This document shows positions 1 to 64,000 of a stretch of DNA of 64,000 nt, piece by piece (position 1 is the stretch's first letter; the number at the start of each line of letters is the position of its first letter). This DNA is from Diatrype stigma (Eukaryota; Ascomycota; Sordariomycetes; Xylariales; Diatrypaceae). A program made the translations under genes and the position numbers. The stretch lies in contig JAKJXP020000028.1 of NCBI GenBank assembly GCA_022225965.2, positions 248,001 through 312,000 on the forward strand, written 5' to 3'. Under the pieces are notes generated by a model. That model searched no databases and was not told the origin of the DNA. It saw only the letters and a list, made by a program, of their open reading frames with translations.

Positions 1-2014
1 TTTCGACGCAATGCCATCCATTCCAAGCCTCACAACCCCTCAGCTTTGAACCGATATAGCCGAACCCCCCCCCTCCCCATCTTTGACATCCCAGCACCCC
101 TGCTTTGCTTTCTTGCTAGCATTCACGTTCGGTGCATGTAGTACATACAAGTACATCTGTAGATACTATATCCATATCGGCCATATCTGGCCGAAGTAGC
201 GGTCGGAAGCTGTCACGTGGATTGCGTGCATATACTCTCACCTTGATTGACTGACTGAGATGCCAGACGACAAGAGACCGGGTTTCTCTGTGTTGTCGGT
301 GAGGCCTTATGGCATCTAACTAAGCTGCCTATTTGCCTATCTATCTCGAACTCATTCCCCAAAATTCATGCGCAGTTCTTGGATCGCCCAATCCAATCTT
401 GCTGCCAGCTACCGCGCCTTCTGCGCACACGCTTGGCCTACATGATGTGTAGGTTGATCCGGAAAGAAGAGCGAGGTGGTGGTCATGCGAAATTCCTGTT
501 TATACCCGCCTGCCTACCTACCTGCCTACCTACCTGCCTACCTACCTGCCTACCTACCTCTATACCGACTTTATGTGCGAAGGTCGATAGGCATCTCACT
601 ATCTATATTCATCACGTAAAATAGCGCATGCGGAGTCCCGCTCGCATGGCGGACTACGCGCATAGGTAGTGGCCAGGTGCCTGTTCACTACCTGATCCAC
701 AACCCTACACACATATCGACCATGTAGGACACATAGTTTACCCAAGTAGCCCGGTGGGTAGACAGGCGATGTATGTAATATTAGTATCCGTGTGTAGTAG
801 AGGTGGGAGATATAGAGATGGATGAGATTGATACCCACTCCCCTCCCGTCCCGAACTCCGGAGCTCGGGTTGACTGGGTGCTCGTGCGGCGGTTCGGATC
901 GCAGGGCGTTTCCTCCTGCTGTTGTTGCTGCTGCTGCCGCTGCCCGTGCCGCTGCCGCTACCGCTGCCGGCGCCGGTAGTTCTGGACGCATACGGAAGCG
1001 ACATATAGATTACCTAGATGGCTTACATACTCAAGTAGGTACGCAGACACACACACATGCGCCCAGGCCATAGAAAAAGCAATTATTCATATACATAATA
1101 CCATTAGTAGCGAGACGATTCGCCAGAAATAGACAACTCGACTTTAACTAGCGTTTGCATTACATATGCGACGCTATGCTAGTCTAAGTTGTCCGTCTGC
1201 CAAAGAAATCAATCCGGATGGATCCTCCCTGCGGCCGGTCTCGCGGCCCATTGACGACATCCATGATCCATTGCCTACCCTTCCCCCCTAACTCTACTTA
1301 CCGACTAGTTATTAGTTCTGCTCTGGCTACCTAGTACCTACATAAGTAGACTCTAGAGATATAGGTAGGGCCGTAAGTAAGCTGTTGAGGGGTGGGTGGT
1401 TCAGCTATTAGTCGACTCCCTAGGTACCTAGAGCATTTTACAGCTGAGAACGCCGCATTTCGTCCGCATCTAAATACTACTATGTAGGCTAACTAACGAC
1501 CTTGACTCGAGCTGGGCTGAATTCGAGGCGAGTAGACTTTAGTAGTACAGGTGTATATGCTTGTGTGCCTGTGCTTGTGCTTGTGTGTGAGTGTCAGTGA
1601 GAGAGAGTGTGTGTATGTGTGTATGTGTGTGCGTGTGTGCCTGCGTGCTTCCCCTACCTACCGACATATTTAGTAGGAAATGGGAACCGGAACTCATTAG
1701 GTTGCCGATAGTTAAGCAAGTAGACGGGTGGTTAACTTGCTCCATGTTCACTGGCTGGTTGCTAACCATACCTACAACGCTCATGCATGAGCGTTTTTTC
1801 CCCCTCTCCAGTCTCTCGATGCATGAAAAATACGTTCGTACATACATGCAATATATAGTTGCCTACTCCACATCTAGCATCCAACATCCAACACCCAACA
1901 ACCAGAAAAATGCATTCATTCAAAGAAGCTCCACTGCCCAAACATCATTCACGTATCAGCCAGCTGGGAACCCATCGACATATTCCTTACTTACCACCCC
2001 AGCCAGCTTGCTGT

Positions 2015-2068
<54 letters not shown>

Positions 2069-2841
2069 GATGCCTACTGACGATGTAGATGATAGATGAT
2101 AGATGACATAAAGACTAGCAGCCGCCTGAAGCGCCCGCCCTCCAGGAGAGTCGGTCAGCCCGTACTGCTGGGAGATCCAGCCAGCACCGCGATTCAAACA
2201 GCTTTTAGAGCGAGTTCAACACTCACTACCTATGCAAGTAGGCATGTCAGTAAAGGTAACGAACTGCCTCCTCCTGCCTCATCGGCTGGTCGTGTGGGAT
2301 CCCGAAACGCGGGGCTGGCTGACTGACTGGCACCCCCTCCCCCCCTTTTCTCCCTCTGCAATGAGTGATTGGACGAACGAACAGCGGTGAGACAAGGACA
2401 GGGCCGAATCGCCAAAAGTCCAATGCCATTCGGCTAGCACATACATCACGATATCATGCGTTATGACCAACACCCATCCATTGCTGTATGCTTGCGCTCG
2501 TAAAGTAACTATTTGATTATGGATCGATCTTCCTGCTTCTGGTGTTACACGTGATTAAGTACATGAGATAGATACGCGCATAGCGCGCATCGTGCCCGAA
2601 TGAACGGCAAGGACGATGGACCTAGAGAAAGGGGGAGGACACGGTATCTCTCTTCTGCTGCTATGCCTCCTGGTTTGCAAGTTCTTTTGCGCAATTCCGA
2701 ACGCCCGCCAAGAAAACTCATTGTAGCACCCTGGATAACCCAAAAACAAGGACCAAATGCATTAGGTGACATCCTCGATAGCCCCCTTTTCGTACTGTCA
2801 CTACTTCGTAACCCTTTGACCACCTGTCCCTTCGTTCCCGC
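1..2841. other. Gene-free, microsatellite-rich DNA downstream of prp8
   Basis: No open frame here looks coding: all are short and made of simple sequence. Visible repeats are TACC/TGCC tracts near 508-560, a GT-rich tract near 1560-1640 and a pure CTG run at 2017-2067. TAGGTA/TACCTA words are scattered throughout. The last few hundred bases should hold the prp8 3' UTR, but no polyadenylation site could be fixed. Confidence 0.6.
2017..2067. repeat. (CTG)17 microsatellite
   Basis: Seventeen uninterrupted CTG triplets. They are read as poly-Leu, poly-Cys or poly-Ala in short open frames, none of which looks like a gene. Confidence 0.95.
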
Positions 2842-5800
2842 CTATGCGAAGTTGTCGCTTCTATCAACACCAATGTCCTCCAGCTCGGCAAAGTTCTGGA
2901 AGTGCAGCGGGCGGTGCTGATCACTGTAGAATGGTGTGGGTGTGTCTAGCTTGACGTGCACAGGCTTCTTCTCTAATCCAGCGAAGCTGCTGCCCATGAA
3001 ACTGTAGTTCCACTTGCCGTTGTCTGGCACGAGGAAGAAGCCCTTGTACCGAGGACTGAGTAGAAGCTTCCGCTTGATGCCCATGGTCGTCGTAAAGCCC
3101 TGGGGCTGGTCGCTGCCAATGTCCTTATTCTCGGCACCCCACTTATAGCCGTTTGGAGTCAGAGCCCAGGCAGACAACGAGACGGACCCGGGCGTGAAAG
3201 AAACGTCAACAGTAACCGTGTCGTAGTCTTTCAACTTTGGATGGGAGTCGAGCAAGCGAGCATGCTCTGTCACATCTGCTGCGGACATATATGGCAGCTC
3301 GTTTCCAGCCATGGTATGGATCACACCCAAAGGCTCCATGTCTCCAAGATACTCGTGTTGAGGCAACTGTTGGGGCAACTGGACATTGCGTAGCCCGCCG
3401 ATCTGAGGTACCATGACAATGCAACGGATTTCCTTGACTTGCTTGTTGTCAGGCGCGGAGACTCCGTACAGGTACCCTGCAACTTGGACACGGAGGTCGG
3501 CAATGGTGATGAACTTCTTGAGGACATTGTTTGGCATAACATAGGTAATGTCGTCGATATCGTTGTCGACTGACGAGACATATATGTTGTTGGACCGAGT
3601 CCGCAGGTTCGACGTTGCAATGGCCCGCGTCCTCCACTCGGTCTTTGATGCGAATGTCTGTTGCTCGAATTGCGACGTAGTTGTCACAATGATCTCTTCG
3701 CCGTGGACATTTTGAGTCTTGGTTGTGACAGCTGTGAGCTGCTGTTGCTCTTGCTGTTGCTTCTCTATCTCTGCGGCTTGTTGTCTTTGCATCGACGGTG
3801 CAGAAATCTCCATACCCAAGATAATATCTCGGACTTCGCTGCTCGTCAGACTGGCGACATTGACATTGTTCTTTTTTCCGTAATCATGGAGGATGAGATC
3901 GCGCAGTTGCGTTTCAACCTTGATCCAGTCCTCGTCCGATAGGGTTGGCCAAATATGATGTTGCTGTGTGATGACCGTCTTGTCGGGGCGGAGGATGAGC
4001 TTAGTTTTATCCGGGTTGACATGAAGAGCACGGAGAATGAGGACCAGACGAGAGAACGCAGTGTATGAAGAGATACTCTTAAGCCACTCATCATACAAGT
4101 TGAAGAGCACCATCTGAGGCTCAGTGGCACGCAGGATCATGTCTCCTAGTTTTTCAACCTTCATGGCGGCCTGGAAAGGGAGCTGCAGTTCTGAGGCGCG
4201 GATAGAGATATTCGGGAAATCCAGCAAGTGAACCTCGAGAGGATCTAGCAATCCCTTGCGAGTGACGATGAGTTCCTTCGGCTGCTCCTCAATAGGGAGT
4301 GACCTAATCAGAGCTGCAACTTCCTCAGCCGTCTTCCATTTGGCCAGCTGACCAAGACGTTTCTGGCCGGCCCAAACACTGGTGTGGATGATCTTCAAGA
4401 AAAGTTGTCCAGTCCGAGGGTTGAAGATGAAGATAGCGCCATTGATCGGTTTCGTAGTCAGATTACCCTCAAACGTCTTGTGAATGGTGACACGGTACAC
4501 GTTGGTGTCATCAATGAAGAGCTTCGTCTGGTTGCTGAATAGCTCTGAGTAGTTCTGCGAATTGAGGAATTCTTGGTTGCTCTCAGAAGCATATAGCTGA
4601 AGACCCTTACGGATACGTTCTCGGAGCACGTAAAGCGCAGGGTTGGCCTTCATGATCTTTGCCATGGCCTGCTGGACCAGGACTTTCAAGCCAGGGAAAT
4701 ATTGTCCATACGCGGAATAAAGGTTGTAGGCAAGATCAATGCCAATCATGAGACCAGTTGCCGATGGATAGATGCTCATGCTATCATTGGTGTAATCGAG
4801 ATACTTAGCCCTGGTGTATCGCTCGATGTCGTGCGAATCATAGTCACCATATCGGAGTTGGACATCCAACCAGAACTTGTTCGTAGTGGTCGGTTCGATT
4901 ACATCCTTGGTGTCGAACAGAAGTGAAGGGCGAGTTACATTCCACTTGTTGCTAGCGAACAGCAGAATATCCGCACAAGAGCTGTTCATCTTGTATGACT
5001 TTCGAGGATGGATGGTTTCCTTTTGCACTGTTTCAATACCGAGTGATTCGAGTTCTTGATCGAAAACCTGGCAAAGGTCCATGACTGTAATGTATTGGGT
5101 CAGTGGTTGCTCCTTTCAGACTGAGATGTGTTCAGCTTACCTATACTCTCATGGATCTTCTGCCACAAATGGGCTCGGAAGATTTGAATTAAAGAGATCT
5201 TCAGCGTGGGAATCTTGCCGTGCAAGAAGATACCCGTCAGATCAAGCTGCACCTGGAAACCAACGTAGACGTTGGCTCTGTTAATGGTTGGTGACCACCA
5301 CAAGGTGAACCGACGGTTGGGGATTTGGTTTAGACCGGATCTTTGGGCATTCGTCAGCTTCTTGAACTTCATGGATTCCTCGAAACCACTGTTGTGAAGC
5401 ACAAGATAGTCATGCCGCAGATAGAGCTGGTCTTTATCAACCCGGAAACCTGCCCACTCAGTAGCTTCCGATTCCAGGGCGATATCCTGGATCTCAAACC
5501 TGTGGACTTCAGGAATATTTTGTTCAACCGCCTGCTTTTGTGACCTGAAAAGTAGATATTGACTTCTCTCTCCAGAGTCAAGAGCTGCAAAATCGGCGGC
5601 TGTTATCTCAATAGTATCGTAGTGTTCAGTTGAGACATCCCGAGCTTCTATTGCCGTGTGCTCGACACCACTCTTCTCCCTATGAAGGACTAGGATGTGG
5701 TTAGGTGTGACAACAAGATCTTCCTTGTCGCCCCCCATCTTGATGCGATAGAGATAGTCTTTCCCGCTGACTATGTTGAAAGCGCGCCGAGGCCCTCCGT

Positions 5801-8800
5801 CGGGACCCAGGAGTAGATCACCCTCCACAACATCCTCGACAGCTACCTGAGTGTGATCGTATCGCAGCAGCATTGTTCCCTTAGCAAGACATGCTTTCTC
5901 CCAGAAAAGTCCTTCCCAAGAGGGGAATCCCGTTGCCTTGAATAGCGTGTGTTCGAGGATCGTCTCCACACCACCAAGGGCTTGGATGACGTCGGTACGG
6001 TAGGCGTTGAGGTTCCATAGTTTACCGTCGTGGCGTTGACTTGTCCACCAGAAGGGGTTGCTCTTCATGAGCTGGTAGATCTTGAACTCACTTCGTGTCC
6101 GGAAGCCCTTGTCGAAGCTAAGCGTACTCCTATCCTTCTGGAAAAGTGTGTTAATACGAGGCAAACCACGGTCCCAGCTGTCTTCCAGGTCTTCCAGAGT
6201 AAGTCGTCGGTTCTGCTGGTTAGCTTCTAAGCGCTTCTGTGAGTACTCTGTCCAGACTCTTTGCGAATCGATGAACTCAGATTCCCAAGGAACGATGTAT
6301 CTGAAGATGTTCGGAATGAGCGTTTCTTCGTCATGAGTCATACCAGCCCGGTAGTGCGTCACTCCCGTATCCGTCTGTTTCGACCACCTCTTGTCACTCG
6401 CAGGAATCAGAATATGTGAACCAGAGATCATACCCAGGCCACCAAGTTCTTTCGGGGTATAGAACACCGCCGGAGGAAAACGAGACGGCATCTTTGAGTT
6501 CAGCCCTATCTTCACTCGGGTCTGAATCTTGGTTTCGCATTTCACGATGGTATCTAGCAAGTTGACAGTAGACACTGCCGCCTCGCGGTAATAAGTGAAG
6601 AGAGCAATGAGGGCCGTGTTCCACTTGTTGGCGATCTTGGTGAAAGTGGTCGATCCAGAAGACATGAGAATTTGGCGGATCCTGTTGTTGAACTTTTGAA
6701 TATCTTCCTCGGTAACCTGTAGGAAGGCATGCGCTGTTCTTTCCTTGGTCGTGTTGTCCACCAGTGACCAAACACTATCCTTGATCGGGAACTCATCATT
6801 CTGATTCCTAATTTTCGGAAGGACACGGACCTCGAAACCACACATCGAGTATAGCAGGTTCGGGTTGTCGCGACTGTAGACGCTTGCGAATGTATCATCC
6901 CATTCAATTGTGGTGACAGATCGAGGTAGTCGATTCTTCAAGTCCCAAAACACAGCCCGTCCCAGGTTCACATCGTGCCTCATAAGCCGCATCCGGGAGT
7001 CTCTTGGCCAGCATTTCTTGCTCTTGTAACCGATGACATTCTCAAAGTTAGGGTCAGGCTGCTCGGTCAAGAATCGCTGGATGAGATCACGAGATTCTTC
7101 AGCAGTGAACCGTAGGAAGACCCATATTCTGTCAATGTATCTTGTGTATAGACGAATAGGGTGCTTGGTCTCAGTCTCACGATCGCGGAACTGAAGGAAG
7201 TCATTCGGGCTTTGAGGCGGACCGGCAATCTCACTAGCTCGGTTCAATCCAAGAAGTAGAAGGTCCAACACAAGGCCGTAGTATTGGAAGACAAAGCCTG
7301 AAAACTGGAGTCCACGGATCATACCATAGCTGTTGACATGGTTCATGTCCTTGTAGGTGAGCTGTACATTGTTCTTGGCACTGATATAATCGGCCAAGTT
7401 GTGATCCATAATCAACCTAAGCAGCCGGTTCAACAGAGTAAGATCAATCTTTTCGTACACCTTAGAAAGCTCAGTCTCGATCATGACGTTGCACTCGCCG
7501 TCAGCGGTTTCCCAAACCCTATCGAGGTTGTTGATACCTTGCGCCCATTTGTACACGAGCAAAGGCGGCACCTCAGAGTCGGAAGGCTTGATCCAGTTCG
7601 GGAAAAGATGTCGTTGATCTGCTTGATACCACAGGTACTGGTCTAGGTAGGCATCACTGATTTTCTCGATGGGCTCAATATCGTAGACGGGATTTATGGT
7701 GCTGTAGTTATCGTTCATGTCAATCTGCACCTCTTTGAAGGCACGCTGCGTAAGCAGGAACCGCTTGATCCGTTCGAGTGTGGTTCCAGGACTATCATAA
7801 GCCTGTTCGATCAGAGCTAACTCTTCTCTTTGGCTCTGATTCAAGCGACCTTTGACCGAGTATGCCTCTCGAAGCCGCTCAAGGGCAAGAATTAGGATCT
7901 TGGTGTCATGTTTGTACGAAACACTGGGGAAAGGGATCGGGGTGAACTTCCGGCTTTCTAGCCAGTGAACTGTCGTCGTATAGATCGCCACGGCCTCTTC
8001 GGACGATACGTATGGCCCATCCTTCATGTAGTTATGTTGTCTTTCTTGCTCCGCTTTGAGCCAAAGACGGGTCAGTCTGCCTACGTTCTTCTTGGCAACT
8101 GTCTTGTCCACAGTCGCCCCTCTTCGGATTCGCTCTCGATTGTAGTGAGCAACTGAGATCCACCAGTCTGCCTTGGACTTCACGTATCGCAAGATGATAT
8201 TCTCAATGGGCGCAGGCAGGCCCGGAACTTTCCACGGAATGTTACTCTTCCAACACCTCCAGGCTTCAGACAGATGCTGAAGCACCGTGTTCACCTTATT
8301 CTGTTTGATCCCCTCAGGCATCATATCCATGAGATCTGACATGACAGAAGCTCGCAACTCGAGGTCGAAATGGGACTCGACACGTTGTTTTGTGACGGTC
8401 TTCGCTACTCCCTTGCTATGCCGACCCTCGAATTGACGCGAGAGCAAGTTTCCAAGCCATCGCTCGAGAAGTGGGATGATTCCTCTCATGAAGAAGAGCC
8501 ATACTCGCCAAGCCGGGGCCCAGAAACCACAGCCGGGACCCTTACCAACAGGCCCACTATTGAACCGGTAGTAGATGAGATGTTTCAAATCTTTGCACGA
8601 CCGAATCTGGTGCATAAGCTTATATTTGTAACGGTACATACCAGTGAGCTGACCAACGTGGTTGAAAGCATAGAGAATGCCATCTGCCAGTTGAAACGCA
8701 TCGATATTACCTAGCCGGTATTGTACTTGGGCGTCAACAATGAGCTTGGTAAGACGCAAGATTTCTCGCATCAGATGGAAGGCGTTTCCGAAGCGTGATT

Positions 8801-10520
8801 TTTTCCGTTCTTTCGTTGTTAGGGTCTTGACTGGTTTCAAGTTGAAGTTGTAATCGAGATGAAGGTAGGTCAAGTTCTTTCTGTGAATGAGGAGGTTCAA
8901 CATATTGAATCCCTGTCGGCAAACTTGAAGACCAGCTTCCACCCAGTCAATGGTTGTCTGTTGGAAGAACTTCGTTTGCTTGAGGGTCCTCAAGAGGTTT
9001 TGCCTGTTGATCGCCTTCGGTGGCTTCTTGTGAAGTTCGTTCAAGACATACGTCTTGAGTAGCTTTTGATACGATACTCGGACTTTGACGGGCTGCTTCG
9101 GGGGACAATGTTCAAGATACCACTGCTTAACTAGAGGAACATCTTGTGCTCGAGCCATTCGACCAGATCGACGGTCGAAGGGGAACGGAGCCCACCACAG
9201 CGCAATGGCGGAAGACGTGTCTTCATTGTACAGCTCTTCATCGGCCAAAAATGGCTCAACATCCGCTGGTAATTCAAAGGCATCGTCCTCCAACTCTTCA
9301 ATATTACCTGGGCCAAATATCTCATCCTCATGGGAAACCGACAGGTTTTTGGGAGCTACTGACCTCGACGAAATCGGGTTGATGGTGGGATCAAAGTGGA
9401 ACGCAGGCATATTCGGGTCGTCAGACTTGGTATAGACGATTTGGGGATGCGAGTACCAGTTCAACTGCACACTCCGAGGAAGTGAGTTGTAGAGGTACGG
9501 GTAAGCAACGCGCGACTCAGTGCGGATAGGAGCACGGAAGATGATTCTGTCGATGGCGTTGAATTCCCCGAAGTCTTCGTCGTTAGGATCAATGTCCTTG
9601 TAAAGGGGTTCGAAGCGAGGTCCTCCAGGCAAGGCAACATTGAGCGCCTTTGCAGTCAAAAGACTCTTCAAATCAAACAGATGGAAATAATTCGGGTCGA
9701 CTACCTCGCTCAATAAAGGTCGGCTCAGTCGATGAAGTGTTGCCATTTGCTGCAGCGTGAGATTCCACGACTTATAGCTCGGCCCGTTGACATGTTCGGT
9801 GTCGGACAGCGGTCGATGTTCATAGAACCATTCGTAGACAGCTGCATCTTCCTCCTCGTCAAGTTCCATCTGAATAGGCTCGAGTGGCTCGACATCTTCG
9901 ATGTTCTCAGACCAGGACAGAGGCGGCTCTTCATCGTCGAATGGTGGGAATCGCATCCTCTTGAACAACCTTCGATCGCTCTTCTCCTTGCGCATTGTCA
10001 ACCACATCGTCGCCCACTGAGCATGGAAGACCGGCGGGATCACTCGTGGGATCTCGTTGACGAGCGTCAGACAACCGTTGACGTGATAGAGAACTTTGAC
10101 CTCTCTCGCAGACTCCCAGGGCATCGGCATGTTCTCAAGAAGCTTCATTACAGCATGCGGCATGAACTTCAGAGCACCCAGGTAGCTCCGCTTGTCGCTT
10201 GTATACTTTTTCTGGGAGACATCGCCAATATCCTTCACGATCTTGCGCAGATGCTCCGGCGGCATGTCTGCCTTCTGCGTCTCAACAAAACCAGCCTTTC
10301 GCTTTTCGCCGAAGCGATTGCGCTGATTCCGAAGCCATTCTTTCTTCTTCTGCGCAAACTTTGCAATTTGAGGATCAGTCGGAGGACGGTATCCCGGGGG
10401 CGGGGGAGCTGGAGCTCCAGGAGGTGGTGGTAGATAATCGGAGGGAGGGCCGGGAGGGGGAGGTGGCGGCGGCGGAGGTCCCCATCCCGGAGGGGGAGGA
10501 GGGGGTGGGAAGGACGACAT
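2842..10520 (-). CDS. prp8: Pre-mRNA-processing-splicing factor Prp8 with embedded intein
   Basis: Prp8 is the U5 snRNP scaffold at the catalytic heart of the spliceosome. Two exons: 10520-5141 and 5084-2842. The intron (5085-5140) has GTAAGC, a CACTGAC branch site and CAG, and splices to give [12 protein letters not shown], the conserved sequence at that point. The 2540-aa product (2373 aa without the intein) matches the usual Prp8 size of about 2350. Seen in order: a Pro-rich N-terminus starting [10 protein letters not shown], the N-terminal and central Prp8 blocks, the RNase H-like region, and a C-terminal JAB/MPN-like domain near [13 protein letters not shown] chose the ATG at 10520 because the only upstream in-frame candidate, at 10532, is TTG. 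It is divergent from the eL34 gene across about 750 bp. Confidence 0.97.
5391..5891 (-). other. Prp8 mini-intein (167 aa, no homing endonuclease)
   Basis: In-frame protein intron at precursor residues 1544-1710, splitting the invariant Prp8 stretch FWEKA / SGFEESMKF. It has Cys at position 1 (CLAKGT), a block B TPNH motif near residue 62, and a C-terminal DYLVLHN with penultimate His and final Asn, followed by extein Ser. All residues needed for self-splicing are visible. At 167 aa it is a splicing-only intein like other fungal PRP8 mini-inteins. No LAGLIDADG motif is present. Host function requires its removal, so it is expected to be active. Confidence 0.95.
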
Positions 10521-11266
10521 CTTCAAGACCAACGAATACTAAATCCGATGACGATGCCGGATTGTTTCAAGATATCCCGAGGTCGCTTTCGCGCGCCGCG
10601 ATAAAACGCGGTTGAGATCGCGGAAGCCGAGCGCAATTAGACGCGTTGAATTAGTTACAGGTTCACCAAGGGAGTTATACAAGTGGACCTGATGAGAGGT
10701 CAATGATGGGACCTAAAGGCGATGACCGCATTGGATGATGTTTGTAGAGGTTGATGATGTCTCAAGATTCGCCTCGTCTTTCCATCACTGCCTTGAGATT
10801 TTCCCAAGGCAAAGGAAGGAAGGTCCCGCCCAGCCGCTACATGGATAGGCGCTAACGCCGATGTGGCTAGCATGCACGTGATTCAAGCAATGAAGTCAGC
10901 CATCTGGCCAAAGTGCGCGACAGTTGGCAAGTGTATGTGGGCTTGCAGGTGTCCCGGTGGCTGAGGGCATTGTGGCGGCAGTCTCACGTGACTATGTAGA
11001 CTGTGCCCAGGTGGTTCACTGCTCCCGTCATTTGAGGTTGTGGCGGGTTGATTACATAACAGCACCCAGCCTGATAAGCCGCTTCGATAATCTTTAAGGT
11101 GGGGCTTTGAATCACTTCAATCACTGATTGGTTAGCCAAGCGGGCACCTCTCACACACAAACCGCCTAACACTTCGCAATTTTTACTACAACAAAATATT
11201 CTTCCATCTCCAAGAAGAACAGAAGTTGTTAGACGTCAACCAGCGATTCCAGCAATCACCGTCAAA
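10521..11266. promoter_or_regulatory. Shared prp8 / eL34 divergent promoter region
   Basis: This 746-bp gap separates two divergent start codons and holds no coding frame of note. The eL34 ATG has a good fungal context (GTCAAAATGGCC). The last 100 bp before it are CT/CA-rich, as is common for ribosomal protein genes. No specific factor site was identified. Confidence 0.55.
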
Positions 11267-12006
11267 ATGGCCAACACCAGAGTCACCTACCGTCGTCGCA
11301 ACCCGTATGTCTTCCTCCATTCAAACGCCCGCCCTAAAGAGACTTGCTCTCTGCAGTCTGCGCAAAGTGTCGCCGATCGAGGAGGGTGAAATGCTGATGG
11401 GATCGTAATACAGGTACAACACGACTTCCAACTCGACCCGGATCGTCAAGACCCCCGGTGGTGAGCTGCGAACCCTGCACCTCAAGAAGCGAGGAACTGC
11501 CCCGAAATGCGGTGACTGCGGCATCAAGCTCCCTGGCGTAAGTAAACATCATTTTCTCACAACACGATCACGGTGGTATCACATGGGGGGGATGTCGCTC
11601 GACCTTCTGAAGCATCAATTCAATGGGCTGGATAAATGCACTCGACTTCCAAGGCACGAATGGTCGTTCTCAAACCAGTATTTCAATACAGGGGACGGGC
11701 GTTTGACCATGGGACAAGCATATGGCTCAACTATTTGCGGCCCTTTCAAGGACCACTCGTCTCCTACTTAGCATCACACCTGGACCGCAGCATCAACTAA
11801 TTGCTAACGTTATTCTCGGATAGATCCCTGCCCTGCGACCCCGCGAGTACTCCCAGATCTCCAAGCCCAAGAAGACAGTCCAGCGAGCGTACGGTGGTTC
11901 GAGATGCGGTAACTGCGTGCGCGACCGCATTGTGCGCGCCTTCCTGATTGAGGAGCAGAAGATCGTCAAGAAGGTGCTGAAGGAGCAGGAGGGCAAGAAG
12001 AAATAA
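11267..12006 (+). CDS. rpl34: 60S ribosomal protein eL34
   Basis: Structural protein of the large cytosolic ribosomal subunit. Three exons: 11267-11304, 11414-11537 and 11824-12006, with GTATGT and GTAAGT donors. The spliced product is 114 aa, starts [19 protein letters not shown] and ends QEGKKK. It has the family's paired Cys motifs (CGDCG near residue 46 and CGNC near 85), a zinc-ribbon-like arrangement, and the [16 protein letters not shown] stretch. The first intron lies very early and the second is 286 bp, a layout common in fungal ribosomal protein genes. Length and sequence fit the family closely. Confidence 0.96.
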
Positions 12007-12826
12007 ACAGGTTAATGACACGGGGGATGGAATGGTTCGACCGTCATTGCTTTGGTGTTCTTCGGGGTCAGGTCTACATGAGCAGGCAAACGGCTACTGA
12101 GAAGCTGTTATTCATTTTAGGGCCTTTTCTCATGGTCTAGATGATCGGAATGGTATACGACATCAAGGGACAATTTCACGTGTTACGCGTCTACTGGATC
12201 TACACAGTGACATGTTACTGCGCTTTCTTGGCAGTCTTCATAACCTCGTGATTCGTTCTAATTAAGTAGTTATAGCCTATGGGTGGCGATATCGTGGACA
12301 ATTCTCTATGCCATGATGCTCATATCAGCTACTTCAAGGCTTTGGCTACGATCCAAATATAATCATCGTCCATCAAAGATGGCGGGGTTCAATGACTTCC
12401 TCATTGTGATGATTGTACCGAGTTGCAAATTTTGGCTGTAGCGAAGCATTGTAACCAAGAACCCCAAAGGGATGCTGTTCTGGTTAATTATTGGCGGTTT
12501 GTTAAATACGGGTTGAAAGTGATAGATTCAGCTAAGGATACCTAAATCTTGGTATCAAATAGGCGCATCTTGTTGTACCTCCGCTATCCAATGCAGTTGT
12601 CCTACATCCCTCCCTCATCGGAGCGGAAGCAATTTAGTGCAAGGCCGAGATTTCCCCAGGTGATGACGTTAAATCCACATTTGGCTTGAGCTTCGATCTC
12701 CGCAAACTGGGCATCCAGTAGCCAATATTTCTTCGTACATAGTTCATCCCAAAGTGCCGGACTGTTACCCCAAACACAATGATCCCGAGTTCTGCCATAT
12801 AAATACAATACTCCACTGCCGCCGCT
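12007..12826. other. Intergenic: eL34 3' end to the next gene
   Basis: AT-rich, with no supported gene. A minus-strand open frame at 12602-12984 overlaps the antisense of the next gene's first exon and is not believed. Confidence 0.5.
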
Positions 12827-13600
12827 ATGGCTTCCTCGATGCGAATTGGTCGGGTTATGAGGCCGGCAGCTTCCGCTCTGCACCAAGGGACCAAATCTGC
12901 AGGCTTACGACCGCTATGCTCGACCATGGAATTATCAAGGACCACCGCGACGTCGGGATCTTGCCGCCTTGGATCAATCGCCATTGCGCCTTTTCACGCC
13001 ACCTGCCGGCTTAGAGAGAATGAAGGTGAACGAGTACCCACCACCGACTTTAGCAAGTTAGATGTGCTTGGGAACGTGCCCGTCCCATCCAACTCGGTCG
13101 ACATCTGCATGTGGAATGGCTTCCAGTTCAACAGCGGCGCAAAGATTGCAGATGGCTCGGGCGCCATCGTAGTTGGCGGCGAGGCGTTCACCTGGCGCCC
13201 CTGGGCCGCCCGCGGCGGCGAGAAGCGGCTCCTGAACCAGAAAGGGCAGTGGGATGTGCCGAACGAGACTTTGGGCCTATTCGAGCTGCTCTGGCCGCGA
13301 CCGGGTATGTGCGATCCATACTGCTTGCTGTAGCTATGCAGTTTCTGAACATATGGCGGGTTCCTGCTTTACTAAGTCACGTCGAGTGCAGATATGTTAA
13401 TCTTAGGCCTCGGGCCTAGCATACGCCCAATCAGCCCTCAGCTGCGGAAGTACATCGGCAGCCTGGGCATGAGGGTCGAGATCCTCGACACGCGCAATGC
13501 CGCGTCGCAGTTCAATCTCCTAGCTACGGAACGAGGAATCAACGAGATTGCGGCAGCCTTGATACCAATCGGCTGGAAGGAGGGTGTTGGTGCGAACTGA
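12827..13600 (+). CDS. NDUFAF3 / Mth938-like mitochondrial complex I assembly factor
   Basis: Family members (DUF498, Mth938 fold) help assemble the membrane arm of respiratory complex I in mitochondria. Two exons, 12827-13304 and 13392-13600, joined across a GTATGT..CAG intron of 87 bp, giving 228 aa. The first 70 residues are Arg/Ser/Ala-rich with few acidic residues (MASSMRIGRVMRPAAS...), as expected of a mitochondrial presequence. The Mth938 domain follows: WNGFQFNSGA, the VGGEAFTWRP strand, LFELLWPRPDMLILGLG across the splice junction, then RVEILDTRNAASQFNLL and a closing AAALIPIGW. The LxLGxG and DTxNAxxxFN patterns are family hallmarks. The presequence start is inferred. Confidence 0.85.
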
Positions 13601-15496
13601 TTGCCAATGCCCGCGTACTAAAGAGCCAGCATCCCGCCACCTATCAACTGCCACGTCGAGAGGTCAGGCCTGTCCAAGTTAAGTGTTGTTAAACATAGGA
13701 CTACAGCTTCGTTAGTGATAGGCTGGCTGGAACCGTTTACTGGCCGAACCGGATTATGGCCTCAACTCGACTACCGCTCCCGGTATCCCAAGCCAAACTA
13801 GCCGTCACGATGGCCTCGCTTGACGAAGGTTATTACACATATACACTTTGCGCAGTGTAGATACAACGGGGTTTGCCACCTTAAGGTCATCGGGTGCCCA
13901 AATAAGGTAGCATTGGTTCCGAGATCGGGCATCGCTCGAGTTTTCCATAAGGACAACCACATATAGTCGGGGAAGAGGGGCTCATATACCTCCTTCACCA
14001 GGTACCTCGTGGTCGGGCTTGTGTGCTTCACAATAGTCGTCTTACCAATAGTCGTCTTACCTCGCTGACAAGTCACAAGGCAGAGTAAGCAATGCTGTAT
14101 CTCACAGGGGATAATGTGGCTGTGCAGCAAGTTTGTGAGACCTCATTGTTAATCCTTGGCTCCCTGTGACCAACATCGCATATTATCACTGATGTTGATA
14201 GCAAAGCAATTAAAGGGGGTCTTAGATAGATCAATGAAAAGAAGTCCCCCATTTCTATCCCAAGCAGTGCATGTCATAGCTGTATAGCTCCAGATGTATA
14301 TCTGTATGGAGGGGCATAAGCTCTCTGGAGTTCAGGTCCAATCAGCCTTGCATACAGCCCTGGAGGTACCCTACCTGCCTACCTACAGTACCTACGTACG
14401 TATCCGTACCTAGCAAAAATAACCTGGCATCTCAAGGTTCAATTGGCCGATAAGATGCTAGTCCAATAGCGGCACCCCCACAACACACGTTGAGTCGGGA
14501 TGACGATTCAATGGATTGTGGAATGGCCCGAACACGCTAGTTACCTAGGTAGGTATGACATGGAGTTCAAGCGGTTCAAGGCTCTTTCTTCAGCACCCTA
14601 GCCGCCTATCTAGCACCGCAACAGCAGCGTGGTTGGGCATCTAATTCAGCAAATCCTACGCAGCTAATAAGGCTGCGGTTTTGTGATACCAACATACCAG
14701 CATGCGCATACCTAAGTACTTACACTTACCAACGACGTGACTGGACGCTGGATTTGCCTGATTACATACTTCTCCAAAGTGCCTAACCACCCTCCCTGAC
14801 TCGATAATCTACATCAGAGCATATGCGCCCGCATCAATCATCCAGAGAACTATATATCCAAAATAGTTATCGGCCTCCGAAACATCTCTCCCAGGTAGTC
14901 CCTTCGCATGGACACAGCAATCAATCAAGCTTGATCGAGCGACGTCACGGTTTTGTTTGGTTGCACTCTTCTCCTCTAGCAGTTGATAAGGAACTCCTTT
15001 CCGACAACAACCCGTTGCTGAACCTGTCTGCTCCTGAGGGTTTATAATATTATAAGTCCCAAGACATTAGCTCAACCTTATACACTTTACCTATCATCTC
15101 TTATTCATATATCACCTCTTACCAGAGTAGCTTTCAATCTATGGCATAACCGGGTGATACCTACTGAATCAATCTTACATTACACCAAACCTCGGCTTCA
15201 CTTTCCGTAAGTGATATCAGAACTCACGAGTAAGTGCAACCAGTGATATGCGCTATTCTTTCATGTCCCTTCGTTCAAACTTCCAAGTTGCTTCTCTTCA
15301 TAATGCCGATTTCGGGAACCGGCGACTCACCTAAAGTTGGAAATGGGTTCTACTTCTTACGGTCTTCATGATCCCTCCCTGGTCATATGAGCATAACCAC
15401 AGGTTGTCTACTTGGTTTCCCGTATCCTCAGCTTTGTCTGTCAATATAACAAATTGCTTCACCTATGTCTACTAGTTATGAAACAAGACACTCACT
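13601..15496. other. Intergenic, no gene seen
   Basis: About 1.9 kb with only short frames. A 110-aa minus-strand frame (13798-14130) has no recognisable features. TACCTA/TAGGTA simple sequence occurs near 14370-14410 and 14540. The last part should contain the promoter and 5' leader of the hydrolase-phosphatase gene. Confidence 0.5.
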
Positions 15497-17696
15497 ATGT
15501 ATCTCAGAACAAGCCGCTCCCTATATCTTCAAGTTGGTCTGGTGTCCGCAGTTGGCGGCGCATGGTGCCTCCATCGAATGGCCCGTCCACGCATCACTCT
15601 GAATGGAACCGTGTCGAAAGATGCGAAATCCACGGATCCTGAGCTTCTTCGTGAACATTCTACTGTGAAGTCTTATACCGCTAGTCGGTCAGGCATCACA
15701 TATCCGGGGATCCGCGTCTTCTACCGTCCACACCTCAAGGCGGCTGAATTACCCCAAGACCCGGCTCCATTGCCCCTCCTAGTCTTCGTTCATGGACTTG
15801 GGGGCTCTATCGCCCAGTTCCATCCCATTCTTGGTAGTCTAGTCAACTCGGCCTCTTGTTTGGCTGTCGATTTACCTGGCTGTGGTCTCTCAGACTTTGC
15901 GCCGAAAACATGGGACGCTTATACTACAGATGCTCTGTTGGACCTTCTGGAGACCGTTATCAATGATTATCGGGAAAGGGACCAAGGTGTGGTTTTTATC
16001 GCCCATAGCATGGGGACTGTCCTCGCGGCCCGGCTTTCAAATCCGCGATCGGCGCATCATACTCTTGCGCCGCATGTCATGGGACTCGTCGCAATATGCC
16101 CAGTAGCGGAAGCCCCATCTGCGGAAAAGGTGAGGGTCTTCCGGAGGCTGCTATGGATACCGGAGTTTATTTTCAACCTTTGGCGCGCATGGGATAGATG
16201 GGGTGGGCCGGACAGTGCCAGCGTCAGACGCTTTGTAGGCCCCGGTGCCGACCCTGAAACTCGGCAGCTCCAAGACCGATTTAATAGCCAAAGTCGATCA
16301 CCAGTTTTTCGTCGCATGGCGTGGGGGAGTCTACCAGTATACACCAATGGGAGACCATCGGGTGGTTTATTCGGCGAGCCGGCATGGGCTGGTCTCGACC
16401 TCCCTGTCTACCTCATCGGCGGGAAGCATGACGAAGTTACGCCGCCGAAGGACATTGAGAAAATTGAGCGTATTCTCAATGATCCATCTGGAGATGGAGA
16501 TAAGGATTCGCAAGATCACTCCAAGTCCACCGACTCTACAACCATTGCCAGCGATGTTACGTCCAGCGGAGACCCTATACCCGACTCTGCTGCTCCCGTG
16601 GATACAGCAAAACCCGAATTGAATATCCCTAGTCAATTGGACAGTCCTGAAGACCCGCCTGAGAACCCTACTACCCCTCGAGACACAGAACCACCTCAAA
16701 ACAGCGCCCCTCCACAGCCAAGGAACCCAGCCAGAGTCGTCAAAACAATTGTGCTTCCAGCTGGGCATGCTGTGCTCTACTCCAAGTCTGCGCGTCAAGT
16801 GTCAGCTCTCATATATGAGTTCATGAAGGACCACATTACGGGGCGTTTTGCTCTGTGAGTCACTCGGCCAAGCTTCTGTACTACCAAGTCCGGCTCAACT
16901 AACCCTTTTACAGGGACTGGCAGCTGACCTATCTTTCTCGCGAAGGGAAGTGGGATGTCAAGAATCTTGCCAAGTGGAAGTCCGTTCAACCGGTGTCTGA
17001 GCCGATAGGCGGCGTATTCCGAGCATTGAAGACCCTTCGTGAAGTTGACGATGAGCACTCTCCTAAGCTCTTCGCTGAGAAATGGTAAGGTGGAATTAAA
17101 CAGAGTGGCCCTTCATGTTTTGCTGACTAGATACTTTTCAGGGGGGCTATCATCAAAGATGTAGTTGATATTAGTCACGACAATCCCGTATACGACCCGA
17201 GGAACTTCGGGGACGGCATCAAGTATCACAAACTCCCTACAGTTTCCAAGGTTCCCCCTACAGATATGGTATGTCTAAAATTTCTCGGAAGGGGGGCCCT
17301 ACCAATATGTCTTTCATCTCAGATCCCGCCTACGACTTACCAATTTGATAAGCCTCAGCTAGATATAGATAGGAAATGTCTGTCAATTCATGTTCTTGCA
17401 TGCTAACTTTGAGATAGGATGTTGCCAACTTTATCAAACTTATAGATGAGATCCGGGAAGACCAAAAATTGCGAGCTGCCACCGAACCCGGGTGGAGTGA
17501 CAAATACGTCGTAGGAGTCCATTGCCACTACGGATTCAATCGCACGGGCTACTTTCTTGTCTGTTACCTGGTTGAACGTTGTGGATACGATGTGTACGAA
17601 GCGATCAATGAATTCGCCAGAGGGAGGCCTAACGGGATCCGTCACAGTCATTTCTTGGACCGCCTTGCTCTTCGCTATTCCGGCCCAAAGGAATGA
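15497..17696 (+). CDS. Alpha/beta hydrolase fused to a dual-specificity-type cysteine phosphatase
   Basis: Four exons (15497-16854, 16914-17084, 17142-17268, 17418-17696) give 644 aa. Residues about 65-445 are an alpha/beta hydrolase: oxyanion region VFVHGLGGS (97-104), nucleophile Ser171 in AHSMG, acid Asp312 in GGKHDEV and His424 in PAGHAVLY. An 88-residue Pro/Asp/Ser-rich linker (328-415) is inserted before the His. The C-terminus (about 553-644) is a Cys phosphatase with HCHYGFNRTG (Cys588, Arg594). This motif is closest to RNA 5'-triphosphatases of the metazoan capping-enzyme and DUSP11 type. The last intron has a perfect CTAAC branch. A short hydrophobic N-terminus could be a membrane or organelle signal. 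Substrates of both halves are unknown. The start is the first in-frame ATG and could be preceded by another exon. Confidence 0.85.
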
Positions 17697-19605
17697 TTTT
17701 TACATACAGTACAGTGGTGTCCCGAGGGACGTGAATCAGCTGGAATCATTCTTTCTCGCCCAATGGCTATTATGGATCCATATGCACTATACCACTCATG
17801 CTTTTGAGGCTTTAGCTGATTCTCAAGCATCAGATGGGGCTTTGTTTTTATTACTTCAGGATGGGAGTTATCTTCTAGATCTGGCTGGGAGGGGTTCTTA
17901 GGGTTTCTTTTATAGATCGGTTTATTGATACCTGGTGCGATGAATGGCTGATATCCAGTCGTTCGCTAGCTTTCGCAGTCCGAGAGCTGCGATTGTAGCG
18001 TGAATATTCGAGTTAGTCATGAAGAAGCAATATGATGACCCCCTTTTTATCTATTCCCATTGGTGTGCTTACTGGTGAAAGCCTATACCACTAGTGCGTA
18101 GGAATAGATACGTCGGGACATATTCTTCTTCTTCTTGAAACATTGTCATACCACATAGCAAAGCATCATTCTTCCTGCAGTAACTCGCCCTGCTAAAGCT
18201 CGATTCGTGTTGTATATCAAGATGCAGGCAGTCAAAAAGAAGTTTGGGGGTGAAAATGCTACTGTATTTATACCTAGGCAGTCAAGCACCCTTTATAGAC
18301 AACAGCACCACGATCTAGACTTATAGCTAGATATCCAATCAGGTCAACTTCCTGTTCATAGATTGACGTTATCATCAAGGGGCCGGCTTACCGATAGCTT
18401 CTCACTATGCAGGCAGCCAAGGATCCTAACCTCAGACCGACATAATATATAGTCGTCAGGTCCTGAATGTGGCAAGACGATAGATAGCCTAGCTCGGCAC
18501 CAACCTGCGCTTCGGATCGGCCCCATAAATTTCATCCGGCGCTTCCAATGCCAGGATCATGGATGCGCCCTGCCACATGTGGTCGCATCTCATATTCCTG
18601 GATCTATTTCATGCATAATCGCCCTGCCGATTGGAATCGGGTAGGGGCAGAAGGGGGTTGGTTGCTTATGCAGCACGTACGGGGAAGTCCTAAAACTCCT
18701 TTTCCACCAACAACATCCCAGCCTGCCAAACAACAAGGACCGATCTAAATCGCCTCTATCTCAGCCCTCGGCGTTATTGCCGAAAAAACGGCTCACTTAA
18801 CCCACGGGTGCCTCGCTTGTTCGATAAGACTTACCGTAGTAGAAAGAACCGTGAGCAGCTCCTACATTCGGGTTACCCAGCGCCCCGGAGCTAGCGCTGA
18901 TAGGCAGGTCGGCTGCTGCACGATGGAGATCTGCCGGCGCGCTACGGTGCGCGATCTCCCAATCACATCAGCCGGTGCACCTGTCGTGGTGGTATCAGTG
19001 GTTCCCGATTAGATTCGACGTTTTGCCCTCCCGTGCACCCCTCCGCCACCGAGGCAGCGTCTTGGTCCTGCTATTGGGCGAAGGTCGCGGTCCTGCGACA
19101 GCGCCTCCGTGCCCACTACCACGGCTGCAGCACTACTACTACCACCACCAAGACCGCCCCCGGATTTCGTGTTTCGAAATGGGAAGGTCCTCACTAGCTC
19201 AGGGGCCCGCTCCATTGCCTGACAGCATTGATCCCACCCCAGTCTTCTGGAAGAGGGGGAGCTTCGAGCCCAAGTACAGTAAGTACTACTGTACAGGGTA
19301 AGTAGTAGTATTGGATGTGGTGCTGTCGCAGCATCCAGGCGCGGGATAAACGGCCTCGTCCAACCGGCCATCCATCGATACGAGACATGCGATTGGATGT
19401 CTCACATGTGATCTATCAGTTAGCGTAGTTCGAAGATGAGGATCCCCTCTACCCACGAGGCGAATATAAATACCATCGTCTTCTCGCTAGATCGAACCCA
19501 CTACCTATAGCTGTTTCGTGTCCCCCCCCAGCTGCATCAGTTCCTCGCCGAGCCGACATCAGCCACCGATATTTCCTGCTCCGCTCCTAATCGCACTCAT
19601 TCGCC
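17697..19605. other. Intergenic, no gene seen
   Basis: Short frames only. The first few hundred bases are presumably the 3' UTR of the fusion gene. The right end carries the promoter of the T1-type RNase. Confidence 0.5.
19465..19472 (+). promoter_or_regulatory. TATA box of the secreted RNase gene
   Basis: TATAAATA lies 134 bp upstream of the ATG at 19606, in a C/T-rich leader. This is a typical position for a highly expressed fungal secretory gene. Assignment rests on motif and distance only. Confidence 0.5.
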
Positions 19606-20383
19606 ATGGCTGGTTCCAAGGTACGTGGCAGAACGCTCGCACTCAGCAGACGTGACCCAGGAGAGGTTCAGCGGTGTTTTTGCAGCGCCATCTAACGTTA
19701 CGCACCAGATCTTGCGGGTTATCTTCCTGGCGGCACTGTCGGCCTGGAGTGTGTCGGCTGGCGCCGTGCAGACGCGGGAGGATTGTGTCGCTACTTGCGG
19801 CACGGTGTGCTACTGGCAGTCGGACATCGACGACGCAGTCGCTGCTGGATACAAGTCAGTGACGCCCGCGCCTCCCCTACCCGGTTTATCAGATTCAAGC
19901 TTGATACCTAGGTAGTCAAGCTGCTGTTGCTGCTGCTTTTTTTTTTTTTTCACGAGCCAGCCAGCCGGCCCCCCTCCTCCCCTCACTACCTAGTAGCTAT
20001 TAACCACCGAGTTTGCTCTGCAGGCTGTTCAAGGCGGGCGACACTGTCGGCGACAACGATTACCCCCACGCATTCGACAACCGGGAGGGGTTCGACATCC
20101 CGGTAGACGGGCCCTGGCAGGAATTCCCCATCCTGTCCACCTGTACGTACCGTAGAACGAAGTCGACGTAGCCAAGTTCTCTCGTCCCGTTCTGGGGAAC
20201 TTTCTACGATTTGTGATGGATAACGGCGCGCTAACCTGTTGTTTTAATCACTAACTAGACAAGCCCTACACCGGCGGCGCGCCGGGTGCGGACCGCATCG
20301 TCTTCAACGAGGACGGCGACTTCGCCATCTCCGTCACCCACACGGGCGCGAGCGGCAACAACTTCGTCGCTTGCAAGACTTGA
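19606..20383 (+). CDS. Secreted guanyl-specific ribonuclease (RNase T1/N1 family)
   Basis: Extracellular endoribonuclease that cleaves RNA after G. Four exons (19606-19620, 19709-19854, 20024-20142, 20259-20383) give 134 aa. The first coding exon is only 15 nt. A signal peptide occupies residues 1 to about 24 ([19 protein letters not shown]). All catalytic positions of the RNase T1 family are present by alignment of motifs: Tyr67 and His69 in DYPHAF, Glu87 in WQEFPIL, Arg106 in PGADRIVFN and His121 in [10 protein letters not shown]. The four cysteines (31, 35, 39, 132) allow the two family disulfides. A TATA box lies 134 bp upstream. The role is probably nutritional RNA scavenging, possibly with an effect on competitors or hosts. 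Confidence 0.95.
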
Positions 20384-23300
20384 ATGAACGGATGAATGAA
20401 GAACGGTCGAGCGCTTTATGTATATACATAACTACTTACGTAGGTAGTGCCAAATATGAAACTTTAAATCATCGGACATTCCAGCTTGAGATTTTGGAGG
20501 CGGTGTTTTTCATGCATGAATTGAAGCCTATCGGCTCTGTGTACTTTTCGTTCCACGATATAGGGAGGCCGAGAGCCGTCAGGGGCAACTCTATATCTTT
20601 CTCCCCGCCCCCCCCCCCCCCTGGCTTCACCTGGCGCTAGTTAGTTTATTCACATTGCAGAAGAGCAGAGTGTAACTGTATGCCGATTACAGTGATCAGT
20701 GGATAGAACAACTTCACATAGTCAAAACCAGTAATATTGTAAGCGCAAAAGGCTGTGTTGTATTGTACGTGAAAGCAGTATATGGAACGCGTAACTAACT
20801 AAACTTTTGAGCGGGCTGTTGAAGCTTTATACCGCAGAAGGGGTAGTGATCTTACTGATCAGGGAGAGGTTCCGGCAGTGCGCATGCACACTGCTCAGTT
20901 GCAACATCATAGGCGGCTATTGATGGTTTTGTTATTGTTACGAATTCCTGGTATTTTCTCGGCAGATGTTTCAGACGCATTGCCGGGCTTCTCCCTCCTG
21001 ATTCCGAAGTAGCTTGCGCCTCTGAATTGCTTCGTTTATACAACAGTATAGTCAGTGTGTAAATGAAGGAATAAACAATACATTATAAGCGTGCTCTCAC
21101 ATAATACAACGAAATATGATGCAATGAACAAGGCAACTTATCTTATAAACGATTATGTGCCTTCGTGACCATCGGTGAATGTTGGATATGCCAATCTGGA
21201 TAGGATGGATTCCGAAGGGTCGTTCACAACGTTGGTTGATATATAGCCACTTTCTTAGCCTCTTGTCATGCTCTATTCTGATTCCAGCTGTATCTCCAAA
21301 ATAACACTAGGCCCTCGAGTGCTTTTCTATTAATTTACACAATCTATGACCTGGTCGCTGTGAATTGCTGGTTTGTGCCTCGGAAGTCTGAAACATGACT
21401 TATCTGCTCCTCTTACTTGAAGTCCACTACAAGTTGCCGTCACGATAGTGGCAAGCGTCATATGAGTATTTCAGTATCGTGGCTGTGTTACGGTTTGCTA
21501 GCTGGCAGCAGTTACGTGTATGATACTTACATGAGAGTGCCGCTTGATATCGAAACTTCCCTCGAGTTACACTCCGGAATATCTGCTTCCTTTACCTCAC
21601 AATTGGATTAGCAGTATATCACTACACCCGTTGCCCATATAAGTCAACAGAAGACTTATAAATATATAATTTATAAGCTCACAGCAACATAGCAACACTG
21701 CAACACCCCTGCCATTTCGAGGGGGTGAGTGAGGCTTGGGGTAGAAGGTTATTTAGGCACTTGGCTGCGAGCTTTGTTAGTAGAAATATGACTCTTGGGT
21801 GCCTGTAGGTCGTTAATACAATTAATACAATATATACTTAGCTATCATTGACTGGGCAAGTCAATATAGCAATTTGAGTAGCTCGTTTCTTAGCTGATAA
21901 GTGATAACCATTGCCAACCCTCTGAAATAATAGAGCGCAGCTTATAACAGGAGAGGTAGATGCCATAGTTACATTACCCCTTTTCATCAAGTGTGATTGG
22001 TTCTGACAGGGTTATGTAAGCAACCCTGTTTGGCTTGACATGGTATTGAATGGCTTTCCGCCAATTGTTGCATTTTGACATAATCCCGGAAGTTAAAAGA
22101 CGTGTCGGATCTGGTCATGCAAAGGAGCGGCTAAGACTGTTGAAGTCCGTTTAAAGTTGCTGCGACCGGTTCCAAGGCTATGTTATGCAGTAACGTTAGG
22201 TGTTTGGTGGCGCCTACAAAGTACCTTGTCTGTGTAGTCCTCAGTCATACCAAGCAAGTTGGCTCGTGACAACGTTAAGAATCATTGTTACATCAGCAGG
22301 AATATAGCACACATCTCTGAGATTGCCACCCTTCCTTCTCGTATCTGCTCAATGGGGATCTGTCACATGCATATGTTATTCGTGGCATAAGTGTAATTCA
22401 TAACCCAATTCGCTCGTAATTGGTGATTGGCGATATCGAGTCTGAGACATTGTCGGCATTTCGAAACGTTACTTGCTAGCCCCGCCTACTACATACACTA
22501 AACGCGAAACCCCTCTTCAGTTTAACGCGGTCCAGGAAACCACCGACGCGTTGCCTGGAGCAACCGACAAATCTTCCCCCCCTAATTGGATTCTGATTGA
22601 CCATACAAGTCTGTTGCCAGGAAATGCAATCATTCGGATGCAGGTCAACATTTCTGGCCACAGGATGCAAGGCCACCACCCGCCAAAGGCAAATCTTTTT
22701 TTGATTTCGAATGTGACCAAGGCTGCATCTCGTGCATGTGACAGGAACTATCAAGGGGAAGTCGTTGATCACATATTTCTAGTTGTTTGCAGCGTTGTGT
22801 TTAGTTTGCCGATGAGGGGGGTGGGGGCAGAGGGTTGAGACATATTTACTCCAGCACTGCAGTATTGAACGAGGGGCATGGGTTATCCATGGGTTATCCA
22901 TGGGTTATCAGTCGAGCACCCGAGTTGATCCCCAATTTGTTGATTGATAAACATGGAGGGGGTGGGGAAAAGAGGGACTGGCAATGTGTCCCTCAAGGAA
23001 AGACACAGACAGGACAGAGAAGAAATTGATCGCTTGAGAGCTAGCCTCAACGCTGACGGAGAGAACGGATGCATCTCCGTGATTACTGGGTGCGTGATGA
23101 GCAGAATAGAACAAGCTAATGCCTCGGCGACATGCACACCATCTAATCTAGGCAGCGAGAACTGCTAGACTACTTGTCTGGACGGTATTGGTCCTCCTTT
23201 CAGACCTTCTGCTTCCGATACCATTCTTCATCATCCACGTTCTCCTTGGTTACATACCTACTTCGTACATGTGTGTGGAAGTCGTGAATGCTGGAATTGA

Positions 23301-24829
23301 TAGACACCAGGCAGTGGGCTGCTAGATGTTGTTCACCTATGGCCAGTCCTCTGTAGGCGCTCTTGCGGGGATGACAAGGGTGATACTATGTATGTGAGGA
23401 GCGGTGAAGTCTGAGCTCGATGCCAGAGTTCCCATGTTCTGCCATGTGTAATGTTATGTGCCCCGGCTTGGCTATAGAGAGGGCTCGTGATTGTACCTAG
23501 TAATTCTGCTTGGAAGAAGTTTGACTTGACTTGCAGTGGAACTTGGGGCTTCGTCAACTGGGGGGATATATGGCACACTTATAACTATCGGGGTGATGGT
23601 GATATTGGTTCAAGAAGCTGGTTCTTGAAGTCGATAGTCAAGTGGGAAGCTCGAGTTCACCTAACTATTACGTAGGCGGGCAGGCAGTGTTAGGCACCTG
23701 CAGTGTGGTTACAGCGCTTCCGTTGTGGGGCGGAACTTCAGCAGAAGTACTGGATTAACGCTTGTTTAAATCAGCAAATTACCACCGGCGCCCGTAAGGC
23801 CTCTTTCGTGGCTGTCTGTCACGCTGGTAAACCGTTGAGTGGCTGCAGCTGGGTGACCAACCCCACCAATCATGCTAGCGCAGATAGAGCAGTACCTGAC
23901 CCAGCTGACCTGGCAGATGAGAAAACCCCAGCGCCAACGCCAACGCCAGCGCCAACGATCGGCGCTTCCTAAAATTTCGAAAGTAAACAAGGGTTTGATG
24001 TACTGCAGTGTATTGGTAGTGTAGCAGTGTAGGTACTTCGTAGAAATCGACGGCATCCCGACAATCCCATCCCAACCCATCCTTTCTGGTACTAACCTTT
24101 CCCCCCCGTTTTCACAAGAACACCCGACGTTCATATTCTATGTTCCATATTCCTCCACATTCCATGCACATTTGCACATAATTGAACATCCGTCTTGCAT
24201 TTGCTGGGCCGATTCATTCACTCTGCGGTTATGCTTGCTTGTCTTGCATATTTACTGCCGGTTGGATTGGATTTGGACCTGATGTTATCTGTCGAAATTG
24301 TTCCCTTGATATAGCGGGATTTACTGGTTGCCATCCAATTACTAACACTCTACTTGGGGGGCCTCCTATCTTTTTCTTTCCTTCTTGCCTGGTAAGTTTG
24401 CAACCCATTAGTTCATTGCAGCCTTCTCCCCTCTCCAAGCAACCTGTACATATATATCCATCGCGGGCGTTTTGGGAAAACCATGAAGCTTCACATTGTA
24501 TCCTATTCCGGTTCATCGTCTCTTGTCATCCACTCTGTTTATATCCTCGATACCTACTTGCGATCCAATGCCACCCACCACACTCTCAATCGCCATGTTC
24601 CCTCCTCCGAGTAGTAGATCATTATTCAACTAACAGCATATATCAGTATCCTTCATGACTTTACGAACACCGATGGCGCTTCTAAGATACCCTAGACTTT
24701 TCCGAATCTATCGTTTGTAACCCGAGAGCCCTGTAGCATCAGCAGCGGGACACGTCCCTCATCTAAACTGCCCGGTTTCAAACTTGACCATCTACTCGCG
24801 GGACCGGCGGACTCCGTCAGATCATCACG
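20384..24829. other. 4.4-kb intergenic region, no gene seen
   Basis: AT-rich stretches (for example 21650-21680) alternate with short frames that show no domain or plausible splice structure. An 11-bp CATGGGTTATC unit is repeated about three times near 22877-22910, and GCCAAC repeats occur near 23936-23957. The 24.2-24.8 kb part is pyrimidine-rich and probably holds the promoter and leader of the next gene. Confidence 0.45.
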
Positions 24830-27673
24830 ATGGATCAACCACCGCCCCCTCCGCCTCACGGGCGCCCGCCCCCGCCTCGATCACCCAATCTTCCGCCTGG
24901 AAACTACGACATCTTCATCATCCCTCCCCATTCTTCCGGCTCTGGGTTCTTGTACCTCCCTTCACTGAAGACGAACGTGAACAGCTTTGCGGCTGGGTTC
25001 GCTTCCGCTTTGGTACTCGTCGTCTTATTCCAGAGCATGGCCCCGGCATTTCGAACATGGTGGAGTACCTTTCAGGGTATGGGGGATATGGGAATCGCAT
25101 TGCTGGTGATAGCTGTCGGTGTTGGAGCGTGGGCCCTTGGTCGGATTAGTCAGCAGGATAGCGGTCCCGCGCCACGGGGAGGAGGAAAGTTTAGTGGCTT
25201 TGGTGGCTTCCAGGGTGGCGGATACGGTCCCGGTGGCGGAACGCATTCTGCTGGTCCACCCCCTCAGGGTCATACCCCGAACGGTGGGCAATTTCCCAAC
25301 GGCGGACCTGAGCCCGACTATGGTCCGCCGCCGCCACCACCACCTCATGGAACTCCACCACCCCCTCGGCCAGGCCCACCGCCTCACGCACATGCCCGGG
25401 GTGCGGAACAACCAAAAGCGGAGCCGCCTAGACCGGAGCCACGAAGACCAGACCCGCCACGAAGACCAGATCCGCCACGGCCCGAACCGCCACGGTCAGA
25501 ACCACCTCGGCCGGAAACACCACAAGCACGGCCAGAGCCAAGGCAAGAGCGAAGACGAGAACCAAGACCCGAGCCAAGACGAGAACCAAAGCCCGAATCA
25601 AGACGTGAGCCTAAGCCTGAGCCCAAGCGAGAGTCTAGGCCTGAGCCAAAGCGGGAGCCAAAACCTGAGCCAAAACCTGAACCAAAGCGGGAACCAAAGC
25701 TTGAGTCAAAACGGGAGCCAAAGCCTGAGCCCAAGCCGGAACCCAAGCCGGAGCCAAGACGAGAGCCAAAGCCGGAAACACCGAAGCGGAAACCACCGAA
25801 GCCAGACCCACCGAAGCCGGACCCGCCGAAGCCAGACCCGCCGAAGCCAGACCCACCGATAGCGGAGCCACCGAAACAGGAACCGCCAATGCCCGAACCC
25901 CCAAAGCAGGAGCCAGTCCAAGCGGAAAGACCCAAGTCACCTGAGAAGCAACGGCCACAGCCGGAACCATCAAAAACCTGGGAGCGAGCTAGAGAGGAGA
26001 CCCGACGGAAAGAAGAGGAGCGAAAGGCGAAAGAAGCCGAGCGAAAGGCAAAGGAAGCCGAGCAACGAAAGAAAGAAGAAGTGGCCCGGCGACTCAAGGA
26101 GCTACGTGAGAAAGAGGCCCGCGAACGAGCCAGGCGGGAGCGCGAAGCCAAAGAAAAGCAAGAACAGGAGATCCAGGAACGTGCGAAGAGAGAACAGGAG
26201 CTGAGGGAGCGAATCGAAAAGGAGGCTCAAGAAAAGATCAGACGCGAGTTCGAAGCCAAGGAGCAACAAGAACGTGAAGCTCGCGAAAAGGAGCAGCGAG
26301 AAAGAGAGCAACGCGAGCGGGAACAGCGAGAGAAAGAGCAGCGGGAGAGGGAGCAGCGTGAAAAGGAGCTCAGGGAAAAGGCGCAGCGAGAGAAGGAGAT
26401 AAGAGAAAACCGGCTACGCGAAGCTAGAGAGCGCGAACTTCGCGAGAGGCTAGAACGGGAGAAGGTTCTCAGGGAAAAATTCGAGAGGGAAGCCAAAGAA
26501 CGGGAGGCAGCTCGTCTCAGAGAGGCTCAGGCGGCAAAGGAGGCCCAGGCGGCCAAGGAGCGGGAAGAGACCCCAAGGAAAAGCACATATGCTTTCTCTT
26601 CAGTTGGTGAACGAACCAGCCTGTCCCAAGCGGCGAAGGAAGTCCAGACAGCCAAGGAACGAGAAGAAACAGCAAGGAAAAGTACATACGCTTTCACCTC
26701 AGTTGGAGAAAGAACCAGCTTGTGGCCAAATGGAAGACCGCCGTCTCAACCTGCCTCCCCTGTCAAACCCAGCGCCCCAAGCTCTGCGCCCAGCTCTGCC
26801 AAAAAGCCGCCGCCCCCTACTGCTAAGACTACGGACGGTCGTGATGATGATGCCTACTCCTATCGTCCCTACGACCAACCAAGGGGACACGCTCGTAGGA
26901 GATCAGGAGAGACTATTTTCACCGAGTCATCGTACGCGCCGTCCCAGTCCACGTCACGCACCTCCCCGCCGCCCTCGATGCGTGGGCCCTACACGACTAA
27001 GGACCCGGACAAGATTGTGATCAAGGGCGTCTACGGGTTTCTGAACCAGTTCTCCAAAACACCCGCCTCGCAGCTTATATCTGGGGTCGGAACCGTGACG
27101 GACGGTCTGATCTTGCGCATCACCACGGAAGGTCTCTTCATCGACGACGATGTCCGCGCCGTCCCACAGCGCGAGTGGGACGTCAAGGCGTGGACGCTCA
27201 AACTCATGGAGGTATGGTGCCCCACGCATTGCTCCCTCGAACCCACCGCGTCGCCCAAGGCGCCGCCGCCCAAGACGGGAAACCGCTTCCGGACGGCGCC
27301 GCGCGGCCAGCCCGCGATGCTGACGGGCGGCGAGGCCGACGCCTACCTCATCGACCTGCTGCAGTCGTGCACGACGGACTGCCGCCTGGGCCGGCACGGT
27401 GGGAGCGACCATGACGCGTCGTCGTCGTCGTCGTCGTATGCTAACGGCAGCGCGCAGACGGGCGAGTGGAAGCACCACGGACTGCACGTGCTCCGCGCCA
27501 CCATTAGGGATCAGGAGGGCAAGCGGTACATATTCGTCCTGGGCGAGGAGGAAGGGTGGAAGGTCGCGGCGGGCCTGCAGCGGCTGCGCCGCGGCACGCA
27601 GGTCCGCCAGCTGGGCGTGCAGGGCATGGCGCCGCTCGAGGCCCGGACGACGCTGGAGATGCTGGGGTGGTAG
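24830..27673 (+). CDS. Large Pro/Lys/Glu-rich membrane protein of unknown function
   Basis: Intronless, 947 aa. Seen in order: a Pro-rich N-terminus; two hydrophobic segments (about 51-72, [17 protein letters not shown], and about 84-105, [18 protein letters not shown]); a Gly/Pro-rich stretch; a long [16 protein letters not shown] repeat (about 200-370); a strongly charged E/R/K helix of about 170 residues that should form a single alpha-helix or coiled coil; two copies of an [22 protein letters not shown] repeat (about 567-625); and a globular C-terminal domain (about 725-947) ending [10 protein letters not shown]. The terminal regions look conserved and folded and the middle looks disordered. 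I do not recognise the family. A membrane-anchored scaffold is an inference from the layout. Confidence 0.85.
25430..25930 (+). repeat. Coding degenerate tandem repeat (GAGCCAAA(G/A)C-like units)
   Basis: Short degenerate units of Pro-Glu-Pro-Lys/Arg codons inside the preceding gene. Because the units keep triplet phase, other frames on both strands are also open here (for example 25119-25862 plus and 25384-26151 minus). Those frames are shadows. Confidence 0.85.
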
Positions 27674-28872
27674 CAACGACGAAAACACTGCCTCCTCCCG
27701 TCTCGCAGGGTGAGGAGAGAAGGAGGAGGAGGGTCGCACCGCGCCTCTTGCGAGGGTTCTGGGGGAGATTTTGTATATGGAAGTGGGGATTTGTATGGGG
27801 GTATTTGTTGTTGTGTCTGTAGTAGTAGTAGTTGTCGTCGTTGTAGCAGGAGCAGGAGGAATGTGGTGGTTCGGATCGGCGGTTGGAATGACGGTGACTT
27901 GCTGCACCGACGCTATTGCTGCCGCCGCCCACTGATTACTCGCATTCCAATGATACCCGCAGTGCTGTTGTCGATGTTGTCGATGGTCGATGATGATAAT
28001 GATGAGGATGAGGGGGATGAGAGGGATGAGAGGGATGAGAATGAGGATGAGGGTAACGATGACGATGATGGTGGTGGTGGTAGTGGTGGTGGTTGTTTTT
28101 CATTTCGCTGCACCTGCACCTGCACCAGCATGAGAAGGCGAGTTTGGCGTCAATATCCCGGACCGGTGGTTGGTTCTAACAGCTTGCTGCTGCTGCATTG
28201 TCCTTGTCAGTTCGTTGTAGATGTAGAAGTAGATTGTCACAGTCAGTCACTACCACGCGGTAGACGCGAGATCAGTTCCGTGTTCACGAGTAATATAGCA
28301 AGAATCCCCCTATCTAAGGTTGACTATAAAAGTTCCGTGATTGTTTGGATGCTGAACAGGTGACCCTCACTTACGTATATGCTAGCTAATTCGGGTGTAC
28401 ATGTTGTTCTACATCTTATTGACTAGTCTACCTCCTAGCTAGACATGATTGATATCTTCAAACGCAGAGTGTGTTGATTACTTCAGTAGGTACTTAAGTA
28501 TGTATAGTCTGATCTGGTGTTTGCATTCCAAGGGGCCAAGGGCAGGGGCAAGGGCAGCTTATGTAAATCATGTATTACCCCCTACTTAGGTACTGCCTGA
28601 TTACTTATGCAAGACTACCCAGCACTATGCAAGATGTGCAAGGTGGTCGAATTAAGCTCATGTGGGGTGACGACGCTACAGCGAATTCCAGCACCGATGA
28701 TCCAATCCGATCCAATCTTGGAATTCAATTCATTATTCCACCCCCTGTCCGCAACAAATGACATACCGGTATCTATTTTCCCGGTATACTGAGGACAAAA
28801 GGGACTTGAAACTTGTATAAACATTCGCAGCCTCATTTCGCAGGTGCCAAACGAAGCAATAAACAAAAGGCA
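27674..28872. other. Intergenic with GATGAG/GGTGGT simple sequence
   Basis: The 3' flank of the membrane protein gene, then simple sequence (GATGAGAGG units near 28000-28055, GGTGGT near 28070-28090), then AT-rich DNA and the promoter of the HRI1 gene. No gene was seen. Confidence 0.5.
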
Positions 28873-29132
28873 ATGGGCTCCATTTCCATCCGAGAGTACA
28901 TCCGGTGGCTCCCCTCGCCGCCCTCGGAGAACACCTCGACCCTGGTCCTGACGTCGCCGGGGCGCCGCTATGTCGACATCCGCATGCTGTTGCCGCCGCC
29001 GGGGACAAAGACGACCAATGAAGGGGGCTCAGGTATGTTGCGCAGGGACCTCGTTTCTTTTTTCTTTTTCTTTTTTCTTTTTCTTTTTTCTTTTTCTTTT
29101 TTCTTTTTGTTCATCTTACTCGACCTATTCAC

Positions 29133-29168
<36 letters not shown>

Positions 29169-29968
29169 CACCCCTTTCTTGACCCCCGCCCTCTACCTAC
29201 CCCGCCCCCAACACACCCCACTTCCCCCATATGCCATGTGCCATGTGCCAAGAAACCCCCTTCCGCCCCAGAACAGCCATGCGTTGACTTGCATTGTCAT
29301 ATTAGCAGAAGCTAAAAGCAGAAGCAGACGAGAGCGATGAGACGATAGAGTGGGCTTTCGCCGGGACCTCCTCCTCGGAGATTCGCGCCAACGGCATCAA
29401 GCACTCCACCTGGCGCCACTTCGTCGACTCCCGCACCCGCGACGACGCCGAGGGCGTCGTAGACGAGGCCGACATGTTCCCCGCACCGCCCCTTCCTTCG
29501 GACGAGGGCGGCAGCGGCAGCGATCGCACCCTGGAGAAGGGGCGCATGGTCAACCCCGATACCGGCCTCGAGACCGACTACGAGGAGATGTGGCGCGATG
29601 TCGAACCGGTGGCCGTTCCTTCTTCTGGTGGTGGTGGTGGTGGTGATAAGATCCGTTCCGCCGTCCTCGAGCTCCGCGATGATGCCGCCGGGCGCCGCGG
29701 CCTCGTCGTCTGCCTTGGGAGGCGCTGCCAGGGCGTGGTGCGCTGCGGTGACGCGTTCGCGCTCGAGCAGTGGGAGTGGCAACAGCAGGAGCAGGGGGGC
29801 AGTGGAAAAGACGAAGGCGAAGGTGGTTGGAAGAGGCGGAGGCGCGTCGGCGCTGGCGATCTATACTTGCCTTGTCAAGACGCTGTGGAGAAGGTGGCGG
29901 ACCTTGATGTTGGCGGGCGGATCGAGAGGGATGGCGTGGTCTGGACTGTGGTGGAGGCTAGCCAATGA
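28873..29968 (+). CDS. HRI1 family protein
   Basis: The family is named after yeast Hri1, a cytosolic protein of unclear function reported to associate with Hrr25 kinase and Sec72. Two exons: 28873-29032 and about 29328-29968, giving about 266 aa. Recognisable family features are the start GSISIREYIRWLP..P, TLVLTSPGRRYVDIR, then after the intron WAFAGTSSSEIR, HSTWRHFVDSRTRD and LEKGRMVNPDTGLETDYEE. The C-terminal beta-rich half holds GRRCQGVVRCGDAFALEQWEW. Low-complexity Gly and Gln/Glu insertions enlarge it over yeast Hri1 (244 aa). Two in-frame acceptors 6 nt apart (29321 and 29327) may both be used. Confidence 0.88.
29054..29168. repeat. Intronic TTTTTTC-type repeat and T34 run
   Basis: Inside the HRI1 intron. 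T5-6C units run to about 29108 and an uninterrupted run of 34 T spans 29135-29168. It is likely hypervariable and prone to sequencing error, and it lies upstream of the 3' splice site as an extreme polypyrimidine tract. Confidence 0.9.
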
Positions 29969-31170
29969 GTCTCGGTGGTGGTGTTGGTGATTGGCATGGG
30001 TGTAAAGTGACGGTGGACATGGGATGGGGAATTCGGTGATAAAAGGGGGGAGGCCATTCTGGATAGGGGATTTTGGTAGAGCTGTCGGGGAGCATGGGCA
30101 GTGCGAGTATTGTTAGCCTACGAATCCTAACCTATCTCCAGATCGGAAGTATACGACACCATGCCACACCGGTAGCATGCTCAAATGTCTTATACCTATT
30201 TACCAAATATTCATAGGGCTTGGCATGCTGTCCAAGTGCTAGATCAAAAATACAGGGTTGAGACATGAACGAGAATGAAACGTATGGAAGAAGTCAAGGA
30301 CTGACATCCAGCGGGGTTTACGAGAGGGAACTAGTTACCAGGTGTTAGGTGCGCATGTGCCTATCCTAGGGGATGCCTCTACTGTCCTCTACGTATAACT
30401 TCCAATGGAGGTATAAACTGGCTTGTATTATGCTGTGGTATGTATCCCCAAATTGGGGAACATGACCAATCTTAAAGGGTTGGATACAGTTATCATTGTT
30501 GCATAGTCTCATCACAGTTAGCGACTTCGCAATAAGACAAGAAGCAAGAACAAGTATGTTGGCGACTTTCTTTTTGCCATTGGCCTAAAGGGGTACACAC
30601 CCCCCTCCCCTTTTTCTTTCCCACTTGATAGACTAGGGAGGCGTACAAACTTCCAACATATTAAGAGGCACCTACCAGAGATGGTAAGCTCCTTGTTCTC
30701 TTTGTTTGGCTGGACAACACTTGCGAGACAATTGGACTGTCCACTTCACCGCAACAACGCGCTTTGTCTATTATCTAATTATCCAAAGACCAGGGTAAAA
30801 GATAATGTTTGCCTATTGTCTAGTTAGCCAGTGACTAGGGTCAAAGTTAACGTCAGTCCGCCGAATATATATATTATAGTACACGTTTTCCAGGTTCCAG
30901 ACCCGATTTTTCGGGCTCGCCAGATTTTGACCCAAAACCTAGTTCATTCGATTTCCCAGTCCTGAGGCTTGGACTTCAGCTTCCTCGCAGAAGTGCCTGG
31001 TCTTCCTAGCTGAAGGTCCATACACCCCCACTCCAGATACGCGAACGGTTTCTTGTTGGATTCGCTTGCCTACTCGTCTGCCTTGTTTTGTCTTGCGTTG
31101 CCTTTCCTTTCCTCTGCCTCGAGTATTGGCTAAACTAATCGCTCAATACTGAGAAAACCACCCATAAACA
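29969..31170. other. Intergenic, no gene seen
   Basis: AT-rich, no credible coding frames. It contains the 3' flank of HRI1 and a C/T-rich leader before the next gene. A partial duplication of a (C/T)TATTGTCTA(G/A)TTA phrase is visible near 30765-30840. Confidence 0.45.
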
Positions 31171-31653
31171 ATGATAGGCACCCTCAAGCGAGCGCTATCG
31201 ATCAAGGCCGCGCCGACGCGCGTCGAGGTCGTGAACCCGGAAACGGGCTGCCTGGGCGCGACGTGGCTGTCTACGCCCCGGCGACCCTCCCAGCCCCAGT
31301 CCCACCCGCCAAAACAGCAACCGGCCTACGACGGGCCCCACCACGCCGCCCCGGACCGGTGCAGGTGCCTCACGACCAACGACATCACGCAGGACGTGCT
31401 GCGGGCGCACGCGGAGTGGCTGCTGGCCCGCGGCCTGCTGGCCGGGCCCGCGGACGTCGGGCCCCTGATCCTGAGGCTCATCCTCCGTCTGCCGGTCGCG
31501 CCCGAGCTGGCGCTGCCGCCGGAGGCCTACAGGGATAAGTCCGTTCGGGTGAAGCTGCCGCTCGGCGAGGTGTTCCCGCTGCGGCTGGAGCGCAACAGCG
31601 CTGGCTTGGAGAGCTTTCCGCCCCTGGACGAGTCGGACCTGATGCTGGGCTGA
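31171..31653 (+). CDS. Small GC-rich hypothetical protein (160 aa)
   Basis: Single open frame starting MIGTLKRALSIKAAPTRVEV and ending DESDLMLG. It is far more GC-rich than its AT-rich flanks, with G or C at most third codon positions, which argues that it is coding. The ATG has the favourable context AAACAATG. Composition: a basic N-terminus, a Pro/His-rich disordered loop (about 40-65), then a predicted helical stretch DITQDVLRAHAEWLLARGLL and a Leu/Pro-rich beta-like C-terminus. No known domain was recognised and no function is proposed. Confidence 0.6.
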   Translation: MIGTLKRALSIKAAPTRVEVVNPETGCLGATWLSTPRRPSQPQSHPPKQQPAYDGPHHAAPDRCRCLTTNDITQDVLRAHAEWLLARGLLAGPADVGPLILRLILRLPVAPELALPPEAYRDKSVRVKLPLGEVFPLRLERNSAGLESFPPLDESDLMLG

Positions 31654-33978
31654 AACTTGAAACTCGGCGGGGTGGGCGGGCGGATGCATGGTGTGCTGTG
31701 GTCGGGACGATCGACTCGAGTGAATGTGGAGAAAGGGATGAGGTAGGTGAAGGTAAGATGATAGTCCTTCGTCTCCCAAGTTGTAAGTATATAATAGACG
31801 AGAGATCCGAGATTGACCTCCTGGACTTATACTGCCTTAACTGGCTGGAGTGTCGATGGAATGTCAGGGTATTGTGCCACCCCCTATAATACCAATAAGT
31901 TGACTCCCCAACGTACTTTCCCTTCTGAGTCACCCACTCCTACCGTATTTTGGTGAATTTAAAAGGAGCTATTCATTCCTCTTGGGTACTATTTCCTGTT
32001 CCGATGTGACTAGGTGTGAATACTGAGCTGTTGTAAAATTCGAGGATTGTGTATTTATCGCTGTAGAACTTGTACTTGGTTGATAGTAAGTACAACTTGA
32101 TATGGTTGATATGTAGGGGGTAGGAATGACGTTCTGCTAACTTAGACGAGATTTCCATACCGGTAAAGACAAAGATAGCATTGTCGACCGTTTCGTTATC
32201 TAGCATTCTAGTCTTTCTGAGTCGTGCCTCGCCTTTGAGCCACACCACGGTGCCCTATGACTCTACGAGCTTAGAGGGTATGACCGTAATATAAGGGTAA
32301 ATTGGAATTTGTAGTATATATTATGTAGCTATAAATATTGTGGTCGAGCCGCAATTCCCAGCATATCTTCCTGGTATTTATACGTTATCAATATTTCCTC
32401 CTGCGTCGCAATCACTTACCCCTTCTTGTCCCAAAATTTGGATAAACAACACGACCCAAACAACGATCAAGCGATCTAGCGACGACGATATGTGCATAGT
32501 CACTATCTTTTGGTACCTAACCTGCCCCCGATGCCAGAGTCTGGAGTTCTGGCCTGCGGGGTGGGAAGAACCCTGCTCGCATTTGCTTGCGTGTACTGTT
32601 GCTTGTCCTGACCTGTGGTTGGTGAACTAGTACCGGTTCGGAGATTCGCTGTGCGTGAACTGTGAGGTAGAAGTGGCGTAGCAGAACGACGAGGCCAGAA
32701 GGGCTAGGGAGGTAAGAAGGGCTAGGGAGGCCAGTAGAAATGTAGCTTCTTATTCCCAGAGACGAAGTCAGAGATAGGGGTATATGAATAGCGAATACCT
32801 ACCCAGTGTACGTACGGAAGAACGTCAAGGTTGCGGAGGGGGAGTGAGGCTTTGTGTAAGTGATGATGAACGGTTAGTATAAGGGTGCCCGAGGAAAAAG
32901 ATGAGCTTAAAAAGATACTGGCTAGCTAGGTAGATAGGGAGCTAGGAGGTGTGATATTCCATTGATTTTAGATGTACCCCTACATCGGCTAAGTTATCGT
33001 ACTGATATTTTATCAAGGATTACTTAGGCCCCATTATTTACTATGTAATGGAGCGTGCTTATGAATATAGAAAGGGGTTGGTGATTTGTATATGTTGGTG
33101 TTAGGGAATATATTAGGTATAGGATTGTATGTCCAAGGAATATATATTGCCTTGTGGACACATAAAATACACAACAAGAGACCTTGTTTGTTTATTACGT
33201 AAACTAGGTATAAGCTATAGGCAAGTTGATATATTCTAGCCCGGGTTTCGAATCCCCCCCTTTTTATGATGCGTATTACTGAGTCTAGTCTCCTCCTCAG
33301 TAATGTTGGGATTCCAGGATGCCCAGTAAATCCTATTATAGGTATTCAGGACAATCGTTATCCAATGCACCATAAATGGTTCTTCATCATACGTGTGTAT
33401 GCCCGTTCTTTACTTGGGTCACACATTTCCTTCCAATGGTAGATAGCCGGATTGCACAGCCAACGACATCGTCGGTGTATAGCATCCAATGCTCGAGGCG
33501 TATTGCTGGTCACAAGAACCTAACAAGCGGTAGTGCAGCGTGCAGATCTTGGTATATAAAGTAGCCACGAAACTGTGGCAGATAAAGCAAGGGCTCTGGC
33601 CATCGCGAATGGTACATCGTCAACCCTTCTCTGACGGATTCGCGCGTGAATAAGGTGATGACAGTGCAACCTCAGACAGCTATCCCGATGGGCGTCTTTG
33701 GATGTGAGACGCAAATTCATACGTGGCCTTCACCCTTCGGCACCTGACATCCAAGAATCAAGGTTTTCTGGCGAGTCGCTAGGTAGAAAACCGCATGGTA
33801 TATCTAGGCTTCAAACATCATATAGTGTCGCACTGGTGCCGGGTAGGTTCCTGGTTGTGGTCCTGCTCCTTGAGCACTAGATGAAGAATGCTGATGTGTT
33901 TTCGGCACCCTAAAGAGGCTGTAGAGCAGGCCGAGCTTATGCCGGATGTGAGTATGAATGAAGTCCCCCTAGTCTTTC
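31654..33978. other. Intergenic, no gene seen
   Basis: 2.3 kb of AT-rich DNA with scattered short frames and no plausible exons. A GGTTTCGAATCC phrase at about 33243-33256 resembles a tRNA B box, but no A box or tRNA fold goes with it. Confidence 0.45.
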
Positions 33979-35052
33979 TCAGTGTACATCGGTAGGCGAA
34001 TCCCCTGACATAGCATGCGTATAGTGATAGTTCCTGGAGGTCAGGGGAGGTGTTGGGTTATGTGAAACCATGCCATACTCTTCGTCATAAATAATGACAG
34101 GAGGTGGAGATTGCGGCAGACCATGAAGAGATATATCTTCATCAGCCATTTTTAGCCAAGACTGCTCTCTAGGTCGACTCGGCCGTGTTGCTCTTTCGGC
34201 GTTGACTTGGGAAGGGGTGGTGGGCGCCTGTGACCCTTTTCTGCGGACGGTCCGTATGGTGCCGTATATCGTGGGCGCGTTGGCCACGAAGATGGAGACG
34301 GTAATCTGCACTGAGGCCCAGAGGCTCCGGGATGTTTGAGAGGAGTCATGCTGGAATATGAGAGCAAGGCGGATGATGGTGATGATGATGCAGAATGTGC
34401 CAAGCGTGAACAGGGTGTACAGACTGAAGCGCTGGCCCCAAGACCGTTGCCTCAGCGTCACGAGCGGGTAGGCGATGAAAAGCAGCAGCAGATCTAGGAT
34501 AACGTTGCTAACGCCCTGCAGCACAAGCTGCACATACGCTTTGACGCAACGTCCGGGATTGGGATCGACTTGCCAATATAGCTTGAAGGGATGACACTCC
34601 AGAAACGTAGTCAGGACGATGGCAGTGAAGCTGACGACCCACGTGAGCCATGCGATGGTGATGGTATTCGAGACCAGTCGGATGCCGGACGTGATATTTG
34701 AATAGAATAGGAGCAGGATCGAGACTTGGAACCAGAGCGTAGCGGTCAACAGCACCCGGGACAATAGGCTCAGAATGGATCCAACTTTGATGCTCCGCGA
34801 GTTCCCCGGGTCGAAATAGTATGATGAAGCGGCTGGATCTAGCAGGGCATCATTCGCGGTACCGGTCTTGAGATAGATTTGAGTTGCGATCGTCCTTGCG
34901 ATGATGGCCAAGACTGAGGAGAGGACAAAGTAGGAGCTGGCGTCGAGGGGTTTGCGATGCCATCGGCAAAGAGCGAGACGCCCAACAAGGATGAACAACG
35001 ACACTCCTACGCAGACGTAGCTTGCAACCCTGGCGTGATCGGCGCTCTCCAT
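33979..35052 (-). CDS. Fungal rhodopsin-like seven-transmembrane protein
   Basis: Intronless, 357 aa. It starts MESADHARVASYV at the ATG at 35052; longer in-frame starts are not ATG. Seven hydrophobic segments are readable, including YVCVGVSLFILVGRLAL, YFVLSSVLAIIARTIAT, LLSRVLLTATLWFQVSILLLFY, WLTWVVSFTAIVLTTFL and LYTLFTLGTFCIIITIIRLALIF. The loop CHPFKLYWQVDPNPGRC is typical of the fungal rhodopsin domain (SAT4/PTH11-like) family: it carries a conserved Cys-x-P and a W, with a second Cys at its end. The cytoplasmic tail is polar. Family members are plasma-membrane sensors or of unknown ligand. There is no CFEM domain, so it is not a full PTH11 receptor. Confidence 0.85.
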   Translation of the reverse strand: MESADHARVASYVCVGVSLFILVGRLALCRWHRKPLDASSYFVLSSVLAIIARTIATQIYLKTGTANDALLDPAASSYYFDPGNSRSIKVGSILSLLSRVLLTATLWFQVSILLLFYSNITSGIRLVSNTITIAWLTWVVSFTAIVLTTFLECHPFKLYWQVDPNPGRCVKAYVQLVLQGVSNVILDLLLLFIAYPLVTLRQRSWGQRFSLYTLFTLGTFCIIITIIRLALIFQHDSSQTSRSLWASVQITVSIFVANAPTIYGTIRTVRRKGSQAPTTPSQVNAERATRPSRPREQSWLKMADEDISLHGLPQSPPPVIIYDEEYGMVSHNPTPPLTSRNYHYTHAMSGDSPTDVH

Positions 35053-38000
35053 CGTATCGTGTGGTTTCGGCTGCTGAGAGGGCACGCCCAAGCAGTCTAG
35101 AAGCGTGCATGCATTGCTGTGCTATCTCGTATAATAATTTTGGATGGATCGATGCTGGTTGGGATGCTGCTTGAGAAAGGGGGTGATCATGGATAGGCCC
35201 TGACACTTGGAGTCTTGGAGTCTTGGAGTTGACAGGGTGGGAAACATATAACGAGGGTTTGGTTTGGCAGAAGCGGCCGAGAGGAAGCAGAAGTAAGTAG
35301 GTTATAGGTAGATTCCATTAGGCATGCAGATAGGCGTGAGAAAAAGGGTGGGTGGGTTCTCATCTGGGTCTAGGAGGAAAACCTGGGGTTAGCAAGGATG
35401 CTAATTCTTTACCTACAGTATGGTTCGCCCTTGCACGCCTACGCCTGATTGCCTACTATAGTAATTGCGTGGTGAGAGGGAGCTACAGTAGTGACAGTAG
35501 TGACAGTAGCTACAGTAGCCACTAGTACAGTAGCCGTAGCTACCTGAATGTCGCCCCTCCCTCTCCTGCTCGTCATACTGCTTGCTATAGTACACCGTAC
35601 TACAGCACACTACATGATACCCCAGCGCCCGAGGAGGCGCCTGCTTCGTACCACTTTGTAGTCCACGTATAGGCGATTTAGGGCTACTCTGTCGGGGTAA
35701 TACTATGTGAGAAGCGTGCGCGTAGCGTAGTTGGCAGGAGAGAGGGAGTCGCCCAAGGGCGCAGATGATCCTGGAATTCTTAGCTCATGGCCCGGGGTGC
35801 CGGGGGTACGGGGGTACGGGGGTACGGGGGCCGAGTAGTCTATTGTGTGTGTGAGTGTGGCAGTGTGCTATAGTAATAAATGGGAGGAGTAAGGGCAATC
35901 TTACCGGCCAGGTGCCGGCATAGTCAGATTCCTCCCTACATACATAGTCCCGACCGACCTACCTAGTTGATGCAACCTCGTCTTATTTTTTTTGGCCTTT
36001 TGGCCTTTTGGTTGGTCTGGGGTGGAGCCTCGTAACGACGGGACTACGTAGTAACCGACTGTGTCAGACAGATCATGTACGATTGAGCCATCTCACCATC
36101 TCACCATCTCACGGCATCTTCTTGCTTGTCACTCGTTGCAGCAGCAGTTCGATGCGATCTTGGGCCTACCGAGTCCCGACATCTTTTCCCGCTGCTTGCT
36201 CAGCCCCGGGACTTCCAGCCAGGAACAGCTGCGGCGGTTCAATGTTCTGGCTGCGAATACATGACTGCGACTACAATGCACAATGCCGAGAGGTGACATC
36301 ATGTGCCATCACCCACGTGTGCATGGCAATTGAATGTCACGGAGCGGACGAGACTGTGGACCCCGCCGGAGTTGGGCATCTGCCCTATATGCCGATCAAT
36401 TTGTGCCCAAGATCTCACTAGGAGACGTCAAATGTCATACAGGTGAAGGTGAAGATCAGTTGAATAGTTAATTGCTGCACGGCCGAGAGAGCTATCAGTG
36501 CGTAGCACTGCGTGGAACAGAGTTTTCTGGGTGTTGTCGATGATGCACTGAAAGATGCTAGCTGGGTGCCGTAGTTCGGCGCGGTCTGCAGTCTAGGCCC
36601 AGGGTGTGCCAAGAACTTGTTGATAAAGTCCCAGGCATAGCAGGGCACATCCTGGATCACCAGACAGCCCAGTGGACCGCCCAGTGGGTATCTCAAAGTT
36701 TAAAATAAAATATCGCACCTGTGATTTTAGACTCTTCACTTAGCCCGGCGATCCGAGTCCCCGGTTGGTTACCAGCTGTTGAACGTTGCCCCACCACACG
36801 TACGCTCTACCGTCCAATTACTACCTTTACCTCGGGTATTGTACATACACACATACACACATACACACTTACACACTTACACACCAGACGAACCGGCGAC
36901 GAACCTAAACAATGAGAAGATCTTAGAAGAACGATCCAAGTGCGCTATAGTTACCGTGTCCCTCCCAATCCACCCTACCCGGGCGTCCCCGCTATCGGTG
37001 TTAGTTTGTTAGTTTCCACCTGGTTGGGTTGGGCTGCAACTTGCGATTGCGACTCGCGACTTGCGTGCGACTTAGGGGAGCTTGCTGATTCTCGTCTTAC
37101 TCAGTATAACGCCGCATCCCTTCCCTTGACCGACCTCAGTTCCGTGTGTTGTGCTGCGAGTCATGCAACGTAAGCCGCCAGTCAAGTCAGTCAGCCCAGC
37201 CAGCCAGCCAATGTGGGAATTCGGGTGCCTGGCCTGCGTGTCCCGCCTCCCCTTTCCGCATGTCCCGCCATCTTCCTCGCTGGAATCGAGCCCGCTCTTT
37301 ACGCGGGACATGCAGATTGCTGACAGACCACTATACGGATGTGACGTGGAGGGAAGGACCTCGCTGCCAATCGATGCTTGGCCGCCCAGGTCTCAGGTGA
37401 TACGGATGTGGTATTACCTCCTAAATAGATCCTTAATTGTAAAGATTCCCGTTGCTTGTTGCCCCTTTCAACCTTTCTAACTCCTTTTGTTCCTGTGTTC
37501 TGGTATGGTGATACAAGCAAACCGCCTGGGTCTGGATTCCCGATCAGCATCCGTCGAGCACCTGATGACGCCCGGGCATTTTATTCGAACGCCGTAGAGC
37601 ATATGGTATTAGAACAACACCCATAATGCAAATCTATATATTATAAGAAGCCCGTTGTTCGCCGCGTAATGAACTGCCCGATAAGATACAACACTTACGG
37701 CGAACGCCACAGCCTTCGGTGAAAGAAGAGAGAAAGCCAGCCATCGTAAGCAAGGCTTGTTTCATAGCCCCCAAGATATTGCCACTGGGATTTCCAATAG
37801 CCTTACGATATCGATGGTGACAGATTTCAGTCCTACCAATTTGCAGCATTGCGGCAAAATATCAACTAACAGTGTCCGGCCAGGCTAGAGCTCGCCACCC
37901 CTGATTGCCTTTGGTGCCCAACCAGGGGCACAATAAAAAGCAGATGAAAGAAGGGGAAAGGCTTATCTTCTCGAAGGCGTCGCCAGCTAGTTACCGGTAC

Positions 38001-39370
38001 GACGTTATTAGTCTAGGTGGGTAACTAGTCACACGACGCTGGAAAAGGCAAGACCACGAACAGGTTACGTAAAATGGACAAGAGGAGTAATCCAGGGTTC
38101 GTACAACGAAACGCGGTGGATAGCATGGTCACCCTCGGCGCATCGAGCCTGGCCGATTTGGCAAGCCGTCAAGAAGCAAGCGGGCGCTATCGTGAGTTAC
38201 GGCGCACGCGGTGGCTACCTGCCTACTTGATTGCGACTCGATGCAGTGTTACCTCCCACCCTGCCACCCACCCACCCCCCTATGACTTTACCCGCCGCGC
38301 ACGTGGCGTCTCAGATGGTTGGTGGTGCCGATGTCAGGCTTTCCTCGCCCCGGCTTGAAGGATTCTAGAAAGGTTGGGGGTCCGAGTCAGATTTTGGGGC
38401 TAGGTCCCTAGGGTGACCGATGTCTCTCATCCGGACTTTGAAGAGACAGTGTCTCAGCCTTACGTGTGTAGCTATATAACGCAGAAAGTGTGTAGGGCTA
38501 TTGGCGAATGTGCAATATATATATGCCGACTGGCTGACTGATTGGCGTTCTGACCAAGATATATTTGGAAACTCTGGCGCTGTGTAAGTAAGTAGTGGGC
38601 AGCATGCCTTTGAAAAACCACAGCGCTATACGTAGATGAGACGATGAGCTAGAGATTCAGAATTTGGCACTACCCCCCTAAAGGATGCAATGTAATGACT
38701 AACAAATAGGGTTATGCACCTGGCTAACCACATAGGTATATTCGATTTGATGGAAGTTTTACGAAGTAATATGCTTTTACTACATTCTACGTGCTTGGTT
38801 CATATATTGGTTTCAGCAACACCTCATACTCTGTACCTGAATAAGAACTGCAACAATATGTTGATATATCAATTTATTCACCATGAAGGCTCACGTAGGT
38901 TCTTCAAGAACCTGAGGCTAGCCGGGCGTTTTTTCTAGACAGGATTTTGAATTACTTAATTTTCCTAGTCTCACTTCTGAAACTGGCTTTGTAGTCACGG
39001 ACCATTTAAGTTGACAATTCAGTTATACTTAATCTTAAACCTTTATGTAAAGCCATATCACACTATGAGATGCTGAAGGCCATGTAGTACTTCATGTTAT
39101 AATCTTTTCTTTGTATGAGCCCCTTTTCATCGAAACCGCGACCTATCATAGCAAGATACTTCGTACCTTACAAGCACAGATTTGATTTGCGGTCAGTTCA
39201 AACAGGAATTTAATATTAGCCATTACGACTCGTCTTAATATACGGTATTATACACAAAGTCCGTTACTTTCATTCATTTCACCTGCCTTCTTTTACCATC
39301 ATTAGGTACTTTCCCAAAACACGTCGCCCGACAAGACAAGAATGAAGGACGACGATGGCTGCTTGATGAA
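35053..39370. other. 4.3-kb intergenic region, no gene seen
   Basis: Simple sequence dominates locally: CAGTAG/TGACAGTAG units near 35485-35545, GGGGTAC units near 35803-35830 and CACATACA units near 36845-36885. The longest frames (36008-36421 plus, 36418-36696 minus, 38074-38358 plus) show no domains, signal peptides or splice structure and are not called. Confidence 0.45.
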
Positions 39371-42300
39371 CTAAGCCAGCGCCGCGCTCAGCGGCAGGTT
39401 CCGGCTACTGGGCCCGACGTAGACCGCCTTGGGGTGCGCGGACACGACCCAGTCCTGCGCGGCCGTATCCCAGACGCTCAGGTCGCGGCGGGTCAGCGTC
39501 GCGCGGAAGACGACGGTCTGGCCGGGCGCGACGGCCGGCAGGCGGTCGAAGCCGCGCAGCACGCGGGGCGGGTCGTCGGGCCCGCCCAGCGCCACGTACA
39601 GCTGCGGGACCTCGTCGCCCGCCCGCCCGCCCGTGTTCGTCACCCGCGCCGTCACCTCGTACAGCGCGTCGAACAGGCCCGCGTTGCCGCCCGGCGCGTC
39701 GGCCGCCCCGGGGCCCGCGGCCGGCCGCGGCTGCGGCGCCGAAGAGCCCGCGTTCGGCGGCAGGAAGTCCTCCGCGCTGCCGCCGTAGTGCGGGTCGGCC
39801 GACGCCGCCTTCGGGTCCGTCGTGTTGAGGTACGGGTAAATGTAGGTGTAAATGCGGCGGATCGCGGCGTCATCGCTACCGCTACCGCTGCCGTCGGGAA
39901 ACAGGTAGTCCTCGTAGTCGCGGGAGATGGTGCCGAAGGTGGGCGCCGGCTCGGTCGTCTCGTTGGCCGCCGTGGTGGGCGCGTAGGGCGGCGCGGTCAG
40001 CTTCTCGACGCGCAGGTCCGAGTACGCGAACGTGGTGTAGCTGAGGCCGAAGCCGAACTCGAAGACGGGCGTGACGTTGCGCGCGTCCAGCTGCCGGTAG
40101 TCGACGAAGACGCCCTCGGAGAAGTCCTGCTGCGGCGCGCCGTTGCCGTTGTTCGGCTCGTAGAGCACGTCGGCGCCGTAGTCCTCGCGCGTTCGGGCCC
40201 ACGTGAAGGGCGTGCGGCCTGCGGGGTTGACGCGGCCTGTCCCAGAAGGAAAAGAAGAAAAGGGGTATTTGTTAGTAAATATTTTATGCATACCGCGTTG
40301 TGACGCATAACAATCGTGACTAAAGTAGAGCCCGATCGGGTTCAGAGATACAAGTAGGTAGCCTTGAAGACCGAGATATTTCAATGATAGATATCTTTAC
40401 TCACCATAGAGAACATCGACGATCGAGTTACCGCTCTCCTGCCCGGGCTCGCCGGCCCACAGGATGGCCGTGACGTTCGGGGAATCGTACCAGTCCGTCA
40501 CCAGCGTTGGGCCGACGCTGTGGATCACGACGATGGTGTTGTTGCACAGCGCGGATACGTTCTTGATCAGCTCGTCGCCGCTGCCCCATAGCGTCAGGTT
40601 CTGCCGGTCGCCCTCGTTGCCGTCGACGCTGATGTACCCCTCGCCCGAGTTCGCGTTGACGAACACGAGCGCCGTGGCGTCCTGCTGCGAGACGAGCGTC
40701 TCGATCTGGCTCGTGGCGTAGTTGTCCAGTATGGCCTCGATGCGCGTGTGGTCCGGGATGGCCTGCGCGTTGAGCGCATCGATCGGCGTCACGAGGTACG
40801 GGAACTCGGCCGTCCCCGACCCCCAGCTCATGGCTAGCGTGCCGTTGTTGCAGCCCCGGTCCGAGCAGCCGTTGGGCCCGTACGGGTTCGGGCCGGCGTC
40901 TTCGCCGATCACCGCTAGGAACTTGGGCTTCTGGAGGGGCAGAGCCCCGCTGTTCTTCAGGAGGACCGTCGACTTGGCGCCCACCTCGCGGATGAGCTTG
41001 CCATGCTCCTGTTGGACGTCCACGTGCCAGTTGACCTGTTCAAACCCGTCCTGTGCGTAGTAGTAGCGGTAGTTGAAGGTGTCCTTGGTCCACGAGTTCA
41101 TGTTGATCGGGGGTTCGTCGAGCGTCAGTCCGACTTTGAAGTAGGCGGCCATGATTCGCATCGCCATATCGTCGACGCGGTACTGTGGTACAGTGCCGTT
41201 CAGGACAGCTAGCGTCAGGTTGGTGCCCCAGAAGGAAAGCCCTGTATTGAACTCTGTGTCCCCAGGCATCGTCATGTCGAGCCCGGCCAAGGCGCTTTTC
41301 GTTACGGTTTGTAATTAGCAATAATCCTACGCTATGGGACAGTTCTAGTCGTATACGCTCTTCGGAATAATATCTTACCTGCTTACGCCGCTGTGCTGTG
41401 CCTGCCAATCGCTCATGACGAAGCCTTGGAACCCCAGTTCGCCCTTCAGTAGGCCGTTGAGGGTCTTAGAGTTTTGGCATCCATAGGAGTTGTTAACTTG
41501 CTGGTAGGAACACATCACCGAACCCACACCGGCTCGGACAGCATCGGCGAAGGGCCAAAGATAGAGCTCATGCATGGCCCTGTCATCGATGTTGGACGAA
41601 ACAGTCTCGGTGATGTTATAACCATAGCCATTTGCCTCACCCACTTGGCGGAAATGTTCTAGAGGAACCCCAGAGTTAATGTAAATTTACCCACAGAGTA
41701 AGACATAGGGTTGCAGCGTACCTTGCTCGTTCCCGATGTAATGCTTTGCGCAGGCGATCACTCCCGCATCTTGGATTCCCTTGACGGTCTCGGCCATGGC
41801 AACGCCGGTGAGATAGGGGTCAGGGGAGAAGCCCTCCCAGTTACGACCCCCTTCCGGCGCGCGACCAATAGGGCCTGCAACAGGACCCAGAAGGACCTGT
41901 AGAGCCTATTGTTAGCAAGTCCTGGTCCCAAATGAAGGCCTCTGGACTTTACTTACTGAAACACCCTTCCCTTTGTGCTCAGCCCCCATAGCTTGGCCTC
42001 GTTGATACATCAAGGACCTGTCAAACGAGGCAGCCACTGTCTGGCCACTGCTAAAGGCCGAGGAATAATCCCCAAACCGGATTCCGAGAGGCGAATCCTG
42101 CACTATAGCCACCACAGTTAGGGACATTCGTAATTTCCAGGAGGCTAGGAAGGATCCACTCACTGCACAAGCTGCGAAGGCCGAGACGAGGCACTGAACC
42201 GACTTGACCAACACATGATTCACTTTGCCAGCTACACCCAACGAGTCAGTCTTTCGAGCGTTAATGATGTTCGTCTCAGGAATCTGGAGCATACCCAACG

Positions 42301-42721
42301 CCCGTCGTTATGTTGACTTTCTCTAATAGCGTGAGCTGGGAGACGAAGTCTTTCGCCTTAGCGTAGGACTCTTCCCACCCGAGGGCCTTGGGATTCATCC
42401 ATGGCGAAGGATAGTGAGGGGGTGAAAACGCGAGATCATCCCGCTTCTCGACCTTCCAACTGTTAGTATCGATGAGCCTTATGGTATATGTACTAATACA
42501 CGGGATCTTTTCACAGTCGCGAAGATGTTGTGACAATCTATACTTGGAGCCCCTTATATAGCCTATGCGCCAGCCAGCCAAAGTGGCATTAGGCGTTTCA
42601 GGGGTCAAGGTGGGAAGTATAATGTTTGTAAGAGACTCACATATCCACTCGCCTGAGGTTGTATCCCAGCAGCAGAAGCGCATGCTGCCGCGGAAAGGGC
42701 GACGAGGGCAGTAACACGCAT
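39371..42721 (-). CDS. Secreted GH3 beta-glucosidase
   Basis: Hydrolyses terminal beta-glucosides such as cellobiose. Eight exons on the minus strand: 42721-42641, 42452-42295, 42231-42164, 42102-41957, 41896-41722, 41658-41379, 41294-40405 and 40236-39371, keeping frame to give 887 aa. Signal peptide [17 protein letters not shown]. The (beta/alpha)8 domain has [36 protein letters not shown] and the nucleophile Asp (about 293) in [10 protein letters not shown]. The alpha/beta sandwich has the acid/base Glu (about 521) in [16 protein letters not shown] fibronectin III-like domain ends the protein. All catalytic features are intact. Two acceptors (exon 2 and exon 7) are AAG, unusual but the only ones that keep frame, so the exon 2 start is the least certain. 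Exon 8 is very GC-rich, with long antisense shadow frames. Confidence 0.93.
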
Positions 42722-43867
42722 CGTCTAGGGTGTGATCCGGCCTAGTTGTTTCTATCCAAGCTAGTTATCGGAGTCAAGACCCGTAAGCGCAACTTGTCAC
42801 GGTGCCACCACAGAGCTGCGGTGATGCAAGTCACAGGTAAAGAATGACCGGAGGGGAACAGGCTTAACAGAAAAGAAGTGCAGGAAAGGAGCGGCCCGTG
42901 GGCTCCTTTTATTGATGTCGTAATTTGTTTACCACGCGTGGGACCTGCCAAGAATGCAGATCAATTAATCAATGGAACTGGGGTTATGAGCCTCGCACCC
43001 TCGCACCCTCGCTCGTATGGTGGTCATTCGTTGACTTGTACATGTAGCCAAGGGTAAGATATGCAGGCAAGGCAACGTAGCAGGGTTCTCCGCTACGCCA
43101 TCTCCGCATTTCTCCAAGATGACAACCTTGGAATTTTATGAGAGGCATCTTCTTCGGCCTAGAGTTAGTATGGTGGTGGCACGTTTTAACACCGTGGTTG
43201 ATTGCATAAGAGCGCCAGCCAGCGGGTAAGAAAGTTACGGAGACAGACGGAGACGTATTTAACTCCCGTCCTCAGTGAACTTAATACGTCTGGGTCCAAC
43301 TGTGGTGTCTCTCAGAGGTGCCCATGGTTCAGCCTTTGGGATTGAATAAAGCTTACACTGGTTGATTACATCTCCGTGACCTATTGATGCAAATCCGGAC
43401 GACTCGGGCTCTCGGATGCATGGCAAGGCAGTTAGTTATGTAGGATCAGCTCGTGATCTATCTCATCTCGCTCGCCGTTAACCTTCCCAGATGCCATGCC
43501 AATGATCATCCCCGCCAAAGAACCCACGCAGCTAGCGCCAACTCGCCTCAAGTTAGGGCTAGCTGATGGCTCCATCGGGGCCGTTGGAAAGCGCGGGGCA
43601 AAGTTTGCATAGACACGTATTGAAAAATCTGGAAAATCTGGAAAATAAACCATGGATAAGTTAACCGTTCGGAACGGTAGGTTGATAGAGACAATGGAAG
43701 CGTGATGTTGGCTCGTACTGTAGTAACATGTTTGACAGGAGAATAACGCCCGCACACCCGCACACCCGCACACCCGCGGTCGGGGAAACTCAATCGGGTG
43801 GGTCTCTCATAGGTGGTGGATAGGTACATACTACATGTATGTAGGTACCGTAGTAGGATCTGCAGCG

Positions 43868-44640
43868 ACTGGTTAACTGTTAATTGACAGCCAATTGACA
43901 GTTAGCCGGCTTTAAACGTTTGGAATTTTCCAACAAATGAACGTCTGTTGGAACCGCTAAACGTTTAAAAAAAGTCAAGCGTTGAAAAAAGTTTAAACGT
44001 TGAAAACTCGGGCAGGCAGCACCAAAATACATACAGCTTGTACTGCTTTTGCTAGTACCAAGCTGTACCTCCAATGCACCACTTATTTCCGATGCATTAT
44101 TTAATTTATTACTTAAGCATTGCACTACGTAGGAATCGAACGGTCACAATTGGATGTACGCAAATGGAATGAATTGTTTGTTTATATTCTAGGCGTTAAG
44201 CGCCTGGACCACTTAGGTCTATCTGTATGTATACTATTTATAATGGTAATTATACAGTTATATGGATATATAAATGAAGCCATCGCGACTTCCTTTTGTT
44301 GCAGCTGTATGGGTGCAGCTGTATGGGTGCAGCTGTATGGGTGCAGCTGTAGCTGTAGGTATGGGTGCAGCTGTATGGGTGCGGGTGCTGCTGTATGGGT
44401 GCTGCTGTATGGGTGCTGCTGTCGCTATAGGTATGGGTGCTGCCCAGGTGCTGTATGGGTGGCAGCAGGTACCTAGGTAGGTAAGTGACTTGTAATACGC
44501 ATACAATTTGTATGGCTAGTGGAAGTACCCCTTCTTTTAAACGTTGGAAAATTCCCAAGCGTTGAAAAGTTTCCAGCGTTGAAAATCGGCAAGCAGTTGA
44601 ACAACAGTTATTAGATTTCCAACCGTTTAGTGGATCCTGC
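43868..44640. repeat. Possible degenerate transposon with AACGTT/AGCGTTGAAAA motif clusters
   Basis: The two ends share motifs in opposite orientation: GGAATTTTCCAAC at 43922-43934 and its complement GTTGGAAAATTCC at 44543-44555; TAACTGTT near the left end and AACAGTTA near the right. Each end has several copies of (A/G)CGTTGAAAA or AAACGTT. This fits subterminal repeats of a small DNA transposon flanking a minisatellite core. No clean target duplication could be found, so boundaries are approximate. Confidence 0.35.
44301..44465. repeat. Minisatellite, 14-bp unit GCAGCTGTATGGGT
   Basis: At least three exact head-to-tail copies from 44301, followed by variant copies with GCTGCTGTATGGGT and GGTATGGGT units, to about 44465. 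Open frames across it are repeat artefacts. Confidence 0.9.
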
Positions 44641-45700
44641 AGAATCCGCTAAGGTACTAAGGTACCTAGTTAATTCTTGGAAGTTGGAGGCGTTGGAGAC
44701 TTGGAGACTTGGAGTTAAACCAATTTATAACAAACTTTATGCAAGGGGGTACGAAGTATAGACGGGTCTTTGGACATATAAGATACAACTTACCTAGGTA
44801 GGTCTTGATCCTTATTTTGTACTACATATTCTCCGGTGGAAAGAGGATGTCTAAGACTCAAGTATGTTCTAAGGAGCGGCAGGTAGTTATATCCATCTCA
44901 ATTGTTCAAACTTCGGACCCGGCGTTCAGCCCGAACGAAGCGCGGGGGATGTGCAGATCTAAATTTTAGCTGTCAACGGTAATGAAAGTGCCGCTCAATA
45001 ACCAAGAACAATCACAACCCAAGCTTCCCGGCTTTCCATCGCTTGCGCTTCCTACAAGTTCTCACTCCTGTAAGTTCCTGTGAGGTAGGTATTGTTTCCT
45101 GCCAGTTCTACGAACGCCTACATACAGTAGAGTAAGTACTTAGGAGGTAGGTCAGATGATGGTGCCACTGTGCCAGCCACCAAGCATTCATCCATGACTA
45201 GATTCAATCTACCCCGGACTATTTCGGTACTAGGCGCGACTCCGCATTCTTGATCGGCCCTTTTCCCCAAGCCCCCGGGCTCGATCCTCTACTAAGAAGT
45301 ATTTACCTACGTAACGTTGGTTCCTACAGGATTATCTGTAGACGGACATTCCTGAGCTTGCAGCGGTTGTTCATCGGTCTCTTTCTTGGCTTTTCAGAAC
45401 ACGATCGAAGTCACGAGGAGGAAATACACATTCCTAAGCACTCGAACAAACATGTGGATCAGCCGCCACTGACTGCATTGATAACGACCGTCATACGACG
45501 TGTCAATTGCTCAACAGCGTCATCGCCTAGTCGAAGTACTAAGAGCCCAGAGGATTGACGCTATCAGACCCCCGTCAGTAGCACGGGTGTTTTCGCTTCT
45601 AACTACATCGTTCATGAGGAGACGCGAGTGTCGCAGCTCCGAGGCGACCGGTTGTAGATTGAATCTGGGGCGTCGACCAAGATGAGTTGATATATTCTCT

Positions 45701-45982
45701 CTATGGTGCCAGTCGGGCGTTCAATTCCCTGATACGCTCGTATGCTGCGCATAGATGATTCCCAGTTGACTCACGATCTCGGAAATGCAGAAGCATCGCA
45801 GCATAGCTAGGTCCAGACAAAGCTACGGAGTAACAGTTATGATTATTGTTGACTATGGGCGAATCTTCATACGTTCCCTTCGACAAGAGGGGCTCAACCC
45901 TACTGGGAAGTGTACAGTCTAACTATATAGCATCAAATGTGACGGAAGACGAGCCAAAATCAGCGTAGAAGCAAGAGTCCAT
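45701..45982 (-). pseudogene. Decayed reading frame with in-frame stop
   Basis: From the ATG at 45982 the frame reads MDSCFYADFGSSS, hits TAG at 45923-45925, then continues in the same frame through a protein-like stretch (VALSGPSYAAMLLHFRDRES...CAAYERIRELNARL) to a stop at 45701. Composition after the TAG looks like real protein. No splice sites remove the stop convincingly. It may be a remnant of an accessory gene. No family was recognised. Confidence 0.3.
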
Positions 45983-46573
45983 GGCAATTCCCCATTTGGC
46001 TTCGTTTCTCATTGCTTCTTCCCCTTTGGACGGCTCCAGCTTTCCCGAAGCTCCTGCTTCACCTCACGAAGCACTGGTTCGACAAACGTAGGCTTCCTGA
46101 TTTTCCCAGTGCGCGTCACTGATTCCACAGCAGCCTCAAAGCTGTCTGGTAGTGTGTAGTCTCCACGCCATTCCGCGGCGTGTTCGTGGTTGATTTAAAC
46201 CTTTTCAGATCTGATGGCCGACGGAAGTCGACATGATGCAAGTTGAATAAGACATCGGGTAGTCTTAAGCCTACGGTTAAACCATCAGCCGTCGTTGTTT
46301 TGGCAATGTCTGTGTTCGCCGGTTCTAGTTCTTGGGCCTCAGCAGCAGCCAGATTTGAGTTCAGTTTTGTACGGATTTTCCAAGCAGCATCCCAGGTGTG
46401 TATTTGGGATTGTTCTGATAGCTCATTATCCTGATGAGATACTTCTTCACTCTTGTCATCGGCCAGATCAGAGAAGCTAGGGGATATAGACTCGAACCTC
46501 TGTATTGTAAGAGCTACTATGCTAGGACTGTCGGAGACTGGCGAGTCGGTTGCCTGCCGAAGTATACTGGATG

Positions 46574-47169
46574 CAGGGTGTCACGCAACGCAACCTGTGC
46601 AACGCGATTGCCACCAATTGGTTGCCACCAGCATCTGCAACCCATCCATTCGGGATTTTTCTGAATTGCGCAACCTGCAACGCAACCCACGATACCTTCC
46701 CCTGGTTGCGCAACTGGTTGCACGTTGCAGTGGCTGGTGATTGTGGCTAGTATATACCGCCACAACAAGGATTATAGGGGCTACCAGGTACCTAGTAGGG
46801 GTCAAAGTGGAGGCTAAAGGGGAGGGGGAGGGGGGGGGGGGGTTGCCAGGAAGGGGGTGCCAGGTATGGGTTGGAACCTTCCATTAAGCAGCCTTCCATT
46901 AAGCAGCCTTCCATTAAGCAGCCTTCCATTAGGCAGGGCTGCTAATAATGTGCTTCGGATACGCCAGATAAACGCCCAAAATCCGTTTTACGACCTTTGT
47001 ATATGCCCTCACTTTAACCCGATTTGGGTACTGCAACCAATGCAACGCCACTGCAATTTGGTTGCAGTTGCGCAACGGCAATCCACCAAATCCAAGGGGC
47101 TGGTTGCAGTTACTGCAATCCATCCACCAGAGGTCCTGGTTGTAGTGGATTGCGTTGCGTGACACCCTG
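46574..47169. mobile_element. Complete non-autonomous hAT-type element (MITE), 596 bp
   Basis: Perfect 20-bp terminal inverted repeats (CAGGGTGTCACGCAACGCAA and its complement) flanked by a perfect 8-bp direct duplication ACTGGATG (46566-46573 and 47170-47177). An 8-bp duplication plus a CAGGG terminus is diagnostic of the hAT superfamily. The left half is rich in GCAAC/CAACC words and the right half in GGTTGC, as expected of transposase-binding subterminal repeats. No coding capacity: 596 bp, no transposase motif. The core has a 13-G run (46830-46842) and a 15-bp x 4 minisatellite. Confidence 0.95.
46877..46936. repeat. 15-bp x 4 minisatellite (CCTTCCATTAAGCAG) inside the MITE
   Basis: Four head-to-tail copies. 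The fourth differs by one base (AGGCAG for AAGCAG). Copy number could vary between MITE copies and date them. Confidence 0.95.
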
Positions 47170-47280
47170 ACTGGATGAACTGTGTGGAAGTCCAAAATCG
47201 GATTCTGATGTATTGGTCACTTCTTCTACTTGATCCCAAGGCTCTGGTGAATATTTCCTCTTATGATTATGTTGGTTCAT

Positions 47281-47688
47281 GGTTGCAATGGACATATGAT
47301 GAAATGAAAATGCCAAGCTGCCGATTTCCCATAGGCAGTACTTGCAGTTGAGCATCTGTCAGAGGGTACCTAGAATTGGACGAGAAGGCTGAATTGATCG
47401 CAGTTCAAGATCAAAATTTGTCTCGATCGTGGAAGGTGCCTTCTGCATATCCCCTACAAGGAAGTTATTACTTAGTCTGAAACCGTCAAGGGAAACTACG
47501 CCAAGCGTGTGCGACTATGGGGAACCTTCCCTCTGGCTTTTTACATGTGGTATAGTCATAATCCAGGTTATGTTTCAACCTAATCCTGTATTCTATTATC
47601 ACGTATCATATATCATTATATACATTATATGTCAACTGCCTTCGATAAGGACGAAGGGGTGAACAGTTTTGTAACCACCAGGTCAAGC
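47281..47688. other. Spacer between disrupted gene and DUF3237 gene
   Basis: About 400 bp of AT-rich DNA. It carries the probable promoter of the disrupted gene and the 3' flank of the DUF3237 gene. An in-frame upstream ATG at 47355 could extend the disrupted gene. Confidence 0.45.
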
Positions 47689-48460
47689 TCAGTCCATACC
47701 GGTCCCTGAAAATACTTGGGAGATTCGAGCATCCACCCCAGTCTGTACACCATCTTCGTAAGTAAAGCGCACGCTCCCTATAAACATCATACTCTCAAGG
47801 GCTTTGTACTCGGGGTGTCCCGTCTGGAATTTAAAGGTGTCGACTATACAGGGCCTGTCAGCTTCATACTCAAATACGACAAAAAGGTGCGAAGAAAAAA
47901 GCAAAGGTAAACAGGAGATTAGTGGAAAACCCACGTCCGTATCCAAAAGGGAGCGTCTTCGCGCCGGGCTGATTATAGACGATCGAGAGCAACTCGTCAC
48001 TCAGCTTGGCGACGCCTTCAACCGTGAGGCGAGCTGACAGCCCCTTGTCGTCGATGAGAATAGCCTGGGCATGCATACGACCGTGGGTATTGTCAGCGTC
48101 AATGGTGAAGTAGTCAACCGCGTTGTTGATGGTGAACCTGAACTTGGGCTCGAAGTCGCCGATAGACTCTATAATACCACCGGTGGGAAGCATTGCCTAA
48201 TCGGTCCGGTCAGCATTGCTGCGTCCCAATGACTATAGGGTACATCAAAACAGGACACAGCCTACCACAGCTACAAGGTTAGAACCACCATGGATACTGC
48301 CACAGTCGTATTTGTCTTTGAAACAGGCCTGATATGTGTCAATACGGAAGGCTCAAATTTTGGTCTGGCATATCATGGGCCGACACACCTTGAACCGCAT
48401 GGCAGGCCTCATAGTCGGAAAGCTTTGTGGTGCTTCGATATTTGTGGTAGATTCGGCCAT
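47689..48460 (-). CDS. DUF3237 family protein
   Basis: Four exons on the minus strand (48460-48389, 48328-48266, 48196-47935, 47843-47689) give 183 aa with frame kept at every junction. It starts MAESTTNIEAPQSFPTMRPAM. The product has the DUF3237 pattern: an HGGSNLVAV strand, TGGIIESI, a central FTIDADNTHGRMHAQAILIDDKG strand pair, LPFGYG and the closing FQTGHPEYKALESMMFIGSVRF. The family is a small beta-barrel of unknown biochemical role found in bacteria and fungi. Introns are 60-91 bp; the GTGGGT donor of intron 3 is the weakest. It is the only apparently intact gene in the 43-50 kb island, next to disrupted frames. There is no signal peptide, so it is probably cytosolic. Confidence 0.82.
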
Positions 48461-51014
48461 TGTGTTTGAGAATCAGATAAATGTGACAGTATTACTAAAA
48501 TTACTTGCTTATGGAATGGATACGTTTGACTCAGGAGCTGCTGTATTGATAGAACAAAAGGAAAGAATCATAGGTTTCCAAAGCCGTGGAAAATATATAA
48601 ATCAAAGCTTTAGGAATGATATAGTGGATCTAGTCGGCCAGGGGATTCTTCACTACGGTGCTGTGCCGCTGTGCCGCTGTGCCGCTCTGTAGATAGCAGG
48701 GCCTGGTTTACCGTTGACCGCCATCGGTGAGAACAACGCAGAGTGTCTTTGTGTGGCTAGATTGGTCTAGGGAAAAGCCAAAACTCCCGACGGGACTCTT
48801 CATCATCTTTCCGAGTTTTTATGTTTGTCGACTACGTAATTCCAGCCGCTCGGGATTAGTTGCATGGGTTGAAGAGAGTGTCCTTCCAATACTTGCATGC
48901 GGCCCATGATCGCCTGCTGTGTACATGCGCACCTGTCTACTAATTAATATGGTATCAGACATAGATTTTAGGACACTGTTATGTACTTCTGGGCGACGGC
49001 ATCTTTATAAGAGCCTATGTATTCGTGAAGTAACTTGACCCCAAACCCCATGCTGACGAGCTGTTCTTGAGGAAAAGTAGGTCGACGGGGAGAATAATTG
49101 TTGTTGTTCTGGGCTAAGAGACAGGCCCTCCAGAACCAAGCTAAATCCCTCCAACGGTGTATCGCACTTGCCAAGTCGAAGTAGCACCTTCCAGCTGCTG
49201 GAAGGATTCTGCTGTCTGTTGGTGGGTCGATACCGCCAACCTGGAAGTAGGTACCGACCAGGGGGGTTTAAGTGCGTTAGGTAATCGTCGACCTGCTTGT
49301 GCTTAAGAACAGCCCCTTACTGTGTAGCTGGGAGAACATGATAGTGTCCTGAAAACTAGCATAACGCAATCATATGTCATCCTCCCGCAGGCCGATCTGA
49401 CGTGAGCCGTATGTTGGCAATTGCAACTCCGCGTGTCACTTTGGACACAAAATCATATGCAACTGGAGACAAAGCTCTCTCCTATTGGGATTGAATACCT
49501 ACATGCCCTCGTTTTATGATGGATGCTGTATTTCATGCCAACAAGACAAGATGTGGAAAATTCCGAAAACTTGGTACCTAATGCAATGTACTAGGTAAAT
49601 GCGCCAGGGAAGCCGGGGAACCCGGGGACGAGTTACGGTAGTTAGCCTAAGAGTCTAAGTCCGATTAGCCATGGCCCTACCCGATTAGAGTCCACAAAAT
49701 ATGGTTAGTGTACTAGCTAGTTGGGCTAGCACGGCGAAAGCCGGAGGTTCGTCCATATTATTGGCCCACTGCCTGGCAGGATGTCAGATGTGGTAAGAGC
49801 GTTGAAAACCCGTATAGCGTCCGGTTGAGGGCCAAAGATTATTGCACCAAGTTAGTAACCTACGCGTATAGTTGACTTTGGTGCTTTCGACTTCGTCAAA
49901 CATGTCTTCGAGCTCCACGCTGCCTTCGGATGAAAGGTGGCCCTCCTGCGCCGGATTCCGGCCGCCAGGTGCGGAGGTTCAAGTTATCATCGGTCTTGTG
50001 CTCCTGGGAGTCTCAGATGCTGAGATGTAACGTTATCCTCGCCATCAAAATCAGCTTCTGTACTTTGATATGCATCAGTTCCGCACCTACTAGGGATCTC
50101 AACACTTGACTATCAGTCTTATAGGCCCATTGTGGCGTGTAGTAAATATTATTCCAAATATCTCATCTGATGCCTCAAGCCTTGTAAGCTGCGTATTGGA
50201 ACACCATTGGAACACCAATAGATTGGTCAAGGACGGACCTAGACAGTTGACTTTAGAGCTCTCGTTCTTCCTGGGTCGGCTTTTGCTAGTTTCCCTTCTC
50301 CTATAACAGCCATTGCTCAATACTTTCACCAATCACCTACTAAGTTTTGCCTCTGGGCGATCGAACCCTTCGCGGGTACATGCCAGTCCCTCTAATCCAT
50401 TGCCCAGTCTCCCAATGGAGTGAAGTAGGACCCCTTACTTTCGTGTGCTGCCTCTTCTCTACTTAAGTCCAACCCTGGCTCATATCCTCGCTTGGCACTG
50501 ATTCTACCGCAATCATAACCATAATACAACTACACCAAATACTTCGACGTAGGTGATTGCGAAACATCTTGTACGAGAGGAAGTTACGACAATCTTGCTG
50601 ACCTGGGCATACCGTGACTTGGTTACTTCAGAACAGCCTGTATTGTTATTAGCATAATTCATACATAACATCACCATATAAACAAGAACCTGGGCCTGGG
50701 TCAGTACTATAGGGGGCGAGGCACGAAGACAACAGTTATTAGAGGCGCAAATATCATCTCGGGACGCAAGGTTACATAGTGTGATTGCAGTTTTCGGAAA
50801 CTACAGATTTCCATGGACGACCGGGCTAAAGAAGAAAGAGCTTTGCCTGGCGCCTGCTTTAAGTACTTTCAAATCCAGGACCTAACTTCATCATGCCTGA
50901 TTGCTAACACTGAACAGCCTAGACGAGAACGCAAAGCAAACCAACCTCGAATGGATTTCCAGGTATTGAAGCTTTTAGGTAGATCTTTGATTCCGTCCAG
51001 GTGTACTGATATGA
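48461..51014. other. Largely gene-free island DNA
   Basis: Apart from the doubtful frame at 48968-49267, no gene is supported. Frames such as 50099-50332 (minus) and 50813-51022 (plus) are short and featureless. The right end is probably the promoter and leader of the 501-aa gene. Confidence 0.4.
48968..49267 (-). other. Protein-like open stretch, possible exon remnant
   Basis: An uninterrupted minus-strand frame of about 99 codons with protein-like composition (VGTYFQVGGIDPPTD..., AIHRWRDLAWFWRACLLAQ, GVKLLHEYIGSYKDAVAQKY), bounded by TAA on both sides and with no good ATG. A second frame is also open over the same interval, so chance cannot be excluded. No family was recognised. Confidence 0.25.
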
Positions 51015-52520
51015 ATGAATAGAATGGAGGATCAAGGAAGGAAGCGAAAGGCAGATGCCGCCCTGCCCGAGACAGGGAATCCATCCTCACACAAGCACCG
51101 CAAATTATACAAGGAAGAATCCCCCGATATCATCGTAATTGAAGATGACCCGCCATCTGTCCATCCACAGGAAAGTGCCCACCTTGCTGGTCGACGCAAG
51201 CGTGACCAAGAAACGCAGCAAGAAGAATGGATTCGTGATAATAAGCAACGAATGAAGGATATTGGAAACATTGTGGGGAATCTCAGGGATCAAGTTACGG
51301 ATTGGACCTTAAGGATTCAGCAGAGCGAGACGTTCTTCGAGACGCTACGCGTTAAGATTGGAGACCCGCCCGGTACGGCCTGGCAGGAAGACATGCGTAG
51401 AATAACATCAGAGGAAGTACGTCCCCTCATTGAACGCATTGAGAGACTGGAGAACAGCCGCGTGGACCACCGCCACCAAGCGAAAAATCAACCTCCTTCT
51501 ACGTACGATCCTTCCCAGACCGCTTTCAAGTCCCCTTTCACCCAGTCAGATGATGGCTCGACAGACCAAAGCACATTTGATGAGAACCTGCAAAGTAGTA
51601 ATTCGACCACGTCTGAGGATCGAGAAGATGACAAAAAAGACATCGCTACACAGCACAAGAACTCGGGCGAAAAAGCAGAAGTTCAACTCGACATATTGTC
51701 AGAGTTCGGCATTTCTTCAGCTGAAGCCTTCTGGAGGCCACGCGCGTTGTCAAATAAAGGCTTGAAGAAGCTTTTGCAGAGGGCTGACTTCCGCAAGATG
51801 GAGCACTTGAGAGCTCTGAGCAACCTAGACGACTGCACAACGCCGCGGGATTGCATCCTATTCTGCAGCACTCCTGCGCAAGGGGTCCAGCATGATTACA
51901 TCCTAAGGACGGGGACAACAGCTACCTATGTCCGGGACCCTGGTGCTGTTAGAAGAGACCAAGAGATAGAGCTCTGCCACCTTGGATTGGGCGGACTCAG
52001 AATCCATCAGCTCGAAATCAAATACGCGACCGATGATCCCAAAAACAAAAGCGACTTCAAGGTCTGGAAGAAGGAGAAGGCCCTTCCCAAGTACGTCTAC
52101 GACATTGGACAGCTGTTCTTGCGACGACGAAACAGGGACAGATACGAGCTCAACGGAACACAGTACAATATAGTCATCGACATCACGAAGCCTCGCAAAC
52201 CGGTCTGGCTTGTGATGCGGCCCGAGTATAACCCCATTATGAAGATCAAGGCCGATACCAAAGACACACCCTTCCATCGGTTTTTGAATGGTGTCGGCAT
52301 TGCCAAAATAGCGAATACTTTCGGGGACCTCAATTTCTGCCGGGATCCCTTTGATAAGGCTTCATACGTGGATTATGCAAATGCAGAAGTGTTGGCCAGA
52401 AACACCTTATTCCAAGGGATGATTACGCGTCGGTTTCTGGCCCCTGACATCGGCCAGATGGAGGCCAAGGTAATGGCGGGATGGGGAGGAACTGGGCCAC
52501 GATTTTCCAGCCTGAGGTAA
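51015..52520 (+). CDS. Nuclear-looking protein of unknown function (501 aa)
   Basis: Intronless. Start ATG at 51015, with a second ATG nine bases on at 51024. The N-terminus has basic clusters (GRKRKADA, KHRKLYK) fitting a nuclear signal. Next comes an acidic-flanked hydrophobic core DIIVIEDD (38-45) that looks like a SUMO-interacting motif. A charged helical region (about 65-150) with coiled-coil potential and a Ser/Asp/Glu-rich linker (about 160-225) follow. The C-terminal half (about 230-495) looks globular: LDILSEFGISSAEAFWRPRAL, LCHLGLGGLRIHQLEIKY and VDYANAEVLARNTLFQG. It lies at the edge of the repeat-rich island. I do not recognise the family. It could be a lineage-restricted fungal gene. 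Confidence 0.7.
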   Translation: MNRMEDQGRKRKADAALPETGNPSSHKHRKLYKEESPDIIVIEDDPPSVHPQESAHLAGRRKRDQETQQEEWIRDNKQRMKDIGNIVGNLRDQVTDWTLRIQQSETFFETLRVKIGDPPGTAWQEDMRRITSEEVRPLIERIERLENSRVDHRHQAKNQPPSTYDPSQTAFKSPFTQSDDGSTDQSTFDENLQSSNSTTSEDREDDKKDIATQHKNSGEKAEVQLDILSEFGISSAEAFWRPRALSNKGLKKLLQRADFRKMEHLRALSNLDDCTTPRDCILFCSTPAQGVQHDYILRTGTTATYVRDPGAVRRDQEIELCHLGLGGLRIHQLEIKYATDDPKNKSDFKVWKKEKALPKYVYDIGQLFLRRRNRDRYELNGTQYNIVIDITKPRKPVWLVMRPEYNPIMKIKADTKDTPFHRFLNGVGIAKIANTFGDLNFCRDPFDKASYVDYANAEVLARNTLFQGMITRRFLAPDIGQMEAKVMAGWGGTGPRFSSLR

Positions 52521-52904
52521 TATTTCACCTCCCCGATCATATCGGATTAAGGCCGCGGTCGCTAGGCCATCAATGGGTTGTGACCTGTACAGCGCCTGGT
52601 GGCTGTCTGGGATCACTGGTCTTGAAAGGCGGGCGCTGGGAATTCAGCAGCAGTTCTAGGTATCCCGCACGGCAGTCTACTAATATATTGCGTTTGAATT
52701 TCATGTCTAGCTGAAGTAAGTCAGAGGCCTACCACAAAGATCAACCTTTCAGTACAGGCGGTAAATTATTGCTTATTTTCCTACCATTGACTTCGCTATG
52801 TGAATACGAAAGCATGTTCGTTGCTATCAAGTCGTGAGTTAACTTGAGGTGGACATCCCAAATTCGAATAGTTATTGTTTTGTTACGTGTATATGCAGAA
52901 CTAC
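52521..52904. other. Short convergent intergenic region
   Basis: About 380 bp between two genes whose 3' ends face each other. It should hold both 3' UTRs. No other feature was seen. Confidence 0.5.
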
Positions 52905-53807
52905 CTACGAGTCCTCATCATCGTTGCTAACCGTGCTAGTGCCGCCCCCTTCCGCCTCGGCTATCATCTTGGTCTTGACCACCTCTCCCGCCGGGTTGAC
53001 GTAGACATACGCTACGATGTCCAGCCCCGCGAACGGGGCGTATTCGTAGCCCAGCTCGAACTGCGTCTCCTCGTCCTCGGTGGTCACCGTCCGGTTGTGC
53101 CCGGTGAATTTCATGTCGCGGCTGTACGTCCCCACCAGCTTGCGGCTGAGCTCGTCGCCGCGGTTGTCCAGGAACTCGTCGTAGATCGACCCGTCCTGCG
53201 CCAAGACGCGGTTGGTGTGCGTCTGGCCCGAGTAATCGTTGACGCTGTAGAGGACGTTGTGGAGGATGTTGTAGTCCGGCGGCACGTCGCGCTTCTTGGA
53301 GCTCGCACTGCTCTCTGCCCCCGACGAGGCCGTGTCGGTGAGGTTCCCGACGATGCTGCCCACGCTGTTGCCCAGCGTGGCGACGATGGGGTTCAGGTCG
53401 ATGGTGTTGAGCACGTCGCCGACCATCTGCACCACGTTGCCCAGGCGCGCCTCCAGCAGGACCTTGGCGCTCACGTTCTCGATCTTGAGCGAGACCCGGT
53501 CGATGGAGGCGGCCACGCCCGCCGTGAAGTGCAGCAGGTTCAGCACCTTGGCGTCCAGGTTCACCTTGGCCGTGATGTTCTCCACCTCGATGCTGATCTC
53601 GCCCACCGACACCGACGCGTTCAGGTAGACGTCCGGCTCCTCGGGGAGCGCCACGCCGTTCGTGTTGGCCGTCTCGTAGTTCACGGCCTCGGGATCCCCG
53701 CGCTTCCTGAGATCGTAGCCGATGTACCCGTCGTCCTGAGCTAGCGAGGCCGACAGATGATGCGACAAGAGGAGCCAGGTGAAGCCATGGGGCGGAAAGA
53801 GCTTCAT
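52905..53807 (-). CDS. Secreted protein, paralogue A of a divergent pair
   Basis: Intronless, 300 aa, GC-rich. Signal peptide to about residue 23 (FTWLLLSHHLSASLAQ). Residues about 58-145 are a patterned hydrophobic block: VGEISIEVENITAKVNLDAKV, then AGVAASIDRVSLKIENVSAKV, then LEARLGNVVQMV and LNTIDLNPIV. N-glycosylation sequons (NAS, NIT, NVS) punctuate it. A Ser-rich linker leads to a C-terminal beta-like part (about 220-283: VGTYSRDMKFTGHNRT, YEYAPFAGLDIVAYVYVNPAG) and an acidic tail. The paralogue across the divergent promoter matches in the same order. Probably extracellular or cell-wall located. No known domain was recognised and the function is unknown. Confidence 0.85.
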   Translation of the reverse strand: MKLFPPHGFTWLLLSHHLSASLAQDDGYIGYDLRKRGDPEAVNYETANTNGVALPEEPDVYLNASVSVGEISIEVENITAKVNLDAKVLNLLHFTAGVAASIDRVSLKIENVSAKVLLEARLGNVVQMVGDVLNTIDLNPIVATLGNSVGSIVGNLTDTASSGAESSASSKKRDVPPDYNILHNVLYSVNDYSGQTHTNRVLAQDGSIYDEFLDNRGDELSRKLVGTYSRDMKFTGHNRTVTTEDEETQFELGYEYAPFAGLDIVAYVYVNPAGEVVKTKMIAEAEGGGTSTVSNDDEDS

Positions 53808-54750
53808 TTTTTGAGTTGGTGTTCAGGCGCAGGCCCCCGAGTGCACGATGTCGAGCTCAGGTCACCGTTATGTGTATTGAAGGGATAAGGATCGCTTCAA
53901 GCGACCTGGAGATGCAGGATTGGTTCGCGACGAGACAATGGGGATCATACTCCTCGGACCTCGAGCAAGCAACCAAGTGACTTGAGGGTTACTGACCTGG
54001 TGGGGGTCTAGATCTGTCTCATCAATCTGACATCAATCTGGCGGGGGATCCGCACCCCAGGTGAATCGGCATCGACGCGACTCGATCTGGGTTTCGAGGG
54101 AATACTAAGAGTCAACTATAGCAGTAACGTTTTGGGCTAAACAATTAGCCCGCGATGAATGGACGGTCCAGACGGTATCCCTCGACCGGCCCCACCTGGC
54201 TGTTGCACGTTGGCGGCCCCGAGGACTCCCGACTGGCTGAAAAGACGGAAGAAGGGGGTGAATCGGGCTTAGGAAGCTGGGCTCATTGGCCTGTCATTGC
54301 CCCGCATTGACCGCAATCTCTTTTGCTTAGAATTTTCAAGTTTCACTCCTTGCACGCGCAGCTTAACAGCTGTGATAAGTATGAGATCACGATGCATCAC
54401 GATGCCCGACCTTAGTATCGTGAATCCTTTTTTAGCTCGTTTGGGCGTCCTCGCTGGACACCGATCCGATGGCTCAATAAGGTACATACCTACATAATAG
54501 TAGCTAAAGAGCAGTGCCGAGTCATGCCCGCCACAGCCAGGAGGGGGGTCGCCAGCATGCAACTAATATGCAACCAAGGAGGATCATGCTTTTCTAACAC
54601 CTCAACCATCGTTCGCTGAACACGGCTCTTTAGAATCCCATCATACCTAGGCAGCCAGTCGGTTCAAGCTCGTACGCAGCACGCACGCACGCACCCACGT
54701 CGCAATTGTGCAGAGTTGCGCCTTCGACTGCTTGTGCCAAATCATTCAAT
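53808..54750. promoter_or_regulatory. Divergent intergenic region of the secreted paralogue pair
   Basis: 943 bp between the two start codons, with no credible frame. A shared promoter is inferred from the head-to-head layout. An ACGCACGCACGCACCCACG tract lies near 54680-54698, upstream of paralogue B. No specific binding site was identified. Confidence 0.45.
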
Positions 54751-55722
54751 ATGCGCCATCATTCCTTCCTGTCATTAGCAGCATGCGGCTTGTCGCAGCT
54801 ATTGTTTGTCACAGCGCAGACGGCGTCGTCGATAACTGACGCTGCGCCGACGCCTACGCCGACAGATGGGTTGACGAGTTCTGTATCGCCGCCCGGGGTT
54901 ACAGTCACAGACACCACAGACACCTCGCAAACGAGCGCGACAACCTCAGCATCTAATAGCGACACTACATCCGCCGGTACCGGTACCACCACTTCGGGAG
55001 GAGGAGGGGGGTCAACGACGGCGACCAGCTCGTCGCCCCCGGACGTCTCGCTGCGCGTGCCGGAGCTGCACGTGGGCCGGATCGAGCTGGACGTGGACAA
55101 CCTGAACGCGGAGATCAACCTGGCGGCGCAGGTGGCGAACCTGGTGGAGCTCAACGCGGGGATCCAGGTGGGGATCGAGAAGGTGAACATCACGATCGCG
55201 GACGTGGACGCGGAGCTGGAGCTGGTGATCCGGCTGGGCAACCTGGCGGACATCGTCAACCGGACGCTGGCGTCGCTCAACCTGAACCCGCTGCTGATCA
55301 ACATCCTCAACGAGGCGACCGACCTGGTCGACGCCGTCGTGGGCGTCGTGGACGGCCTGCTGGGCGAGGTCGTGAGCGGCGGCTCGACCATCAGCTACCT
55401 GATCGACAACCTCGGCGCCATCGTGGCCCAGACCACCGACGCCGCCGGCAACCTCGTCAGCTCTGTCGTCGGCGACTTCCAGAACAACATGACCTACACC
55501 GGCGCCCAGGAGCTCCTCGACGGCGGCCTGGTCCAGAAGACGTACAAGTACGACCCCTTGAATGCCCTGGTCAACATCGTCTTCAACTCGGCGAACCAGG
55601 TCGTCCAGGCCGTGGTTGTGAAGGGAGGTGGCGGCGGGAGCAGTACCTCGGCCGTGCCGACAGCGACGTCGGCCACGGCCACGTCAAACACGGCTACGTC
55701 CAGTGCAACACCGACAGCTTAG
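54751..55722 (+). CDS. Secreted protein, paralogue B of a divergent pair
   Basis: Intronless, 323 aa from the ATG at 54751, which directly precedes a signal peptide (MRHHSFLSLAACGLSQLLFVTAQ). A 45-bp longer start at 54706 would bury the signal and is less likely. A Ser/Thr/Gly-rich, probably O-glycosylated stalk (about 23-95) leads to the pair's shared block (about 97-195): VGRIELDVDNLNAEINLAAQV, AGIQVGIEKVNITIADVDAEL, VIRLGNLADIV and LASLNLNPLL. The shared C-terminal part follows (VVGDFQNNMTYTG, YKYDPLNALVNIVFNSANQVV), then a Ser/Thr/Ala tail. There is no hydrophobic GPI tail. Relative to paralogue A it gains the stalk and tail, suggesting a cell-wall-spanning variant. Function unknown. Confidence 0.86.
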   Translation: MRHHSFLSLAACGLSQLLFVTAQTASSITDAAPTPTPTDGLTSSVSPPGVTVTDTTDTSQTSATTSASNSDTTSAGTGTTTSGGGGGSTTATSSSPPDVSLRVPELHVGRIELDVDNLNAEINLAAQVANLVELNAGIQVGIEKVNITIADVDAELELVIRLGNLADIVNRTLASLNLNPLLINILNEATDLVDAVVGVVDGLLGEVVSGGSTISYLIDNLGAIVAQTTDAAGNLVSSVVGDFQNNMTYTGAQELLDGGLVQKTYKYDPLNALVNIVFNSANQVVQAVVVKGGGGGSSTSAVPTATSATATSNTATSSATPTA

Positions 55723-57419
55723 TCATGATAGCCAGAATAAACATGATATCATTATGCAAGTACTAGGTTTAGATCTCGCCCAGTTGCAATTGAAAATGGC
55801 TCAATGATTGAGTGACTCTGATCATGAACCGCGGGAATATCTCCCATGGAAAGACTAGGGAAAATGGTAAAGTCATGAAGCATAACTCTCCCAACATGTA
55901 GGGAAAGGGAGGATACTGTTAGGAACAGCAGGTCTTAATGTGAAGCCAAGAAATGTGTTTACTACATGATGATTAAGGACTGATCGACGGTTCACCGAGT
56001 CTGCGGATAAATTAGTCTACGGGTCCAGAAGGGTTCCACACCGCAACCTGCCATCTACAACAACAACAATCAACAATTCGATCAGCTCTATAACCGCGCC
56101 GCCGCTTTCCCGCCCACCGTCCCTGCTGACGCCTGCGGTTATAGCGAACGGAAAGAGGAGGATCTCAATAGGGGGGATATCAACAGGGGGGTTATCTATA
56201 GGTTTTGATTTATCCTTTGTACGTACAGGGCTGCCTTAGGCCGGCCGCGAGAACAGCCTTCGGCTGTTCTCACGAGCGCTACAATACCCTCACGCGAGGG
56301 GTCCGCGCAAGCCGCTGTAAGCCGCTTTCACAATACCCTCACCCGAGGGCACCGCTCAAACAGCTGAAAGCGGCCTTCACGAGCGCAACAACAGCCTCAC
56401 GAAGCGCTACGCAGCAGCGCTCTCCGAGCGCTGCAGCGGCCGGCCCCTAAGGGGGCTCACACCACCAATACACTGTTCCAATACCCTCTGATCGAATTCC
56501 TGAAGTGATTTGTAGAACTCCAAGGATCAGGCAGGGTTATGATCAACAAACAACAAGACCCACAATAAAACGGCGGCCGAGGTCGAATTCTCCAACCACT
56601 TCCATGCTCAAGTTCCGACAACGTCCTCCATATGACAACCTGCGTCCGACGTAAGCTTAAGCTTGCCTTCGTACATACATAGTAGTCCATGGGAATTTCA
56701 CATGTCCATAGTATGTGTTCGTGGAGTTTCTACGTACATACTAAGTAGTAAGCCGTGCCAAGCTCATCATCGTAAAGGAGTTTGGAGTATACAGGGTCTC
56801 GTGAAACTAACTATCGCTAACTATGTACTTGCGTACCTGATGCTTAGCTTGATTCTCCTTTCAAGAATCCACCAATAGCTTTGAAGCTCCCAGTAACTAC
56901 CGTTCGAAGTATACGACTGCCATCCCCAAACGCGGGGACGATCCTATACGGCTTTCCGAGCAATCCGACTGAAAGAGAACATTGAGGCTGATGCACTCTT
57001 TATCTTCGGAATGGGGGTTCGTACTGGGTCGTTCTGCAGGTGGAGCCGACTGATTCTATATCTATTTCTCCGTCCAATTGTGCCCGTCCTTGAGCTGAAG
57101 GGGTGCGGAACCATGGCTTACAACAGGTCTTGAGTTCGCTTGGCACATTTAAGTAGTCATTTGGCGGTGATATCTCTCCTAGAAAGGAGCATTTCGCATA
57201 TTAAATGGGTTTGCGTCTTTGCCGGCATTCTGCAGACGGATAAATTAGGTCACACCGTCTAGATTAGACGCGCTTCCATACGACTCGCCCCCTTTTCGCA
57301 GACTGTAATATTTATAGAGGGTATACTGTCTTCCATCCCGTCTTCCTAGGTGATGCAGCGGTAGTTAGTTCTTTTTGTATCCCCAGAAGAAGCAAGGTAG
57401 TCGACTACCCCTGCACATC
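55723..57419. other. Intergenic, holding a palindromic GC-rich element
   Basis: No gene seen. Apart from the element at 56227-56457 the DNA is AT-rich. The final part is the promoter of the GH105 gene, with an AATATTTATA stretch near 57308. Confidence 0.45.
56227..56457. mobile_element. Small GC-rich palindromic element (putative MITE)
   Basis: About 230 bp, sharply GC-rich against AT-rich flanks. The ends are imperfect inverted repeats: AGGGCTGCCTTAGGCCGGCCGC at the left and, reversed, AGCCCCCTTAGGGGCCGGCCGC at the right, sharing CCTTAGG and CCGGCCGC. Inside are a near-perfect hairpin (GAACAGCC TTC GGCTGTTC, 56251-56269), a twice-used ACAATACCCTCACncGAGGG palindrome and several GAGCGC/GCGCTC words. 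No coding capacity. No certain target duplication, so the superfamily is open. Confidence 0.55.
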
Positions 57420-58858
57420 ATGAAACCAGTTCTGCCATTCCTCATCGCTGAAGCAGCTGCTGCGAACTCCACGGCCGAAACATCGTACTTGACATGGACG
57501 GCCGACTCTTTCATGCAACATGGCGTCGAGAAGTCATTTGGCTACACCCAAGCGACGCTCTATCTAGGGTACGAAGCGGCTTACGCTCTGTCGCAGAACG
57601 AGACGTACGTTGACTGGTATCGCGATCAGATTGATGCGCTCCTGGAGGATGATGGTACTATCAAGGAGTGGGACTATGACCACTACTCTCTCGACGATTA
57701 CCGCATAGGCAACAGCTTCCTCTGGTGGTACGGACATACTGGGGAAGAGAAGTACAAGGTGGCCGCGGACATCATCAGAGAACAGCTGAACCGCCATACT
57801 CGGAATCAGGCAGGGGGGTTCTGGCACCGAGACCCTGATTATCCGGACCAGATGTGGCTTGAGTAAGTGACCCCGAAATCTTCGTAGTCAGCCTGAGCAT
57901 GTGCTTTACGTTATACCATGTCCCAACCATTCACTTGCAGAAAGGCTGATGCAGAACTGTACAGCGGGATTTTCATGGCAGACAGTTTCTATGCCAAGTG
58001 GACTAGCGTTTTCGACAATAGCAACACAACTGCTTGGGACGACATCGTGACCCAATTTGTGAACATTGACTCCCATACTCGTGAGTAGATCCATACCAAC
58101 ATTTGCAAGCTCGGGTGTGGACAGCCGTAACCCCTTATCGCCCTAGGAAACTCCACGAGTGGCCTGCTTGCACATGGCTACGATGAGAGCAAGACAGCTG
58201 TATGGGCTGATCCCGACACCGGTAATTTCCCCTGCTTGGAAACCAACATGTGTTGATCCAGTCCCCGCAATATTGACAAGATCACAGGGTCGGCCCCGCT
58301 GGTCTGGGATCGTGCTGTGGGATGGTATTTTATCGCCTTGCTTGAGGTTATCCAGTTGATTCCGGAGTCCCACGAGGGTCATGCAAAGCTCCTCGGATAT
58401 TACACAACGCTTGCAGCCGCCGTAAAGGAAGCCCAGGACGAGTCTGGTGGCTGGTGGCTCATCATGAGCCAGCCGTATCCTGGCATGGACGGCAACTACA
58501 TCGAGAGCAGCGCCTCGGCGATGTTCACCTACGGCTTGTTAAAAGGCATCAAGCTTGGTCTGCTCGCCGAGGAAGAATACTACGCCGCGGCCGAGAAGGC
58601 GTATAGTCTCCTCACCACGAGGTTTGTCGAAACCGATGACCAGGGCCTGCTCAATTGGGAGGGCACGGTTGAAGTTGGGTCTCTAAAGAGTAACGGGACT
58701 TATGAGGTACGTTGCCACGGAAACATCTGCGAATACAGTAGTATACTGACATCATTGTTTCGTTCTTTCAGTACTATATCAGTGTGCCTTTAGCCTCGAA
58801 TGACTATAAAGGAGTAGGTCCCTTCATGCTGGCGTCGTACGAGTGGGAGACATATTAG
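57420..58858 (+). CDS. GH105 unsaturated rhamnogalacturonyl/glucuronyl hydrolase
   Basis: Removes the unsaturated uronic acid left at the end of lyase-cleaved pectin or related oligosaccharides. Five exons (57420-57862, 57965-58080, 58147-58221, 58288-58706, 58772-58858) give 379 aa. Choosing the acceptor at 57964 makes the junction read MWLDGIFMADSFYA, the canonical GH105 motif, with the catalytic Asp at residue 148 built from two exons. Other landmarks are SLDDYRIGNSFLWWY, GGFWHRDPDYPDQMW and VWDRAVGWY near 217-225; the C-terminus is ASYEWETY. The N-terminus (MKPVLPFLIAEAAAA) may be a short signal peptide, but this is marginal, so secretion is uncertain. Length fits the family (about 370). 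Confidence 0.92.
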
Positions 58859-59858
58859 TTGCAAGTATACTCCAGATATTGGTTCACGGCTTTGTCCAAG
58901 ATGCAGAAGAACATCATTATCATGAAGGGTTTTTATTATTCTTGCAGGCATATGCATAACCAAGTATTATGTATACTCCTAAAAAAATAAAAGCAAGTAA
59001 AAGATATAATAATATCCATGCATATATTCTTTCCTTAATATTGTTTCTTTAGAAACAAGTTAGCAAAAAGATTTGGCAAAAAAATGGGATAACAGAGTTA
59101 TCTAGTAGTAATCAATGATCAATGATCATGATGAAGGAATAGCACAGCTCAGAACAAGGTTCAACGCATGGGCGGACGGACACCGAAGTGCCTAGCCTAA
59201 CCCTCGTACCGTTCCAAGCTGTTAAAGCTGTACTATTCTCATAGTTCCTGTGGTGTTAGTAGAAGCCAACTGCCAGAATCGAACCCATACCGCCTCGAGA
59301 GGTGGTATGGTTGAGTTCTTGCTTTGACCGACTGAGCCAGAGGAGCTGTTGGTGAAAGATTTGCCCAATATTTAAACATATATACCTGCCTCTGTATGTT
59401 TGTCCTAGGTACCTAAGTAGGTAGCATGTGGAATGGCTGCCTGAGGTACGTACCTCTATGATTACTCGACTCCCTAATCAGTTGCTCCAGGTGATCACTT
59501 GATGGGATTTCATAACGCGCTCATTACTACACTGGCGAAAGACCCTAATACCTAAATTACGATGCCATTCCTACCCGCGTAGGACTTTTCAATCGATTCG
59601 AGGACCTGGTGGAATTTTTCAGTTTGTGCGCGCACACCTTCAAGACATAGGACCGAGCACCTGGGTGTAACCACCACAACAACCACAACCACAGCAACCA
59701 CAGCAATAATATTACCGCAATTCACAACACATCCTACACCACACTTGGTACCTCGCCCAACGGTATCTACTTCATCTGACAGTCTATACCTCACCCTACG
59801 CTTCAATCTGTACCCCATAGGCTGCGACGTATAACCCCGAAAACCAACGCAGCTCAAC
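58859..59858. other. Intergenic with a SINE-like insertion
   Basis: Contains the tRNA-related element listed separately. The right-hand 250 bp carry CCACAACAACC repeats near 59670-59710 and form the promoter of the next gene. Confidence 0.45.
59078..59345 (-). mobile_element. tRNA-related SINE-like element
   Basis: On the minus strand a tRNA-like head (59345-59262) has a perfect A box (TGGCTCAGTCGG) and a near-perfect B box (GGTTCGATTCT) about 44 nt apart. The acceptor and T stems do not pair (several mismatches), so it is not a working tRNA. About 180 bp of non-tRNA sequence follow, ending in a T7 run (complement of 59078-59084) that could stop RNA polymerase III. This is the layout of a tRNA-derived SINE. 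A lone tRNA pseudogene is the alternative. Ends are approximate. Confidence 0.45.
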
Positions 59859-60944
59859 ATGGCCCGACGCCGCCGCAAAGATGGTCGAAAGCCCCATTCA
59901 AAATCTTCTAAGCCATTTTCCAAGCTAATGCCATTTGGTTTCAATTTCGGAGAAGACGGTGCGCTTCTGAAGCACGTCAGAAAGACTCAAGTGCGGTTCG
60001 TAATCAAATGCCACACTCGCAGCATGGACCGAGGCAAAATCGACGAGTATCTCTCCGAAGTTGTCAAGGGTGGAGTGACCATGATTGACAATGTCGGAAA
60101 AATGCCCCAGAACACTTTCTGGCATAACGTCATTTACAACGTGAAATGGACCGGCACTCTCACTGGTAGCAACATCTTCGGACTTGTTGTCGCGCTAGTA
60201 CAGGCCCATGAAGCCTTTGAACGCAACCCCCCTATCAACTTCCATCCGAATGCTTACAGCTCGACTGCCAAGGAGATCCATAAATTCTCTAGACTCTTGA
60301 AAGAGAAGTATGCTGGCGATTCTGAGATCCTAGACCTCTACTTCTCCCCACGACAAGGTGAGGGCGATGAGGGCAGCGACACGGACCAGTCTATTGAATT
60401 TCCGAAGGAGGCAGTCACGAGAGAGGAAATCGAGACGGACGATGCTTGGAAGAACATGTACGAAGACATTGTCCCTGAAGAAACGTCTAGCGAGGACGAA
60501 GAGGAGGACGAAGAGGAGGAGGACGACGAAGAGTACCCCAATCCCTACAAACCTCAACCGAACCGTGGCCTTAAGTACGAGAAACGTGTATTCGCCAAGT
60601 ACGAGCGCGACGAAGGACTCGACGACGAGGACGAACGTCTTCTCCAGGAGCAGCAACAGATGTTCGCCGAATCCCGTGCTCGACGCGACGCGGGGGCCAC
60701 GGCGACCTCCGGTGACGAGATGGAGGTGGACAGTGCTGAAGGGGCCTCGAAGCCAGCCGAGGAGGCCGGAGCCCAGAACGGTGGCCAGACCGAGAGAGCA
60801 GCTGCCGGGAAGCGGGCTCGAGACGACGGCGGGGGGGACACGGAGGAGGCGCTTGGTGCTGCTCCGAAGCGCCGTCGCCTTCCCCAGGGAGATGAGGTCG
60901 GCGTGGAGGAGCTGACGGAGACCATGAGAGATACTGGCTTTTGA
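59859..60944 (+). CDS. Basic-then-acidic nuclear/nucleolar-type protein of unknown function
   Basis: Intronless, 361 aa. The N-terminus is strongly basic (MARRRRKDGRKPHSKSSKP), probably a nuclear or nucleolar signal. Residues about 25-170 look globular (PFGFNFGEDGALLKHVRKTQ, RFVIKCHTRSMDRGKIDEYL, NTFWHNVIYNVKWTGTL, VALVQAHEAFERNPPINFHP). An acidic tract (EETSSEDEEEDEEEEDDEE, about 208-226) follows, then a PNPYKPQPNRGLKYEKRVFAKYERDEG segment, a charged helix and a basic patch (GKRARD, PKRRRLP) near the end. Such acidic/basic alternation is common in ribosome-biogenesis and chromatin proteins, but I do not recognise the family and assign no function. Confidence 0.8.
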   Translation: MARRRRKDGRKPHSKSSKPFSKLMPFGFNFGEDGALLKHVRKTQVRFVIKCHTRSMDRGKIDEYLSEVVKGGVTMIDNVGKMPQNTFWHNVIYNVKWTGTLTGSNIFGLVVALVQAHEAFERNPPINFHPNAYSSTAKEIHKFSRLLKEKYAGDSEILDLYFSPRQGEGDEGSDTDQSIEFPKEAVTREEIETDDAWKNMYEDIVPEETSSEDEEEDEEEEDDEEYPNPYKPQPNRGLKYEKRVFAKYERDEGLDDEDERLLQEQQQMFAESRARRDAGATATSGDEMEVDSAEGASKPAEEAGAQNGGQTERAAAGKRARDDGGGDTEEALGAAPKRRRLPQGDEVGVEELTETMRDTGF

Positions 60945-62917
60945 TCAGGCGATCGTCGTCTGAAGCAGGAATAGAAAGGGCTAGATAGCTGAGGAGCAAC
61001 CTGGGTTGTCGTGATGTAAAACACGACACCGAGAAGGTGGACGACTAGTTGCTCCTTGCTCCCGGTCTGGTCAAAGGGTGCTCGATTATAGCATATCTAC
61101 TGGCTTAATCTATCGAGTGATTGCCTCCTAATGTCACCTGTGTCAATCTTCAAACGGAACATCACGATTGTGACCAAGTAACTAAGCACTGATTGTTTCC
61201 ACTCGGCTCTCAAATGCGTACTGCCTACCAGACACGAAATAGGTACACATACAAGATTGTTTCCTGCGTGGAGATAACGGTTCAACTATCGGTATCTGTT
61301 ATTTATATCCCTCTCCCATATGGCAACCGCGGTCCTAACTCGGAGGTCCATGAATGCCACGATCTGATGTTCCCGACACAAGTCAGTAACTGACCTTCTG
61401 ACTCCCACTTAAGAAGATGCCTTGCACCCAGAATTGGCTAACGAGATAACTAACAACGTAGTAAGAGTACCTTCGCATATCGTCCTACATACACTCACTA
61501 ACTACTAGATAGAAATTGATCGGATCATTGGCGATAACAACAGCAACAGCAACGACGAGAACACCAACTCCGATTTCCTATTTCCACAGCCACCGACCGA
61601 CCGATCAAGACCGGCACACCCCCTCCTAGTTTCGACACTGTTGTTTCTCTTTCTCCTACTCCTGCTGCCCCTCCTGTCGAAGCCGTCGGTCTAACTAGCG
61701 TGTATGTCCCAAGGTTGCCACAGGTTGCCGGCCACCAGCTTTGTTGTTCGCAGAGTGCTGGACGCGCCACATCGCCAGGCAGCGCCGTTTTGTTTTATAG
61801 AGCCCCCCGTACTGTACGGCAATGATAAAAGCCACATCCGCTTTCACCATGGGTGCTTAAAACCTGCAGCTTAGACTTCATCATGCTGCTAGACCACCTT
61901 GCCCCTGACCCCTGAACCCCTGAACCCCTAACCCCTGACCAGCCGCCGCGGATTGTCGTCACGATAAGCTCTCACCCACTTATATTTAGGTTTCACACGA
62001 TGCATATACTGTCTATATGACTAAATCTCTGCATAGCGATCATTCATTGCATGATGCAAAAGATGCTATTAGTGCATAACTAATTACCAGTTAGCTCTTG
62101 CGAACCTTCGCCGATCTCCGCGGATCTTGGGGCGATTCTCCTCTAGTGCCACATACCAATGCCAGATCCCCTTTAACTACTTGCAGGTTATCGACTACCT
62201 ACATAAGTAGGTAGTAAGTATAAGCTTATGTTAGCGAACGGCGGGGATCCGGGGTTCCCTTTTTGCCTCTTATGTAAGGTGGTAGGATAGGCAGGTAGGC
62301 CGGCAGGTAGATATTCACCAGCGGCTAGGCAAATACTGGTCAAACAACCATCGGTCCGGCCTGGCCAACCCTGTTGGAGATGAAGTCCAACATGCTCTTT
62401 CACGTACACAAACCAGGTAGATCTTATTCTTGTCCGACTTGCTCAAGATCAAAGTATGTTTCACTTACGGCAAACAAGATAGGGGGATAGACCGGACCTA
62501 AGCACGGCGGAAAGCAGTTGCATTGGACATGCACACAAACATCTAAGCCACGGAGCCCGCCGACAGTGTCTCTGAAATACCCGACATGAACAGACAACCA
62601 GAATCCCCGCCCAACACGTTAAGTATGTAGCATGTCCCAGATCGCGAGTGACGGCATGAATGCAAATGCCCGCTAAACATCATGAGCTGATACCGACTGC
62701 CTGAAAAGGCCATGGTCCCCGTATCCCATATCATACATGCATGCTACCAACATCTAGTTCGCCTGCCTGCCGACCTGCCCGCCCGCCCGCCTGCCGGTCG
62801 GCTCAGCCGCTCCATAAGGATATATAATAACGCCTCCGATCTTCGTTACACGTCTGTTCATTACACCGCCTTCCTGAAATCTAGCGTAGGTACGTGAAGC
62901 AATAGGATGTAATCTCA
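60945..62917. other. Convergent intergenic region, no gene seen
   Basis: Two kilobases between genes whose 3' ends face each other. A CCCCTGAA/CCCCTAA cluster lies at 61902-61940, with CAACAGCAACAG near 61535-61550 and TAGGTAGGTAG words near 62205-62215. Open frames are short and featureless. Confidence 0.45.
61902..61940. repeat. Telomere-like CCCCTGAAC/CCCCTAAC interstitial cluster
   Basis: About five degenerate 7-9 bp units, one containing CCCTAAC, the complement of the fungal telomere unit TTAGGG. Too short and degenerate to be a telomere. Confidence 0.6.
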
Positions 62918-64000
62918 TTATACCGCATCCCCAGAAACGGCCTCGTATCCACCTCTCCGCCGTCCCAAGCCCAAGTCCATCGCAACTGGACTTTCGTAGA
63001 CTTCGGTGTAGTTGATTTTCTGGCCGTCGAGCATAGCGTCGCCCGTCTCCCTACGTCCAAATACCGGGGCCGAATCGCACCAGAAATCGCGGCAATTCTG
63101 GAGGTAGCCCCTACTATAGGGGTTGCGTTTCCTTCGAGACTTCTTGTTGTTAGTCGCCGCGCCGCGACCCGTTGCCGTCTCGATAAATGTATCCACCCCG
63201 AGAAGCCGCGCCCATTGTTTGATGAAGCCAATCTTCTTGTGATGAGCATGTGCGCCACCCCTGGTACCTAAGGGATCATCAGCGGCAGAAGGAGGTGCTC
63301 CCGCGTCGGGATGATTTGGGTCGAGTGGGGCGCCAGTACTAGTAAACGCCGACACAATCGATGATGCCGAACCATCCTGGATGCCGTACATGTTCTCGTA
63401 CGTTGTCATAGCACGTGCTACTTGGATAAACTGTACGAAGAGCAACATGCCAACCCACGTGAGCTGTGCTGTGGTCCAGAAGCCAAGCAAGACCGTATAC
63501 GGATCGAAGTTGATAACCTGGCAGACGGATTCTGAAAATATCAGACACTCCCGCGGAGTCGTGCCCATTCTTTCGGTTGAAAAATAGCAGTATAATAGCC
63601 AGTCCACAAGCAAAATGCCGAAGGTAAGGTTGATCAGGTAAAGGAAAAAGTGCCTATGATTATTGACGCCTACACAGTTGTTGACCCATGGACAGTGGCT
63701 ATGATATGTTAGCTCGTATGAAACCCATTTCCGCAATTATTCACTTCGACTTACTGGTCATGCTTGGCAACGCAACGCTGGCACTTCCTACAATGCTTGC
63801 TTCTCAACGGGGTTCGGATCATGCACGTGACGCAGAAGTTGGCTTCATCGAACTTCCACATAGCTAGCAGCTCATCAATGACGGCCTTCTGTTCGGCGAT
63901 TCCGTTGAGCTTAGGGACAAATCCAGGATCGAAAATCATAGAAGACGCATAGAAGTATGCCGTCAAGCCATAAAAAATGGCAAAGAGGAGGTTAGATAGT
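62918..64000 (-). CDS. akr1: Akr1-like DHHC palmitoyltransferase (3' part; 5' end beyond window)
   Basis: Integral-membrane S-acyltransferase that attaches palmitate to cysteines of client proteins. Two exons are visible: 64000 (continuing out of the window) to 63755, and 63698-62918. The 56-bp intron splits the DHHC codons. Splicing restores the Cys-rich domain, [21 protein letters not shown] then [15 protein letters not shown], with all zinc-ligand Cys/His and the catalytic Cys. TM segments lie on both sides ([66 protein letters not shown]). The C-terminal cytosolic tail is long and polar. [20 protein letters not shown] is closest to Akr1-type enzymes, whose N-terminal ankyrin repeats would lie beyond 64000. 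The Akr1 assignment is therefore an inference; the DHHC family is certain. Confidence 0.9.

What the first reader, a model, noticed from the sequence alone, without database searches (positions are those of the whole stretch)
46009..47280. Complete hAT MITE caught inside a reading frame, with the original codon phase recoverable
The 596-bp element (46574-47169) has perfect 20-bp inverted termini and a perfect 8-bp duplication ACTGGATG. Dropping the element and one copy of the duplication makes the minus-strand frame run straight from LPHSSSS into ILRQATDSP without phase change. This shows that the element destroyed a coding sequence. The perfect ends suggest recent movement, so the locus may be intact in other strains.
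Basis: seen in the sequence. Interest (0 to 1): 0.78.

Follow-up and report, generated by a model that had tools for sequence, protein, structure and literature searches.

The report
Fungal hAT mini-transposon splitting an ORF
A short, non-coding jumping-gene fragment of the hAT kind sits inside an open reading frame of an unnamed filamentous fungus; it is real but ordinary, its full-length relatives in the same genome look mutated to death, and whether the frame was ever a working gene is not shown.

Summary
The element is real. The 596 bp (46574-47169) have perfect 20-bp inverted ends and a perfect 8-bp duplication, ACTGGATG. At least 33 places in the 49-Mb genome cover 532 or more of its 596 bases (capped list). 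Of the 32 other than the window's, 31 have paired ends, 22 a perfect duplication and 2 a one-mismatch duplication. It is a hAT derivative: its outer 162 and 159 bp match a 3,075-bp element with the same ends and a hAT dimerisation domain. The full-length relatives compared carry heavy transition (RIP-type) load and stops.

The destroyed-gene claim is only partly supported. Without the element and one duplication copy, a 212-codon minus-strand frame crosses the site (9 of 3000 shuffles reach it). But it stops at 46116, not 46009; codon bias is weak; and no homologue was found in a database that does hold relatives of this fungus. The window copy is among the least mutated of its family. Strain polymorphism is untested. 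New member of a known kind.

The parts
46574..47169 (.). 596-bp hAT-derived MITE, non-coding
   Evidence: ends and duplication; sister copies; full-length hAT relatives
46574..46593 (+). left terminal inverted repeat, CAGGGTGTCACGCAACGCAA
   Evidence: (I2)
47150..47169 (-). right terminal inverted repeat, perfect complement of the left
   Evidence: (I2)
46566..46573 (.). 8-bp target site duplication, left copy ACTGGATG
47170..47177 (.). 8-bp target site duplication, right copy ACTGGATG
46574..46735 (.). outer 162 bp shared with the first 162 bp of the 3,075-bp hAT element on C46 (91% identical)
47011..47169 (.). outer 159 bp shared with the last 156 bp of the same hAT element (84% identical)
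46736..47010. internal 275 bp without match to the C46 hAT element (the C11 match reaches 15 bp into it); 39 of the 48 own-genome rows it draws lie at MITE places
46877..46936 (+). 15-bp tandem units (CCTTCCATTAAGCAG type), 4 units inside the MITE
47178..47358 (-). upstream part of the interrupted open frame; first ATG of the MNQHNHKRK stretch at 47280
46116..46573 (-). downstream part of the same frame at the empty site; only match in the own genome is itself; no ATG inside
46009..46194 (-). 61-codon frame in another phase with coding-like codon score; would need a further frame change or an unusual intron to belong to the same gene

Best explanation
This is a non-autonomous hAT transposon (MITE): the two ends of a 3,075-bp hAT element around a 275-bp filler. 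A hAT transposase supplied in trans bound the inverted ends and inserted the element at a staggered cut, giving the 8-bp duplication (mechanism inferred from the hAT family). It landed in a minus-strand open frame of an unnamed, single-copy stretch. It adds 604 bp and shifts the phase: as the sequence stands, 37 codons from the ATG at 47280 run up to the element, then 19 element codons, then a stop (shown). If the frame was a gene, the insertion cut it (inferred). The full-length relatives seen are now dead by RIP-type mutation, so the family is probably immobile in this strain unless an unseen or different hAT drives it (inferred).
For: Ends and duplication. Family: at least 33 near-complete places; of 32 fetched, 31 with paired ends, 22 perfect and 2 one-mismatch duplications. 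Parentage: outer 162 and 159 bp match the C46 element, 3,075 bp, same ends, perfect 8-bp duplication, PF05699 inside it at E 1.4e-7; PF05699 lies inside 5 of the 6 end-bounded elements. RIP: C46 and C11 differ by 415 transitions and 0 transversions over 3,075 bp. Frame: 212 codons, 9 of 3000 shuffles as long, longest of 8 family sites compared.
Against: The codon score of the downstream piece (0.015) lies between coding (mean 0.171) and non-coding (mean -0.197); the upstream piece (-0.066) is nearer non-coding. No Pfam match in 3 of 3 pieces, no PDB match, no homologue among 41 candidates, although the database holds 180 relatives of another window protein. A further frame change is needed to reach 46009. 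7 of 32 sister copies lack the 8-bp duplication and 1 lacks paired ends. No transposition assay, no other strain.
Confidence: 0.6

Rival explanations
1. The element is a hAT MITE but the frame is fortuitous: it sits in non-coding DNA and destroyed nothing.
For: Weak codon bias of both flanking pieces, no family match, no ATG in the downstream piece, a frame change after it; no homologue in a database that holds Xylariales proteins.
Against: 212 codons is rare in shuffles (9 of 3000), and the other two minus frames of the downstream piece hold 9 and 10 stops against 0. In the real window 440 of 1200 sampled positions lie in a frame this long. Fast-evolving or lineage-specific genes also lack homologues: a 363-aa window frame found only itself.
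Confidence: 0.35
2. The gene is a pseudogene with two breaks: the frame change around 46195-46240 is a separate lesion, older or younger than the MITE.
For: The 61-codon frame ending at 46009 scores as coding (0.142; 95th percentile of non-coding 0.082) though out of phase with the 154-codon piece. None of 8 phase-compatible introns has a strong donor or branch motif.
Against: An unusual intron, an assembly error or two unrelated frames would look the same; the order of events cannot be read from one genome.
Confidence: 0.35
3. The MITE is spliced out as an intron, so the gene still works.
For: Transposons that make introns are known in some eukaryotes (recalled, no call).
Against: No in-frame GT-AG pair with a GTRNGY donor spans the element before the stop at 47110 (the donor rule is recalled, weaker donors were not tested there).
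Confidence: 0.04

Closest known systems
hAT MITEs such as Mar of Drosophila (PMC3517528) and BniHAT-1/2 of Brassica nigra (PMC7385995); search listings with abstract starts only
   Same: Short non-coding elements with inverted ends, assigned to hAT.
   Different: Other hosts. The RIP-type load of the full-length relatives seen here is not mentioned in the abstract starts seen.
MITE family with an 8-9-bp duplication in Mycosphaerella graminicola (PMC4522978; passages)
   Same: Fungal MITE with about an 8-bp duplication in a genome with RIP.
   Different: One of 13 MITE families there, not assigned to hAT in the passages seen. Ten of the 13 were under 200 bp in average match length and showed no RIP bias; copies here are 483-635 bp and show mild RIP-type change.
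hAT elements with long and short forms in Pyrenophora tritici-repentis (PMC3538342; passages)
   Same: Fungal hAT with a shorter non-autonomous form.
   Different: That short form is 2.3 kb and codes for a chimeric protein; this one is 596 bp and non-coding.

Membership tests
hAT superfamily (non-autonomous member) | 8-bp target site duplication | tested here: met
   Perfect at the window copy; of 32 other copies fetched 22 perfect, 2 with one mismatch, 7 with five or more mismatches (two of these share a shifted 6-bp string), 1 without paired ends
hAT superfamily (non-autonomous member) | terminal inverted repeats shared with an element that encodes a hAT transposase | tested here: met
   Six end-bounded elements of 3,065-3,079 bp, five with a PF05699 match inside; the matches carry stops
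hAT superfamily (non-autonomous member) | T2/A7 preference in the duplication (recalled) | tested here: inconclusive
   T at position 2 in 10 of 24 and A at position 7 in 11 of 24 perfect duplications; the window's ACTGGATG fits neither
MITE | short, without transposase, multi-copy with conserved ends | tested here: met
   483-635 bp in 32 copies; at least 33 near-complete places
MITE | mobilised in trans by a transposase | not testable with these tools
   No assay. Nine DNA relatives of the C46 interior: seven have a PF05699 match, all seven with stops, two have none listed
disrupted protein-coding gene | homologous protein spanning both sides of the insertion | tested here: inconclusive
   Downstream piece searched alone: 0 of 41 candidates. 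Controls: a 380-aa window protein found 180, a 363-aa one only itself. The upstream piece was not searched
disrupted protein-coding gene | same open phase on both sides of the empty site | tested here: met
   212 codons, minus strand; phase agreement alone has a 1-in-3 chance
disrupted protein-coding gene | coding-type codon usage | tested here: inconclusive

The most novel reading that the evidence does not exclude
The short MITE outlived its own master: full-length hAT copies were destroyed by RIP while the shorter, more divergent MITEs were only mildly mutated, and one of the least mutated copies now splits a gene as a presence/absence variant between strains, a natural knockout that could date when transposase activity ended.
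Probability: 0.2. Interest if true: 0.4.

Novelty: new member of a known kind. Interest (0 to 1): 0.22.

Why it matters
It gives a fungal hAT MITE family together with its full-length relatives in the same genome, a clear contrast in composition between them (GC 0.28-0.36 in 6 full-length copies; 0.42-0.55 in 32 MITE copies), and one candidate frame-splitting insertion that a simple PCR could test. As a biological event it is ordinary.

Tried and rejected
Pfam on the three frame pieces: nothing. Protein search with the 154-aa piece: none of 41 candidates. First control, a 363-aa window frame: only the window's own copy among 7043 candidates; I first took this to mean that the database lacks fungal relatives. 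PDB search with the 154-aa piece: nothing. A paralogue in the own genome: only itself. An intron joining the two downstream frames: 8 phase-compatible GT-AG pairs of 45-130 nt, none with a strong donor or branch motif. An intron removing the MITE: none in frame with a GTRNGY donor. Pfam on four open pieces of the C46 hAT: a sub-threshold PF05699 match (E 0.0062) and a weaker DUF4848 match on one piece, nothing on three. A first alignment of three hAT copies had the C21 copy reversed; its C21 identities and its polarised and context counts are void, one search replaces them. Literature: no held paper holds the 14- or 15-base end strings tried; repeat databases were not searched. Searches were seen as listings; passages were seen of PMC4522978, PMC3538342 and PMC6416283.

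Full report
What is there. The element at 46574-47169 is 596 bp long with 20-bp perfect inverted ends and ACTGGATG on both sides. The window is part of contig 28 of a 48.98-Mb, 224-contig genome without a name. It is a filamentous ascomycete by gene content (Prp8, a fungal-rhodopsin-domain protein). The best named matches of that rhodopsin-domain protein are from Monosporascus (55% identity) and Hypoxylon (53-55%), both Xylariales, so the genome is probably from that order (inferred from one protein).

The family. The element as query gives 45 matches (148 candidates, 40 scored, so a lower bound), of which 33 places cover at least 532 of 596 positions. The end motif with up to 2 mismatches occurs 93 times forward and 81 times reverse, against 0 and 0 for the reversed-letter control. 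All 32 such places other than the window's were fetched: 31 have paired ends within 3 mismatches, one (L052) does not; 22 have a perfect 8-bp duplication, 2 one mismatch, 7 five or more mismatches, two of these (L046, L063) with a shifted 6-bp match. The closest sisters are on C62 (95%) and C167 (92%), the next at 86% and below.

The parent. PF05699, the hAT dimerisation domain, matches at 15 places. A DNA search with the interior of the C46 element finds 9 places including itself. Six of these are bounded by the MITE's ends: C46, C11, C21 and C102 (3,075 bp each), C62 (3,065) and C86 (3,079). PF05699 lies inside five of the six, not C62. The duplication is perfect at C46 and C62, has one mismatch at C11 and C102 and two at C21; at C86 it is a run of G and says little. 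C48 and C8 show one end and C15 none within 5 mismatches in the stretches held. The MITE's first 162 bp match the first 162 bp of the C46 element at 91% and its last 159 bp the last 156 bp at 84%; the middle 275 bp have no match there, while the C11 match reaches 15 bp into it. Of 48 own-genome rows for the middle part, 39 lie at MITE places, 5 beside end motifs, and 4 (C71 twice, C41, C137) were not looked at.

State of the parent. C46, C11, C21 and C102 differ among themselves by 370-416 transitions and 0-5 transversions; C46 against C11 by 415 and 0. C62 and C86 are more distant (186-217 transversions in their pairs). Change of C to T is least frequent before G (0.47, against 0.60-0.75 before the other bases; six copies pooled), and GC is 0.28-0.36 in the six, against 0.51 for the window. 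This is the signature of repeat-induced point mutation, described in PMC4522978 (passage) as acting on repeats longer than 400 bp and at least 80% identical. Seven of the nine relatives have a PF05699 match and all seven carry stop codons inside it; the other two have none listed. Two PF05699 matches outside these nine (C147, C37) are without stops, so another hAT could in principle act in trans; this was not tested.

State of the MITE. MITE copies carry the same kind of change more mildly: GC 0.42-0.55 in 32 copies. Against C62, 20 of 26 substitutions have C or G in the window and T or A in the sister, 5 the reverse, 1 is a transversion; against C167, 30 of 34, 4 and 0. Against the majority letter the window copy has 8 C-to-T/G-to-A changes, third-fewest of 32 (median 17.5), and its GC is second-highest. 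Against this, its 17 transversions are above the median of 15 (range 5-25), since with C62 and C167 it forms a sub-group. It is one of the less mutated copies; no date follows.

The frame. Element plus one duplication is 604 bp. Across the empty site one minus-strand frame is open for 212 codons, the other five 0-73; 9 of 3000 Markov shuffles of the neighbourhood reach 212 in any frame. At seven sister sites the longest such frame is 55-165 codons. Of 1200 sampled window positions, 440 lie in a frame this long. As the sequence stands, 37 codons from the ATG at 47280 reach the element, then 19 codons, then a stop at 47110-47112.

Limits of the gene claim. The codon model, trained on 11 long frames of the window, separates the classes moderately; three of its 11 leave-one-out frames score below 0.02. 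The downstream piece scores 0.015 (non-coding 95th percentile 0.043, coding 5th percentile -0.068), the upstream piece -0.066, and the 61-codon frame ending at 46009 scores 0.142. That frame is out of phase with the piece before it; eight GT-AG pairs could join them, none with a strong donor or branch motif. If this is one gene it has two breaks, and the finding's start at 46009 assumes a continuity that is not in the sequence. There is no ATG in the downstream piece. No family, structure or homologue was found. The database does hold relatives: 180 proteins for a 380-aa window protein, though only the window's own copy for a 363-aa one. The missing homologue therefore counts mildly against a conserved gene; a fast-evolving or lineage-specific gene, or one outside 85-270 aa, would be missed.

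Comparison. Non-autonomous transposon pieces in fungal genes are common: PMC6416283 (abstract and passages) reports 50.6% of non-autonomous elements in genic regions over 625 fungal genomes. Long and short hAT forms are known from a fungus (PMC3538342, passages), and a fungal MITE family with an 8-9-bp duplication is reported (PMC4522978, passages). This is a new member of a known kind.

Noticed in passing
window 5670-5891 (-), inside 5103-10538: The Prp8 gene holds an intein-type stretch: Hom_end_hint PF05203, E 1.8e-7, 31.8 bits, just under the cut-off of 32.1.
   Followed up: no
window 47870-48196 (-): Neighbouring frame with a DUF3237 domain (PF11578, E 1e-6), on the same strand and upstream of the interrupted frame.
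   Followed up: no
window 52908-53822 (-) and 54634-55719 (+): Two divergently oriented frames whose translations look alike by eye and match no Pfam family.
   Followed up: no
window 59853-60941 (+): A 363-aa open frame without Pfam match whose only protein-database match is itself, although the database holds Xylariales proteins.
   Followed up: partly
window 46877-46936; L055, L056: A 15-bp tandem repeat inside the MITE has 4 units in the window and C62 copies, 3 in C167 and 0-1 in the other 29 copies by a pattern count, a marker of this sub-group.
   Followed up: partly
G000 contigs C7, C29, C59, C106, C205: MITE copies or end motifs lie within 300 bp of the first base of at least five contigs, suggesting assembly breaks at family copies.
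   Followed up: no
L065 (C11:375925-376982): A MITE copy with part of another copy in the opposite orientation directly beside it (matches 376125-376607 and 376605-376782).
   Followed up: no
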